Origin: Picocystis sp. L7
Taxonomy: Eukaryota; Chlorophyta; Picocystophyceae; Picocystales; Picocystaceae
Assembly (NCBI GenBank): GCA_020975725.1
Contig: QXJR01000023.1
Span: 62,001 to 126,000, forward strand
Direction of reading: 5' to 3'
Length of the DNA stretch: 64,000 nt
Shown: positions 1-64,000 of the stretch, piece after piece
Layout of the letters: each line of letters begins with the position of its first letter
Position numbering within the stretch: the first letter of the stretch is position 1
Position numbers and translations under genes: made by a program
The notes under the pieces: generated by a model
Databases searched by the model: none
What the model was told of the DNA's origin: nothing
What the model saw: only the letters and a program-made list of their open reading frames with translations

Positions 1-1593
1 TGCAACCATCCAGCAACCATCCAGCAGATTTCTGCAACCAGCGAGAAACCATCCAGCAGATTTCTGCAACCTTCTAGCAACCAACCAGCAGATTTCTGCA
101 ACCATCCAGCAACCATCCAGCAGATTTCTGCAACCAGCGAGAAACCATCCAGCAGATTTCTGCAACCAGCGAGAAACCATCCAGCAGATTTCTGCAACCA
201 GCGAGAAACCATCCAGCAGATTTCTGCAACTATCCAGCAACCATCCAGCAGATTTCTGCAACCAGCGAGAAACCATCCAGCAGATTTCTGCAACCAGCGA
301 GAAACCATCCAGCAGATTTCTGCAACCAGCGAGAAACCATCCAGCAGATTTCTGCAACCAGCGAGAAACCATCCAGCAGATTTCTGCAACCTTCCAGCAA
401 CCAACCAGCAGATTTCTGCAACCATCCAGCAACCATCCAGCAGATTTCTGCAACCAGCGAGAAACCATCCAGCAGATTTCTGCAACCTTCCAGCAACCAA
501 CCAGCAGATTTCTGCAACTATCCAGCAACCATCCAGCAGATTTCTGCAACCAGCGAGAAACCATCCAGCAGATTTCTGCAACCAGCGAGAAACCATCCAG
601 CAGATTTCTGCAACCAGCGAGAAACCATCCAGCAGATTTCTGCAACCTTCCAGCAACCAACCAGCAGATTTCTGCAACCATCCAGCAACCATCCAGCAGA
701 TTTCTGCAACCAGCGAGAAACCATCCAGCAGATTTCTGCAACCTTCTAGCAACCAACCAGCAGATTTCTGCAACCATCCAGCAACCATCCAGCAGATTTC
801 TGCAACCAGCGAGAAACCATCCAGCAGATTTCTGCAACCAGCGAGAAACCATCCAGCAGATTTCTGCAACCAGCGAGAAACCATCCAGCAGATTTCTGCA
901 ACTATCCAGCAACCATCCAGCAGATTTCTGCAACCAGCGAGAAACCATCCAGCAGATTTCTGCAACCAGCGAGAAACCATCCAGCAGATTTCTGCAACCA
1001 GCGAGAAACCATCCAGCAGATTTCTGCAACCAGCGAGAAACCATCCAGCAGATTTCTGCAACCTTCCAGCAACCAACCAGCAGATTTCTGCAACCATCCA
1101 GCAACCATCCAGCAGATTTCTGCAACCAGCGAGAAACCATCCAGCAGATTTCTGCAACCTTCCAGCAACCAACCAGCAGATTTCTGCAACCATCCAGCAA
1201 CCATCCAGCAGATTTCTGCAACCAGCGAGAAACCATCCAGCAGATTTCTGCAACTATCCAGCAACCATCCAGCAGATTTCTGCAACCAGCGAGAAACCAT
1301 CCAGCAGATTTCTGCAACCAGCGAGAAACCATCCAGCAGATTTCTGCAACCAGCGAGAAACCATCCAGCAGATTTCTGCAACCAGCGAGAAACCATCCAG
1401 CAGATTTCTGCAACCAGCGAGAAACCATCCAGCAGATTTCTGCAACCTTCCAGCAACCAACCAGCAGATTTCTGCAACCATCCAGCAACCATCCAGCAGA
1501 TTTCTGCAACCAGCGAGAAACCATCCAGCAGATTTCTGCAACCTTCCAGCAACCATCCAGCAGACTTTTGCAACCGTCCAGATAATTTTTGCA
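1..1593. repeat. 32-bp tandem minisatellite array, truncated at window start
   Basis: About fifty head-to-tail units with a 32-bp period run from base 1 to about 1590. Each unit has an 18-bp constant core (CCAGCAGATTTCTGCAAC) followed by a 14-bp variable half with four main forms. The most common form contains CAGCGAGAAACCAT; the others contain CATCCAGCAACCAT, TATCCAGCAACCAT or CTTCCAGCAACCAA. The last two units, near 1557-1600, are degenerate and mark the right edge. The left edge lies outside the window. Because 32 is not a multiple of 3, long minus-strand reading frames across the array are a by-product of the repeat, not genes. Confidence 0.97.
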
Positions 1594-1611
1594 AGGAGCG
1601 AGAGATGACTC

Positions 1612-2802
1612 TCATGGCTCTGATGCAGATGACACATCTACATGCGCAGCAAACTTCGCCTTGTATTGACTCATAGATGGAGGCTGCATCTCGAAGAACC
1701 TATTCGCAACGCCTCCGTATGCACAAGTGTGGAAGTTAGTCAACATTGCCGCTACCCAGTCCTCCATACCTGTTGCTCGCGAACCTGTAACCTTCCTCGT
1801 CTTGTCAGTAATGAAGGGCCATATGTTCCCAAGCTTTCCAAACACCCACTCCACACTTTCACGGTATCGAGACATGTCCCGCGCCAGCATGCGTTCTGAG
1901 CGTGTGATCCTGTTTCCTTTTGGAGCGCGTAGGAGGACGTCACACTGTGGATAAGCTGAATCACCATACATGTACAGCGTGCTACCAAAACGATCGCGCA
2001 TCCCCTGCAACCTCGGAATCAATCTAGAGTCATCCAACATCACCGAGTCGTTCGTTCGGCCACTTGCCGGTCCATGCCAATCACCAATCAAAAAATTAGG
2101 CAACACCACGCATTGGTATTTCGTTTTGTGCCCTCGCTTCCATCCGTTGTACATGCTTTCCTGGTCAATGATGGGACGACATATGTCAAACATCGTCCCA
2201 TCAATGAACCCAAAACAATGAGGCAACGGACATCCCTGTTCCCGTAATGCATGCGCGAAAGCTGCCAACTCGTCCTCCCATAGCTCTAAACGCATTGATA
2301 CTCTTGCGATCCTGTACACGTGACGAAGGATCACGTTGTACATCTCGGACAGGGCAGGAGGTGAACGATCGAAGATCGTGGCCAAGTGTGTCAGGGTTTC
2401 CCGTCCCGCTAGTCTGCGCAACAAGAGAAGGAACGCTTCTTCTCCCTTGAAAACACGTCCACAAGTAGGACTCCGCAACCGCTCGGGGATCTCTAACAAG
2501 CGGATAAGCTCCCGAATGTGACCACGATCAAAACGAAAGTTCCCACGCAACGTAGCGTCCTCGAAATCGTCCAGCCAACGCGCGTTGTTCGAAATAGCAA
2601 CCCGAGGATTCCAGCGTTGCTTCATCTGACGCAGCAAGCGTTGGCAACGCAGGACCACCATTGCAAAAGCAGACGAGAGTGCAATCGACAGCTCCGGATG
2701 GTTAGGGAACGCGACGAGCATTGCCTCCCGCATCCGCAAGCTCTTCTCCCGCATCTCCTCCGTCTGGATGATCTGGAGCACTCGACCATACCTTTGAGGC
2801 AT
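1612..2802 (-). CDS. PIF/Harbinger-like DDE transposase
   Basis: This is a complete 396-residue reading frame starting at an ATG. The C-terminal half has the layout of the DDE_Tnp_4 nuclease seen in PIF/Harbinger transposases. The first Asp is in GFIDGT (about D201), the second in YGDSAYP (about D281), and the Glu is in ESVEWVFGKL (about E318). A conserved YNGWKRGHKTKYQ block lies between the first two. The N-terminal part is helical and basic, as expected for the DNA-binding half. No stop interrupts the frame and no intron is needed, so the enzyme may still be functional. I found no convincing terminal inverted repeats: the 32-bp array lies just downstream of the stop and may hide or replace one end. 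No Myb-like partner gene is seen beside it. It resembles the second transposase (7427-8903) only at motif level, so the two belong to different Harbinger lineages. Confidence 0.9.
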   Translation of the reverse strand: MPQRYGRVLQIIQTEEMREKSLRMREAMLVAFPNHPELSIALSSAFAMVVLRCQRLLRQMKQRWNPRVAISNNARWLDDFEDATLRGNFRFDRGHIRELIRLLEIPERLRSPTCGRVFKGEEAFLLLLRRLAGRETLTHLATIFDRSPPALSEMYNVILRHVYRIARVSMRLELWEDELAAFAHALREQGCPLPHCFGFIDGTMFDICRPIIDQESMYNGWKRGHKTKYQCVVLPNFLIGDWHGPASGRTNDSVMLDDSRLIPRLQGMRDRFGSTLYMYGDSAYPQCDVLLRAPKGNRITRSERMLARDMSRYRESVEWVFGKLGNIWPFITDKTRKVTGSRATGMEDWVAAMLTNFHTCAYGGVANRFFEMQPPSMSQYKAKFAAHVDVSSASEP

Positions 2803-3747
2803 CGTGCTCGGCGTTGTTTGCTTCCCGCGTTCCTCGAGGCGAATGTATACCGCGGAGGATCCTCTAGGTTTCGGTCGAGGCTGACCGTCCGACGAAATCC
2901 TCTGCGCATCTGTTTTTTAGGATCCCATACTGGACCAATCCGTAGGCTTTCTCATCCCCCAACTGTACGAGATGCGTAGAGGACGCAAGGTTTCATCCGC
3001 CGAAAACCCCACGATTTCGTCCGGTTTTGGCTCGACGGAGGATCCCCAAATCCGGGTTTAGGGATTTTTTTTGGTTAAAAACCCTCCGAAGTTGTTCGTC
3101 GGGGCAAATCCGAAGTCCTCTATTGGAAGGGGATCCGAAGGAAAGCTCGTGGTCCGAATCGCCTTTCCCCGTGTCGTCGTCCTCTTTTGGTTCGAAAGGG
3201 GGATGGATGGTGGATCGCCGTTCCTTCGCATCCGATTCGCGAACGCCAACACGCACCAGCAATGGGACCATTCGCGCATCGGGTTGCTCGTTCGCGGGAC
3301 GCGTCTCGACGGAACCCGCGATCGGGCGGTTCGGGTCTCTTGCACGCTCGTGCATCCCGCACCGCGGCGATGCTCTCCCGCGCCTCTCTGCCAATCACGT
3401 CCAAACACACCCCTGGATCACGTCCGGTGGTTGCAACGTCACCCTCGGGTGCGTGTCTCACCCCCTAAACCTTTCCTCCGAAGCACCGGGATGACCCCGT
3501 CTCGTCCATCCCTCCTGTCCCTTCGGGGTCGGAGAATATTCTCCCCTGCTGGGGGGTCGGTGCCTCGGACCCACCCCCCTCCGTTCTCTCGCACCCCCGG
3601 ATGCAGACACACCCAGGGACCAGCAGGGGGGGTCGGGACGGGCGACCGATGCAGACACACCCCCGATCGCAGACACACCCGGAGGGTGGTTGGGAGGGAA
3701 GGGTGCGTTGGGCGTGGTGTGGCGCGAACCGTGCTGGGCGCAGCACG
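2803..3747. other. Intergenic region, no gene seen
   Basis: This lies between the divergent transposase and the small spliced gene. Its reading frames overlap on both strands and resemble no protein. It contains a TTCGAAAGGGGG motif near 3191-3202, a T-rich run at 3065-3072, and C- and G-rich stretches with repeated CAGACACACCC near 3600-3680. It probably holds the promoter of the gene to the right. Confidence 0.6.
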
Positions 3748-4288
3748 ATGGGCGGGAGTTGGAGCGGTCTCTCACGCACCACACGTGCGGCATCGAAGCC
3801 ACGAACGAACGGGAAGGTCCTGGAAAGGGAGGGGGGCGGAGGAAAGGACGGGACGGGATCCACGTCCGGGATGCTGGACATGCTGCAGAAGATGGTGCCT
3901 GCAGTGGAAGGAAGGAACGTGCCCACCGCAGGAAAACAGGTGAGACGACGCTCGAACGAAACGAGGAAGGATGCGGTGGACGTCGCGAACGAACGCAAGA
4001 ACGACCCCTGATGCGTCGACGGCGGCGACTCGCACGCAGGAAACGTCGGAGAAACACGTCCAAGATCCGAGCAACCGGCTGTCCACCGAACGGCTCGGGG
4101 ACCTGTACGATCGACACGCCTTCGGTGTCGCTCGAGAAGAAACCGTGGATTACGAGAAGCTCGCAGCCAACTACGGGATGAAGGCGGAACTGGTGGAACG
4201 GATCCTCAAGCACACGAGAAAACCCAACGTCGTGGAGAAGTACGTGGATGGACAACCTCGCCTGGTGGCGGAAAGGGACGGCACCTGA
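3748..4288 (+). CDS. Small conserved-looking protein of unknown function, two exons
   Basis: I model two exons, up to 3939 and 4040-4288, joined across a 100-bp intron. The donor is CAG/GTGAGA, the acceptor is GCACGCAG, and the phase is 0. The joined protein ends with a compact helical domain running from RLSTERLGDLYDRHAFGVA to VEKYVDGQPRLVAERDGT. The domain has the regular hydrophobic spacing of a small helix-turn-helix fold. The two frames on either side of the intron meet exactly at the splice sites, which supports the gene. The start is uncertain: the in-frame ATG at 3748 gives a long arginine-rich N-terminus that could be an organelle-targeting peptide, while ATG 3871 gives a protein of about 106 residues starting MLDMLQKMVPAVEG. 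I do not recognise the family. The gene converges on the DUF760 gene, with stops about 200 bp apart. Confidence 0.6.
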
Positions 4289-4454
4289 TCGAGGTCCATC
4301 CGCGGTCCCGAGGGCATCGCGGAAGATCCCAGATCCCCACCAGACGCGATCGACGCGTTGGAGGAGGGGGAAGGTACGGCATGCGCGGAGCTATCCCTTT
4401 TAGGACGCACCGGAGGGGCAAGATGGATACCCGGGGAGAGGCCCGCAGACCGCC

Positions 4455-4460
4455 TTTATT
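4455..4460 (-). terminator. AATAAA poly(A) signal of the DUF760 gene
   Basis: AATAAA on the minus strand, about 30 nt after the stop of the DUF760 gene. Confidence 0.6.
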
Positions 4461-4489
4461 CACTGCCCAACGGCGACGGGGATCGTGGT

Positions 4490-5404
4490 TCACATCCCTG
4501 GCGGTAGACCCTTGGGCGCAGGACTGATGGGGAGTTCCATGGCGCGCTCCATGTCGATGCGCACCTCCAGGGTCCTCAAACTGTACCCCACCACCATCAA
4601 CCAGTACAGCATGCGTGCCATTTCCACCGTCGTGTTCTCCGTGCTTGTGCTCTTGATCTCTTCTGGATCGGAGGTGCCCATCAGACGGTACACGAAAGCG
4701 TTCATGGCGTCCAGCACGTCTTCTCCGGCGCTCGTGGTGAGCTCGTGCAGGTTTTGCGGTTCCAGCGTCTTGATGTACAGGAGCAGGTTGTGTTCTGGGC
4801 TTCTTCCAGTCTTGGCGTTTTCTTCCACGTAGCGTTTCAGGGCGCGGATCTCTCGTTCCAACTCGTCGATGTAATCGGAGACGGGGGTGGTTTCGACGTC
4901 TTCTTGTTCGAGGTTCCAACGCAGCACGTGTCCTTCGAGGTCCTTCCTCTGGATTCCTGGCGCGTACTTGTTTCCTTTCTTCTCTCGTTCTCCCGCGTGG
5001 ATTGCGTCGGTGCTTTCTACCATTTCTTTCCGGTACTTTGCGTTTCGGAACATGTAACCGGTCATCATGACGGAGCACATGAGTTGGGCGAGGTTCTCTC
5101 CGACGGCGCTGACGTTGACGTGGAAGAACTGCGGGGGCAGGTTACCCAGCATGTTGGCCACGGTGTCCCTCATCCCTTCGACGACGTCCCTGGGCGCTCG
5201 TTTCAGGAACTCGTCCAAGCTTTGGGTCTGCACTTGTTGCACGTAGTTGAGGAGCACTTTCCTGCGATCAGGATCACCGTCTCTCTTTTCCACCCCGTCT
5301 TTTCCCGTGCATCTCTCCTTCCTTCCGTTCAATCCTTCCTCCCCTCTCCCCCTCCGCTCCTTCCTCCATCCCCGGTGCGTCGTCGGACGCGTTCGCGTCT
5401 GCAT
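4490..5404 (-). CDS. DUF760 family plastid protein
   Basis: The 304-residue product carries two copies of the DUF760 repeat found in plant and algal plastid proteins. The first runs from about KVLLNYVQQVQTQSLDEFLK to GYMFRNAKYRKEM and includes the diagnostic NMLGNLPPQFFHVNVSAVG and ENLAQLMCSVMMTGYMFRNA segments. The second, shorter copy runs from LLLYIKTLEPQNLHELT to GYSLRTLEVRIDMERAMELP. The biochemical role of the family is unknown. The first ATG in frame is at 5404. The stretch before residue 48 is Arg- and Gly-rich and could be an atypical transit peptide or partly intronic, because an acceptor-like GATCGCAG sits exactly at the start of the conserved domain near 5268. The PDK1-like gene lies head-to-tail upstream with only about 150 bp between them, so the promoter must be short. 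Confidence 0.88.
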   Translation of the reverse strand: MQTRTRPTTHRGWRKERRGRGEEGLNGRKERCTGKDGVEKRDGDPDRRKVLLNYVQQVQTQSLDEFLKRAPRDVVEGMRDTVANMLGNLPPQFFHVNVSAVGENLAQLMCSVMMTGYMFRNAKYRKEMVESTDAIHAGEREKKGNKYAPGIQRKDLEGHVLRWNLEQEDVETTPVSDYIDELEREIRALKRYVEENAKTGRSPEHNLLLYIKTLEPQNLHELTTSAGEDVLDAMNAFVYRLMGTSDPEEIKSTSTENTTVEMARMLYWLMVVGYSLRTLEVRIDMERAMELPISPAPKGLPPGM

Positions 5405-5557
5405 CGACACGTCTTCGTTCACGTGGTTGCACCGATCCCCTTCTCTCCCTCAGTCTCTCCCCCCTCCCTCCCTCGTGTCCCCGTGGCGGAAGCCGAGGAG
5501 GGAGTTTCTTCTCCCCCCTTCCTCTTCCTCCCCCTTCGAGGGGGGAGGGGAACGGGA

Positions 5558-7006
5558 TCACCCCCAACCGTGGTGGTGGAGGGCGTCGGACCAGGACCAG
5601 GCGTGAGGGAGGGGGAGGGACAGGCGCAGGCCTTGCAGACGCACGCGGGCGGGACCTTCCACCACCACGCGACAGCGGGCGATGCGTGCGTCCATGCTCG
5701 CGTGGAGCTTCAACAGGTCCCGGTGACGGGACTCGGACAGGACGAATGCGCGACCCACGTCCGTCAACGCCAACAGGACCGCCAAAGGGGAACGGAAACG
5801 ACGGTGCAGGCGTGCAGGAGACACCCGTACCAAGTGCTCGTCCCGTGCCAAGTGAGGGAAACAGACCGTGAACAGGTCGGGATCCGCACCCGATGGATCC
5901 TCCACGCGATCCAATACCGAACCAGATGCCGAAGAATCCGCGGCTTCCAACTCCTCCCATGTCACCCGGGGAACGGACTGGGTCAAGTCCGGAAGTGGAT
6001 GACTCTCCGCGAATTCCAGCTCCCATGCCGCCGGCGCAGGGTCCGAATCCGATGCCTCGATCGAAGGGGCCAACGCAGGAGCCTCCGTGCTGCGTAGGGT
6101 CGACCAATCGATCCCCGCGAAGAAAGGATGGCCCTTGAGCTCCTGGAGACCCTTGGGACCCGCGCCCAAACGTGCGGACGGTTCCGTCACCAACAATCCA
6201 AGCACCAGATCACGCGCGTCCTCGGAAAACCCGGGAGGGAAGGTCACCCGGTTCTCCCGGATGTTGCAAAAGGTCAGGTACTCCGAAGCGCCCGCGAAGG
6301 GCGTTTCTCCCACCAACAACTGGTACACGATGCAACCCAACGACCAGAGGTCGGTCTCGGGTGAGACGGACCTACCTTCCAGCACTTCCGGAGACACGTA
6401 ATCGGCCGTTCCCACGAAGGAGCTCCGCCTGCGTTCCCATCGCTTTGTCAAAGCCTGCACCAAGGGCAAGTCCGTGGACCTTGCGCTCCCGAAATCGATG
6501 AGCTTGAGGTGTCTTTCTGCGTCCAGGAGCAGGTTTTCCGGTTTGAGGTCCCGATGGACGACCCCTTGGTTCCTCAGGTATTCCAGGATCGTCACGATTT
6601 CTGCGGCGTAGTGTTTGGCGAAGGACGGATCCAGTTGGTTTTGTTCCTTCCTTTGGTAGATTTGGTCGAACAGCTCCCCGTGTGGACAGAGTTCGAGTCC
6701 CATGTACAGGTTGTGTTCGTCCTGGAAGGTGAAGAACAGCTTGGCGATGCCCGGGTGATCCATCCGATCGAGTATGTCTCGTTCTTCCTTGACTTGTCTT
6801 TGTTTCTTCTCTTTGGCGATGTGTCGTTTGAGCATCGTCTTCAAGGCCACCTTGCTCCCGTCGGCGCGCAGGGTGGCTTCGTAGACGGTGCTGTAGGATC
6901 CGTCTCCCAGCACTTTTCCCAGCAGGAAGTCTTCCACCTTGAGGTCCACCCTCGGTGCGTGCACTCCCTCCCCCCCGAACCGATCCCGCAGTGTGTGTTG
7001 GGCCAT
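5558..7006 (-). CDS. PDK1: 3-phosphoinositide-dependent protein kinase 1 (PDK1-like)
   Basis: The 482-residue product has an AGC-type kinase domain near the N-terminus. Visible motifs are the glycine loop GDGSYSTV (about 34-41), the catalytic Lys in VALK (K56), HRDLKPEN (151-158), a DFG motif in LIDFGSA (171-173), and the PDK1 activation segment SSFVGTADYVSPEVL (about 195-209). Ser196 there matches the autophosphorylated activation-loop Ser of PDK1. The C-terminal 120 residues look like the PH domain that binds 3-phosphoinositides, although they are divergent. The known role of the family is to phosphorylate the activation loop of other AGC kinases at membranes. The first ATG is at 7006; the frame is open upstream only through a GTG. 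The Harbinger element begins about 135 bp upstream, so it sits in or next to this promoter. Confidence 0.92.
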   Translation of the reverse strand: MAQHTLRDRFGGEGVHAPRVDLKVEDFLLGKVLGDGSYSTVYEATLRADGSKVALKTMLKRHIAKEKKQRQVKEERDILDRMDHPGIAKLFFTFQDEHNLYMGLELCPHGELFDQIYQRKEQNQLDPSFAKHYAAEIVTILEYLRNQGVVHRDLKPENLLLDAERHLKLIDFGSARSTDLPLVQALTKRWERRRSSFVGTADYVSPEVLEGRSVSPETDLWSLGCIVYQLLVGETPFAGASEYLTFCNIRENRVTFPPGFSEDARDLVLGLLVTEPSARLGAGPKGLQELKGHPFFAGIDWSTLRSTEAPALAPSIEASDSDPAPAAWELEFAESHPLPDLTQSVPRVTWEELEAADSSASGSVLDRVEDPSGADPDLFTVCFPHLARDEHLVRVSPARLHRRFRSPLAVLLALTDVGRAFVLSESRHRDLLKLHASMDARIARCRVVVEGPARVRLQGLRLSLPLPHAWSWSDALHHHGWG

Positions 7007-7141
7007 GGCGGTCCACCACCGTCTCGTTCCCCTTCGATCTCCCACACCCGTGTGGGTCCTCCTTCACTCCCCTTTCCCCGAAGCCAAGGGACCTCGAGGG
7101 GGGGATGGGTCCCTCCCCCTGTCTTCCCCCTCCCACACGAG

Positions 7142-7159
7142 AGCCCTATTCACATGTCA
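7142..7159 (+). repeat. Left terminal inverted repeat of the Harbinger element
   Basis: AGCCCTATTCACATGTCA, matched exactly in inverse orientation at 10998-11015. It is preceded by GAG and followed by a G- and A-rich subterminal stretch that loosely resembles the one at the right end. Confidence 0.85.
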
Positions 7160-7426
7160 AGGACCGAGGGGAATCGGGGGGAGGGGGAAGGGTTCTGGGC
7201 ATTCACAGGTAACATTTGACCCGGATGGCGAACCGAGTTCGTGAACCGAATATTCGATGGAATTCTCGAGGGAGGTGGACGTGTGCCTCGGATCCATCCG
7301 AGTCCGGAGGACCTCGCGCCTGTCTACCACGTACGAGGGGAGTGACTAGTGGTTTCTGCGTTTAGGGTTGTCGCAGATTTGCGGAAGACGAACAACAAGG
7401 CGGCGCTCTTCCCAGGCACAGCACGC

Positions 7427-8903
7427 ATGGATGGTGCCGAACGCGAACAAATGGGGGATGCGGGTTTGGGAGAGGGAGCCTTCCGTGCATGGACGAGCAT
7501 GAGGGCGACGAGGATGGAGAGGGACGACGTCGAACGACGCAAACGAACACGCGAAAGGTTGGTGCTGCTCAACCATGTGATAGAAGCAACTGTTGCATGT
7601 ACTGAGGTAGCCCAGCATCTTGCGAGGAGGCTCGTCTTTGCGCAAGGAGGTTACGGGAGGGGCCGCGCATGTTGGAAGGAGAGGAGGGCGCAGAACAACT
7701 TTTACGAGTTGTTCAGCGAACGAACGACGGATGTCGCCTTCAAGCGGCTCTTGCGGATGAGTAAGGAGAGCTTTCGAGTCTTATTACGTCTAGTACGTAG
7801 AGACTTGCAGCCAGCTGCAAATGCTAGGGGGGACTTCATGTCACCAAAGCGGACTCTCACTCTCACTCTCATGCGTCTGGCCCATGGAACAAGTTACTTG
7901 AAACTGAGTGAGAGCTTCGCCATTGGCATTTCCACTGCCCACAAATGCTACACAAGGGGGATAGTAGCCATTTGCAAAATGCAGGACCGTTTTATACGAA
8001 TGCCCACCACCCGTGCAGAAATTGAGGCGTGCATTCAGAGTTTTTCCCGGAGAGGATTTCCGAATGCTTGCCTTGCTGTGGATGGATGTCACGTGAAAGT
8101 GGAGTTGGCTGACCAAAACCTTGGACTGCAGGATTTCATATGTTATAAAGGGTTCTACTCCCTTAATAATATGGCGTACGTAGATGGAAGTGGGATGTTC
8201 AGGGCTGTTTTATGTGGTTGGGCAGGTTCATCTGCAGATGGTGGGGTTATCAAAGAAATGGAGTTCACGAAGCTTCTACAGGTAGGTGACACACAACGAC
8301 GGGACGACAATGTGCTGCATCGACTACCACTGACTATGCGTGCCTTTTGATTGTTCTGCTTCCTCTCATCATTTACAGAATGGTTTGCTACTGCAATATC
8401 CGACGCTCTACAAGGACTTGGAGTATTTGGACAGAATGGGGCACCTCGCAACATTGCATGTCCCACCTTTGGTTCTCGCAGATTCTGCATTCGGGATGGA
8501 GACGTGGCAGATGACCCCCTACAAAGGAGATAATTTGGCAGCGACAAGTGCAGAAAGGAGGTTCAATTGGATCCACAGTTCAGCTAGGGTGGTTGTTGAG
8601 CATGCATTTGGTCGATTGAAAGGCAGGTTCAGATTGCTATTGGGGACCCACAGAACGGCATGGAGAACCTGTGCACAGTCTATCCTTGCAGCAATGGTGT
8701 TGCACAACTTTCTTGGGCAGGAGGGCGATGCCTTCATGCAGGAATGGGCAGAAGGGGTTGTGGAGTTGGGGGATCGAGATGGGGTACAACCTCAAGAAGC
8801 AGTGGCTCAAGACATGTTGGAGAGTGCGGTGCAGATCAAACAGGGGCTGACCGATTTCTTTTTTCAACAGGAGCGACCAGTCCGTAGACCAAGGAACAGG
8901 TAG
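7427..8903 (+). CDS. PIF/Harbinger transposase, two exons
   Basis: The exons are 7427-8281 and 8379-8903. They are joined in phase 0 across a 97-bp intron with donor CAG/GTAGGT and acceptor TTTACAG, giving 459 residues. A helix-turn-helix segment (about 142-180, RTLTLTLMRLAHGTSYLKLS) precedes the DDE nuclease. The catalytic residues are D219 in LAVDGCHVKVE, D320 in LVLADSAFG and E359 in VVEHAFGRLKGRFR. Only the first Asp is in exon 1, so the intron must be removed for activity. The first ATG is used; the frame is open upstream to a GTG at 7349. No inactivating change is visible. The partner gene on the other strand ends 54 bp downstream. Confidence 0.93.
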
Positions 8904-8957
8904 AATCTTAACACGCAGGTAGGTTGCTGGATGCAAATTGGGCATGGTATGATAACA

Positions 8958-10468
8958 TCACGGTTGACATGTTTGCCTTAGTGACTCTTGCCAAGACAAG
9001 GCTTCTTGTATAGCTTCTGCCTTGGAGGGCCGTGGTCCAAGCTGCTGGATGATGACATCTTGTGGGACTTGTTGGGTGCAGTAAAATGCAAACAATTCAT
9101 CCCAATCCCTCTGTATTTTCTGAGCACGCTCAATCACGAGCTTCTCAGAATCTGATGTCTGAAGTTGCTTGTGCATCTCGGTAATAGATGTTTTGATAGT
9201 TCCAAGAGTTTCATTGACTGTACTTGACTGCTCCAGCATGGATGAGAGCATCTCCTCATGTCGTCGGTCAGCACTACTTGGTCGTCTTCCTTTCTTCGAT
9301 GCAGGCATCCGTGGACGCTGTGGGCTGTCGGCCTCGTCATCACGTGCTGACCGTTTGTTGCGTTCGTTCTCACAGGTTTTGTATGTGGTAGGACTGGCAT
9401 CGTTGGATAGAATGTCCGTGAACGGTGCATCGTCCTGTCCATCACCATGCACGCCACCCATCGGTGCTTTGTCAGAATTGTCAAATGGAGCCCGTGTCTG
9501 CAAGACAATGCCTGCTGGTGGGCATACGGATGGCTTGTTGCGCAGGACTTGCTGCATCTCGTCGAAGAAGATCCAGTCGATGTCGTCCAATTGCTGCTCA
9601 CCAGTGCAATTGGCTTGTTTGGTGACGACGTTGCCCTCTTCGTCCACAGTTGTAACTGTTCTGCGCTTCTTTTCCTTGTATACCTCTTGCAGGTACTTCC
9701 ATTTCTCCGTTCCCTTTGCCTTGAACACTTCCTCTAGGTATGCGTCCTTGTCGACGTTGTGTTCGACGCAAAATTCATCGAACAGTGGACCGCCACGAAT
9801 GAACCAAGGAGCGCTTTCGCCAAGTTTGCCGCACATTGCTTGCCTCACCTTTCGCCAGCCAACATCCATGTGCTTCCCTTTCGACACGTCGAATTCTCCA
9901 GCCAGTTCTAGACCTCTCAATTTGATGAAGGCCGACGTCCATTCATTTTCCCAAACAGCGCGCACTTTGAAAGTGACTCCCTTCGGAGGCCGCATGCGCA
10001 ACTTGGAGCCCAGTTGTGCGCTGTCGAACGAAAGACTAGATGTCGAACGGAGCATTCGACCAATGCACGGTCAGTTCAACGTGTCACAGGAGATGACAGT
10101 ACGCGTGTTAAAGGCAAAAATTCGACTTACTCGACTCTATCACCATGTTGACATGGGAAACACACGATCGCAGGTGCGACCACTTGGGACGCTGTGTCTC
10201 CCACGACAGTAGGAGGCGAAGGGCAGGCGGGCGTGGGATCCTTCGAAGTTCCATCTTCTGTAGTCATACCGTACGGAGTTCGCTCGTCTCGAATGTGTTC
10301 GTCGCATGAAGAGTGGAAGCGTCGTCCGCAAACTCCGCATTGGATGCACTCCTCCTGTCGCTTGCTAACGCATTCTAGCGCCGTTGCGAGCTCTGATCCA
10401 CCGATGCGGATGATCACTTTCCCTCTCAGTCGGTAGAAGCAGGACGACGCAGCTTGCGTCGCAGGCAT
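8958..10468 (-). CDS. Harbinger accessory protein: PHD-type zinc finger plus Myb/SANT-like domain, two exons
   Basis: The exons are 10468-10131 and 10020-8958, joined across a 110-bp intron. The donor is GTAAGT and the acceptor is TTCGACAG; the spliced codon is Asp. The product is 466 residues. Exon 1 encodes a zinc-binding pattern, C-x2-C-x4-H-x2-C (CGVCGRRFHSSC), followed by a final C-x2-C (CFPC) about 45 residues later. This matches the second half of a PHD finger. Exon 2 begins with a Trp-rich helical block (WENEWTSAFIKLRGLELAGE, then VGWRKVRQAMCGKL) like the divergent Myb/SANT domains of Harbinger ORF2 proteins. A nuclear-localisation-like basic run and a coiled coil follow. In the family, the Myb-like protein brings the transposase into the nucleus and to the element ends. 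ATG 10468 is the first ATG, but exon 1 is open upstream to a TTG at 10540. Confidence 0.75.
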
Positions 10469-10997
10469 TGTTGGGTCGATGGGCACAGATAGCCTGTCTT
10501 TCGTTGTTTCGAACGCGATCGTCGCGCGCGCTTGCGTCAAACCTGTCTGCGCCCCTCAAACTCGGAGGATCTTTCGCATGACGCTCCTCCACGGGTATCG
10601 CGGTTCGGAAACCGTACCTGTCCCTCAAACCCTGTATCATTTTCGAGACCGAATCGTGTACCGCCATTCCCCGTTTCCCCGAGGTTTCCCTGCTTCCCCC
10701 TAGGTCCAAAATCCTCTGCGTGTTACGTTTTCCCTTCGTAGGTGCCCTCCCTCAAAATCTCTTCGTGAAGGGTCCCATTTCAGGTCCCTTGCCACCCCCC
10801 GTGGTTCCCTGGTCCCCCGGGTCCGGGGCCGGTGGGAAGCGGGAATTCCCTCAACGGGGAGCCTCGTTTTTCGATCGCCCCGGAAGGGATGTTTGGGTTT
10901 TATTTACGAAATATTCGCACGAATGCGTGGAGGAAACCTCGGGGGATCATTTGGCTTCCCCGGCTTCCCCGCTTCCCCTTCTTCCCCCGAGGTCGGG

Positions 10998-11015
10998 TGA
11001 CATGTGAATAGGGCT
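10998..11015 (-). repeat. Right terminal inverted repeat of the Harbinger element
   Basis: TGACATGTGAATAGGGCT, the exact reverse complement of 7142-7159, followed directly by GAG, which matches the trinucleotide before the left repeat. Confidence 0.85.
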
Positions 11016-11289
11016 GAGGGGTGGGAGAGACCGGGGGAGAGGGGACGAGGGAACAGGTAGCACGAGGACGAGGGACGAACGAGGGGAGGGGGTGGGGAGG
11101 GAGGGAAATAAAGGAATGCAAACACGTCCCTACCATCGAATCGAAGGACCCACGTCGAACAGGAACGGATCCTCAAACCTACCTGTACGCAAGCACGAGG
11201 TGCAGCAGGGTGAAAGCACGCCCGTCCCATCCCGTGCTTCCGAAACCGAGGTCCTGCCAAGGGGTCGCAATCGACCCAACCACAAGGGA

Positions 11290-12020
11290 TCATGCCTGGA
11301 CGGCAAACTTGCGTGGAGGGAAATACTTGTCCTTCTTCGTCTGCTTCAGCGTCTTGGCACCCAGCTGTGCCTTGGTCAACCGACGACGGATGGCACGGGT
11401 CTTCTTCGGCCGGAGATCCAACGGAAGGTACTTCTTGCCCTTGTACACCTCGCGGAGCGCTTGCTTCTTCTGCTGGGACATGACCGTCAAGACGCGTGCG
11501 ATTCCCAACCGGACATCTTTGATCTTGGACAGCTTGTTCGGAGCACCGTTCGTCACCTTGGCCACCCGCAGTGCGTTGAGCTCTGCCTTGAGTTCCTTGA
11601 GCTGGGTTTCCAGGTCCGCCTTGGACTTGGTGCGCAGCTCGTACGCCTTGGTCGATACTGGTGTCGAAGGTCGAGGTTCGTCGCGCATCGCATCGATCGC
11701 GCGAGCAGGAAGGGTCAGCGCGTCGCACGAAGCGGTAGAGACGCGTGCGTTTCCTGGCCGCAGAACCCTAAGGACGGAGCTCGATTCCCGTCCGTTCGCG
11801 ATCTGGATCCCCCTCCCGGCGTCCTTCTGCGTTTCTTTTCTTTCGAGGCACCCTTCCTCCTCGTCCGCGTCCCTCTCCTTCGTTCCCGTTCGCCATGGCG
11901 TTGGAATCCAGGGGTTTCGAAGCCGCGTGTCCACGACGTCGTTCCATCCTCGTCTCGCGCAGGATCCACGCGCTCCTCGTTTCCACGTCTCCCATCCTCT
12001 TTTTCCTCGTTCCTACCCAT
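11290..12020 (-). CDS. RPL35: Cytosolic large-subunit ribosomal protein L35 (uL29)
   Basis: The main exon (11657-11290) encodes the whole conserved protein, from [16 protein letters not shown] through [20 protein letters not shown] to [19 protein letters not shown]. uL29 binds 23S/28S rRNA near the peptide exit tunnel. The start is the only doubt. A first exon of just four bases (ATG G, 12020-12017), followed by GTAGGA and joined to the CACCAG acceptor ending at 11658, gives [10 protein letters not shown] and exactly 123 residues, the usual length of eukaryotic L35. It implies a 359-bp intron. The alternative is an unspliced start at ATG 11688 with nine extra residues (MRDEPRPST). The gene faces the Harbinger element downstream and diverges from EMC7. 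Confidence 0.88.
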
Positions 12021-12622
12021 CCTTTCCCGTCCTCCCTCTCCGATCTCGGGTCCCGTTTCGTTCGCTTTCGTCCGCCGCCGCACGCACCCATCGCGCCGCC
12101 GGTCTCGGTGCTTCCCACTCCACTCGGGACGAGGCGAGGGGGGCTGGAGAGGGGGTGGGCATGGATCCCCTTCCCTTTCCCAAGGGCCCTTCCTTCGGGT
12201 TCGATCGGAGACCGCGTCCGGGTTCCGATCCCCCCCCTGTCCCATCGGAACGAGGAAGGATGGGGAAGAAAAGGGGAGAGGGGAGGCATCCTTCGTGTGG
12301 TCCTTTCGGTCCTGGATCGCTTGGGGGCGGGGTGGTTCGAAAGGGAATCCTCCACCCCCCCCCATCGACGGATGGGTGGGGGGTGGGATCGGATCCTTGC
12401 TTTTCCCTTTCCTTCCCCCGTGGTTCGAAACCCATGGGAGAGGGGGGGGGATCCCTTTCGAACCCGCGGGGGAGGATGGAATAGTAAGGAAGGGAAAGGA
12501 TCCAAACCCAAGCCATCGATCGACACCCTAGAACGACACCCCTGGCCACGGGAAGGAAAGGACGGGACCGGCGAGCGCAAAGCAACGCCAACCGAGCAAG
12601 GAAGGAAGACGCGAACGACGCG
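12021..12622. promoter_or_regulatory. Divergent promoter region between RPL35 and EMC7
   Basis: About 600 bp with no convincing gene. It is rich in G-runs and in the motif TTCGAAAGGG and its complement: TTCGAAAGGGAATCC near 12335, TTCGAAACCC near 12424, and CCCTTTCGAACC near 12452. CCATCGATCG appears near 12512. The same motif occurs upstream of several other genes in the window. Its promoter role is inferred from position. Confidence 0.5.
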
Positions 12623-13213
12623 ATGGTCGTGGGATCGACTTGGAGGCGAACGGGATACGGTCCTTGGTGGGGTGCGATGATCGCCACGACGGCGTACCTG
12701 TGGGGATCCTGCGGATGCGCCGAGGTCGACCCGTCCGTCCTGGCGGACGTGAAGGGACGAGTGGCGTGGCCACAAGGATGGGAAGATCGCAAGCACGAAG
12801 CCCACCTGCGCCTGCGGGACCTCTCCGGAAGTGCACGCATCGGTTGGTTCCGAAGCGACGACACCTTCGCGTTCGAGGGCGTGCCGTTGGGTCGACACGT
12901 GCTGGAGGTGTACGCGTCCGACCTCGTGTTTCCCGTGGTGCTGGTGGACGTGTACGACCCTGCATCGGTGTCGTACACCTTGCGGGATCAGGACGCGCCG
13001 TCTCAATTCGGACGCACGACGTTGGGTCCCACGGGTCCGATGGCGTATTACGAGACCACCACGTCTTGGTTGTCCGTCCAGACGTGGCGTCGCCATCCAT
13101 GGATGATCGGGATCGGTCTATTGGTGGTGTCTTTGTTGGTGTTGCCCAAGATCTTGGACGCCATCGATCCCGAAGGATACCAAGCGGTCCGTCAACAGAT
13201 GGGCCAGTCCTGA
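12623..13213 (+). CDS. EMC7: ER membrane protein complex subunit 7 (EMC7)
   Basis: The 196-residue product has an N-terminal hydrophobic segment (AMIATTAYLWGSCGCAE, about 18-34) that should act as a signal peptide. A beta-sandwich follows, with VKGRVAWPQ at its start and FAFEGVPLGRHVLEVYAS and VFPVVLVDVY later. After that come the conserved short linker and one membrane segment (WMIGIGLLVVSLLVLPKILD, about 164-183) followed by DPEGYQAVRQQMGQS. This order and the LPKxxxxxDPE motif are typical of EMC7. The EMC inserts tail-anchored and multi-pass proteins into the ER membrane. The single-exon gene is followed by RsmB on the same strand after about 240 bp. Confidence 0.88.
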   Translation: MVVGSTWRRTGYGPWWGAMIATTAYLWGSCGCAEVDPSVLADVKGRVAWPQGWEDRKHEAHLRLRDLSGSARIGWFRSDDTFAFEGVPLGRHVLEVYASDLVFPVVLVDVYDPASVSYTLRDQDAPSQFGRTTLGPTGPMAYYETTTSWLSVQTWRRHPWMIGIGLLVVSLLVLPKILDAIDPEGYQAVRQQMGQS

Positions 13214-13261
13214 TGGGTCCCCTCCTCGTCCACCTCCCTTGGAACCCGACCCCAAGAGACC

Positions 13262-13452
13262 CGATCGAAAAGGAAGGATCCAAAGGAAGGATGACCGAAG
13301 GGTCGAAAGGGGAGATGGAAAAGGAGGATGGAAAAGGAAAGGGGACGGAAAGGGAAAGGAGATGGAAAGGGAGGGTTGAAAGGGGAGAGAAAGGGGAGAG
13401 AAAGGGAGGGTTGAAAGGGGAAAGAGAGGGGAGAGAAGGAGTGGTGGTGGAA
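13262..13452 (+). repeat. Purine-rich tract upstream of RsmB
   Basis: Almost pure G/A on the plus strand, built from irregular GGAAAGGGGA units, several of them of the form TTGAAAGGGGA or TCGAAAGGGGA (13303, 13376, 13411). It ends just before the RsmB start codon and may be a promoter element or 5' UTR. Confidence 0.7.
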
Positions 13453-13454
13453 GG

Positions 13455-14987
13455 ATGGCGGGATCGGCATGGAATGTGGCGTGCAGCTGGTCGCGTGGAT
13501 CGGCGAAGAAGGCCGCCATCACCACCACCACCACGGGAGGAGGAGGAGGAGGAGGAGGGAACGGAGGTGCGAGGTTGGAAGCGGTGCGTCAGCTGTGGAG
13601 GGTGCAACAGGAGGGTGCGTACTGCGCCAGGATGAACCACGGCAAGAAAGGGAACCAAGAGACCTTGACGTCGCCGGAAAAGAGAAGGGTCACCGCACTC
13701 GTACACGGTGCCACGAGGCAGAAGAAACTGCTGGAGCACTGGATCGAACGGTACGCCAAAGGGAAAGTGGATCCAGCCATGAAATGCGTGCTCCAAGTGG
13801 CCCTGTACGAGATGTACGAAGGGAAGGTCGCCGAACACGCCGTGGTGCACGCAGGCGTGGAACTCGCCAAACGAACCGTGCGAAACCAAGCGGGAAGCAT
13901 GGCCAACGCGGTCCTGCGTGCTGCACTGAGGGAAAGAGACGCACTCGGAAAGATGCACGTGCCAGAAGTGCCCAAGGACGAAGATACAGGTGTCGAACCG
14001 GATCAACAACGGGTGGCGGCCTGGTCCACCATCCACTCCCATCCCACGTGGATGGTGCGTCGATGGTACGAACGATTCGGAAAGGAAGAGTGCGAAATGC
14101 TCCTACGAACCAACAACCGTAACGATCCCGTCTACGGCGTGCGCGTGGCAAAGACAGAAGTACTTCGAAGGATACGAAACGAAGAACAAAGGGAAACAGG
14201 AGGTGGAGGAATCGATGAGGTGCAGGTGCTCCTCGATGCATGCGAAAGGTTGGGGGCACATGCGACGCCTTCAGACTGGTTCCCCAAGGAGTTCGTACGC
14301 GTGGAAAGAGGACTGCAGAAGCTCCTGGAAGCCGGTGCAATGCGAGATGGAGGGTGCGCCGTGCAAGACGAGGCGGCAGCCCTAGCGGTGGCAGCCATGG
14401 ACCCAAAACCAGGGGAGAGAGTGCTTGACGCATGCGCTGCGCCGGGAGGAAAAACACTGCTCGCCGCACGTAGATTGAAAGGATGTGGATCCGTGACCGC
14501 AGTGGATGTGTCCGCGAAGAAATTGCGCGCATTGATCCATGCCGCACGAATCCAAGGGGTGGACCAAGTGGTGAATGCGGTGACATCCGACCTGTTGTCT
14601 TTTCCCGTCCCGTCTGATCCCTTCGACAAGGTATTGGTGGATGCACCTTGCTCCGGGACCGGAGTGCTGGCCAAGCGGGCGGACCTCAGGTGGAGACGGC
14701 AAGAAGAAGACCTGCCGCGATTGGCGGAGCTGCAATGCTCCCTCCTGTCCCATGCATCCAAAATGGTGCGTGTGGGCGGCCTTCTGGTGTACAGCACCTG
14801 TTCCTTGGAACCGGAAGAGAACCAAGATGTGGTGGAGATGTTCCTTGACCGCCACCGCGGATTCTTACTGGATCCGTTGCCCGTGGTTCTCCCATCCGTG
14901 CAAGTATCCACGGGAGTCTTGGCCGCCTTGCCCCATCGACACGGGTCGGATGGAGCCTTTGTCGCACGCATGAAACGGGTGGCCTGA
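13455..14987 (+). CDS. rsmB: RsmB/Sun-type 16S rRNA m5C methyltransferase, probably plastid
   Basis: The 510-residue product has three parts. The N-terminus (about 45 residues, Thr/Gly-rich) looks like a targeting peptide. A NusB-like RNA-binding domain follows (about 75-160: LLEHWIERYAKGKVDPAMKC, AVVHAGVELAKRTV). The Fmu/Sun catalytic domain comes last. SAM-binding motif I is DACAAPGGKT. The catalytic motif IV is DAPCSGTGVL with its Pro-Cys pair, and motif VI is YSTCSLEPEEN with the second catalytic Cys. This is the bacterial RsmB architecture, which methylates C967 of 16S rRNA; in plants it is organellar. The ATG at 13455 follows the purine-rich tract. Single exon. Confidence 0.92.
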   Translation: MAGSAWNVACSWSRGSAKKAAITTTTTGGGGGGGGNGGARLEAVRQLWRVQQEGAYCARMNHGKKGNQETLTSPEKRRVTALVHGATRQKKLLEHWIERYAKGKVDPAMKCVLQVALYEMYEGKVAEHAVVHAGVELAKRTVRNQAGSMANAVLRAALRERDALGKMHVPEVPKDEDTGVEPDQQRVAAWSTIHSHPTWMVRRWYERFGKEECEMLLRTNNRNDPVYGVRVAKTEVLRRIRNEEQRETGGGGIDEVQVLLDACERLGAHATPSDWFPKEFVRVERGLQKLLEAGAMRDGGCAVQDEAAALAVAAMDPKPGERVLDACAAPGGKTLLAARRLKGCGSVTAVDVSAKKLRALIHAARIQGVDQVVNAVTSDLLSFPVPSDPFDKVLVDAPCSGTGVLAKRADLRWRRQEEDLPRLAELQCSLLSHASKMVRVGGLLVYSTCSLEPEENQDVVEMFLDRHRGFLLDPLPVVLPSVQVSTGVLAALPHRHGSDGAFVARMKRVA

Positions 14988-16964
14988 TGGATGGAGCTGC
15001 GGGGCTTTGGATCTCAATGCATGAAAGGGCATTGAGGTGGGAGGACCTGCAAGGGTGAATGCTTGAGGGCCAAGGGTTGTGAGGGCGGGCAGGAGAAGTG
15101 AGAGAGAGGGGCTGCAACGATAGTTAACGATCTCCATCTGTGGGTGCCCGCTCGTCCAAAATCGGTTGCCGAGGTAACCATCAGAGGGGAAAGGTACAGA
15201 TCAGACCTGGAGCAAGCCTACTTGTTCGTCCACCTGTGGCTGGATAACCTTTGCTTGCACGTTGGCCGTTGCATCAGCGAGATGGATATTTCCATTGTTT
15301 GCTGCAACCACTCATGCTCCTGTCCTGCCCATCCCCTTCTACTGCAGTTGTTTTCGAGGAACCTTTCCAAGGGGAGGGGAAGGTTGTCCATTCTGACATC
15401 AACTTGGCTGGTGTTTAATATGGCTGCATTGCATTCTAGCCAACCAGCTCCATCAGCGAGACTAAGTGGCACCGGGCCGCTGGAGCAGTCACGCACATTC
15501 CACAGGTCCTCCTTCTCGTGGAGCTTGGTCCTTCTGCAAGATTAGTACTGGAACGTGTGGGCAAGCGAGCGCCATTCACGGCGAGGAAATTGTGAAACCT
15601 GTTCTGCCTGTGCATGTTGACATACATTGGCGTTCTTTCCGAAATTCCTAGACCCACGAAATCCGCTTGCTTGGAGGAGATGGACCGCTTCGTGGCGGCG
15701 CTGCGTAGCGCACTGTGCGAACGTGCCCCGAAGACCTTTCGGAATGGTTGGTACATGACCGTTCAAACCCGACGCGAACATGTACCTGGGGTTGCGTTCT
15801 CACCTATGCTAGAACGTTGCCTCTTGCAACGCAGCAGGTGGACCATGGCCGAGCAAGAAGCAGGGGCAGTACGAAGCGGAGCATCATGGTTGGGGTAGGC
15901 ACGTTCAAAGAAAGGTTCTTAAATGACGAGAGAGGCGTTTGACTGGAAGTTTCTTGTGGAAACCCTAGGCACGCTTCGCAAAGGTGAGTTTACGAGCACA
16001 CCAGGATGGCCTTGCGTGGCCCGCTCTGCAACGCCCATGTGTACAGGCAGGCAGGTTGCACGTCATGAAGGTGGCGAAAAGTGCATGGGAGCCGTTCAAG
16101 GGAGGAGAAGGCATGGCAGCGCTTGCTCGTGGACCGTGGAGCCTTCCGATCTTCCCCAACGCCACGAAACAGTATCTGTCAAACAGATGTCCAATGTCCC
16201 TTTGGAAGAACCTCTCGATGGATTGGGTGTGGCCTTGCCGCAATCTCAAGATCCTGCGGAGCCAAGAGGGCAGGTGTGCGAGGCAGTGTACCCCCCAGAG
16301 CCCCTCCTAGCATCGGACGCGCATCCACCAAACCACGCATCGGTGCGCAGACGGACAGGAGAACTGCGCACGCACTGGAGCATAAATCCCTGCACTGCAC
16401 ATTCCCTTTTGGACTGCATGCGGCATCGTGGCTTGGGGCATGCTTTTGCCTGGATTCCATAGAATCTCTTTTCCTTTCGATCCGGTGCGCCTTGGTTTGT
16501 CTTACGCCTCCTCCGTTGTCCTGATGCGTGCGTGGAATCTTCCTCTCCCTCGTGGACGCACGAGTTCCACCTGGAGTGGTCTTGGTCCCAGGCTTCCACC
16601 TCGGACCTCCATCTCATGTCCTTTATCCCACTCATGGCAGTTGTGTCCTGTGACATTCCCATTCCTTGTTCATCCTGTGTTGTGGCTCCTGTGATTCGGG
16701 TGGAGGCCAGGAAGGAAATACACCGCCTCCCATGGACTTCCTGGACGGGTCCTTTTCCAAAGGAAAATCCAGACCCGAAGTGTCGGCGTCGGTGGCGCAT
16801 GGCGGATCCTTCGCGTCGCGTGCAAGAGGAAGGACGAAGCGCACCTCGAGATGGATCCGGAAACAAAGGAGGAGGGAGTGGGACCCCCGCCAGATTGGGT
16901 GCGCCTGGAAACGGAAGCGGAGACGCGTCGATGGACGGTGGGAAAGCGAGGCGGTTGGGACTGA
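14988..16964. other. Gene-poor region between RsmB and RPC4
   Basis: No open frame here resembles a protein family. A strong donor-like GTGAGT occurs near 15984 after a short frame starting MTREAFDWKFLVETLG (15923), but I could not find a matching downstream exon. The right end (16700-16960) probably includes the 5' exon and leader of RPC4. The long minus-strand frame here is antisense to RPC4 and rejected. Confidence 0.5.
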
Positions 16965-16994
16965 CGGAACAGCGTTGCCACGAGGACAGGTAGC

Positions 16995-17936
16995 TTGCGT
17001 GAATCCACACGTGTGGCACGTGGAAGGTTCGTGCCCAACGTGTCCGCCAAACGAAAGGTTGCCGCGACGGAAGAGAACAGCCATGCAGGGACGGAGAAGA
17101 ATGGTGGTGTAGAACCAAGCAAGGGAGAAGCCAAAGGGATCCCAACACCAAGGACACATCCCAAGAAGAATCATGCATCCAAGCGTGCGCCGGAGAAAGC
17201 CAGGGTCACCTTTGCACCCACCATCCCACCCAAAACGAAACGAGGAGGGAATGCAGCCAATGCAAGTGCCAAAAACATAGTAGATGGGGATGCCAAAGCA
17301 GAAAGCAGCGGCACGGTGCGGACTCGATCCAGGACCGTGGAAGAGAAAACCGACATGGAATGGGAAGCACAGGTCAAAACAGAAGCCGTGCCACTGGAAG
17401 TAGAGGATGTCGAAGAAGACACCAAGGAACTCCTTCCCCAAGTAAAGCTGGATCCTACCAGAAATTGCCCCACGCTGCTGGGACCACCACCAAGTGCTCC
17501 TGAAGAAGAGGTGCCGGGTGAAGGAAGGTGGGGATTTGCTGATGCGGTGCAGAAGGAAGCAGAAAGGCACAAACTGGAAGGTTTCCCTCCCGAAGAAGGA
17601 GAGCAGTTCTTGCTGCAGCTGCCTTTCGTGCTCCCTCTGGCCAGGGATCGCAACCAAGACATGGGTGAGCTGGAGAGGGATGTAAGGGGCCTGAGCCTCT
17701 CCGACCTGCCGCCAGGAAAAATGGGTCAGATGATCCTGTATGACAACGGCGAGGCAGAATTGGTGATTGGAGGTGTCGTGTTTGACCTGATCCCTGGTGC
17801 GCCCTGCAATTTTAGACAGGATGTTGCGATGATCTCCACAAGTCAGGGCGAAGGTGAACTTGTCATGATGGGCGACGTCAAGCATACGGTCCTCGCGGTG
17901 CCCAACATTCCCGAGCTACTGGAAAGCCATCTGTAA
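16995..17936 (+). CDS. RPC4: RNA polymerase III subunit RPC4 (RPC53), first exon unresolved
   Basis: About 313 residues are visible. The N-terminal GRFVPNVSAKRK matches the conserved basic motif at the start of RPC4 proteins. A long charged, low-complexity linker follows. The C-terminal RPC4 domain is clear: FLLQLPFVLPLARD, the core GKMGQMILYDNGEAELVIG, and GAPCNFRQDVAMIS through GDVKHTVLAVPNIPELL. RPC4 with RPC5 works in Pol III initiation, termination and reinitiation. The frame opens at 16965 after a stop, without an ATG, so a 5' exon is missing from this model. One candidate start is ATG 16851 (MDPETKEEGVGPPPDW), in the same frame but before that stop. I could not match splice phases with confidence. 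Confidence 0.85.
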   Translation: MRESTRVARGRFVPNVSAKRKVAATEENSHAGTEKNGGVEPSKGEAKGIPTPRTHPKKNHASKRAPEKARVTFAPTIPPKTKRGGNAANASAKNIVDGDAKAESSGTVRTRSRTVEEKTDMEWEAQVKTEAVPLEVEDVEEDTKELLPQVKLDPTRNCPTLLGPPPSAPEEEVPGEGRWGFADAVQKEAERHKLEGFPPEEGEQFLLQLPFVLPLARDRNQDMGELERDVRGLSLSDLPPGKMGQMILYDNGEAELVIGGVVFDLIPGAPCNFRQDVAMISTSQGEGELVMMGDVKHTVLAVPNIPELLESHL

Positions 17937-18943
17937 AATGATGAGAAGGTTCACCCCCAAGAATCCTCTTCACTGCAGGACGTTGCCGTGGGGAGCACCT
18001 GGAGCATGTGTTGAACAAAGATTTTCGGGCTACCTCCGGTAGAAAGATGAGGCTTCGGGATGGGTTGTCAAATTTGAAGTTGCCCCTAGCGACGAATACT
18101 CCCCACGCTTCCTCTTTAATGCAGGCGCGGCTTCGCGAATCAGGTGATGGGATGAGCGAAGTTGCAGCACGTGTGGAACGCATGAGCGAATCGAGATGAA
18201 CACGAAAGCCTAATCTCTTTTGTTCCAGTTGTGCGGGTGATCTGTGGCATGAATGGGCACTGCATGGCTTGCCCATGCCAGCACACCTGGGTACACATCA
18301 ATTAACAAATAAGGACGTATACCAAGGCAAGTCAATCGGTGGCCTAGTTCTCTGTCTTCTCTGATCTGCTTGCATTTGCACGGTCGACACGATGGTGCTA
18401 GAGACTGCTTGTGATTCGTAGATAAACCGTTGTTCGTCCTGTCAACCATGCCGCATCAAAGATGAAGCAAGCTTGCCTCACGCTTCACCCCTGGAGGGTG
18501 AATGCAAGTGGTAAAGCGCCATATGTCCTAGTGGATGCGATTTGCAGCATGAGAGGCCCTTCAACTTCAAAAGTGGAGAAAGCGCTGGTTTTCCCCTCTG
18601 AAACTCAGACGGACGCCGGCGTTGGGAATGGTGGGAGGCCGATGCACAGCGTTCAGGCGAAACACTCGGGCAATGATTTGCCATTACAGACAATTCCGAA
18701 GCTTCATACTGCTCGCCACTTCTGGGTGCCTTGCATTAGCTTCCAACGATCAAGAGGATGTCATGGCTGATAAAAAAAACAGCTTTGCCACAAGCCAGCT
18801 AGCTCGTGCTCCCCTGTGGGATCGTCATACTGGGACGGTAAACCACAACTTCTTGGATTCCGTTCTGGATCCTTCCAAATTCTTGCAAGACATCGCAGGA
18901 CACATCTTTGGACAGGCGAAAGAAGCACATTTGCGTTTGTTCT
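17937..18943. other. Intergenic region, no gene seen
   Basis: About 1 kb between the convergent RPC4 and small membrane protein genes. It has lower GC than its neighbours, and the frames are short with no recognisable family. It probably holds 3' untranslated sequence from both sides. Confidence 0.5.
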
Positions 18944-19246
18944 TCAGTCCGGCACAGATTCTGGGACAGGTGCAGACGACGTCACCGGCACGCCTGTGGC
19001 AATTCCTGCCATGTACCTTCGCTCTTGTTCCTTTTTTCGGAGGTATTCCATGTAGGAATAGATCCCAATTCCAACGAGAGCGGCCAGCATGATCCCAACG
19101 ACCACGAGCATGGCGATGAACGCTCCTTCGCTCAACCTACCGATACGGAAGGCCGATCTCGTTCCACGCGTCGTGGCTCTCACACCAGGCGTCCCACAGA
19201 GCATCCAGGCCACTTTCGCCGCCGCCAAGACTCGGTGCATCTCCAT
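18944..19246 (-). CDS. Small single-pass membrane protein, unknown function
   Basis: A 100-residue frame from ATG 19246. An N-terminal stretch (MEMHRVLAAAKVAWMLCGTP) could be a targeting or signal sequence. One strong membrane helix follows (about GAFIAMLVVVGIMLAALVGI), then GIYSYMEYLRKKEQERRYMAG, a positively charged stop-transfer segment, and a short Pro/Ser tail. Codon use resembles the neighbouring real genes. The frame is open upstream to 19366, but the sequence before the ATG looks like leader. I do not recognise a family. An alternative is that this is a chance frame, but the well-formed helix with a basic flank argues against it. Confidence 0.5.
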   Translation of the reverse strand: MEMHRVLAAAKVAWMLCGTPGVRATTRGTRSAFRIGRLSEGAFIAMLVVVGIMLAALVGIGIYSYMEYLRKKEQERRYMAGIATGVPVTSSAPVPESVPD

Positions 19247-21405
19247 CTCATCGAAGAACGGTCCTTTCTCTACCGTCGCGCGTGCGTTTCCTTGCGCGCA
19301 ACGTCGCGCTTTCGTGTGCGATTCTGGCCTCGGCGTCGATCCCAGGTCCGATCGCCTCGTCTCCAACCCAACGAGATTCCCAATCGAACCCGGAAACTCC
19401 CGATCAAATCGGTCCTTCTATCCGGGAACGATGGTTGGGGGTCGTCGTGAAGGGACGATCTCGACGTCGGTTCGTTCGATCACGTGATCGAGAGAAAGGG
19501 GAAGGTGGACCGGTCTATTCGAGGAGGTGGATGGGACGTGGAAGAAACGGACGATGTGCCATGGCTACCCGACGAAAGTAGGTGGAGCCAACGTCATGCG
19601 CAAGGTGACCGTCCATGCGAACAGGACGAACAGGTGCCGTGCGAGAAAAAATGTAGGTCGAGTGGACGAGCGACCAAAAGAAATGCAAGGCATGGATCTC
19701 ACTTGGTTACGATCGACGCTGGGCATGAACATAGCAATCGTATCAACGGTCGCACTCGCTACCATGTGAAGGAAGGGCCGAAAATCCATCAGCAAAACAA
19801 CGTTGTGACCGAACGGAAAGAACCGTCGGCAAAGACATTGTGCCTTCATGAATGATCGTTGAGGCTAACGTTTGAGATGGCTCTCCTCGTCACCTATTGG
19901 GTTGGCACACAAAGAAACATTTGTCAAGGTGGGACAACAAGGATGATTCGACACGGCCATTCAAATCTTATTGCGTCTCTCCTCACGACTACTTCAAGGC
20001 AACAAACCAAAAGTGTAGGATATGACCCTTGTATCGTAGATAAGCCTTGAATCCGTTTGCAAGATTTGCTCAACCCTGTCAATGCTAGCAAAACCTTCAT
20101 CCAGCGTATCAACAAAGTGTAGAATATCCTAGAGCACGGATGTCCAAAATTTCAAATGATGAGAGAATGGATACACGACAACAAACACTTACGACCAACC
20201 TTGTATATGAAATCAATAAAAGAAGCCTCGAATAAGCAATTCCAAGCAGGGCAAGTGTGAAATGAAGAAAGCGTCTAAGACAATGTCTAAGGGCACACAA
20301 GGATTGAAGACGTCCGTAGGGGCTATGCAAAGCGACCAAAACTTGCGAAAAACTGCACGACACAGAGTGCTTTACAACTCCTTGAAAGTGTCAAAGGCGT
20401 GGAAGAATGCCCAACAACCTATTCCAATTGCTCATTGCTCGTCGTGGATCTTTTACAAATTTCAAGTGCCTCGCTCGCAACACGGATCGTGGGTCATGGA
20501 AGAAGCAACATAATGTTCAAAAGCGGACAAGCAAATAACGGGCCGTCCCCGAAACGAATTGTAGTACACACTTAGATAGGTGGGCGTTCGGAACCGCAAC
20601 CCAAGCAAGCATTGCTTTGCTTGCTCGAAAGAAGCCAAGGCAATCCATTTTGTGGAAGAAACGGAATACACGTTTGAGTAACATCTTGAACACGACAAAA
20701 TGACACCACATGGGCTTTTTCTTGGTGGGACGGTAAAGGTCGCACCAAGACGCATCCACGAATGCATTGCGTGATCTGCTCCTATACCTCCACAATTTCT
20801 GCGCCCTTCTCGCTCGATGAAGCACGGGGCATCGGTTCTTGGCAGGGCATCGAAGAATTTCGTGTCCAAGGAGGAGATGCGCCAAAGTCCGCTCTTTCTC
20901 GAGGTGAAAAAAAAAGTGGACATATCGGAGTAACACGCCGGCCAAGCCACTGATACGAGTCCTCCAAAGCGAATGTCCGTGTCCACTGCCTCGAGGGAAT
21001 GGGCGGCGGTTTCGCTAAAGGATGTCGCACAAGGCCCTCGATCCCACGTGCATTGAAGAATCCGTAAAGGATCCTCGCATGGCTTCCCATCGTGACTCGT
21101 CGCACAAGAGGGGGTAGAAAGTTCGTGCCTCCTTTCTTTCGACTCCTATTCACATTCCTCCTCTCCCTCCGCCGTGCACCATCCTTGATCGTGCGTGCCT
21201 GCTCGTGTCCCAAGGACCACCTTTTCCTCGGACTTGTACCCGCACCTTGTCCGTTTCCTCGTCTGCATCCCTTTCGCCCTTTCGTCCCCCCACGATTGGA
21301 GGTGCAGATCCGCATGGAAAGGGAGACCGCGTGGGTTCGAAAGGGGAGATGCCTGGGTCTGGTTCTCCTTTGGACCTTCATCCAGGACACTCGGTGGACC
21401 GCACG
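19247..21405. other. Long intergenic region, no confident gene
   Basis: About 2.1 kb, the largest gap in the window, with a visibly AT-richer middle (19860-20720). Frames are short. One 80-residue plus-strand frame ends near 19769 with a hydrophobic tail (LRSTLGMNIAIVSTVALATM) but has no other support. ACTCCTATTCACATTC near 21142 loosely resembles the Harbinger terminal repeat. TTCGAAAGGGGA at 21336-21347 lies about 60 bp upstream of the carrier start. Confidence 0.5.
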
Positions 21406-22320
21406 ATGGCCGGCGCCGCAGAGGCTATGGCGTCTTCTCTGGTCCCTCCTCCGCGCGGTTTGGCGTCTTACGCGATGGAATACGGAGTCAGTGGAATGTC
21501 CGTGGGTGCAGCCACGTGTTGCACGAATCCGTTGGACGTCATTAAAGTGCGCCTACAATTGGCCGACTTCATGCAACGAAGAGGGATGCTGGCCACTGCC
21601 TCCGGAATCGTCCAGCAAGAGGGCTTTGCCGCTCTCTTCAAGGGGCTCAGTGCGGCCTTGATGCGAGCTGGGGTCTACGGCGGGGCCAGGCTTGGATTCT
21701 ATGGTCCCATGAAGAGCCTCCTTTCGCCTGGGAAAGATCCTACCTTTGGGACCAAGCTGTTGGCAGGGATGGCCAGTGGTGCAGCAGCAGCGGCCATTGC
21801 CAATCCCACCGATCTCATCAAAGTCAGACTGCAGGCACAGAAAACCGGGGGAGCAGGAGGGATCACACCTCAGTACAACGGGGCGGTTGGTGCCATCACC
21901 CACATCGTGCGTGCAGAAGGCGTACTGGGGCTCTGGAGAGGAGTTCAACCATCGATGATGAGGAGCGCAATTCTCACGGCCACTCAAGCAGCCACCTACG
22001 ATGAGGCCAAGCGCCACGTGCTCAAAATCACCGGGATGAAGGAGGGGGTGCAAACGCACCTAGGGTGCAGCTTGCTCACGGGGCTGGTCACCACTACCGT
22101 CATCAATCCGGTGGAAGTGGTGAAAAATACGATGTTCACCAAAGGAAAGGAATGCAACATGGGCCCTGTAGCCACGGCTGGTAACATCTTTGCTCGCGAA
22201 GGAATGCGAGGATTGTACAAGGGATGGACGGCCAACTACGCTCGCCTCGGCCCTCAGACCACTATCACGTTCCTGGTGCTAGAGAAGCTGCGTAGCATTG
22301 CAGGCTTGGGCACCGTGTGA
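21406..22320 (+). CDS. Mitochondrial carrier (SLC25), uncoupling/dicarboxylate subgroup
   Basis: The 304-residue product has the three tandem repeats of mitochondrial carriers. Each carries the PxD/ExxK signature: NPLDVIKVRLQ, NPTDLIKVRLQ and NPVEVVKNTMF. Repeat-end motifs are GLSAALMRAGVYGGARLGFY, GVQPSMMRSAILTATQAATYDEAK and KGWTANYARLGPQTTITFLVLEKL. The overall match is to the UCP/dicarboxylate/oxoglutarate branch (SLC25A30-like), which exchanges organic acids across the inner membrane; the exact substrate cannot be read from sequence. ATG 21406 gives the expected short N-terminus. The frame is open upstream to 21205 but that part looks like leader. The gene converges on PRP17. Confidence 0.9.
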   Translation: MAGAAEAMASSLVPPPRGLASYAMEYGVSGMSVGAATCCTNPLDVIKVRLQLADFMQRRGMLATASGIVQQEGFAALFKGLSAALMRAGVYGGARLGFYGPMKSLLSPGKDPTFGTKLLAGMASGAAAAAIANPTDLIKVRLQAQKTGGAGGITPQYNGAVGAITHIVRAEGVLGLWRGVQPSMMRSAILTATQAATYDEAKRHVLKITGMKEGVQTHLGCSLLTGLVTTTVINPVEVVKNTMFTKGKECNMGPVATAGNIFAREGMRGLYKGWTANYARLGPQTTITFLVLEKLRSIAGLGTV

Positions 22321-22375
22321 CAATCCATCCTTCGGGGTGGGTGCCAGGTGGATGCAACGCAGCGAATAAGAGAAA

Positions 22376-22381
22376 AATAAA
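22376..22381 (+). terminator. AATAAA poly(A) signal of the mitochondrial carrier gene
   Basis: AATAAA about 56 nt after the carrier stop codon. The opposing PRP17 signal lies at 22416-22421, so the two transcripts probably overlap. Confidence 0.6.
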
Positions 22382-22415
22382 AATGACATCTTCACAAGAT
22401 CCTTGCAGACGTGCA

Positions 22416-22421
22416 TTTATT
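22416..22421 (-). terminator. AATAAA poly(A) signal of PRP17
   Basis: AATAAA on the minus strand, about 92 nt beyond the PRP17 stop. Confidence 0.55.
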
Positions 22422-22512
22422 CAATTGGGAAAACTAGGAAAGCAGAGCTCGTCCACATATCTACCCTGTGGTGATCAATCCCTGAAATGTACCCAGGGAG
22501 CACATCACCCCA

Positions 22513-24105
22513 TCAGTCCCAATATTTGATGAGCCCGTCCCAACCACATGTAGCCACCTTGCTGGATTCGTATGGGTGCCACTCACAGCCGACGCACACA
22601 TTGTCGTGAGCCTTGATGCTACGGAAGACGCGAGTGGTCTTCCAATCCCAAAAATAACATCTTCCCTCCGCATCACCCGAAACCAGGAACTGTCCGTCAT
22701 GAGAGAAATTCACTTGGCAAGCATACCCGGAGTTGCGGTGTCCCTTGAAGGTTTTTTTGCGATTCATCCTGAACCTATCTTTTGTGCTATAAGTGACCAC
22801 AGTATTGTCCAGGGACTGAGCAACGAACCACTTTTGGTTGGGATGCACAGCAATCGAGGGCATGCTATGCATGTCTGGTTCTGCGATGTACTTGATCTGG
22901 ACGGGAATACCATATTCCCAAACCCGGACGGTCTTGTCGTCGGAGGATGTGACGAACCGCCTGTTATCATCTATGAAGGTGATGGTGTTTACGGCTCCCA
23001 TGTGTTCGGTGTACTGCTGGATCTGTTCTCCCGTGTTGGTATCAAACTCCACCACTTTGTTGTCGGACGTTCCAGCCAGCAGCACATGCTGCATGTTTTC
23101 ACTGGGGTGGATCTTCACACAGAGAGGCACCTTTCCGGTGGAGTAGGTTCCCAGCACCTTGCCAGTTTCGGTGTCCCAGAGCTTCATTTTCTTGTCCCAG
23201 CTGCAGGATGCGAATTTGGTTCCGTCATTGCTGAAGCAGATATCGCGTACCGCCTGGCTATGGCCCATGTACGATCTCATGCACCTCTTGTCTCCGTACA
23301 CGTCCCATATCTTGACGGTGCTGTCCATACTTGCGCTGAGCAGCAGGTGACCGTGGACGGGAAAGAACCGGATGGCTGCCACTCCTTTGGTGTGTCCTTT
23401 CCACGTGTGCATGTGCCTTTTGGGCACGTAGCAGGTTTCTTGGATGGGTTTTCTCTCTCTGGGAGGTTCCCACCATCCTCTTCCCTGGTAATCTTTCTCT
23501 TGTTTGCCATGGAAGACGGACTTCCCTGCTTCTTCTTCTGTTTCTTTGGTAGCGACGGGTCCTCCCTTGGGGACGGTTTGGTTTCCGACGGCGAAGATGT
23601 CCTCTTCTTCCTCCTCTTGCTCGCCTTGTTCACGTTGCATGGCCTCATTTCTCGCCTGTTCCACGGCCTCTCTTCTCCCAGGTGCGGCCCATGGGCTCTT
23701 TCTATCCTCGTACAGCCACTTCTCCGTGCTTGGATCGAGGTCGTTCGGATCTTTGGTGGTCCCTTTCTTGGCGCGTTTTCGCGTCGGGATCGATCCACCG
23801 CCACGTTGGAGTCGGTCGTGTGCCCTTCTCTGCGCTTCGAACCCCGTCCTGGCCACGACCAAGTCCTCGACGCGTCCCAAGAGGTGGTTGTTCTCCGCCG
23901 GAGCTTCGCCGACGGTCAGGTCCACGTCCATTCCTGGACGTTGGGCGAGGGTCCAGGCCGTCGCACGTTCGCTGCTTGGGTCCAGGACGGGCGCAGCCGA
24001 TATTCCCTCCTCCTTTCCCACCTCTTCGGACGCGGAAGACTCCCCGCCTTCGCCATAACACCTCGCAAGTGCGTCCATCGCACCGCCATGTGTCGACCAC
24101 GCCAT
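22513..24105 (-). CDS. PRP17: Pre-mRNA-processing factor 17 (PRP17/CDC40), WD40 splicing factor
   Basis: The 530-residue product has an acidic and charged N-terminal half with the family segments FHGKQEKDYQGRGWWEPPRE and ETCYVPKRHMHTWKGHTKGV. Seven WD repeats follow to the C-terminus (IWDVYGDKRCMRSYMGHSQA, LWDTETGKVLGTYSTGKVPL, VWEYGIPVQIKYIAEPDMHS, and the terminal CGWDGLIKYWD). PRP17 acts in the second catalytic step of splicing. The protein is well conserved from the WEPP motif onward and divergent before it. ATG 24105 is the first; a second at 24078 (MDALARCYGEG) is also possible. A motif GATGAAAGGGGAGA lies about 65 bp upstream. Confidence 0.95.
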   Translation of the reverse strand: MAWSTHGGAMDALARCYGEGGESSASEEVGKEEGISAAPVLDPSSERATAWTLAQRPGMDVDLTVGEAPAENNHLLGRVEDLVVARTGFEAQRRAHDRLQRGGGSIPTRKRAKKGTTKDPNDLDPSTEKWLYEDRKSPWAAPGRREAVEQARNEAMQREQGEQEEEEEDIFAVGNQTVPKGGPVATKETEEEAGKSVFHGKQEKDYQGRGWWEPPRERKPIQETCYVPKRHMHTWKGHTKGVAAIRFFPVHGHLLLSASMDSTVKIWDVYGDKRCMRSYMGHSQAVRDICFSNDGTKFASCSWDKKMKLWDTETGKVLGTYSTGKVPLCVKIHPSENMQHVLLAGTSDNKVVEFDTNTGEQIQQYTEHMGAVNTITFIDDNRRFVTSSDDKTVRVWEYGIPVQIKYIAEPDMHSMPSIAVHPNQKWFVAQSLDNTVVTYSTKDRFRMNRKKTFKGHRNSGYACQVNFSHDGQFLVSGDAEGRCYFWDWKTTRVFRSIKAHDNVCVGCEWHPYESSKVATCGWDGLIKYWD

Positions 24106-24243
24106 CCTTCTCAGGCGAAGGAGGTTCCTTTCCCTTGCCCATCCTCCGGGTCAAGTCCAATCGATGGACCAGGATGAAAGGGGAGATAGTAGGAAGGATC
24201 GTTCCTTCTCAAGGCCTTGCCACCCATGAGATGGAGGCACCTC

Positions 24244-24351
24244 CTACCACATGCGTCCTGTCCAAGGGAAGAAGCCATGTGGAAGAAGACCCAAGATGGC
24301 CCCGACAATGAAGCCCAAGGTCAATGCAAACGAGTCCTTTGAATGAGCCAT
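24244..24351 (-). CDS. Putative 35-residue membrane microprotein
   Basis: The ATG at 24351 opens a frame whose whole product is a short polar start (MAHSKDSF), one hydrophobic segment (ALTLGFIVGAILGLLPHGFF) and a short tail PWTGRMW. It lies just upstream of PRP17 on the same strand. Such tiny single-helix proteins are common in ER and organelle complexes, but I do not recognise this one. It could equally be an upstream frame in the PRP17 leader or chance. Confidence 0.3.
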   Translation of the reverse strand: MAHSKDSFALTLGFIVGAILGLLPHGFFPWTGRMW

Positions 24352-25396
24352 GGAAGGCGTGAAAGAACCGGCCGGCCATGACCCAGCCACGGTGCTTCGA
24401 AGTACCCGGGAATCCATGGCACCTCTACAATGCCGCGTCTCGATTTTCAACCGGGTCGGTCATCGAATTGGGGACCTTCTAGGCCTCGATGATGGGAAAG
24501 CAACAAGGCGTGCTGTGGGTCGATTCTTGTGTGGGCCGCAAGGAAGGATCCCGATTTCTAGTCGAATCGAATAGCTCGGTGCTTCAACAAGGCAAGGCAA
24601 GGCACGTACGACCCCAAGAATCCTCAAGAGGGTCCCGCGAATGGAGATGGCAGACACGGCATTTACTGTGCGGATGCACGAAGATCGCACGAACTTCTGC
24701 CTTTCAAGACATTTACCCTCCGACGAATGGCGCCTGTTATTCGCCGAAAGAGGTCACGGCCGGACGCAACGAAAGGGACGTGAGTCATGGATGGAACACG
24801 ATGAACCGCTCTTTACAATCACGCGTGGAACGAAAAGACCCTTCTCCAAACGTTGAAACCTTCGACCTCCCGGCTTGCAAGGTTTCGCATGACGCTTCAT
24901 CCTCTCTAGATGCTGATGTGAGGACCAAGTTCGACGGGAGACTCATAATTTGCAGGGATCGCCGCGTACACCGTTCGGGTGGTTTGATAGCAGATACGCG
25001 CATTGGAACGTACGCCACACCGTGTTGGTAGAGATGTCGTTCGGGAAGAACACGCCTCTTCCATCAACATTCAACCTTTCCATGCCCTATGTCACTGGTT
25101 GGAACACGTGCAGACCGCTCGCTCGATGGGTGGTTTCGTTTGCTTGCCTTCCCACGCCCTTTTCTTCGCACTTTGCTTCGTGCTTCGTTATCCATCCTCC
25201 AAACCCCGAAGGATCCACGACGGTGTAGGTACGGTAACGTACAGTAAGGCACGGTTGGCATCACCCCACCGTACTACTCGACCCACCCCCCCCTTTCCAG
25301 GAAAGGGAGGGAAGGGGGGTGGTTCATTGGACACGAAGGAGATCCGTTCCCAATCGCATGGGCCGGTTTGAAAAGGGGAAAGAAACGGGACCACGC
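24352..25396. other. Intergenic region, no gene recognised
   Basis: About 1 kb upstream of the SGLT gene. A 180-residue plus-strand frame (24489-25031) has no family resemblance. GGTTTGAAAAGGGGA lies at 25364-25378, about 20 bp before the SGLT start. Confidence 0.5.
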
Positions 25397-27463
25397 ATGG
25401 ACATGGCGTCGGAACTGTCCACTTGGGACGTGGCCACCGTGGCCGTGTACTTCGTGGTGCTGCTGGGCGTGGCGTACCTGGTCTCCGACAGAAATCAGAA
25501 GGAAGGGACGAGGACCGAAGAGGATGGAAACGGTCCAGAAGGGGAAAATGGCGATGGATATTTCTTGGCCCATCACAGTGTGTCCTGGTGGGCCGTGGCT
25601 GCTTCCTTGTTTGCGTCCAACATCGGTGCAGAACACTTCGTGGGACTGGCAGGAACAGCTGCGAGGAGCGGCGTGGCTGTGGGATTCTACGAATGGGGAG
25701 CCATGATCTGCCTGCTGTTGCTGGGATACTTCTATCTGCCCGTATACAACCTCGCTGGAGTGTCCACCACGCCCGAGTACCTGAAAGGAAGGTATAACGA
25801 TCAGTGCAAAATGGCATTGGTGGGGGTTTCCTTGCTGCTCTACCTCTTCACCAAGGTATCCGCCACCTTGTACGCTGGACAAGTGCTATTGGAACAAGTG
25901 ACAGAGGTCAACAAATGGGTCGCAGCGGTTCTCCTCATCCTAGGAACCGCCCTATACACCATGATGGGAGGGCTCACCGCTGTCATCTACACCGAAGCGC
26001 TGCAAACTGTAGTCCTCCTTGGTGGAGGATTCATGCTCTTTGGGTGCAGCATGGGACGCATCGGCGGGATGCAAGGGCTCGTGGACAGGGCGAGCATTGT
26101 GGGAGGGGAGTTCACCCACATATTCCGGAGCACAAATGATCCGGAGTTTCCATGGACGGGATTTGTCTTTGGTTATTACTGGGTGGCGCTCTGGTACTGG
26201 TGCTGCGACCAAGTCATCGTACAAAGGGCCATCGCTGCCAAAAGCGTGTCTCATGGGAGGTTGGGAAGCGTCTGGGGAGGATTGCTCAAGGTCGTGCCTG
26301 GGTTCATCATTGTTGTCCCCGGTATGGTTGCGAGAGTCCTCATGCAAGAGGAAGGCATTGTGGATGATCATACCGACAAGCAAGAGTATGACCGCGCGTT
26401 TGGATGGATGGTCATGAATGTGGTCCCCATCAATCTGAGAGGGGTGCTCATTGCGGGCATGATATCAGCACTCATGTCCTCCTTGGCTTCTGTCTTCAAT
26501 TCCTCTTCCACGCTGTTTACACTAGATGTGTATAAGAGATGGAAACCTCACTGTGAGGAGAAGGAGTTGATTTGGGTCGGGAGAATGTCCGTAGCCGTAC
26601 TTGCAGGATTCAGCCTGCTGTGGCTGCCGGTGATTCCCATGCTGGGGGAGCAGCTGTTCCTGTACATTCAAAAGCCTCCTGCTTATGTGGCACCACCTAT
26701 CCTTGCAGTGTACACATGGGGAATGATCACCAACTACGTGAATGAGACCGGGGCTGCCGTGGCCCTTTGGGCAGGGATAGCCTTGGGAGCATTGAGGTTC
26801 TTCTTCGAAATCTTGCAGGAAGTAGCTTTGAAACCAAACACATATGTTCCCTTCCTAACAGCTTTTGTGGACATTCATTTCTTGCACTTTGCAGCCATCA
26901 ACTTTGCCTTCTCGACTGCTTTGTTGTTCGCCTGGAGCTGGATCCCAGGGGAGGAAGAACGCTCGGAAACTCACGATAACAATCTGTTCAGAAAAGATAT
27001 CATGGAATTGCTCCATGAACGGGAAGATTGTGCACATGTGCAATTGCAGGGATCCATTGAGGACAAGGGAAGCGAGGTGGAGATGTGTGACAGCCTGGAG
27101 GAGCTGTGCGTTGGATCGGGGGAATCCGAACTCACAGTGGTCCCCCTCGATGCAGATCGGGACGAAGACAGGGTGCAACTACTTGATGGGGGGGAAACTT
27201 CGAACGGGCAAGAGGCTCTCTACGAGGATGCGGGAGATTCATCCTCTGCTTTCTTCCTGCGATGGTGGAAGCAATTTTCTTTACACAATAGGCTTAACAA
27301 AGGCCGCAGTACCTCTAACCTTTCTCATCCTAGTGGAAGTGCACTTAGGGATTGGTTCACAAAGGTCAAAAGGTCAGAATTTCTTGCTTTGGACCTGGCT
27401 TCTCATGCAAGCTCTGTTGCTCTTGTTGGCCTCTTTGTTTTTGTAATGGCATATTTCCAATAA
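25397..27463 (+). CDS. Sodium/solute symporter of the SGLT (SLC5) family
   Basis: The 688-residue product has the SSS-family fold with about 14 membrane helices. Signature segments are VSWWAVAASLFASNIGAEHF in helix 1, YLPVYNLAGVSTTPEYLKGR, GGLTAVIYTEALQTVVLLGG (the bundle that lines the sodium and substrate site), WYWCCDQVIVQRAIAAKS, and GVLIAGMISALMSSLASVFN. A long hydrophilic loop follows, and a final helix (VALVGLFVFVMAYFQ) ends the protein. This is closest to animal and protist glucose/inositol transporters; the substrate cannot be assigned. ATG 25397 (MDMASELS) gives the expected short N-terminus. The stop codon lies inside an AATAAA, and the convergent ANTH gene stops 37 bp away. Confidence 0.92.
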   Translation: MDMASELSTWDVATVAVYFVVLLGVAYLVSDRNQKEGTRTEEDGNGPEGENGDGYFLAHHSVSWWAVAASLFASNIGAEHFVGLAGTAARSGVAVGFYEWGAMICLLLLGYFYLPVYNLAGVSTTPEYLKGRYNDQCKMALVGVSLLLYLFTKVSATLYAGQVLLEQVTEVNKWVAAVLLILGTALYTMMGGLTAVIYTEALQTVVLLGGGFMLFGCSMGRIGGMQGLVDRASIVGGEFTHIFRSTNDPEFPWTGFVFGYYWVALWYWCCDQVIVQRAIAAKSVSHGRLGSVWGGLLKVVPGFIIVVPGMVARVLMQEEGIVDDHTDKQEYDRAFGWMVMNVVPINLRGVLIAGMISALMSSLASVFNSSSTLFTLDVYKRWKPHCEEKELIWVGRMSVAVLAGFSLLWLPVIPMLGEQLFLYIQKPPAYVAPPILAVYTWGMITNYVNETGAAVALWAGIALGALRFFFEILQEVALKPNTYVPFLTAFVDIHFLHFAAINFAFSTALLFAWSWIPGEEERSETHDNNLFRKDIMELLHEREDCAHVQLQGSIEDKGSEVEMCDSLEELCVGSGESELTVVPLDADRDEDRVQLLDGGETSNGQEALYEDAGDSSSAFFLRWWKQFSLHNRLNKGRSTSNLSHPSGSALRDWFTKVKRSEFLALDLASHASSVALVGLFVFVMAYFQ

Positions 27464-27464
27464 A
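27459..27464 (+). terminator. AATAAA poly(A) signal overlapping the SGLT stop codon
   Basis: The TAA stop (27461-27463) is the middle of AATAAA. The opposite-strand ANTH gene ends at 27501. Confidence 0.55.
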
Positions 27465-27500
27465 GTGTGGGCTCTTCCTCATCCAAGCTCCCTCGATTGC

Positions 27501-29711
27501 TCAGTAGTTGTTGCTGTAGCCACGAGGATGATGAGCTTGCCCAGGATTGTACCCGTATCCTACGTGGGAGGGTACCTCGGCGTGCCCACGCTCCTCTGTT
27601 GGCCTGCTTTTCGACCGAGTCACTATTGCGTTGCTCCCTTGCTCCTCCCCTTGTGCAGCACGTGCTCGGCCACGTCCTGCAACCACAAGTTTACGTTCCT
27701 GCGAGGTTTCCACGGCTGCAGAGGGGCCTCTGCTTGGCCTCCCAGAATTTGAAACTCCAGCGTTGGCCTGCCCGTTCTTGGCAGGCACAAGAGACCGGGA
27801 CTGAGAGCTCACTGGAGTTGCGTTCGAACTATGGCTTCGACTCAGAACCCGCCTTTCTGTCTCTGGGTTTCCTGTTGACTGGCGTCTACTTATGGATCTT
27901 CCGGAGGGAAGTATCCTAGAATCTTTTGCCGGTTTCCTTACGGCCAATGCAGTCATGCCATCCTCCAGGGACTCAAGCTGGGCCATTGTGGATCTGTCTT
28001 GGCTCCTTATGCGCGTACTTGCACCTCTCTTTGCCAAATCTTCAGTCGAGGGGAGCTGAAGGCGTTCCCTTGAGGCAGTACTTGAAGTCCTGGAAAGGGA
28101 CTTCCTGGAGCTTGTATCTAAAGCATTGGCAGACCTGGCTGGCAAAGCCTTTTTAGAACCTTTTGATGGTTCTGGAAGGGCAGGAACATTAGATTCCCTA
28201 GCATTCCGACCGGATTTAGCCCGAGGGGCAGGCAACGCAAGGGCATCCATTGCATCCTCCCGAGAAGTATGCCCTCTAAGCTTTCTGCCCGAGACCACTG
28301 CACCGGAGGATCTCTCCATTGGGGCGCTTTTGGTGCGTGCTGGTCTTGCACCGGTGCTAGATGCTCTCTCAAGCGTTGGATAAGCTGCCCAAGGCCCTCC
28401 TGCTGATTCTTGAGCCTTCGGCTGGTGTCGCATCTGGCGCATTTGTTGCACATGGTCTTCCATGGTATCCAAAAAGTCAATTGGTGGAATTTCAATGTTT
28501 GGGAACCTCACCTCCGTTTTCATCGATGTTTGTGAAAGTTCGGAATAATACTGTTGAAGCGCTCTTGACTGGGCAATGGCTGTTCTGTAAATATCGATTG
28601 CTAGCAGGCAGTCTGTCCGGCATAGCTGAAAGTAAGAATCAACAATGCGCAAGATGGCCTGGCTGGTGCATGCGTATACCTGGAAACTTTCTTCCACCAC
28701 CAATTGAAGGGGTGTAAGCATAGCAAAGTTGACTCCCGCATACATGTCTGGCTTACAGCCAAGCACTTTGCGCAGTATAATCTGCATCTTTGGTAGGACT
28801 TCCAGTAGCTCATCGATACCAAGATCCTGGACATCCTCCAGGGAATCTGGGGATGCGACATCAAAGTGCAGCTCTTTGAAGGAAGAGATGCGCTCCTCCA
28901 AGTATTCGGCGTAAGCCCGAGTAAATGCTGATAGTTCCCATGACATGGTGGCTCTCTGATCGTTGGACTCCCTCAAATCGAGCACCCCTGAAGCACGTGA
29001 ATAAAGTAGGAACTGTTGTCTTGCTCTAGCTGAACAGGTTTGCAAAATCCGATGGTAAACGTTCAGCGTCTTCAGCACCACTATCCAAGACTTCGTTCCT
29101 CGTATCCTGTTGCCTAGCTTGTGCAAGACATGTTCATGTTCCCCTTCTTGCCTGTCCATGTAGACAATCGATAGAATGGACCGCACATGCTTCTCCTTCG
29201 GGGGGGATTCTTCTTCTGAGGTTGCTTTGACGATGGTGACGTCCAGCTCCTGTTTGTTGAAGTGCGAACAGCCGGTTAGTCCATGCATCTCGTCACTTGT
29301 GCCTTGTCCATGCGCTCGACGCCAAGACGACCTGCGTTTCCCATCCACTCGACGAAAGGTGGTTCCGCGAGGGTACCAACACGTCGAGTAGGCGCGTTTG
29401 ATTGGTACGCTTCCACCTTTGCCCATCGTTGTGGAACGCCTTCTTCTGTACCTCACCCCTGCCAACCGCTTGGGTACATCGGGACGGCCGACCCTTGGAT
29501 TTGCACCTCCGTCTGTCCGTTCCACGCTCCTTTTCCCATTTCGCAACGTCTCACGCACGCTTGTCGCCAGGCGTGGTTGACGTATTCGTGCCGGTGCCCA
29601 TTGCGTGGTGTTTTCTTTTTCCCTTACCTCGTATTCGGAGTTCCTGTACTTCCGGTTGGCCCTCGTTTTGGCCACCGAGGCCGAGGTCTTCAGCTTGTCC
29701 ATCCAAGGCAT
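27501..29711 (-). CDS. ANTH-domain clathrin assembly protein (AP180/CALM type), two exons
   Basis: Exon 1 (29711-29628) gives 28 residues, MPWMDKLKTSASVAKTRANR onward. Exon 2 (29249-27501) gives the rest, 610 residues in all. The 378-bp intron has donor GAG/GTAAGG and acceptor CAAACAG, phase 0. The junction creates the perfect ANTH start (SEYE/ELDVTIVKATS). The phosphoinositide-binding signature K-x9-K-x-K-H is exact (K36, K46, K48, H49). Later ANTH helices are visible to about residue 290 (KSWIVVLKTLNVYHRILQTC, VVEESFQVYACTSQAILRIV). The C-terminal half is disordered, Ser/Arg/Pro-rich, and lacks obvious DPF or NPF clathrin-adaptor motifs. Such proteins bind PI(4,5)P2 and clathrin at endocytic sites. 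A longer unspliced frame extends upstream and through the intron, but is not the protein. Confidence 0.9.
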   Translation of the reverse strand: MPWMDKLKTSASVAKTRANRKYRNSEYEVREKENTTQWAPARIRQPRLATSVRETLRNGKRSVERTDGGANPRVGRPDVPKRLAGVRYRRRRSTTMGKGGSVPIKRAYSTCWYPRGTTFRRVDGKRRSSWRRAHGQGTSDEMHGLTGCSHFNKQELDVTIVKATSEEESPPKEKHVRSILSIVYMDRQEGEHEHVLHKLGNRIRGTKSWIVVLKTLNVYHRILQTCSARARQQFLLYSRASGVLDLRESNDQRATMSWELSAFTRAYAEYLEERISSFKELHFDVASPDSLEDVQDLGIDELLEVLPKMQIILRKVLGCKPDMYAGVNFAMLTPLQLVVEESFQVYACTSQAILRIVDSYFQLCRTDCLLAIDIYRTAIAQSRALQQYYSELSQTSMKTEVRFPNIEIPPIDFLDTMEDHVQQMRQMRHQPKAQESAGGPWAAYPTLERASSTGARPARTKSAPMERSSGAVVSGRKLRGHTSREDAMDALALPAPRAKSGRNARESNVPALPEPSKGSKKALPARSANALDTSSRKSLSRTSSTASRERLQLPSTEDLAKRGASTRIRSQDRSTMAQLESLEDGMTALAVRKPAKDSRILPSGRSISRRQSTGNPETERRVLSRSHSSNATPVSSQSRSLVPAKNGQANAGVSNSGRPSRGPSAAVETSQERKLVVAGRGRARAAQGEEQGSNAIVTRSKSRPTEERGHAEVPSHVGYGYNPGQAHHPRGYSNNY

Positions 29712-31426
29712 CTTGCCACTGTTGTCCCTCGCACGCTCGTGGGAAGTGTCCACGTTGGATGCACGAACAACAAGGTGATGCGCACCGCGTCTTTTGGGCT
29801 TGGAGATTGCCCTACCCGGTGCTCTCCCCTGCCACCCCGGGGACGCGACCCTGTCCCTGACTCCGACCCCAAGACGTCTCCCAGGGTCGCCCCAGCCCGA
29901 GACCCCCAGACCGGGGGACCGTACGGACCGTCGGGAATTCGAGAAGGGGGAAGGGGGGGAGGCAGGGAGACAGGCTGGTGAGGAGGGGGCAGCATTGGAA
30001 GACACGCGTCGGGCACGTGTCACGGCGGACGACACGAGAAGGAGAACCGATGGGAGTCGGGTTGGCGTCACAAGAATGAAAAGCGTACCCGGGAAGAGAC
30101 CGAGGTCCGTCGAACGGGCCGCAAGATGGATCCCAAGCGATCCACACGTGCATGACGGAGTGATCGGACGGAAAGGAGGGTAGCTCACACACACGGCAAC
30201 CCCATTGTAGCCATCTCGGGGCAAGGCCAAGGACGCAAGCTTATTCACAAACCATCAACGAACGGTGTCCCTCGCATGGAGTCGAACACGGCAAGGTACG
30301 AGAGCTCACGAGATTGTTGCGATCAGCTTGTGCACCCCCCTGGAAGACACGCTTTCCCTCTCGTCAATGAATCTTCAAGCGGTCGTTCATGTGAAACCTC
30401 GTGCGTAGGAGAACACACATCGCTGTAGAGCGACACGGGCTTGCTTTCAGGCAATGCATTTCCTTGCTATCCTTTGATGGGCCTTCATTCGGCGTAGGAA
30501 GAAGAACAATTCGATGGGAATTCGGCATCTTTGAAACGGAAACGTAGCTCTAGCTACACACATTCGTTTTCGGCGAATATTTTTCAAAGCACGAAGCATG
30601 CGTCGCTCGCTCGAGCTCGAACTCGCACCAAAAAAGCCAAACGACTTACCATGAATGACGCAGACCATGGTTCGTGCCGTATCATGGACGTGTTGCGTAG
30701 TAAGTCTCGATTCAATGTGCCCAGTGAGAAGCTTCCTCGAATGAAAAACACATTTGAAGTTGCAAATGCGACCAACCAACGTATTTTCCACACGAGCCGA
30801 AAACCCATCTCATGGAAAGCGGTGCGGGAAGCATGGTGTCTTTCCTTGATAAGTCCTTCACAGGTACCAGCGTGTTGTCTTCTGGTCGAAAATGCATAGG
30901 ACAGGCAATGGATGCACCTTCGAGCGCAAACTTTCACGATGTGTCTTGGTACTCTGAACATCCACTTCGGACTATGGCAGAGGTCACGTTCACGGGATTT
31001 TCCGTCTTTCTCCTAGGCTGTTTTATCTATCGTCGAACTCACTAGCACGTGGATGGAGTGAGTTGAACGTTGGCACACGACTTGCCTACTCATGACCAAG
31101 GAATCCTAGCTCTCGCACCGGCTCCGAACCACGTCATGTGCTGATATTCCTTCCCCATTCGTTCGCCTACCTTGGATTCTCTGGGTCCAATCGCGCATGC
31201 TTTGTACCTGCGTTCGTGACCTGCCTTCTTGTCCGTGCTCGCCTTCGCCATGTCCCTTCCGCCAGGACGTGTCTCTCAATCGTCCCTTCACCGCGGTCCC
31301 CTTTCGATGGGTCCGGTTCGAACCCGAACCTTTCCCGACTTGAACCGAAACGCAAAAGGGACGAACCCCCCGGATCTTCCTTTCGGACCCGACAGACGAC
31401 CCCTTCGCCATCGCCATCGAGACGCG
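29712..31426. other. Divergent intergenic region between the ANTH gene and SAC9
   Basis: About 1.7 kb with no recognisable gene. The left end is GC-rich, with a G/C-run stretch at 29860-29990. The middle (30240-31100) is AT-richer with short frames. The right end carries CCCCTTTCGATGG and GGTTCGAACC (31294-31325), forms of the recurring upstream motif, about 100-130 bp before SAC9. Confidence 0.5.
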
Positions 31427-34400
31427 ATGGCGCCTGCTTCGGCGTCGCTCGCGATCGCAAGAGGAGCGGACGGCGCGCTTTTGATGGCCTCCACGGTTCC
31501 ACGAGATCCACACACGAGGCTGGTGCGCCTGGATCCGCTCACGGGGGAACTGCAGGTGCACGAAGCGCGTGGGATCGGACGGTTCGCCTCCGAGGCAGCG
31601 GCTTGCCAAGCCATGAAAACGCGACATGGAGCCAAGGACGGAGATTTCTTACGTGCCAAGTGCATCCTAGGTGCGAAAGTGGTCGCAGGACAGGCGCTGG
31701 TGCTCGTGGCTGTGCGCACGAGGGTGTGTGCGACTCTCCCTGGTGGGAAGCACGAAGTGTTGGCCGTGGAAGAGAGCCGCTGGATCACCACCGCTCTACG
31801 TGCACCGGGAAGGAACGCGTCCAAAGAAGAGAGGAAGAAGGTGAGCACGCTTTTAGAGCATAGCCTGGACGGAATGCACTTTGTTTGCCTCACCGAAGAC
31901 CTCTCTGCACCCTTTGGTAGCATGCCTGAACAACCCGAGGATGCCAGCAGCACGAAAGGGCCACACACCTACGAGTTCAAACAGGAATTTGTGTGGAATG
32001 AACTGTGGCAAGAGAGCTTTCGAAGGCTGGGGATGGATGTGCACTGCCAAACGCTGTATCAAGGACTGGTGGAAAGCCGCACCCTCGTGGATCGAAAGGG
32101 CACCGAATGGCACTACTGTTTGGTCTCCAAAAGAAGCAAATTGCACCCAGGCACGCGATACATCGCCAGGGGGCTCAATCAAGAAAGCAGTCCTGGAAAC
32201 GAGGTTGAGTGTCAGCAACTTGTGTGGACGCAGGATGAGTCAGGCAAAACGCACTGGAGCAACCTTGTCTGGAGGCGAGGGACAGTGCCCATATGGTGGG
32301 GGCAAGAAATCAAATCAACCATGGGAGAAGCACTAATTACTGTCTCAGACACTCCCTATCAAGGCACAGAAAGATACTTTCAGCGGATCAAACATCTCTA
32401 CCACCTCGATCCGCAAACACAAGGGACCTTCCCACTCACATGTGTCAACCTTCTACGCTGCTCGCCTGGAAAGCCAGAGCTCCTTCTCTCTGAGCACTTT
32501 CACCAGGGTGTACGGGTTGCAAAAACAAAGATCAAAGATCTGGACATTCGTATGCTGAACTTTGACTGGCACGGTAATGTAAAGTCTATGGGAGAGGCCG
32601 ATGCTGTGGAAGGTTTTTGGTCCTCCACACACTGCTGCGCGAAGGAGACAAGTTATCAAGTTGGAGAGATGGCCGGAGGAAGTGTTCCAACGACCAAGCA
32701 GATGCAAAAGGGAATGATGAGGTTCAATTGTGCTGATTCTTTGGATCGAACCAACCTGGCCAGCTTTTTCTTCTGCATACAAGTCCTTGTGGAACAATGC
32801 AAAGCATTGGGCTTGTGCATTGCAGCAAAGCATGATGCGTATCCTACAGAGACAATTGAGACATCGGCGTTCCAAGGAGTCAGTGCAATTCACGCTCCCC
32901 TCCCACCAGGGTGGGAAGCCAAGGTCGACAATTCATCCGGGCGCACCTTTTACGTTGATCACAACACCAGGACGACCACATGGAACAGACCTGCACCGCT
33001 GGCAAATAGGTCGGACTCTGGAATAGCCTCAAACAGCTCCACCAGCAACGGTACAGACGTACCGTATGGCCTGTTCCATCAGTCAGTGAAGCGCTTCCGG
33101 GCCAGGGTTTCACCCACAGTGGTGTCTACTGTTGCCGACATCTTTCTCTTGAATGGGGATCTCAATGCCATGTGTTACACTGGTTCCAAAGCCATGCATT
33201 CCTCAGTGATTAACATTCTTAAAGGTCCCAAGAAGTCTGCGAGTAGGCTGGCTTTGGCTAGCAATGCGGCAATATCTGTGCAGAGGCGGTACCTGAATAT
33301 GGTGGAGGACAGTAACAGGCAGCTTCAGATTGAACTTTTTCTTGGGACGCGGTGGAGGGAATACTTTCCATCTACCTCTAGACAGATGCATCATGTGCTC
33401 TCCCGGCCACCTGGCTCGTTCCTCCTCAAACCTGTGCCTTTCTTTTCCTCGGCAAAAGTCAGCTCTGATGCTTTGCTATCGCCTGCAGAACCCTTATTTC
33501 AGTGGATGTGCCCCGCAGATGTCGGACAGGTTTCGCTTTACATTTTGCTGTCACAACCTTGCTGTGTTCGCTACATCAACATCACTTCTCGTCATGGCGT
33601 AGCTGACACGGCAAGTCCCCAGAGATTTAGTGTTCGAATGGGTCCTTATTTGGACCAGATGCAGGAAAGTGCCAAGGACATCCTCCTCCCACGCACAGAA
33701 AATGGAACTAGCATGGCTTTTCCTATCTCCAGGAAGACAGGGAAGGCAGAATGCCGGGCATCCTGCAATCCGAGAGCTCTCTATCCTTTCCGTCACGAGC
33801 CTGCCCATACAGATTATTTGACACGTATAGTCTGCATCACTTTCTCCGATGTGCCAGCAACTGGAGTTGGCAATCTCATGCTGGGTGAAGTTGACATTGT
33901 GGGCGACTGCCTTTTCAAGAAGACAGAAGACGAGATGTCAGAACTTCTTTCGGACCCCAACGTTGGCTATGGCACAGCAGGGGCATCGAACCAAGACACA
34001 GTTGAGGAGAGAGATTTGAGGGGGAAATTGGAGCAGTGCGACCTTGCAGAGAGGAAGAAAAGCCACGCGTATGAAGATGCCATCCTTGACCTCAAAAGCA
34101 GATCGCCTTTAGGTTTAGAAGGAAAACAGAATCGTGGCGTTTCCCTAGAAGAATGCTTGTCCGCGGAAATTGTCCGGCTGAAGGCAGGAATTTCTTGTAC
34201 CGAACGGGATCAGCTTCTCATCGCACAAGGATTGGAGCCTCGAATCCTTGATCCAAATAGGCTGATTCCAGCCGGCAAAGTCACGGAGATAAGGGATCTC
34301 TACACCGAGTTTATTGAGCGTGATCTGGCCGGCCAAGATTTCGAAGCTACCCGAGCTAACATTGCCCGTTTCCGAAAGGCGGGCTTTGTCCATGCCATTG

Positions 34401-35584
34401 GGGAGAAAGCTACTCGGCTCTTCGAGGAAGTGCTGAACCAAGCAGCAACACACATGCGGCAGAAGCTGTTCACAGAGAGCAGGTCCACACGGCACTTTCT
34501 GGAGCTGCTTCACAAGGGAAAGGATTCGGAACTTAAGCATAGATTTCAAAACCTTTGCTCCCTCGCGGAGTACCCGGCAGCTGCGCTGGTCAATCAGGTT
34601 CCACACTCGAAAGCCCCAGCGGAAGTGTTGCTCTGTCCAGTGGGACATCAATTTGGTTGGATGGCTCCAGCAGGCCAGAAAGAGGCAGAATTGGTGATAG
34701 CTCTAAGCTCCGAAGCTCAGGTGGAGCAGATTGGCATCCTGGCAGACAGACTCGGCTTTTCGAAGTCAGACTGCCCGGTGGTGGATGTGTCCGTAGGAAC
34801 GACCCTTGCTGGTCCTCGCCAGCGAATCTGTTCTTGGAGTGTCATCGGCAACCATGACAAGTTATTTCCGCACACCCTAACGTTCTTCACCCTGTCAAGC
34901 CCTGCCAAGTGTAGGTTTGTTTGGTTGTTGTTTCGCTTGCCGAACTCTCACCCACCGGCGCTCATCGATGCCGAAGTGAACGGGAGAACTTCTGGACCAG
35001 CAGAGCCACGGTTGCACGCGGGTAGAGTGATTGTTCTTGGCAAGGCCATGCAAAGCAACTTGGAGGAGGCCATGAAGTTGGGGGCATCGGATCACCTCCG
35101 ACTCAAGCGAGCCGCCGAGACCCAGATGCACTTGGCGAGGAGCTTTGTCACACCCATGATGGAGGATTCGAGCCATGGAGGCCGTACGATCGATTTGATG
35201 CTACCGCAGGGCGTGGACTGGGTTTCTGGATTCCAGTTGACAGTTTCTGCCGTCATGGGCGCGGGAAACATCCTATTCAGCGCGTATGGCAATCCTACCG
35301 TCCTGATTCGAGTTTCGGCCCATGCGAGCCAAGCGACAGAGGGTCCAGTTCCGCTCGAATCTGGTGCAGAATCCCAAGCGGTGCACTGCAGGGTTCCGGT
35401 CGTGAGGGAGGGTGCTACGCTCATGTACGACTTTGTCCAGCCCTTGCAAGGCACCTGCATTCGTTTTGAACTCATGGTGCATCACACGCCAGCCCCCGGC
35501 CTCTCGTACTGGCCCAGTGGTCCTGGCAACTTATCGCTGGCAGGGTTGGTCCGGTTGTACTGCTTCCGTCCCAAGAAGCAATGA
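31427..35584 (+). CDS. SAC9: SAC9-like phosphoinositide phosphatase with WW domain
   Basis: The 1385-residue product has an N-terminal SAC phosphatase domain. Its catalytic C-x5-R loop is complete in [10 protein letters not shown] (about residues 434-443). A WW domain follows within the SAC region (about 492-520, from [20 protein letters not shown] with the second Trp in TTTWNRP). The remaining 860 residues are a long C-terminal region with a coiled coil and several beta-rich blocks ([40 protein letters not shown]). SAC plus internal WW plus a long C-terminus is the plant-specific SAC9 layout, which acts on PI(4,5)P2 in membrane traffic. Arabidopsis SAC9 is longer (about 1630). ATG 31427 fits the start of the SAC fold; the upstream open frame (from 31229) looks like leader. 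Single exon. Confidence 0.93.
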
Positions 35585-35599
35585 TACGCGCACGTTTGC

Positions 35600-35605
35600 A
35601 ATAAA
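35600..35605 (+). terminator. AATAAA poly(A) signal of SAC9
   Basis: AATAAA begins 16 nt after the SAC9 stop codon. Confidence 0.6.
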
Positions 35606-35798
35606 GCCTCGGATTGCCGTGTTTCCATCCAGGGCTGTGCGATGACCTGCTTGTACCTGGAAGTGCCCTACGTGCCTTGTCTGCCCTTGTTCTACGCCGT
35701 GCTTCCTTGGGATCGACGGTCGAGCGCTCCGAATGGCCTGGGTGTGATGATGAAGGTCCATCCAGTGCTCATGGTCGGGTGGCCATTGCCAACACTCC

Positions 35799-36740
35799 AT
35801 GGGTCCACCTTCCCGCGTCCATTCCGACGCCATGGCCGTGGCCAAGCGGATGCGCACGTGCAGGATGCATCCGTCCAGGAAGCTCCCACGTCGCCAGGGG
35901 AAGGTGGCGCGTGCCATGGCGCGTTCCAAAGGCGATTCGACGCCATGGCGTCGCGTGGCGAACTGGCCGACGGCGGGCCGCTTGGGCGCGTTCGTCGCGT
36001 CCGTCGCGGCTCTGGCCGCGCCTGCTGCGCCTTGGTCCACGTTCGGACGCGCTACGTGGCTCTATGCGTCCCTGGTGACGGCGCTGTGGACGTGGCAGCG
36101 ACACGTGCGCGTCCAGGCGCCTCCATGGCGTGCTTCTGGACGGGCATGGCCATGGAAGGCGGCGAAAGAGGCGTGCTGGGGATGGTTGGGAGGTGTCATG
36201 GCGGTCTTGACGCTGGTCCTGACCTTCCACAGCAGCAACATGGCTCAATGCACGTGTCCTGGAACACAATCCGCCATGCACCTCGCCTATGGGACGGGGA
36301 TGGGATTCGCCGTGGCATGGGTGGAAGAATGGCTCTTTCGTGGTTGGCTGGTAGATGAATTGGCGACAGACTTGCCGCCTGCACGGGCCAAAATGCTCTC
36401 GGCATTGCTCTTCGGGTTGGCACATGGATCCGTGAAGGCGATGCCAGGGATGGTGGCGCTGGCCTTGGGATTGTCTGCAGCAAGGGAAATCACGCACGGA
36501 CGCATTGCACTGCCCGTAGGCTTGCACGCCGGTCTGGTGGGCACATACTACTGCATTGATGCAGGGAAACTGCTGGTGGTCAATGCGGGCAAAGCGTCCT
36601 GGATGACGGGACACGCACAAGGGAACCCACTGGCCGGAGCCATCGGACTGGGCGTGGTGTCGGCGCTCGCTGTGGTTCTGCACCTGCTGTCCCATCAGAT
36701 CCATCGGAACGATCCAAACCACATGGCCCAAGTCACTTGA
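35799..36740 (+). CDS. CPBP-family intramembrane metalloprotease (CAAX-protease-like)
   Basis: The frame gives up to 313 residues with about six membrane helices. The catalytic EExxxR motif is present as VEEWLFRGWL, and the second conserved His-bearing helices are FGLAHGSVKAMPGMVALALG and LPVGLHAGLVGTYYCID. This matches the CPBP (ABI) glutamic/metallo intramembrane protease family; plant members are mostly plastid proteins of uncertain substrate. The N-terminus is Arg/Ala-rich and could be a transit peptide. ATG 35799 is the first, but 35832 (MAVAKRMR) and a later ATG at about 35916 (MARSKGDS) are also plausible. It follows SAC9 on the same strand after about 215 bp. Confidence 0.82.
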   Translation: MGPPSRVHSDAMAVAKRMRTCRMHPSRKLPRRQGKVARAMARSKGDSTPWRRVANWPTAGRLGAFVASVAALAAPAAPWSTFGRATWLYASLVTALWTWQRHVRVQAPPWRASGRAWPWKAAKEACWGWLGGVMAVLTLVLTFHSSNMAQCTCPGTQSAMHLAYGTGMGFAVAWVEEWLFRGWLVDELATDLPPARAKMLSALLFGLAHGSVKAMPGMVALALGLSAAREITHGRIALPVGLHAGLVGTYYCIDAGKLLVVNAGKASWMTGHAQGNPLAGAIGLGVVSALAVVLHLLSHQIHRNDPNHMAQVT

Positions 36741-37727
36741 GGCTCGAGGCCTCCATCTGGCGGGCGTTTGCCTGTACTTCTCCACGTTCACGTCCACAAA
36801 CAGGGACCTTTGAACGGCGACCGAGGTCCTGCATCGGCACACTTGAATTTGCACTCCCGCGGCGATCGGCGACGGGGAACCATTCCCTCCGAGATCTCTC
36901 GAGTGTGTGCAATCTCGCACCTTGATCTCGTTCGATTCTGATGGACACGGCTGTGCCGTTCGCACGTCCAAGCAGACCTGCACCCGACCATGCTCGGGTG
37001 TGGTGGCAGCTTTCTGCTGGGGTATGTATCCTCGACCGCTTGACGCATCTCCATCCCAGAGACACGTCGTTCTCCCGTTCCAATGGCTTCACAGCTTCAG
37101 CTGTGCTGCAATCCATCTTCATCTTGTGTTGTGTCTTCTTCCAACTGCATGCAATTCTGCACAGACAGGGACGTGCTGGGTCCGAACCCGTGCCAGTCGA
37201 TGCCTCTCTCCTCGTATCGATATCTACGCCCCTACCGATCGATACCAGGGGAAGATCTCGATTCGGTTTCGTAGGAAGATATCGATGTGATATCGAGAGA
37301 TCTCGAATCCTCGATCGATATCTTTGGTTCGGGCGGGCCCGGATCGTTTCGCGAAGCTGGACGCGTCCATCACGAAAAGGAGTGGGATCTGCTGCGCGTG
37401 CTGCGCTCGCTCGCGGCCTCAAACCGCCGTGCTTTGCCGTGCTTCGACCGGAAAGACGCGAAGGAGGACCTGTCCCGTCCTGCAGCGACTTCCTGCGGCA
37501 GAAACGAGCACGCACGTGCCTGGCAACCCGCGTTTCGTCACGCGGCCCAGGGAGGCGTGCTTTGGAAGGTGCCTGTTGGACGCACGAAGCGGATCGAGGT
37601 ACGAACGGACGCAAGAGATTGGATAGAGAAGCCAGACGCACGAGACAATCCTTGGCAAACGAGAGAAGAGGACGCGTGCACGCGGACGTACCTTCGAAAA
37701 GGTACCTGAAGACGCGCCTGCCAGCCC
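36741..37727. other. Upstream region of the DUF726 gene with TATCGATA palindromes
   Basis: No convincing gene. A cluster at 37214-37325 contains at least six overlapping palindromic motifs: TATCGATATC, GATCGATAC, GATCTCGAT, ATATCGATG, GATATCGAGAGATCTCGA and CTCGATCGATATC. Similar motif blocks occur upstream of the MED28-like and VPS13-like genes and within the 41.8-kb minisatellite. A 302-residue minus-strand frame covers most of the region but looks like no protein. Confidence 0.55.
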
Positions 37728-40700
37728 ATGGAGCTGAGCGTGGAAGAACGATACGTCTCCTGTGCTCTCTTCACGCTCGCCTTGCATTCCACTGTGCGGG
37801 ATGCACTCACGGCAGAACCTTTCGCGGAATCCATCGACGGGAAGGCGGCTGCCATCGGCTACCTCGAACGTGATGACGAATTCGGCATCTACAACAAAGT
37901 GTCCGAAGACGGCGAAGCGAGGATCGCGGATCGAGTGGCCAGAGGGAAACCTGGTCCTTGCAGTTTTGCCGAGTGCCAGGCATGGGAGATGCGAGGCATA
38001 TGCGAGCGTGTGTTTTCAAGAATGAAACTGCCTTACAAGTCCTGGCCTGGACTGCTGGCCACGCCTAGACAAGTATTGGATACTCTGGAAGACAGAGAGG
38101 TGCTGAAGTCTTACGTGGACAGCCTGATCCGAACCCTGCAAGACGACGGGGATGAAACTCAAAGCGAACCGGGGAATCGAGAAGAGAGGCCCGTTCCCCA
38201 GGCCATTGGTATCATGTGGGCTCTGCTGGATGCATGCATTGGCACCGAAGAAGAAGTACAGGGAAACCAAGGCGTTGAGCACGGGGCCAAAAGCCAGCCT
38301 ATTGGCAAGGAACGGAAGGAGGAACCGAACCCTGCACGAGGATACACAGCGATATCACCAGGGAAAGAACTGCACCGCTCCCCAAAGGGGAAGGGCATTG
38401 CGATTTTCAGTGAAACGCCAAGGTCGGAACAGCCCTCTGTGCTTCAGTCTTCGGACCGAAACACTGCCCCTGTAGGTAGGAAAGACACGGTATACCTGGA
38501 TGCAAAAGAGTACCCTGGGAATCAGACAATGGAGGATCCACAATCGGCCACTGGAATGGGGGAGTGGCCTCAATCTGAATCGGATTGCTCTCCACAGTCG
38601 CGTGGCACCCCAAGCTCAATCGGCAAAATGCACCATAGCAAGCAGTCTGGTTTCGTGGTTGAGCCACCTGCAGCTCTCGAAACTCAGCACCCCCCTCCAG
38701 AAGAGGGGTCTGATTTTGACAAACTTCTGAAAGAACGCATGAAAGATAATCTGGTGGTACCAGAATTTTCAGGGACGCAACCGTATGTGCATGGACAAAA
38801 CGTTGAGATACTATGTGAGGAAAGCCGTCTTGTGAGCGAAGAAGAAGTCAATGATATTGAATTTGAAGCCAATTTTGACGATGATGCAGAGGACGACACG
38901 GAGTGGTCCTTGCAGGCTGAGGGTGCAAGCAGTGCACCCACGAAGGATGGAGAGACGCGAGCAAATGGAACCGAAGTTCCCAACACAGAATCAAGAAGAG
39001 CGGTCGCTGAGGAAGATTTTGAGGAGGAGCAGTGGGACAGGTGGACAGGGGAGGAGACACCTAGCGAAGAAGATGCTACCTTTGAGGCGGTTTTTAGTGA
39101 CGATGAAGAAGCTCGTGATCCTCCTGGTACTATTGCAAGAGGCAGTTCGTCTGGTGTGGTTGAAGCATCAACCGCTGGTGAAGTTGCAGCGAAGACACCC
39201 TTTTCGCCACCACAGTCGCCTGGTAGGGTGCTGTTGACAGACCCAACTGGGGAGACCAACTTGAGGGACAAAGTGGTGATTCTACAGGATGGAGCACTTG
39301 TCAGATGGTACGATGCCCGCTCGCGTGTGGCCCTTCGACGGTTGGCCATATGGCTTCGTTTATCCTGGGAATACGTGGCCCCGCTTGAGTCCCTGTTGGC
39401 AACCCAACGAGCACAGCCGGTCATTGCCGTTGAAATGCAAGAAGCTTACAAAGACGGGAAAGCTTCCAAGTATCGCTGGCTCAAGGTTGGTGCAGCTGCT
39501 ACGTTCGGGGGGGCGATCTTGGCTTTGACCGGTGGATTGGCAGCGCCTGCCTTGGCAGCAGGTGTCGGCACGGTCATGGCCGCCGCTGGTGCGGGAGCTA
39601 GCGCAGCCATGGCCTCGGCGATGCTTACGACGCCAGTCGTGGCTGCAGGATTTGGTGCCGCTGGTGCTGGAATCATGGGCAAGAAGTTTGATCGCCTCAC
39701 CGCTGGTATCAAAGAGCTGGGTTTTGTCTCCTTGGGCCAGGCCCAAGCCGAAGATGCGGAGGGGGATGCTCGGCGTGCCACCGATCACGAGAACAATTTT
39801 AGCGCGCAGCAGCTGTTTGACACCTACGACGACGTGGACCTGATCGATATGGGCGGGCACTCAGAGGAGGAGGAGGAGGAGGGCAAGGAAACACCCTCGA
39901 AGGGCGAGGGCGAGGGCGAGGGCGCAGTTTGCGCTGCTTCAGCAGCTGCCTACGCCGCTTTGAAGGCCAAGGAACGCAGAGAGCCAGCCAGCCTCTTGGA
40001 CAAGATCACCGCTCTTTCTGACGAGGAGGAAGAGGAAACCTCCGAAGGAGACTCAGGCGAAGAGAAGGCGGGGACCGAAGGCAAAGGGGAGTCTTCTGGG
40101 GAGTCTGAAACGTTGGAAAAGGCCAACATTCACCCACGTCACAAATCATTGGTTTCGGACGACAAGGAACACCTGGCGGTCACCCTTGCCGTTTCCGGGT
40201 GGGTAAGGGACATGGACGATTACACACGTCCGTGGTATGGTCTCAATCGCATGGATTGTGAGCGTTTCTGTCTGGTGTGGGAGAGCGAGGAGCTCCTTGC
40301 CCTCGGTAAGGCATTGGAGAGTTTTGTTCGTTCCAAGGTGGTTACGGAGGGGACGAAGTACTGGATAGCTCACACGGCCGCGGCAGGGGTGCTCGCCGCA
40401 TGCGCTTGGCCGTCCTTGATCCTCACGGCTTCCGGCTTCATCGACAACGCTTGGGCGGTTGCGTTGGACCGTGCAGAGAAGCTGGGCCGCGTGTTAGCCG
40501 ACGTTTTGGCGGCCAATTTCCACGGGGACAAGCCCATCACCTTGATTGGTTATTCGTTGGGTGCCAAGTCCATCTTTCACTGCTTGGAAGAGCTCCACAA
40601 GCGCGGACGTCGTGGCACGGTGGAACGTGCGATATTGCTGGGCACCCCGATCGAAAGGAATGTGGATCGATGGCGCAAGGCTCGCGAGGTCGTGTCTGGT

Positions 40701-40898
40701 CGCCTGGTGAATGGTTACACCATGAACGATTGGGTCTTGGGCCTGGTGTTTCGCGCCACCAACACGAACATGGCGGCGGGTCTGTCTCCTGTGGCGGTGC
40801 ACGGCGTGGAGAACGTGAACTTGAGCTGTCTCATCGAAGGTCATTCGGACTATCCGGACAAGATCGGAAGCATCCTTCACATGCTCAAGCTGGCCTGA
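37728..40898 (+). CDS. DUF726 / TMCO4-family alpha-beta hydrolase membrane protein
   Basis: The 1056-residue product has a conserved N-terminal helical block (1-140). A long acidic, low-complexity linker rich in Glu and Asp follows (about 160-500). A Gly/Ala-rich double membrane segment comes next (about 587-640, GGAILALTGGLAAPALAAGV). A second acidic insert follows, and then the hydrolase core: the nucleophile elbow GYSLGAKS places the catalytic Ser near residue 943. The end of the DUF726 domain is GTVERAILLGTPIERNVDRW, NGYTMNDWVLGLVFRATNTN and GVENVNLSCLIEGHSDYPDK. The family includes yeast Mil1 and animal TMCO4, linked to membrane or vesicle functions; the substrate is unknown. The acidic inserts make it longer than usual relatives. 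Single exon. Confidence 0.88.
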   Translation: MELSVEERYVSCALFTLALHSTVRDALTAEPFAESIDGKAAAIGYLERDDEFGIYNKVSEDGEARIADRVARGKPGPCSFAECQAWEMRGICERVFSRMKLPYKSWPGLLATPRQVLDTLEDREVLKSYVDSLIRTLQDDGDETQSEPGNREERPVPQAIGIMWALLDACIGTEEEVQGNQGVEHGAKSQPIGKERKEEPNPARGYTAISPGKELHRSPKGKGIAIFSETPRSEQPSVLQSSDRNTAPVGRKDTVYLDAKEYPGNQTMEDPQSATGMGEWPQSESDCSPQSRGTPSSIGKMHHSKQSGFVVEPPAALETQHPPPEEGSDFDKLLKERMKDNLVVPEFSGTQPYVHGQNVEILCEESRLVSEEEVNDIEFEANFDDDAEDDTEWSLQAEGASSAPTKDGETRANGTEVPNTESRRAVAEEDFEEEQWDRWTGEETPSEEDATFEAVFSDDEEARDPPGTIARGSSSGVVEASTAGEVAAKTPFSPPQSPGRVLLTDPTGETNLRDKVVILQDGALVRWYDARSRVALRRLAIWLRLSWEYVAPLESLLATQRAQPVIAVEMQEAYKDGKASKYRWLKVGAAATFGGAILALTGGLAAPALAAGVGTVMAAAGAGASAAMASAMLTTPVVAAGFGAAGAGIMGKKFDRLTAGIKELGFVSLGQAQAEDAEGDARRATDHENNFSAQQLFDTYDDVDLIDMGGHSEEEEEEGKETPSKGEGEGEGAVCAASAAAYAALKAKERREPASLLDKITALSDEEEEETSEGDSGEEKAGTEGKGESSGESETLEKANIHPRHKSLVSDDKEHLAVTLAVSGWVRDMDDYTRPWYGLNRMDCERFCLVWESEELLALGKALESFVRSKVVTEGTKYWIAHTAAAGVLAACAWPSLILTASGFIDNAWAVALDRAEKLGRVLADVLAANFHGDKPITLIGYSLGAKSIFHCLEELHKRGRRGTVERAILLGTPIERNVDRWRKAREVVSGRLVNGYTMNDWVLGLVFRATNTNMAAGLSPVAVHGVENVNLSCLIEGHSDYPDKIGSILHMLKLA

Positions 40899-41272
40899 GG
40901 GGAGGCGTCGTGCGGATGGGCCCGTTTCGCGTGTGCGCGACGCGAGGCTGCGGTCCGATCGTCGGCGTCCGCTCGCGCGTGCTTGGCGTGTGTGTTTCCG
41001 GTTCGCGAACGCGCGATGCGATGGAGGTGGCTACGCCCGGGACCGTGCAGTTGAAAGTGCAAAACTGTTGATACACTTGTCGTTGATCTTTCGTGCGCCG
41101 TTCTTCTACATGCAATTCCATCCGGAGGCCAGGTGTGGGCTTTGGTTGCTGCGCTCTTCACCACACGTCCAGGTCGTCGTCTCTTGCCTTTTCGTCGTCG
41201 TCTCTTCCACCCGCTCTCGCTTCGAGCCGCGCGTGCAGGCGCTTCCCCTGGTCCTCTTTACCTCCATCTCCT
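40899..41272. other. Intergenic region between convergent genes
   Basis: Between the DUF726 gene and the convergent small plastid gene. No frame of interest and no AATAAA seen; probably 3' untranslated sequence for both. Confidence 0.5.
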
Positions 41273-41697
41273 TCAGTTTCCGGTCTCGATGTATCCCGTG
41301 GCGATGCCGATGCCCAAGATCACGAACGGCACGGCCATGCCGAACAGGATGGACAGCGCCAAGGGGTCTTGCAAGGGAGACTTTCCTTCGCGTTCGTCCT
41401 TGCTCTGCCAGAACTCCTCCGGCTCTTCCTCCCGGGTGATGAACTTGCGTTTGGAAGACGACTCTGCGCGTCCACGACCCTCCCAGGTCCGCGTCAGCCC
41501 ACGCCTGCACCGTCCTCGTCGCGCCGTGCCTCCGTCTCCCACGCACCGTCTTCCGGTCCTCCGCCCAAGGCGCGGGTCTGCACGGTCCTCGGACGCGTCC
41601 TGGACCGTCTCCTTCCATCCTGGGACCTCGCCAGCCCGCGGGTGCGCGCCTGTCGGCTCGAAAACGCGAGCGAAGAGGCCGCCATCGCCATCGCCAT
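41273..41697 (-). CDS. Small plastid-targeted membrane protein, two exons
   Basis: Exon 1 (41697-41547) starts MAMAMAASSLAFSSRQARTR, a classic chloroplast transit peptide. Exon 2 (41463-41273) encodes SSSKRKFITREEEPEEFWQS, then an 'EGKSPLQDPLALS' segment, one membrane helix (ILFGMAVPFVILGIGIATGY) and the end IETGN. The 83-bp intron has donor GTGCGT, a CTGAC branch-like site and acceptor GACGCGCAG, phase 1. The spliced product is 113 residues. The acidic EEEPEEFW block followed by a Pro-containing helix looks like a thylakoid or envelope small protein, but I cannot name the family. The frames around exon 1 continue into the upstream minisatellite only by chance. Confidence 0.7.
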
Positions 41698-41764
41698 CGC
41701 CTTCGATTGTCTTTGCACGTGGACTCGATCCACTCGACCACCCCCAGGAACCCAAGGGGCGGAA

Positions 41765-42215
41765 AGGTCTCGATCGGACATCGCGATCTCGGGGGAAGAG
41801 ATCGCGATCCACGGGGCGGTTGCATCGATGTCTTTCTCGAGAAGGGGAAGGGGAAAGGTCTCGATCGGACATCGCGATCTCGGGGGAAGAGATCGCGATC
41901 CACGGGGTTGGATCATCGATGTCTTTCTCGAGAAGGGGAGAAGGGGAAAGGTCTCGATCGGACATCGCGATCTCGGGGGAAGAGATCGCGATCCACGGGG
42001 CGGTTGCATCGATGTCTTTCTCGAGAAGGGGAAGGGGAAAGGTCTCGATCGGACATCGCGATCTCGGGGGAAGAGATCGCGATCCACGGGGTTGGATCAT
42101 CGATGTCTTTCTCGAGAAGGGGAGAAGGGGAAAGGTCTCGATCGGACATCGCGATCTCGGGGGAAGAGATCGCGATCCATGGGGCGGGATCATCGATGTC
42201 TTTCTCCAGAGGGGG
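41765..42215. repeat. Palindrome-rich minisatellite of alternating 90- and 93-bp units
   Basis: Five consecutive units start with GGTCTCGATCGGACATCGCG and contain AGAGATCGCGATCCACGGGG. Two versions alternate, one with GCGGTTGCATCGATG and one with GTTGGATCATCGATG, so the true period is a dimer of about 183 bp. Each unit holds several short palindromes (GATCGCGATC, ATCGAT, CTCGAG). The array fills the space between the start of the small plastid gene and the MFS transporter. Confidence 0.95.
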
Positions 42216-42447
42216 GGAAGGGGGAGGACCTCCCCCTCGAGGACATGGCGGGTCCACGTCCTCCTGCCCCCCCAAAGGGCCGTCTCAAAACCGCCATGGC
42301 ACGAACGAGGGAAACAGCACCGAGCGGGGGGTTTGAGGCAGGGGGGAACGAAGGCGACCCTTCGGGGACCTGCAGGCGGCCTTTCCCGCCAACACGTGTG
42401 GCGCAGATCGATCGAGGCGGTGGCGGGAGAAGGCGTACTTCGTAAGG

Positions 42448-43932
42448 ATGGGCGAGTTCCCGACCAAGAACGTGGCGGCCATCGCCGTGGTGCAGCTGGG
42501 ACAGAGCGTGCAGCTCATGGTGCTCTTTCCCATCCTGGTGTTCATGGTCAAATCCTACCGTGTGGTGGATCCAGAAGATGCGGCTGCCGTGTCCGCCTAC
42601 GCAGGGTTCCTGGCCTCCGCCTTTCCGATGGGAATGGTCGTCGGATCCTTCGTCTGGGGAAAGGTCTCGGATCGTGTCGGAAGAAAACCAGTGCTGGCCA
42701 TCGGTTGCACCGCGGCTGTGGGAGCCTCACTGGCCCTGGGACTCGTCAACAACTATTACCTGGCGGTCGCCATTCGACTGACCAGCGGATTGTTCAATTC
42801 GATCACCATCATGCTCAAGTGCATCGCCGGAGAGATCCTGGACAAGAAAAACTCCGCGCTGGGAATGTCCGTACTCACGCTGGGATGGAACGTGGGTACG
42901 GTGCTGGGACCGTTCATCGGAGGAGTGCTGCAGTGCGACGGGATACTGGGAATTAGCTGCGGGGGAGTGCTGTCTATCTTCGAGAGAAAACCTTTCCTCA
43001 TGGCCATGGGATGGACCGCCCTTGTGAGCTTCCTCTCCCTGCTGATCAGCGTCTTCGTGCTGCCGGAAACCATGGACAAGCATCGACATGCTTATGAAAT
43101 TGTGCCGGACGCTGGAGAGACGGAGCTGGCAGAGATGGAAAGGGGGAGCGAGGGCGTGGGAGGGAAGGGACAAAGCACGGAAGGGGAAGGGGCGCACCGA
43201 GACCTGGACAGCGACGAGATGCACAATCCAGCAGGGGAGTCCACGGGTCTCGTCGAGGAAGGGAAACCAGAGATGATGGACCAGAGTTTGCTGGAGAACC
43301 GGAAAGTCTTGGTGGTATTGGCGGTTTACGTGGGCGTTGCTCTGGTGTTCATTCTCTACGACGAAGTCTTTCCCATCTTCTGTGCGGCGCCGACGGAGAA
43401 GGGGGGGCTCAACTTCTCGTCGCAAGACATCGGGGTCTTGATCGGGCTGGGGGGGCTGGCATGTTTTCCATTCAGCATGGTCGTATATCCGTACGCGGTG
43501 AAGAGGAAGGGAGAAGCTTGGGCGGCGCAGGTGGGGTTCATCATGTCGTCCTTGATGTTCCTCGGTCCGCCCATCAGTTCCCTTATGGTGGATCGATCGA
43601 AGGTGCTCTGGAGTTTCCTGTTGCTGCTGAGTTTTTTCCGCAACGCGGCGGCTTCCATGGCGTTCACGGCCATCATCACCATCATGAATCAGGTAGCACC
43701 GGAGGGCAAGCTGGGGGAACTGAACGGCATAGGGCAAGGCCTGGGCAGCATCGTTCGTACGGTCGGTCCCGCATCAGGGGGATTGTTGTGGGCGGCCTCC
43801 ATGAACATGCATGTGGCTTACCACCAGTTTTTCGCGTTTTCTTTGATGTCGATGATCGGATTGGCGGTCTTTTACGTGTCCACGTACCTGGAGGGGAGCG
43901 AGGAGGGTGGCGATCACGTCCACGCCAGGTAG
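42448..43932 (+). CDS. Major facilitator transporter, ZIF1-like
   Basis: The 494-residue product has 12 predicted membrane helices split by a hydrophilic loop (about 215-285). The loop-2-3 motif of MFS antiporters is present as WGKVSDRVGRKPVL, and the helix-5 motif as LGWNVGTVLGPFIGGVL. The start (VVQLGQSVQLMVLFPILVFM, then AYAGFLASAFPMGMVVGS) and overall order match plant ZINC-INDUCED FACILITATOR-like proteins, which move nicotianamine, potassium or other small solutes at vacuolar or plasma membranes. The actual substrate is unknown. The ATG is preceded by GTAAGG. Its promoter contains the end of the minisatellite. Single exon. Confidence 0.88.
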   Translation: MGEFPTKNVAAIAVVQLGQSVQLMVLFPILVFMVKSYRVVDPEDAAAVSAYAGFLASAFPMGMVVGSFVWGKVSDRVGRKPVLAIGCTAAVGASLALGLVNNYYLAVAIRLTSGLFNSITIMLKCIAGEILDKKNSALGMSVLTLGWNVGTVLGPFIGGVLQCDGILGISCGGVLSIFERKPFLMAMGWTALVSFLSLLISVFVLPETMDKHRHAYEIVPDAGETELAEMERGSEGVGGKGQSTEGEGAHRDLDSDEMHNPAGESTGLVEEGKPEMMDQSLLENRKVLVVLAVYVGVALVFILYDEVFPIFCAAPTEKGGLNFSSQDIGVLIGLGGLACFPFSMVVYPYAVKRKGEAWAAQVGFIMSSLMFLGPPISSLMVDRSKVLWSFLLLLSFFRNAAASMAFTAIITIMNQVAPEGKLGELNGIGQGLGSIVRTVGPASGGLLWAASMNMHVAYHQFFAFSLMSMIGLAVFYVSTYLEGSEEGGDHVHAR

Positions 43933-44016
43933 ATGCACCTCCAATCCGAACCTGTTTGTTCGTGTTTCATCTTGGCCATCCATTCCCACCCATCCTGCCT
44001 TGCTTTGGGGATGGCA

Positions 44017-44022
44017 AATAAA
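44017..44022 (+). terminator. AATAAA poly(A) signal of the MFS gene
   Basis: AATAAA 85 nt after the MFS stop codon. Confidence 0.55.
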
Positions 44023-44090
44023 CACCTGAGTGATCCTGCCTCTGCTACAGCCCCTTCGGATTCTCCCAGGAGACCTGCCCCGTTTCGTAT

Positions 44091-44162
44091 CCCTTTCGAA
44101 GGGGGAGCCTCCATCGGAAGGATGGGGTTCGAAAGGGGATTCCGTTCGGGTTCGAAAGGGAG
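44091..44162 (+). promoter_or_regulatory. Three TTCGAAAGGGG-type motifs upstream of the Cys-rich protein gene
   Basis: CCCTTTCGAAGGGG (44091), GGTTCGAAAGGGGA (44127) and GGTTCGAAAGGGAG (44149) lie 40-110 bp before the ATG at 44204. The same motif recurs before several other start codons in the window. The regulatory role is inferred from recurrence and position only. Confidence 0.45.
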
Positions 44163-44203
44163 AAGGGGGAAGCTCCTGGATCCCATTTCGACGTGCTTCG
44201 ACG

Positions 44204-45317
44204 ATGGCGATGCGCCTCGCATGTGCGGCTTTGATCGCGCTTTTCGCCTTCTCTGGAGCCGAAACGGAGGAAGGAGGCGAACCGAAGACGTGCAACACGT
44301 ACGTGGAAGAGTCTGCCACACACGGATGCGCCGAACGGTTCGTCGTGGAGATGCGCGACGCGTTGGCGAGCGGAAACCAAGAAGACGTGGTCGAAGCCTG
44401 TCGAAGCACGTGTAGGAAAGACGCAGAAGAAGCGCTCATGGGACTGATGGCCGTGGGATGCGAAGATCACGTCCCTTGGAACCCAGAAGATGGAGAGGTG
44501 AGCGCCAACGTGGAAAACGCGTGGGAAGAACGTGCGAATCCGAACGAAACGAAGCACGCGACGTTCCACGTCCTTCCCACGTGCACACGCACATGCGATG
44601 CGAAAGCTTCGACCGACGAATGCGAAAGTTCCGCGCCTCTGCAAGAAGGATGCGAAGAAGAAACAGCAAAAGCCAAAGTTCGCTTTCCTGCGTCGTGCGT
44701 TCGCGAAGTCGACTCCTCGACGCTGGGCCCGATGGACGTGCTTGACCGTGCCAGAAAACCCGTCGGCGAAGACGTGGAGGAGTGGGATACGACAAGGCAA
44801 TCCTGGAAGATCGACTGTCTTTTCGGAGCGCTTGCGGATCGACGCGAAACCGTGGCTGACCGAGTCGCTTGCCCGATTCATGCGTGGACAAACTGTCCTG
44901 GCCAACAACGGATGCGAGGTCGCGCAGGTTCCCGAGGATGCCATGGATGTCCAATCCTTGCTCTTCGCCACTAGGCTGGCCTGCACTGAACATGCAGATG
45001 GCACCCCGTGCGTGGTTCATGCTCGCTCCCTTGTGGAGAATTCCGAGGTGGACTGTGTGTCGCTCCAGTCCATGGGATGCTGCGGGGCAACTTTCATTCG
45101 CGCTGCCGAGGGAAACATGGAAGACATGATGCGCTCTGCTTCAATGTGCGGCATCAACTTGAACAGCGCGTGCGAGAACATAACCCTCCCATCCTTGCCC
45201 CAGGCGGCAGTCTCACACATGCCGCACCACGACGGAAGCTACCAGAGGAAGGCAAGGCACACGACGACTCTCCTTGCTGCCCTCACGCTCTGCACATGGA
45301 TTGTCTGGTCGGCGTAG
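44204..45317 (+). CDS. Secreted Cys-rich protein with GPI-anchor-like end, two exons
   Basis: My preferred model joins 44204-44497 and 44928-45317 in phase 0. The intron is 430 bp, donor GAG/GTGAGC and acceptor GCGCAG, giving 227 residues. The N-terminus MAMRLACAALIALFAFSGAE is a clear signal peptide. The mature part has spaced cysteines (TCNTY, HGC, ACRSTC, VGC, then LACTEHADGTPC, VDC, GCC, SMC, SAC). The C-terminus ends in a hydrophobic run (TTLLAALTLCTWIVWSA) after a polar stretch, as in GPI-anchored proteins. A different model would keep part of the intron as coding, because it is open and also contains cysteines, but no other splice pair fits the frame change as well. I do not recognise the family. 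Confidence 0.6.
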
Positions 45318-45687
45318 GAGTTCATGGGCCTAGTTCCTCACTTGGAGCTTTCTGGCCAGGAAAAAATCTCGTTCCGCAGATGGCTGGCAAAATTCAAAGG
45401 CTTCTCTTGAAAGGCTACAACAACGGAGCCACAGGATATCCTCCACCCACCCAAAGCCTACGTGGCGGTAGGAAAAGTATGTTCGCCACCGAAGGGAAAG
45501 GTCAGGTATGGGTGGAGCGAAGCAAAGGCCGGGCGGACCAGGTTGAAATGAAAGCAAAGCACGCTCCGCGGTTTGCACTCCGACAGTGAAGCCGATGAGG
45601 GAATGTATTTATTAGGATCAGCATGCAAAGACTGGTGTGAAGACGGCGGGAGAGCGCAAGGGGTGCTCGAGCACCGGAAGCGACGTC
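45318..45687. other. Intergenic region between convergent genes
   Basis: 3' flank of the Cys-rich gene (plus) and of the RRM gene (minus, with its AATAAA at 45608-45613). No gene seen. Confidence 0.5.
45608..45613 (-). terminator. AATAAA poly(A) signal of the RRM gene
   Basis: AATAAA on the minus strand, about 75 nt past the RRM-protein stop. Confidence 0.6.
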
Positions 45688-46332
45688 CTAGTCCACCCCG
45701 CCGATGGGGACCTTCGACCTAGTGATTTTCACGACATTGTCGCCAATCTTTTGGCCGTCCATGGCCAAGGCTTTTGCGACTGCTTGTAGATTTTCGAACT
45801 CCAACCACGCGCAGTTTTTCCCCAATTTCATCCCCATGATCTTGCCGGCGTCTTTGAAGTGTTCACGGAGGGCGCTTTCGTTCGGTTGCTCGAGGGCTCC
45901 TACATGGACGGTTTTGTGCACTTTGTCCATCTCTTCTTCGGTGACAAAGATCCCATCGATTCCTTGCGCCATCGCCACGCGGATGAACCTTCCCGTGCCA
46001 TAGATGGGGACCTCCATTCCATCGAGGAGGCATGCCTTCTCTGCCTGCACCGTCCGTCCGAAGCACGTTTGCGACGTCGGCGCCACGTCCAAGGGTTCCT
46101 CCTCGCGTCAGCACCTCCATCTTCCGTTTTCGTCCCTTCGTGCGACGTTGGAGGCGTGTCCACGCACCTCTTCTTCGCTTCCGAACGCCACGAAGGCGAA
46201 CCGCTGGTCGTAGGCAGGATCGCCTCCCATTCGCACCTCCACCACGCGTCCCACGTTGTCGAAGAGCGTGGCCACGAGCGATTCGTCCATCGCACGTGGG
46301 ACCTGTCCCACGTACACCGTACAACCGCCCAT
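45688..46332 (-). CDS. Two-RRM RNA-binding protein, CID8-13-like, two exons
   Basis: Exons 46332-46168 and 46044-45688 join in phase 0 (donor GAG/GTGCGT, acceptor GTGCAG, intron 123 bp) and give 173 residues. RRM1 is split by the intron but perfect once joined: CTVYVGQVPRAMDESLVATL, GDPAYDQRFAFVAFGSEEE, then AEKACLLDGMEVPIYGTGRF. RRM2 is KTVHVGALEQPNESALREHF through KNCAWLEFENLQAVAKALAM to VVKITRSK. The tandem RRMs with GDP between beta 2 and beta 3, and the IRV..A linker, resemble the RRM region of plant CTC-interacting-domain proteins CID8-13. A PAM2 motif is not seen, so it may be a related splicing factor. The upstream open frame before ATG 46332 is leader. Confidence 0.82.
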
Positions 46333-47149
46333 GACGCCTCCCCTCCTTTCCTCTGGTTGGTCCTGGACGGCGGAGAATGCCACGCCCGTTCCTCGGAACG
46401 TCCGAAAGCGGGACCCTGACGACCCCACAAACCTGTCTGGAAGGGAAGAAGGATGTGAGATCCCCTCCTTCCAAGGTGTCGTTGGAAGGTCATGAGAAAG
46501 GCGGTGCTGGACCTCCGATTTAAGGGAAGACCGATCGAATCCCTCTCGTCTTCGACCGGGAGATAGATGGAGACGTGCTGGTGCAACAAAGCGAAGAGAA
46601 TGGAAGGATGGTCCGGTTCCAACGGGGTCCGTGGGACGGTAGGAATCCACCGCCCAGGCAGAAGCGTGCGGCGAGGAGGCCAGAGCCCCCAAGCACAGGA
46701 TGTGGAACAGGGTCCACCCCATGAAAATTCACACAAAAAGCACAAGGTTCGTTCCTTGGACGGGAAAAATCGTACGCTTCGTGAAAAGCAGTGCAGAGGG
46801 TCCAGGGACGGTGCTCGCGAGTATGCAGAAGTGCACGTCTGCCGGCGAGCAGGCTCTCGAACGCTGTCCTCCACAACAAAACGCACAGTGCCTCCGCTCC
46901 TCCTCGTGCACTGCCGGAGGATGCTGCCTGTGGATGCCCAGCCTAAACTCCTTTTCCAAGACCCAACGCAGGTCGAAGGAACAGAAAACACTGCGAGCGA
47001 GGTTCGGAGGGGATCCTGGATTCTTGCGATGGGCATCGAATGCCTGATCGATCAGAAGAAAGAAGGCCGGTCGCAGTTCCTCCTTTCCGAATTAGACGAG
47101 GGATGTCGGCGTGGAACGCGCTTGAAAGCATGGCGGCGGCTGCCCGGGC
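46333..47149. other. Intergenic region with one signal-peptide-like frame
   Basis: About 800 bp between the RRM gene and the YbaK gene, both on the minus strand. A minus-strand frame from 46722 begins MGWTLFHILCLGALASSPHA, which looks like a signal peptide, but its continuation is not protein-like and runs into the RRM leader. A Cys-rich plus-strand frame (46724-47047) is equally unsupported. I make no gene call. Confidence 0.4.
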
Positions 47150-47878
47150 CTAGAACGTGCAGTCACAGACGAACGGGTCGTACGCCTTGATGAATTGCTG
47201 CGTGTTCAGACCCAGCTTGAGATCCACCTCCCCGGCGCCCAGCCAGAAGTATCCTTCCACGAGTTCCGTCACGCTTTTGCTGAGTATGATGGGTATGTTT
47301 TCGTTCATGCCTACTGGGGTGACGGCGTTGTGTCCGTATCCGGTGAGTGCACTGGAGACGTCTTCCGGACACAGCCTGAAGTTGAATTTTCGCTTGGACA
47401 CCCCTTTGTCTTTGTTCATGGCGTGCACGAAGGTCCGGATCAATTCCGCGTTGAATTTTTTGCAATACTGCACGACCACGAGGTAATACTTGGCATTTTT
47501 GGGATCCGAGCAACCTTGCACATCGTCTCCTGCTTGCGTGTTTTCCAGGACGATGGATTTGCACAGCTGTTCGACGCGTCTCGCTCCCAGTTGGCGTCCT
47601 CTCTGTTCCAGGGTCTGTTGGTAGTAGTCTTCGGAGACTCTGTGGAAGGAGAAATCTCGCACGTTCTTCGCACGCAGCTCTTCGGCGAGCCTTGTGGCGA
47701 CGGGTCCGTGCTCCTGCACTTCGTCCTTCGCCTTCGTTTCCCTCCCTTCCACCATCTTCTCCTCCATCCTCCCCATCCATTGCAGCGTTTCCATCTGCTT
47801 CACGGCCACCTCCACCTTCCTCGTGCGATCCAGGACGCGTTCCTGCGAACGTGCGACGGTCGCGACGTCCATCGCCAT
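47150..47878 (-). CDS. YbaK/aminoacyl-tRNA-editing-domain protein
   Basis: The 242-residue product has a helical N-terminal half and a C-terminal YbaK/ProX fold. Recognisable segments are KYYLVVVQYCKKFNAELIRT, KRKFNFRLCPEDVSSALTGY, NAVTPVGMNENIPIILSKSV, and FWLGAGEVDLKLGLNTQQFI followed by KAYDPFVCD. Members of the family hydrolyse mischarged aminoacyl-tRNAs in trans; this eukaryotic branch (plant At1g44835-like) has not been assigned a substrate here. ATG 47878 is the first of two (MAMDVATV). A paired-TTAA motif lies 42-59 bp upstream. The frame is open further upstream, through proline-rich leader sequence. Confidence 0.85.
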   Translation of the reverse strand: MAMDVATVARSQERVLDRTRKVEVAVKQMETLQWMGRMEEKMVEGRETKAKDEVQEHGPVATRLAEELRAKNVRDFSFHRVSEDYYQQTLEQRGRQLGARRVEQLCKSIVLENTQAGDDVQGCSDPKNAKYYLVVVQYCKKFNAELIRTFVHAMNKDKGVSKRKFNFRLCPEDVSSALTGYGHNAVTPVGMNENIPIILSKSVTELVEGYFWLGAGEVDLKLGLNTQQFIKAYDPFVCDCTF

Positions 47879-47919
47879 CGTCGACTCGTTCGTCTCCTTC
47901 CCATCCCTTCCCTTCGAGG

Positions 47920-47937
47920 TTAACCCTTCGAAGTTAA
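47920..47937. promoter_or_regulatory. Paired TTAA motif upstream of the YbaK gene
   Basis: TTAACCCTTCGAAGTTAA, two TTAA cores 10 bp apart around TTCGAA, ending 42 bp before the start codon. It is one of four such pairs in the window, all in upstream regions. Confidence 0.45.
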
Positions 47938-48123
47938 CCCCATCCCCAGGAGGTGGTGGTGGCCCAGGGTCGTCCCGAGGGGAGAGAGGGGACTGAACCC
48001 TAGACCCTGGAGGTGGGCTTCGAAGCGCGAATGGAAGGAAGGAAGGAAGGCGCACGTGCGACGGCTGGAGGGGGTTTGGGACGGAAGGAAGAGGTGGAGG
48101 TGTGCAGAACGATGTCCTGCCGT

Positions 48124-48129
48124 CTTTAT
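48124..48129 (-). terminator. AATAAA poly(A) signal of RPB9
   Basis: AATAAA on the minus strand, 57 nt beyond the RPB9 stop. Confidence 0.65.
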
Positions 48130-48185
48130 TGGCGATCCAATGCACGAACGCGGCGGATGGACGTCGTAGGGGTGAGAAGGACGTG

Positions 48186-48872
48186 TCAAACGTAATCCCT
48201 CCATTTGTTGCCGCAGTGCGTGCACTGGAAGTAGAGCGTCATGCCTTCGGTGGTGCTTTCGGTCACGTACACGGCCTCTCGGTGCTCGCACTTGGAACAT
48301 TGGACGTTGGTGGTGCGGGGTCTCGTCGGATCCGCTCGATCGTCCTGCGTTCCAAACCAACGCCGCGTTCACCACGCCGTCCGCGTCAGCTCGTGCCTTC
48401 CGCTCGTCCGCTCCCCCTATTCCACGTGCTCTTTACGACGCCGTGGATCGCCTCCGTCTCCTCTTTTTTTCTCTCGTCGTGCCCACCACGTACCAGCAAA
48501 ACGACGGTTTTTTCGGCTTCGGTGTGGGAGAACTCGTTCCGATAGACGCATCCCGACTCTGCATCTTCCTGCACGTGCACGCGTTCGTCGTTTCAGCTTC
48601 CTCTTCTCTCGTGGAGATCCGTCTCTGCGATTCTCCCCCACGTGTTCTTCTGCTTCGGCTTTTGCATCTTCGCGCTCGGTTGGGTTCCGCCGTCCCTTCC
48701 CTTCGGAAGGGTTCCAGGTTCGTCTTTCCGCCATGACACGTCGTTTTTTTCTTTCCCTCACCTGGTATCCGCACGTCCTGCAGGTGTACACGAGTCTTTT
48801 CCTGGTCCTGTCTTCTTTCGGATACAGCAGATCGTTGCTGGTGGGACAGAAACGGAGCTGCGGTCCGCCCAT
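48186..48872 (-). CDS. RPB9: RNA polymerase II subunit RPB9, three exons
   Basis: Three exons (48872-48762, 48568-48494, 48344-48186) give 114 residues, the length of plant RPB9. All junctions are phase 0; the donors are CAG/GTGAGG and CTG/GTACGT, and the introns are 193 and 149 bp. Exon 1 holds the first zinc ribbon and the signature LRFCPTSNDLLYPKED with CRTC. Exon 2 is EDAESGCVYRNEFSHTEAEK. Exon 3 has ADPTRPRTTNVQCSKCEHRE and the second ribbon CTHCGNKWRDYV. RPB9 supports start-site choice and fidelity of Pol II. The bare open frames here miss it because each exon lies in a different frame. The start is the ATG of MGGPQLRFCP. A long CT-rich run lies immediately upstream. Confidence 0.94.
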
Positions 48873-48886
48873 GTCGAAGTGCACCA

Positions 48887-49070
48887 CCTCCTCCCTCTTC
48901 CTCTCTCTCTTCCTCTCTCTCTTCCTCTCTCTCTTCCTCTCTCTCTCTCGTTCTCCCTCTCTCTCTCTCTCCTTCTCCCTCTCTCTCTCTCTCAACCTCT
49001 CTCCCTGTGAGCCCCCCCCCTGTCCCTCTCTCTCTCCCACGCCTCTCTCTTGTTCCCTCTCGGTCGGGCC
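48887..49070 (+). repeat. CT-rich low-complexity tract
   Basis: About 180 bp of CTCTCTTC-type microsatellite on the plus strand (GA-rich on the coding strand of RPB9) ending just upstream of the RPB9 start. It lies between RPB9 and the end of RPS14, both on the minus strand, so it is likely part of the RPB9 promoter or 5' UTR. Confidence 0.9.
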
Positions 49071-49301
49071 TCCCCCCTCGTGTCTCGGTCCGTGGGGTGT
49101 GAGGGGGGGATTCCCCGTCCACCGGGTTTCGAAGGGGGGGTGGATCCGGGTTTCCCCCAAGGGAGGTGGGATCGGGAGACGGGATCGATCGATCGATGGA
49201 TGGATGGACAACCGGGATGGATCCACCGGGGGTGTGGGACGAGGGAGAGAAAAACAAAGGACGAGAAGGAAGGGGGAGGGTAGGAGGAGGAAGAAACGAA
49301 G

Positions 49302-50137
49302 TTACAGGCGACGTCCGCGACGACCGCCCTTGCGACGCGTGGAATCCGTGGGAATGGGAGTCACGTCCTCTGTGGTGTCCATCGTGGCGCCATCCAACGA
49401 ACGAGGACGAAAGGGGAATCCAACGCCATCGAAAGATCCATCCGTCGCACAAACGAAACGAAAACGTACGCAAAACGAAGGTCAGCCAGGCGTCTTTTCT
49501 CGAACTCCGTCCGTCCCACACGTGAAGGCAGTTCCGTCCGTCCCACACGTGAAGGCAGTTCCGTCCGTCCCACACGTGAAGGCAGTTCCGTCCGTCCCAC
49601 ACGTACCGATCCGTCCGATCTTCATCCCGGCACGAGCCAACGCACGGAGTGCAGACTGAGCACCTGGTCCCGGCGTCTTGGTCTTGCTACCCCCCGTGGC
49701 GCGAAGCTTGATGTGCAGTGCAGTGATCCCGAGCTCCTTGCACTTGGCAGCTGCATCCTGCGCGGCCAACATGGCCGCGTAAGGCGACGATTCGTCGCGA
49801 TCGGCCTTGACCTTCATGCCACCCGTCACACGGGCCAGGGTTTCCTTGCCGGACAGATCCGTGATGTGCACGAAGGTGTCGTTGAACGAGGCGAAGATGT
49901 GGGCCACGCCGAACACGTTCTCTCCCTCGCGGACCGTCAGGTTGTACGCGCCATCCTTCTCCGCCTAGACCCGCCACGCGACGTGCACGTCCATCCAAAC
50001 TCCGCGGTCAGCCTGGATTCCCTTGCCTTTCCTTCCCGCACGGATCCGTTCGCGTCCGTTCCAACCCTTCCCGTCCGATCCGCCACTCCATCCTGCACCC
50101 CATCCACCCGCGTTTCGACGCCAAGCGAGCGCACCAT
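49302..50137 (-). CDS. RPS14: Cytosolic small-subunit ribosomal protein S14 (uS11), three exons
   Basis: Exon 1 is only the ATG (50137-50135). Exon 2 (49964-49607) runs [20 protein letters not shown] through [20 protein letters not shown] and [20 protein letters not shown]. Exon 3 (49369-49302) is [20 protein letters not shown] ending in RL. The introns are 170 bp (ATG/GTGCGC, acceptor GTCTAG) and 237 bp (donor ATCG/GTACGT, acceptor CCACAG, phase 1, re-forming the Glu of RIEDVTP). The total is 142 residues. uS11 lies on the small-subunit platform near the mRNA exit. Exons 2 and 3 are certain; the ATG-only exon is the best-fitting start but unproven. Intron 2 contains a 27-bp tandem repeat that keeps the frame open, making an unspliced false C-terminus. 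Confidence 0.92.
49508..49606. repeat. 27-bp tandem repeat inside RPS14 intron 2
   Basis: Three full units beginning CGTCCGTCCCACACGTGAAG and one partial, ending exactly at the 5' splice site. The three full units each carry CACGTG; in the partial one at the splice site it is replaced by the donor GTACGT. Confidence 0.95.
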
Positions 50138-51062
50138 CGCGACGGATTCGCTCGAACGTGTGCGCGCGTGCGGCGGCGCGGCGGCGGACGTGTGGTTCGA
50201 TTTACCACGTTTTCTGGACTTAACTTTCCACCAGGCTTGGGTGGATCGATCGACCTTTTCCCCCCTCGGCCTCTGCCCCGGTGCGAAACCCTACTCGAAC
50301 CCATCGTCTCAAACGCGACCCTCTCGATCAGGTTTCATCAGAGATTGGGGAGGGGTTTGAGGAGGGAGAAACCCCTGCTTGGCGTCTGAATCCTTCCCGA
50401 GGTCTCTCCCAAGGGAGGGATCGAAGGAGACGGTTTCAGAAGGAAGGGGGGTCTGCATGCTTCCCTCCTCGGGGGAAGGGAAGTCGACCCCCCTTTCGGG
50501 AGGACGGGTCCGTCCGCTGCGTACGCCCTGCCGTACCCGTACGTAACAGCGTCCCGCCCATCGGATCCGGTGGTTGGGCGCCCTCCCCCCCCTTCCGTCC
50601 TCTGCAAGCCCCGTTCCACGAGGCGGCAGCGATGGGTCCTATCGTCCCTTCAGACCGGGGTCGGGTTCCCTATCCCCGCAGAGGACGGTGTCCCCCAGGG
50701 GCACGGGGTCGGGAGGTTGGATTGTGCCGCACGCTCATTGGCTGGACGATCCAGCCGGGGATCGGGAAGGATGAGGATGTTCGACCCCGATCCTCCCGTC
50801 TCCGTCGAGGAAGACCTCTGCTTCGGTAATCTTTCCTCTGCGGGTACGACAACCATTCCCCCGAAACCCACCCGCTCTCCCTTTCCCCTCGTCTCACTTC
50901 GCCCCCGTTTCTCAGGATTCGGAAACGTGAAGAGGGTGGAATTGAGACGGTGCGATCTCGGTCCCTGGACTACCTTCGTCTCGGCGTTCGGGAAACAGAC
51001 ATCGCGCACCGTCGTCGCATCGTTCGCGTCTGTTTCGCGCACACGTCGAAGGAAGGACCGCG
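50138..51062. promoter_or_regulatory. Divergent promoter region of RPS14 and LHCA3
   Basis: About 0.9 kb with no credible gene. It has GC-rich stretches, a GGATCGATCGACC palindromic run near 50243 and many G/C runs. The sequence just before LHCA3 (50930-51060) is probably leader. Confidence 0.45.
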
Positions 51063-51985
51063 ATGGCGACCACTGCGAGCCGCGTGCAGGCCAACGCCTT
51101 CGCGGGGAGGCAGCTGCGACACGCCAGGAACGCCCAGGCTCGAGGACTGCGACGCAGCCTGCGTGTGCGAGCCGAAGGGGAAGAACAGGAGACCAAGCCG
51201 GCCAAGGTGCGTGGCGTCGACGATGCGCTTGGATGGAACGGTGGTGGATGCCGGGACATCTAGCTGACGGTCCTTCGTAATGTCACCAGGTGGACCGTTC
51301 CAAGGACACGCTCTACTTCGCCACGGACCAATCCTTGTCCTACTTGGACGGATCCCTCGCAGGTGACTTCGGCTTCGATCCGTTGGGCCTGTCCGATCCC
51401 GAAGGCGCGGGTGCTTTCATCTCGCCCAAATGGTTGGCCCATTCGGAAATCGTGCACTGCCGGTTCGCCATGCTCGGAGCGGCGGGCTGCATCGCACCTG
51501 AGGCGCTGGGAAAGATGGGCTTGATCCCTCAAGGCACGGCCATTCCATGGTTCAAGAACGGCGTGGTGGGACCATCTAGCGTTGGATTCGAGTACTGGAC
51601 GGATCTCTACACCCTGTTCTCCATGATGATGGTGCTCATGGGTTTCGCAGAGCTCCGTCGTCTGCAGGACTTCCGCAACCCCGGCAGCATGGGCAAGCAA
51701 TATTTCTTGGGGTTGGAATCCGTCCTGGGTGGATCTGGCGATCCTTCCTATCCCGGGGGCGCTTTCTTCAACCTCTTCAACCTGGGCAAGACGCCCGAGT
51801 CCATGAAAGACCTGAAGCTCAAGGAGGTCAAGAACGGACGTCTGGCCATGATTGCCATGCTTGGCTTTTTCATCCAGGCCATCCTCACAGGGGAGGGTCC
51901 CGTGCAGAACCTGCAGGACCACCTCAGCGACCCTGTGGCAAATAACATCCTGACCAACTTCGGCAGGGTGGGCGGATCCATCTAA
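51063..51985 (+). CDS. LHCA3: Photosystem I light-harvesting chlorophyll a/b protein, LHCA3 type, two exons
   Basis: Exon 1 (51063-51206) encodes the transit peptide ([20 protein letters not shown] and on). Exon 2 (51290-51985) encodes the mature protein. The 83-bp intron has donor AAG/GTGCGT and acceptor TCACCAG, phase 0; the total is 279 residues. The three LHC helices are visible. The first has the chlorophyll-binding [20 protein letters not shown], the middle one is in [20 protein letters not shown], and the third is [59 protein letters not shown] and YPGGAFFN are diagnostic of LHCA3. It forms part of the LHCI belt on PSI and proves a green plastid. The ENGRLAM-type retention motif keeps its Arg (KNGRLAM). 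Confidence 0.95.
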
Positions 51986-52146
51986 GGCAGCCACCGTGCC
52001 GGGTCGTGTGTTGCCTCACCTGGACCACGCCTTTTTTGTATCCCACCTATCACGCTCTTCCAACCCCCTGCACCCCTCCCGTCCCCGCTTCTTCCGCCCC
52101 TGTTGCAAACCCTTTCCCTCCCACGGACCGACCCCGGTTTCGGAAA

Positions 52147-52163
52147 TTAAGTCGCGAAGTTAA
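52147..52163. promoter_or_regulatory. Paired TTAA motif upstream of the DEAD-box helicase gene
   Basis: TTAAGTCGCGAAGTTAA, two TTAA cores 9 bp apart, ending 34 bp before the helicase ATG. Confidence 0.45.
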
Positions 52164-52197
52164 TTCGATCGACGGTTCGCAGTGGAGTGGCGGCGGC

Positions 52198-53790
52198 ATG
52201 GCTTCGCGCCACGTCGACGAGGCGAAGGCGAAGCGCAGGGAGGAGAAGAGGAGGAGGAAGGGAGAGAAGGACGAGGGAGATGCAGGGGAACGAAAGAGAC
52301 GCAAAAAAGAGAAGAAGGAACGACGTGAGAACGGGCACGAGAAGGTAGAGACCGATCCACAACCGAAAGGAAGCGAAACCAACCATGCACAAGTGGGAGA
52401 TCAAGAACTTGCGAGAAAGAGCAAACCGGTGAAAAAGGTATTCTACGTGGAGCACGAGGACGTGACCTCGATGTCCAAAGAAGAGGTCCGGAAATGCAGA
52501 GAGAAACTGCAAATCGCAGTGGAGAACTTGCCCAAGGGGATGGAAGCACGTCCCGTCCAGTCCTTCAAACAAGCGGGTTTTCCGAAGTCCTTGGACGCGG
52601 TCACGGCAGGATTCCGACAACCTTCGCCAATCCAAAGCCAAGCCTGGCCCATCGTGCTGGCCGGACACGATCTGGTGGGCATTGCGGCCACAGGATCCGG
52701 GAAAACATTGGCATTCGGACTGCCTGCCATCACCCACATCCTGGGACAAAAGGGAAGAAACGAAAAAGGGCCCAGGTGCTTGATCCTTGCACCCACGAGA
52801 GAGCTTTGCCAGCAAATCGGAGAGGTCATGGAAACGGCCTGCGAAGCTTGCGGGCTGAAGTGCGCGGTGGTCTACGGGGGCGTACCCAAGAGTCAACAAA
52901 TCAGCGATTTGAGAGCAGGTGCCGAGGTCGTGACGGCTACGCCTGGAAGACTGGAGGATCTCGTGGAATCAGGATACTGCAACTTGCAAGACGTGTCCTT
53001 CTTAGTCCTGGACGAGGCAGACCGCATGTTGGACCTGGGATTCTTGCCTCACATCAGGAACATCGTGCTCAACATCCGATCCGATCGACAGACCGTCATG
53101 TTCAGCGCCACGTGGCCTCAAGAAGTGCAGACCTTGGCCGTGGATTTCATGTGGAGACCCGTCAAGTGCACAGTCGGATCGGAAGGGTTGTCCGCCGCTA
53201 GAAGCGTTTCCCAGACCGTCGAGGTGATCGATCCAAAAGAAAAGGACGCAAGGTTAGATGCCGTCTTGCGCAAGTACCACGCATCCCGGAAGAACCGGGT
53301 TTTAATCTTTGTACTGTACAAGAAGGAGGCCGAGCGTGTGGAGCAGCTCCTGCAGCGCAGGGGATGGGAATGTGCGGGGATTCACGGGGACAAATCGCAA
53401 GCAGATCGAACCAAAGCTGTGCAGCGGTTCAAGGACGGGAAATGCCCGCTCTTGATTGCCACGGACGTGGCTGCGAGAGGGTTAGATATTCCAGACGTGG
53501 AGTACGTCATCAATTACACGTTCCCGCTCACCTCCGAGGATTATGTGCATCGGATCGGGAGGACGGGTAGGGCAGGGAAGACCGGATGCAGCCACACCTT
53601 CTTCACTTTTCACGACAAGGCTCGAGCGGGGGAGCTTCAAAACTTGCTTCGCAAGGGCGGGCAGCCTGTTCCTGAGGAGCTCCTGTCTTTCGGCAGCACG
53701 GTGAAGAAGAAGGAGTCCAAGCTGTACGGTGCACATTTCAAGGAGGTCGACATGACTGCAAGGCCTACGAAGATCAAGTTCGACGATTGA
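52198..53790 (+). CDS. DBP3: DEAD-box RNA helicase, DBP3-like
   Basis: The 530-residue product starts with a Lys/Glu/Arg-rich tail (MASRHVDEAKAKRREEKRRR), typical of nucleolar helicases. All helicase motifs are intact: Q motif FRQPSPIQSQAWPI, motif I ATGSGKT, Ia PTRELCQQ, II DEADRM, III SATWPQ, V ATDVAARGLDIPD and VI HRIGRTGRAGKTG. The order and the basic tail fit DBP3 (plant STRS1-like, At1g31970), which works in pre-rRNA processing. ATG 52198 is the first ATG after an open leader beginning at 52006. Single exon. Confidence 0.9.
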   Translation: MASRHVDEAKAKRREEKRRRKGEKDEGDAGERKRRKKEKKERRENGHEKVETDPQPKGSETNHAQVGDQELARKSKPVKKVFYVEHEDVTSMSKEEVRKCREKLQIAVENLPKGMEARPVQSFKQAGFPKSLDAVTAGFRQPSPIQSQAWPIVLAGHDLVGIAATGSGKTLAFGLPAITHILGQKGRNEKGPRCLILAPTRELCQQIGEVMETACEACGLKCAVVYGGVPKSQQISDLRAGAEVVTATPGRLEDLVESGYCNLQDVSFLVLDEADRMLDLGFLPHIRNIVLNIRSDRQTVMFSATWPQEVQTLAVDFMWRPVKCTVGSEGLSAARSVSQTVEVIDPKEKDARLDAVLRKYHASRKNRVLIFVLYKKEAERVEQLLQRRGWECAGIHGDKSQADRTKAVQRFKDGKCPLLIATDVAARGLDIPDVEYVINYTFPLTSEDYVHRIGRTGRAGKTGCSHTFFTFHDKARAGELQNLLRKGGQPVPEELLSFGSTVKKKESKLYGAHFKEVDMTARPTKIKFDD

Positions 53791-53878
53791 GACCTCGGAA
53801 GGGTCTCGCCTCCTAGGGGTCGTCTCTTGCTCTGTGAATCACGCCACGCGATCGTCGCATCGCCCGGTGCGTCTTGCG

Positions 53879-53884
53879 AATAAA
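53879..53884 (+). terminator. AATAAA poly(A) signal of the DEAD-box helicase gene
   Basis: AATAAA 89 nt after the helicase stop, in the short gap before the convergent SPT4 gene. Confidence 0.55.
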
Positions 53885-54029
53885 ATCCGTTTTTTCATCG
53901 TTCTTGACCTCTTGTCTCCGATGGCGATTCTTCGTTTCGTGCCGGTGCCTCTTGCCTTCCTGCGGGGTTGTTGTTGGTTTCTTCCGCGCACGTGTGGTTC
54001 GTCGAGGCGGCGCCTCCGTCCCGCACGCA

Positions 54030-54368
54030 TCAGCGCAATCGTATTCCTCGTTCCTGCATCATTTCTTGTATTTCCAGCGGCAGCTCTCCGTCCACCTGCA
54101 TGGCGTAACATCCCGGTTTGGCTTTGGTGAGCCGCATCCACTTGGCGCACCAGCTCTTTCTTGGATCGACGACGGAGATGATGCCTTCGAAGTTGACCGA
54201 AGTGCAGTCGTACACCTTTTCCGTGTCGTCTTCCATGGACAGGAACGTGCAGTTGTCGCATCCTTCGGTGGCGAACTGTTCGAAGCTCTTCACGAGATGG
54301 CAGACGAGGCAGGTGCGCAGCCCTTTGAGTTCGTTCGGCACCTGTGCTGCGTCTTCCGCGCCCACCAT
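54030..54368 (-). CDS. SPT4: Transcription elongation factor SPT4
   Basis: The 112-residue product is a full SPT4. The N-terminal zinc finger is complete with its four cysteines in LRTCLVCHLVKSFEQFATEG and CDNC. The core is SVNFEGIISVVDPRKSWCAK and WMRLTKAKPGCYAMQVDGEL, ending in PLEIQEMMQERG. SPT4 pairs with the NGN domain of SPT5 to promote Pol II processivity. ATG 54368 (MVGAEDAAQV) gives the expected length; the frame is open far upstream through leader. It converges on the helicase gene and diverges from the MED28-like gene, sharing a promoter with a paired TTAA motif. Confidence 0.92.
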   Translation of the reverse strand: MVGAEDAAQVPNELKGLRTCLVCHLVKSFEQFATEGCDNCTFLSMEDDTEKVYDCTSVNFEGIISVVDPRKSWCAKWMRLTKAKPGCYAMQVDGELPLEIQEMMQERGIRLR

Positions 54369-54522
54369 GCCGTTCCAACGACCCTTGGACCTTCTCCCTT
54401 TCCCCTCAGCTCCTTTTTGTCCGTTCCAAACCTCCCTGTGAAGCGAAACGGAGCCGAGCACGACGTGCAGCCGCACACGTCGATGCGATGGAAATGAACC
54501 ATGGCGATGGCCGACCTCGAGG

Positions 54523-54722
54523 TTAACCCATCGCTTAACTCGCCTCCTTCGAAGGGAGGGACGGTGGGGGAGTGGGAAGACCCACGGCCGAACCCGAGGT
54601 CTCGATACCTTCGACGGAGATGTCGATGATACATCGAGATCTTTGCCAGGGTGTCGGATCCACGCCTGCCCCATCGAGACCTTCGTGAGAAAGATCTCGA
54701 TGAAGGATCGAGATCTCCTCCG
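54523..54722. promoter_or_regulatory. Bidirectional promoter: paired TTAA and ATCGAGATCTC palindromes
   Basis: TTAACCCATCGCTTAA (54523-54538) is an imperfect palindrome. Several copies of TCTCGATA, CATCGAGATC, AGATCTCGATG and ATCGAGATCTC (54599-54715) follow, between the divergent SPT4 and MED28-like genes. Confidence 0.5.
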
Positions 54723-54755
54723 GTCCTCGGTGTTCTTGGTACGATACGTGTGGCG

Positions 54756-55196
54756 ATGGCGGGGGCGATGGCGGTGGCGCAGGTGTTGCGCGAGGCATGC
54801 GCGCACCTGGACGCCTCCGATTCGCTCCTCAAGGCGCTGGTGGAGGAGACCACGGGGTTTCAAATCCATCAGGTGGTGCTGGACGAACACAGAGAAGCAA
54901 GGAAGGCGCTACGAGAAGAATCCGTGCGACTCCGGAAGCAGGACATCCGACACCACATCCGCGCCATCGAAACGTGCTTTCGAAGCCTGGCGCTGTGCGA
55001 AGACGCAGAAGACGTGGAAAAGGACGTAGAAAGGCTGGAACGAGAAATAAGGGAGGTGGACGAACTCTTGAAGAGGGGCTCGGAACAACTCGCCACCTGG
55101 AGAAAGAAGATGGAGAAGCTCAAGGAAACCGTGCAACAGGCAAGAAGGCTGGAAAAAGACGCCACAGACGTCGTCAAACGTGAGAACGAGACGTGA
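54756..55196 (+). CDS. Coiled-coil protein, candidate Mediator subunit 28
   Basis: The 146-residue product has a short start (MAGAMAVAQVLREACAHLDA) and is then almost entirely helical and charged. Two coiled-coil stretches run through about 55-90 and 95-140. The C-terminal part, with REIREVDELLKRGSEQLATW followed by RKKMEKLKE, resembles the end of plant MED28 (a run of Glu/Lys, then xLIxKHxxxIxxW). The family call rests on that similarity of spacing and is weak; any small coiled-coil subunit (MED, kinetochore, BLOC-type) is possible. ATG 54756 was chosen because the upstream frame is palindrome-rich promoter. No AATAAA was found in the first 100 bp downstream. Confidence 0.45.
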   Translation: MAGAMAVAQVLREACAHLDASDSLLKALVEETTGFQIHQVVLDEHREARKALREESVRLRKQDIRHHIRAIETCFRSLALCEDAEDVEKDVERLEREIREVDELLKRGSEQLATWRKKMEKLKETVQQARRLEKDATDVVKRENET

Positions 55197-56296
55197 TCGA
55201 TCCATCCGGCCGACACACAGGCTGGAGAGGGTGCGAAGAAATGAATATGCCTAGGAAATTGGATACGAAGGGAAGACGCTTGTGCCGTCCAAGATGCCAC
55301 CTGCAACGTCCATGCTTGCGAAGAGTGAATCCAGTTTTCAGGCATTCGTGAAGCGCTAGAATGCAAGCGATTTTTGAGAATGCACTTAAGGGTGTAGCCA
55401 CGCCACCACGTGCATTACTCCCGCTTTGGTGCATTTCGAGAAGACATGGCTGAAGCATCCCACCGTCGCCAGGAGTCTCCGCGCGGGCTGGATGCAGACA
55501 TGCATGTTCCATCCAACCTGATCTGAATAAGCCGACTAGACTCTACAGCGAGCGATGACCTGCCTGCGGAGCCCATCAAATGCTCCAAACTTCTTGGGAC
55601 AGCTTGGAGGCAAAGAGGAAGGTCAAAGGCTTGCTCGAATGGTGATGGTAAGCGCCCACGGCCTCTCGGCATGGGACATCAAGTGCTTGGCAGAGAGTGA
55701 TTGTCAGCGTCTTTTGGCGATGTACAATCTTCTCTCTTGGAAATGATGGTGCAGGTTGTGCTTCGGATGGGATGCAAGGAAAACCTCGTTCATACATTGT
55801 ACCCCGCTGTAAAATTGTCTAAGGAGACTCAGAATGCTCCTTTCAAGGGTGTGTTGTTTGTGTAAAAGTTCAAACCCACAGAGATGCATTGGAGTGTTTG
55901 CCCACCATTCTTCTTCACCATATCCTAGTGCTTTTGCAGCCTTGCAACCACATGGAACATACTAGACAGGCAAACCAAGGCAACGACACGTAGTCTGCGA
56001 AAGAATCCACCACCTTCAAGACGCAACGCCATCGCACTCAACAACCCATCAACCAAAACAAACCCGTGTTAAGATAACCAGTCAACCGGGTAAGCACAGC
56101 CAACACCATGCAGCTTTCCATGCATTGGCCATCTCAGACAAAAGAAAACCATCAAGCTCCTCAAAATAAAATACACAACCCGAGATTCCCAACCCAAAGA
56201 ACTCGCCTTCATCTTGATCATCGCAGGAAGGGCACTTCAACTTGTCATAAACGCAACCTCGCTTGCTGGCAAGTGTATTGCAGGTTCCCGTCTCAA
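55197..56296. other. Intergenic region, no confident gene
   Basis: About 1.1 kb, AT-richer than surrounding genes, between the convergent MED28-like and nucleoporin-like genes. Short frames only. A 72-residue minus-strand frame (56082-56300) has a CPSCDDQ segment but overlaps the nucleoporin-like 3' end and is not supported. Confidence 0.5.
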
Positions 56297-57160
56297 TCAC
56301 CTAGGTCTGCGACGAGCACGTACCACGCGGCGCCCGGGCACCGGTGGGGCCCCTCCTAACGAGAACTTCATTTGCGGTTCTCCTGTGGTACCTTGTGCAG
56401 AAGCACCAAAGGGGAGCGCTTGATGGAAGGTCGAACCAGACGTGGGGCCAGCAGCAGCACCTGCTTGGCCAGGGCTAGCAAACATGGACTGCTGTGGTGG
56501 GCCTTGGGAAAATCCTTGGTTGGGCGTGGAGCTATTCTCTTTTCCAAACTGGAATGCTGGGGCGGATGGCACATCAGTGGACTGCTTCTGCGCTGCTTCT
56601 GGATTTATTTCGGGTTTCGGTGACGTTCCGGGCCTGCTCCCTTTCCTGGCTTCGTCGATGGCACCAGTGATGAAGGAAGGCTTGTTGCCTTCCCCTTTAA
56701 ACTCTTTCAGCGCTTCTCCGAGCAAGCCCGACCCCTCACTTGTTTTCTTTTCCCCCTGTACACCAGCAAGGCTCCATCCTGCACTCGATCCTTGTCTAGT
56801 GTTCGTGTGTGTTTGCACCCTTCCTGTCGGTTCCGTTTCCGATTCCTTCACCGTACGTTGCAGCTCCGGCAGACCTTCGTCTCCGTTTTGAAAATTCGTC
56901 TGGAAACGAAAAGCAAAGCTGATCTTCGGTTTCCCGATCCTCGCACGTTTCCTCCAGCCTTTCTTGGTCGGCTTCACGTGTCGAACGATGGGTTTCATCC
57001 GAGGCAGTTCCTTCCATCCGTCGGCGACCACGGCCAGGCAGGCGTAAGCGCGCCTTTTAACATCGTTCGCATGATCTCCTTCCTCCCATTCGTCTTCCTC
57101 TCTCTCCTTGCGCTTTCCACGCCGCGATTCGCCTTGGAAGCGCGTCGCGACGTCCGACAT
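56297..57160 (-). CDS. FG-repeat nucleoporin-like protein (NUP1/NUP136-type candidate)
   Basis: The 287-residue product begins MSDVATRFQGESRRGKRKER. It is mostly disordered, with a basic Lys/Arg segment (KPTKKGWRKRARIGKPKISF). Its C-terminal half is rich in Ser, Pro, Gln and Phe-Gly motifs (AFQFGKEN, ALPFGASAQG, FSLGGAPP) and ends GRRVVRARRRPR. FG motifs followed by a basic tail of this kind occur in plant nuclear-basket nucleoporins NUP1/NUP136. The number of FG motifs is low, so the assignment is tentative. The unspliced frame continues upstream to 57799 through a 57-bp tandem repeat, which I regard as leader or promoter because the repeat encodes no plausible protein. Confidence 0.5.
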   Translation of the reverse strand: MSDVATRFQGESRRGKRKEREEDEWEEGDHANDVKRRAYACLAVVADGWKELPRMKPIVRHVKPTKKGWRKRARIGKPKISFAFRFQTNFQNGDEGLPELQRTVKESETEPTGRVQTHTNTRQGSSAGWSLAGVQGEKKTSEGSGLLGEALKEFKGEGNKPSFITGAIDEARKGSRPGTSPKPEINPEAAQKQSTDVPSAPAFQFGKENSSTPNQGFSQGPPQQSMFASPGQAGAAAGPTSGSTFHQALPFGASAQGTTGEPQMKFSLGGAPPVPGRRVVRARRRPR

Positions 57161-57306
57161 CGCCGTCGCCGATGGACCCGTATCGTCGATTCGGGTACGG
57201 TTTGGTCCGACCCTCGGATGGTTCCCTTTCAAGACCGAGAGGTTTGAAAGGAAGGTTTCTGATCGAACCAAGGTTTCGATTGGAGAAGGAACGGACAAGC
57301 CAGGAC

Positions 57307-57514
57307 GGCATGGAAGGGCACCCCACCTCCTGGTGGAAGGATCCTTCGCTTGGCACACAGGCAGGCATGGAAGGGCAGCCCACCTCCTGGTGGAAGGATC
57401 CTTCGCTTGGCACACAGGCAGGCATGGAAGGGCACCCCACCTCCTGGTGGAAGGATCCTTCGCTTGGCACACAGGCAGGCATGGAAGGGCACCCCACCTC
57501 CTGGTGGAAGGTAC
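57307..57514. repeat. 57-bp tandem minisatellite upstream of the nucleoporin-like gene
   Basis: Four near-perfect copies with starts at 57307, 57364, 57421 and 57478, each starting GGCATGGAAGGGCA and containing CTCCTGGTGGAAGGATCC. The period is a multiple of three, so an open frame passes through it. The rest of 57161-58069 holds no gene and lies between two divergent genes. Confidence 0.95.
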
Positions 57515-58069
57515 ACTTGTTCGAAGATCCGACGGAGTGTGTGGAGGGTGACGGAGTGAAGAGTAGTTCCCAGTAGGCTGCCAACCTAGCATTGGAATGG
57601 TGGCCCGTTCCCTCGTCGAGTTCCCTCCGCATCGTTCGTGCGATCCTTTCCCGCAATTCGCGTCGTTCTGGATCGCCATCCGAACCGAAGAATGGCTTCC
57701 ATGGACACTCCAATGACTTGACCCTGCGTTCCTCTTCCATGCCAGGGTCACACGTGCGTCACCTCCCATCCGCAACCCCGTGACTTCGCATCGTCGCACT
57801 GTCGGATCCTTCTTCCACTCCCATCATGGACATCCTTTGTCTCGTGGTGGAGAGGGGCATGGACCTGTCCTCTCCCCTATTCGTGGTGAACACGCACGTC
57901 GGGGGATTCCTTGGGATTGACGTACGGCTGGGGCGTGGTTGTATGGGGTTCGCCCCAGCTTGTGTCGTTTCGGGGTCACCTCGGAAACGCCGACGAGTGG
58001 CGACCGCCAAGTCGAACGCAGGGAAAGAGGACGTCGCCATCGACGCGAAAGGAGTGGCAACGTGCCGCC

Positions 58070-58993
58070 ATGATCAAGGCAGGACTGCTGTGGACCACGT
58101 GGTGGACGTGCTGCTTTTGCTTCTGGATGGCTGCGGCGGAAGACAAGGACAACCAAGCGCTCAACCGGGCAGCCCACGTGGCCATGGCCGAGCCGGAATC
58201 CGCGAGAGATTCCACCTGGGCGCAGATCCCAAGCGCGTGGTTCGAGCTCACGCCAGAAGATATCGACGTCGGAGAGGACAGAGGGGTGTGTGGCATCAAC
58301 AGCCTCACCGAAACTTCGAAAGCAGGAGCCTGCAGGATCCGCATTGCCTTCCCACGTGGACGAAGAGTTGTTTGCTCGGGATGGATCATTGGAAGGGATA
58401 CGGTGGCGACCGCTGGACACTGCGTCTACAACAAGGAAGCAGGTGGGTACGCAAGGCAAATCTACGTGGACTGCGGCGAGGAGAACCCCTGTCAAGGAGG
58501 CAACAACACCTACAACGCAGTGAAATGGGTCACCACACAGGGGTGGATCGAGAATGGCCACGAGGAAGAGTGCAGCCGTTTCAGCAACGATGGAGCAGCC
58601 ATAAAAGTGGGTAGAACATTCAGGAGGAGAGACGTACTCCAGGTTGAACCCTACACCTGCGATAGGAATATGGATTTTACCGTGACTGGATATCCTGGCA
58701 GTACTGGCGAGGGGTGCTCCTCGTACACAACTTGCGTGCAGAAAACTGCTTCTGGATCCATCGCATGTCCTTCCGGCATGTTCAATCGTTGTGGCGTACT
58801 ATCTAGCAGCACGTTGGACGGCTGTGCTGGCATGAGCGGCAGCGGATTGATGAGCAGCAGTAGGGACACGATTGTAGGCATTTATGCTGCACAGCGCATG
58901 GGATTTATTTGTGCGAATTACTACGCATTCCTCACTGAAGGACCCAACGAAGAGGGAGTCGACATATGGGATCTCATGGAGGCCCTGGAGTAG
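58070..58993 (+). CDS. Secreted trypsin-like serine protease (glutamyl-endopeptidase/V8-like)
   Basis: The 307-residue product has an N-terminal hydrophobic signal (MIKAGLLWTTWWTCCFCFWM then AAAED). A chymotrypsin-fold domain follows with all three catalytic residues: His117 in TVATAGHCVYN, Asp174 in NDGAAIKV and Ser256 in GMSGSGLM. Many cysteines suggest disulfides. It is closest in layout to the S1B/V8-type proteases common in bacteria, algae and oomycetes rather than to animal trypsins. Substrate preference cannot be read reliably. A possible propeptide lies between about 24 and 75. ATG 58070 is the first that gives a signal peptide; the frame is open earlier through leader. Single exon. 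Confidence 0.85.
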   Translation: MIKAGLLWTTWWTCCFCFWMAAAEDKDNQALNRAAHVAMAEPESARDSTWAQIPSAWFELTPEDIDVGEDRGVCGINSLTETSKAGACRIRIAFPRGRRVVCSGWIIGRDTVATAGHCVYNKEAGGYARQIYVDCGEENPCQGGNNTYNAVKWVTTQGWIENGHEEECSRFSNDGAAIKVGRTFRRRDVLQVEPYTCDRNMDFTVTGYPGSTGEGCSSYTTCVQKTASGSIACPSGMFNRCGVLSSSTLDGCAGMSGSGLMSSSRDTIVGIYAAQRMGFICANYYAFLTEGPNEEGVDIWDLMEALE

Positions 58994-59911
58994 TTTTTTT
59001 TCCATCGGATTCGCAATATTAACCTAATTTATCTTATCGTGCCTTTTCGAGGTGCTGTTCCTCTGACACGACCTACGATGGCGCCTGTGGTAACCCACCC
59101 GGTAAACATCGTGAAAGAAGTGCCGCGCACTCTTCCGAGGGAAGCAAGCTGTATTCACAGGATGGCTTTAGTGTTGGGATACATGTTGCAGCATTGGTTA
59201 GACCTGATTTTTCTTCGGCATTGAGATTGCTTTTCACAACGTCACCCACACCAATTTCCTCCAAATCACTGGCAGCCAGCGGTACAAAAGCTTTGTAAAT
59301 GTACCAAATCATGGAATCGACCACACGTCGGTGTTGAATTGGAGACTGGCGAAGTCAGCAGCATGCCTGACACCACAGAGCGATTGGTCCGACGACGGTG
59401 GCATGTCCCTTTGTGGTCCTTTCGGGTGCCTTTCGCCATCGAATGGCACAGACACGGATGTATCCTGAGACACAATGCATCATTTCTCACCCTTTCACAC
59501 AGTCCCTTGATCACGTCCAATGCTTCTGTTGGAGACTTCGATATCCCCGTCCTCCTTTGCTTTCGTCTTTCACCAGCACACCTTCCCATTGGGAATGCCG
59601 GAAGACCCCCATTGACTTCTCTCGCTCCCCTGGATCGAGTTCTCCATGCTCGAGATCTCGATCCAACCCCCTTCATCTCGATTCGTTTGAGGAGATATCG
59701 ATGGTGGGTTTCGCCCCCCTTCGACCGGTCTCGACCGAACCCTCCTCGAAGGGTTAATGCACGAGTTAAGTTCGAGTCCGATTCGAATCATTTCGAAGCA
59801 AAGCACGCGCAGCACGCACCTGTTCGCGCGCGAAAGGAGCGAGACGAAGCGAACATGGACGCCTCTTGCACGTCCTGAAGGCACACGTCCGTGCGACCGG
59901 ACCAGGGAACG
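58994..59911. promoter_or_regulatory. Upstream region of the VPS13-like gene
   Basis: About 0.9 kb without a gene. Near the right end are AGATCTCGATCC, ATCTCGATTCG and AGATATCGATGG (59659-59706) and a paired TTAA, TTAATGCACGAGTTAA (59754-59769), ending 142 bp before the ATG. These are the same motif families found upstream of SPT4/MED28-like and DUF726. Confidence 0.45.
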
Positions 59912-62900
59912 ATGGAACACAGCGGTGGAAACACAGGAATGGTGGTGGGAAGCCTCGTCGTGGCGTTCCTACTGCTTGGATTCGTGGCCCTCGATCGAGC
60001 GGTTGAAAAGGCACTCCGATGGTGGCTGATAAGATATGTCGATGAGGAAAACAGGGATGGACTGGAAGTGCTTGTCGCTTCGAGGCTCAGACCGCTCCAA
60101 TTCGTTGTGCACATTAACAAACTCAGCGTGAAATTGGACAAACTTTTGCATCTGGAAGAACCGCTGAGCGGCCGTTTATCCATCCAATCCTTCAGGCTTG
60201 ATACCAGATTCACATGGGCATGTGATTGGAATCTCTTCAGAGGGCTTCGAGTCATTTTGCTACAAGCAGAATTGCATGGTGCAGAGGTGAGCATCGAGAC
60301 CAAATGTTTCCCGGAAGGAGGCGAGCAAAGCTTCTGGCGAAAGAGGAGGTTGGAATTCCAGGAATGCGAGCGCATGCTGCTGCACTGCAGGAGCTCACAC
60401 AGATATTGGAGAATCCTTGGTCCGTGTCTGGCCGTCTGCTTGCCTCGACTCGATCTGCATGCGAACATCATTTTCGTGGCAGAATCAAACTCACTTGTAT
60501 ACAGAAATGATGTAGGCGCGGACAATGAACCGTGCTGTTCTATGGACACCCAAGCAATATGCCATATTAAGTGTATCAGAGTCACGAATGCACGTGGATT
60601 ACGTTCTTCACCCCAAGGGTGTGCGTCTCGTCCTCAGGTGGTGGAGTTCCGAGTCTTGCAATTATCGATTGAAGTAGCTAATGAAAGCAAGCTTCGACTA
60701 CTGCGAATGGTGCGACACGTGGATATCAAAGGGGAGCTTGAGATATCTCCTTTTGAGAGGAACTCACCAACCTCTGCAGGGGTGGGACTCAACTTCGTTT
60801 TAGATACTAGCCCACTGGTGGTCCATCTAGACAAACCAGTCATGTCTGGTGCCCTCAAAGCCATTTGTGACTATGTAAGAAGCACAAGGTTGTGGCAGAT
60901 CCGGCATTTCAGGCCAACATTATCTGTGCAAGAGGAGCCAGAAGCTTGGTGGAGGTATGCTGTTCAAGCAGTTCTGCAGAGGTATAAAAACGATGGAAAA
61001 TACATACTTCCCTCGGGACCACAGTCGTATTGGGAAAGAGTCGCTATGGCCGCAGACTATCGCTCGCTGTACAAGAATGTTTTGATCCGCAGCCTTTGTC
61101 CTGTTTCGTTGCTCTCCAGCAAGGCACTAATCAATGAGTTGCATCTTCTGGAGCAAAAACTCCCTTTTGATTGTGTGCACGTAGCAAGGTATCGCGCCAT
61201 TCATGAGCTTCTGGGAACCTTTGCTGGTTACAGCATATTACTATTGTTTGCCGATATTCACCCATCATTCCATTCTGGCGCACCCATTCACTGCATCACA
61301 AGTAAACAGAAAACAGTTGTGCAGGCGAAACCCAGTTGGTATTGGTACTTGAGATCTGTCGACTGCAAAATCTCCAGGCTTGCATTCTTGGTGCAGGTTT
61401 CAAGACGCGTAGATTTCATTTCCGAACAAGAGTTGACCATTGTGTTTTCCCACTTGAGCTTGCGAATGCACAAGAAAAATAGTCATACAAACTATTCCTC
61501 AGTAATGTTTGATGATGTGTCCATGAAAAGCAGCGACGGATGTGGAGAGGGGCAAACAATTCTGGAGATTTCGCAAAGCGGTGAAAAGCTGGACAGCTCC
61601 TTGCTTGTGGTCCAAACTCTGTGCACAGAGTGTTGTTCAAGTGATGGTCTGTCAAGGGTTTGTATGGATGTGCAGGGGTTTCCGGCTGCTCTCACCCTTT
61701 CAAACACGTTGCTGGCTGCAAGCCAGGACATTGTGAATGTGACGAGAGATGTGTTTGTAGCTTTCAGTCTGCCACCCATGGAGCAAAGGAACAGCAGGCG
61801 CACCTTATTTCAGGTGGACTACACTTGTGATGGTGAAATCCGGTTCATGCTTCCTTGCAGAGAGAGCGATCCTGCATGGCTTGTCTTTCGCTGCCACCAA
61901 CCTAAAGCGTCATTCCGGAAAATCGGTGGTATTGGTCTTGTACACTCTGCAACGGTATGGGGTCAGGGAGGAGAGTTCATGCCAGCTTTCGTTGGCTTTC
62001 CTCCCATTTGCGGCTGGAGCGTCCACTCTCCACTGTCCACTATATTGCTCTGCACCACAGTTGGTGTGTCATTTTTAAGAGAGAGAGGAGAGGAGACGAA
62101 AAGTACCACCTTTCTTGAAAACGTTCGGATAAACGCCAGGACTCTTGCTCAAAACAGTAGGCCAGGATTGAAGACTGAGAAGCTGTGCTTTCATGGATTG
62201 AAGTTTTCGCCTTGCGGTGAGCAAGGAGTTTGGAATTTCGATTTGGGTTCGTGCTCTTCAAATGTTCACATTAGGATTCAACACGTGCTACTCAAAATCA
62301 GGCCAGATTTGCTGACAGCCCTTCATGATTGTGCATCAAACCTCTTCTTTCTGCTTACAGACTCAGCGCAGGTCAAGATGCCAGCAAAGCATCTTTCCAA
62401 GAAGCAAATGACAACCAGTGCGTTGGCCTCCTTCTCAATCTCTGTTGAAGCGAGCTCCTTTTCTGTAAGTTTTGCAGATGAAAATAGCCAGGACTTTTGT
62501 ATGTTACGGATTGTGAACATTCGAGCACAGAATCAGGTCCAGGGATCTCAGATACAATCAACAGCCGAAGCCGCAGGGGTATTTGTCGAAGGTGTTCCAG
62601 GTGCCCCAAGTTGTCTCCTTCGGCCGAATGAAGAGAGTTGCGGAGTAGCTCGGGATCTTTCTTTTGTCGGAAGGAAGACAAAACGAAGAAGGCCCCCTTC
62701 CCCATCAGGTAACAGAGGCCAGTTTTTAAGGATGTCTGTTACTGCAGACACGGGTCTTGTTTCGACCAAAGTCCAACTCGCTGGAATATGGCTGCTGGCG
62801 GACCCAAAGTTCCTCAAAATTCTCTTCGATGGGTGCTTTTTGTATCTAGATTTGTGCAGAGAATTGATTTCTAATTTGCTAGAATCTGTTACCACGCGGA

Positions 62901-64000
62901 GAGCTGATGACATGCATTTTGGATTCAAAGAAAACAACAACGTCTCTGCCACACTACTTTTTGAACTTTCGTCTTTGGAGATACTTCTTTTGGAGTCGTC
63001 CCTCGTGAGTCCACCCAGGAGCCCCGGGGCAGGGTCCTTTACGCTTTGCAGCGGCAAGTTGTCTTGGCAGTTGAACAAAGACTGGTATGAGTTTGAAAAT
63101 TCTATATTGGTGGATGAACTTGTACTATGTAGTGGTAAGGAAAGAGTTCTCTTGTCGATAAGAAGATCTCCTCAAAGCACTCGAGAGGATGGTTCATATG
63201 CGGGAAAAATACAATTCACAGTCCGTTCTTGTGGTAGCTCGGACAATGGTCCACAGTGTAACCCTGTGCTGAGGCAGGAGTGCCGTATGCAAGTCAAGGT
63301 TGGTAAGATTCACTTCTCGTATGACTACTTGGGGTTGCAGCAAGTCTTGGAAATCTTTGTGTTCTTCAGAGAGTCAGTGGGTGCACAAATGTACAGTCGA
63401 GGCCAGCCGTGGCTGGACAGAGAAGCCCATGCTAGCCGTGAGCAGACATGGAGAACCTCAGTGCAAGTTGATTTAATCTCTGTCAAAATACCCAAAAGCT
63501 GGGGGGATGTTGCCAATGCTATTGTGATTTCAATGGAAAGCGTTGATGGTAATCATGAAACTTGTAACCCCCAACTGCACATCCTTGTAGGGCAAATCAC
63601 GGCCACTTACAGGACCGCACTGTCTGACGATACAATGCTCCTGGATGCCCCAGCATTAGAAGTGCACGTTAACATGGCAGATAAACAGATCCGGGTTGTA
63701 TCCAACGTGGTTCACTTTTATTTTCACAATGACTGTGTACGCATTTTTATGTGGTTGATGCACTCGAATTGCTCGTCGCACATCCCAGATAGCACCGATA
63801 AGGGGTCAGAAGGGCTTTTTGATGGGGAATCAAATTCTCCACCAACAAGCGAGCCATGCAGTGATGCAGTTCCTGTTGCAGGACAGTCTGTTGCTTGTTC
63901 TTCCTGGTCAATGTACGTATCAATTTCTCAGACCAATGCAAAAGTTGTGGGGCTGCAGGAAGGTGACAACAGTACAGGTGTCAGCGACAAATCATTTGTA
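59912..64000 (+). CDS. VPS13-like / bridge-like lipid-transfer protein, N-terminal part (runs off window)
   Basis: The frame from ATG 59912 stays open to the end of the window, about 1363 codons, with no stop. The N-terminus is MEHSGGNTGMVVGSLVVAFL followed by LLGFVALDRAV, a membrane anchor, then KALRWWLIRYVDEENRDG. The region up to about residue 300 has the beta-strand-rich pattern of chorein (RBG) proteins (FVVHINKLSVKLDKLLHL). A VPS13-type segment is clear near residues 330-390: RPTLSVQEEPEAWWRYAVQA, then SYWERVAMAADYRSLYKN. Such proteins are long grooved tubes that carry lipids between membranes at contact sites. Canonical VPS13 lacks the N-terminal helix; Csf1/BLTP1-type members have one, so the subfamily is open. 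The later part of the gene lies outside the window, and GC is lower than in the GC-rich gene starts nearby. Confidence 0.78.
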   Translation, partial: MEHSGGNTGMVVGSLVVAFLLLGFVALDRAVEKALRWWLIRYVDEENRDGLEVLVASRLRPLQFVVHINKLSVKLDKLLHLEEPLSGRLSIQSFRLDTRFTWACDWNLFRGLRVILLQAELHGAEVSIETKCFPEGGEQSFWRKRRLEFQECERMLLHCRSSHRYWRILGPCLAVCLPRLDLHANIIFVAESNSLVYRNDVGADNEPCCSMDTQAICHIKCIRVTNARGLRSSPQGCASRPQVVEFRVLQLSIEVANESKLRLLRMVRHVDIKGELEISPFERNSPTSAGVGLNFVLDTSPLVVHLDKPVMSGALKAICDYVRSTRLWQIRHFRPTLSVQEEPEAWWRYAVQAVLQRYKNDGKYILPSGPQSYWERVAMAADYRSLYKNVLIRSLCPVSLLSSKALINELHLLEQKLPFDCVHVARYRAIHELLGTFAGYSILLLFADIHPSFHSGAPIHCITSKQKTVVQAKPSWYWYLRSVDCKISRLAFLVQVSRRVDFISEQELTIVFSHLSLRMHKKNSHTNYSSVMFDDVSMKSSDGCGEGQTILEISQSGEKLDSSLLVVQTLCTECCSSDGLSRVCMDVQGFPAALTLSNTLLAASQDIVNVTRDVFVAFSLPPMEQRNSRRTLFQVDYTCDGEIRFMLPCRESDPAWLVFRCHQPKASFRKIGGIGLVHSATVWGQGGEFMPAFVGFPPICGWSVHSPLSTILLCTTVGVSFLRERGEETKSTTFLENVRINARTLAQNSRPGLKTEKLCFHGLKFSPCGEQGVWNFDLGSCSSNVHIRIQHVLLKIRPDLLTALHDCASNLFFLLTDSAQVKMPAKHLSKKQMTTSALASFSISVEASSFSVSFADENSQDFCMLRIVNIRAQNQVQGSQIQSTAEAAGVFVEGVPGAPSCLLRPNEESCGVARDLSFVGRKTKRRRPPSPSGNRGQFLRMSVTADTGLVSTKVQLAGIWLLADPKFLKILFDGCFLYLDLCRELISNLLESVTTRRADDMHFGFKENNNVSATLLFELSSLEILLLESSLVSPPRSPGAGSFTLCSGKLSWQLNKDWYEFENSILVDELVLCSGKERVLLSIRRSPQSTREDGSYAGKIQFTVRSCGSSDNGPQCNPVLRQECRMQVKVGKIHFSYDYLGLQQVLEIFVFFRESVGAQMYSRGQPWLDREAHASREQTWRTSVQVDLISVKIPKSWGDVANAIVISMESVDGNHETCNPQLHILVGQITATYRTALSDDTMLLDAPALEVHVNMADKQIRVVSNVVHFYFHNDCVRIFMWLMHSNCSSHIPDSTDKGSEGLFDGESNSPPTSEPCSDAVPVAGQSVACSSWSMYVSISQTNAKVVGLQEGDNSTGVSDKSFV

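Follow-up and report, generated by a model that had tools for sequence, protein, structure and literature searches.

In the window (the whole stretch of DNA analysed, 64,000 nucleotides) two convergent spliced genes lie enclosed by short inverted repeats, next to a PDK1-like kinase gene. The locus raises the question of whether this is a complete, two-gene PIF/Harbinger transposon, as a sequence-only reading had proposed, and, if it is, to which group it belongs and how it finds its targets. Our answer, which we hold with high confidence, is an autonomous-looking cut-and-paste PIF/Harbinger (PHIS) transposon of a CWG/CNG-inserting family, for which we propose a two-protein mechanism.

The element and its two genes

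At the two ends of the element, which we refer to here as copy A, are exact inverted 18-mers (7142–7159 and 10998–11015), and with up to three mismatches allowed these two ends alone match the 18-mer in the window (0.04 matches expected). On both outer sides is the trinucleotide GAG; the identity of the flanks ends at 3 bp, with no longer match. Between the ends are a DDE transposase gene on the forward strand and its convergent partner on the reverse strand. Terminal inverted repeats (TIRs), duplications and introns in the following list are read from the sequence.

5558–7006, reverse strand: PDK1-like kinase gene, ATG at 7006, 135 bp from the element (best PDB match PDK1, 6.8e-74)
7139–7141: left target-site duplication, GAG
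7142–11015, forward strand: whole transposon copy A, 3874 bp (perfect 18-bp TIRs, 3-bp duplication, equal-length copy B)
7142–7159, forward strand: left TIR
7427–8281, forward strand: transposase exon 1, with the N-terminal part of the DDE domain (Pfam DDE_Tnp_4, above cut-off at 4.2e-06)
8282–8378, forward strand: transposase intron, GT..AG, phase 0 join
8379–8903, forward strand: transposase exon 2, with the remainder of the DDE domain (Pfam DDE_Tnp_4, 9.4e-17)
8958–10020, reverse strand: partner exon 2, with predicted Myb/SANT-like helical domain, disordered middle and C-terminal long helix (alignment, model)
10021–10130, reverse strand: partner intron, GT..AG, in-frame join
10131–10468, reverse strand: partner exon 1, C4HC3 PHD-like segment (kept in eight of eight aligned copies)
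10998–11015, reverse strand: right TIR
11016–11018: right target-site duplication, GAG
11293–11934, reverse strand: ribosomal protein uL29-type reading frame beyond the right end of the element (Pfam Ribosomal_L29, 8.6e-17)

Each transposase exon matches DDE_Tnp_4 above the Pfam cut-off, and exon 1 also has a weak HTH_Tnp_4 match (0.0053, below cut-off). With exon 1 as query, a sequence search of the PDB returned no match and a single scan of viral contigs no relative. The partner gene is the complement of 10468–10131 joined to 10020–8958. Both frames are open and the predicted GT..AG introns join in frame, as the sequence-only reading had held for the genes and their splice sites. Its identification of a complete two-gene PIF/Harbinger element with perfect ends and a 3-bp duplication likewise agrees with the above-cut-off DDE_Tnp_4 matches, the TIRs and the duplications found in all ten two-ended copies described below. 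Copy A is complete and, on its sequence, autonomous-looking, and by analogy with its superfamily it may be active at present.

Copies in the genome and their target sites

The element's own genome, 20.5 Mb in 30 contigs, was searched for relatives. The exact 18-mer, expected from the earlier reading to mark other copies, occurs six times, twice at the ends of copy A, and ten copies have both ends: A, B and eight more. Copy B (C1:1216749-1220622) is 3874 bp long like A and differs from it by 56 substitutions and no indel. Both retain open frames, with few amino-acid changes. Their transposases differ by 2 amino acids across 459 codons, residues 1–287 being 100% identical, and dN/dS is 0.09 (6 synonymous and 2 nonsynonymous changes); the corresponding values, on small counts, are 0.19 for partner exon 2 (10 synonymous, 7 nonsynonymous) and 0.54 for partner exon 1. 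Free of differences is a 709-bp stretch at element positions 185–894, the remainder being about 1.8% different; because the stretch is longer than expected (P 0.00045), it hints at possible gene conversion between A and B.

Copies D and E, each 961 bp long and differing by 6 bases, have both ends but not the coding middle, and they represent the non-autonomous elements with shared ends that the earlier reading had envisaged. By analogy with other members of the superfamily, such internally deleted derivatives could be mobilized. What they retain of partner exon 1 is 59% identical to that of A, so they probably derive from a related element rather than from A itself. The two-gene layout is found again in copies F, G, H, J, K1 and M, which are more diverged (transposase identity of 55–62% per exon), relatives of the partner and of the transposase occurring together in genome copies. 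Copy H is broken by a stop in transposase exon 1 and harbours a second, nested DDE_Tnp_4 gene, and in copy G the partner is split over two frames. All ten two-ended copies begin with AGCC, with perfect TIR runs of 4 to 48 bp. A loose TIR pattern search gave 416 control against 330 true matches and was discarded.

Flanking every one of the ten two-ended copies is a perfect 3-bp duplication (chance of 0.018 per copy). The duplicated triplet is CAG in D, G and K1, CTG in F, H, J and M, CGG in B, CCG in E and GAG in the window copy; CWG therefore accounts for 7/10 (P ~6e-9 on window trinucleotide frequencies), CNG for 9/10 and TWA for none. With both strands counted, the surrounding sequence is rich in C to the left of the triplet and in G to its right. 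The GAG duplication noted from the sequence is present at copy A but is not the target type of the family: as the family target is CWG, it marks an off-consensus insertion, and it is the exception within the family, not the rule.

The ten-copy count excludes five single ends, because one end alone is readable, and the locus C14:3011-8364. Single ends at C4:413306 and C8:718613 carry CAG. Those of relatives carry CTA at C4:1206997 (1206985-1206997) and TAG at C21:465312 and, with one mismatch in the end, at C3:675690, reflecting either a different target preference or decay. At C14:3011-8364 (L053, L054), near a contig end, the ends and flanks are mutually inverted, the flanks CAG and CTG being reverse complements of each other; this large palindrome is either real or an assembly artefact. 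At C4:413306-422205 (L009, L013) is a related copy that is interrupted near element position 46–52 by ~8 kb of other sequence and matches the element only to position 934.

The load and diversity of Harbinger-type transposases are high: the 20.5 Mb contain 90 DDE_Tnp_4 matches when exons are counted separately. Among them is a transposase pair at C12:474466 and C4:988933 with 472-aa open frames, 43% identical to the copy A family. Occupying window positions 1–3125 and continuing left to ~C21:60342 is a second, very distant DDE_Tnp_4 element, with a transposase frame at 1612–2802 on the reverse strand, an adjacent minisatellite of ~1.6 kb and inverted ends of ~46–54 bp. Its six genome copies, the window one included, are ~100% identical over 1447–1526 bp, and it therefore looks more recently active than the copy A element. 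A defence-gene library gave no match to this neighbouring transposase, an uninformative search.

Four EukProt matches are labelled 'Pavlova lutheri', three of them partner proteins and one a transposase. The partner proteins (P0039, P0043 and P0048) are 100% identical over 350–356 residues to copies F, J and C3b, and the dataset and the present genome therefore seem identical or almost identical; the transposase (P0019) is at best 59% identical to the genome copies. We rejected the label as taxonomy: for the RsmB-type host protein of the window, the best named matches are from Coccomyxa (43%), and no haptophyte is among the named matches in the best 120 of 7974.

The partner protein and placement upstream of genes

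The partner combines a PHD-like, C4HC3 first exon with a Myb/SANT-like second exon, profile support for both being weak. In exon 1, seven of the eight expected ligand columns are invariant in 8/8 copies and the eighth (C47) is kept in 7/8. The first two cysteines are separated by 22 residues, a spacing that is shorter in canonical PHD fingers. Pfam PHD matches this exon weakly in five of eight copies (best 0.0025; 15.6 bits for copy A vs a cut-off of 24), and in one member an RH_dom match (0.0013) is better than PHD. The AlphaFold model of exon 1 is poor (pLDDT 63), and Foldseek with this model returned nothing at E 0.001. Sequence searches of the PDB with the partner exons gave no convincing match; one returned 12 sub-threshold rows (best E 0.095), nine of which, the best row not among them, we take to be PHD-finger proteins. 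Features of exon 2 were assigned from a 20-sequence alignment together with a model and its structural neighbours. The six top neighbours of exon 2 are the DNA-binding domains of Sap1, Zeste and GT-1; a search with Foldseek on its own returned nothing significant for this exon.

In the proposed mechanism, whose division of labour and chemistry are modelled on the superfamily, the partner would use its Myb/SANT-like domain to bind the element ends and would recruit the transposase to them. The transposase would cut at the TIR ends and join these to the target. The target cut, staggered by 3 bases and lying in the middle of a C-rich/G-rich palindrome (approximately CCC[CWG]GGG), would give rise to the 3-bp duplication, copy A having landed at GAG.

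The position of copy A about 135 bp upstream of the PDK1-like start, remarked on in the earlier reading (ATG at 7006, element from 7142) as one from which it may affect expression, has counterparts in front of other genes at five further copies. In six of the ten copies a Pfam-recognised gene points away from the element, with its first ATG 23–191 bp from the element's end: 135 bp at A (PDK1-like), 55 bp at B (CobW), 102 bp at D (SDE2), 23 bp at E (TraB), 123 bp at J (ABC transporter) and 191 bp at K1 (XPA_C). For this survey the long open frames flanking B, D, E, F, G, H, J, K1 and M were collected, with at most five taken on each side; the Pfam scan covered 17 of these frames and the two host frames beside A. 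For copies G, H and M, two scanned flank frames each matched no Pfam family, and the sole scanned frame at copy F was the element's own transposase, its flanks being effectively outside the test. At the opposite ends of B and D, a Toprim and an SMC gene, respectively, also read away, with first ATGs more than 1.2 kb off, and uL29 at A and EDR2_C at E face the element with their 3' ends.

The background was taken from the non-coding positions of the 64-kb window, in which 16 genes are recognised by Pfam. Of these positions, 3091/28433 (10.9%) fall no more than 200 bp upstream of the ATG of such a gene, as do 11/104 CCWGG sites. Against this background six of ten copies gives P ~2e-4, at a distance threshold picked after seeing the data; across thresholds of 60–300 bp, P ranges from 0.043 (60 bp) to 0.00023. 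Without copy A the range is 0.035 to 0.0013, and with the background doubled P is 0.01. That survival alone produces the pattern, coding insertions having been lost so that targeting is not needed, is nearly an even prospect. The single-window background with its few genes, the post hoc threshold, the weaker values at 60 bp and with doubled background, and the four copies for which no upstream gene came up, F being in effect outside the test, all speak for survival; however, the control was already limited to non-coding positions, and the excess of upstream copies was measured against it.

The PHD-like exon, taken with the placement in front of genes, hints that insertion may be guided by chromatin. 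A preference for gene-upstream sites is a feature of rice mPing. Taken further, the partner might be a bipartite tether, its PHD-like finger reading a promoter histone mark while its Myb/SANT-like domain holds the ends, steering a CWG transposon to C/G palindromes 20–200 bp upstream of start codons in a chromatin-guided lineage outside animals; we put this forward as a speculative and rather unlikely model. With the PHD-like segment and this upstream position, promoter finding by PIF/Harbinger elements becomes directly testable, and the two near-identical open-frame copies, with the short derivatives, are natural test material.

Relation to known PIF/Harbinger groups

Copy A is a PIF/Harbinger-superfamily transposon of a CWG-targeting family in a genome that is not animal-looking; the kind is known, some of its features are unusual. 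Its DDE_Tnp_4-type transposase, TIRs and short duplication are those of the superfamily, most groups of which duplicate 3 bp. According to PMC4482050, a CWG duplication defines NuwaI, a group within the PHIS (PIF/Harbinger-ISL2EU-Spy) superfamily; NuwaI is reported there from 16 genomes, animals only, in an 836-genome survey, with TIRs of 12–61 bp that usually start with GGG; the available portion of PMC12595863 contains nothing on CWG.

We have not filed the family under NuwaI, because its TIR start does not fit and the tree was built without labelled Nuwa transposases. The account towards which we lean is that CWG targeting evolved independently in another PIF/Harbinger lineage, as the different TIR start and the family's own supported clade argue. 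The references in that tree of matches bear no target-site labels, however, and convergence would make coincidental the likeness to zebrafish Harbinger3, the target of which is a CWG-centred palindrome. Possible, but held with less conviction, is true membership of the NuwaI clade, which through an ancient origin or a horizontal transfer would then reach beyond animals; the CWG sites, the two genes and the TIR length of copy A, inside the published range, agree with it, but AGCC replaces the usual GGG in all ten copies, the published set is from animals only, and fish HARBI1 (P0033), the sole named animal protein among the matches, falls outside the family's clade in a tree that had no labelled NuwaI transposase. 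HARBI1, a vertebrate Harbinger-derived protein, shares the DDE_Tnp_4 family and 26% identity with the transposase and is a single host gene without TIRs. Domestication of the present genes as a host pair would fit the open frames and few amino-acid changes but is contradicted by the perfect TIRs and target duplications, by the presence of copies at unrelated loci and by the internally deleted derivatives, and we regard it as extremely improbable.

As a transposon, then, copy A can be compared with two groups, both as described in PMC4482050. With PIF/Harbinger sensu stricto it shares two genes, a DDE transposase, an A/G-starting TIR and a length of ~4.1 kb, whereas the targets there are TWA, a type absent from the ten copies here. 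From NuwaI the family differs in its AGCC start, in a host that is not an animal by protein labels, in the weak HTH match of its transposase, in the extra PHD-like partner exon and in its additional use of CGG, CCG and GAG sites. At the level of the family, though not of copy A itself, the CWG 3-bp duplication of most copies resembles that of NuwaI, as do a DDE transposase with a putative Myb/SANT-type partner, short TIRs and a length of ~4 kb; if confirmed, CWG-targeting Harbinger relatives would extend past animals, to which the 836-genome survey (PMC4482050) had confined them.
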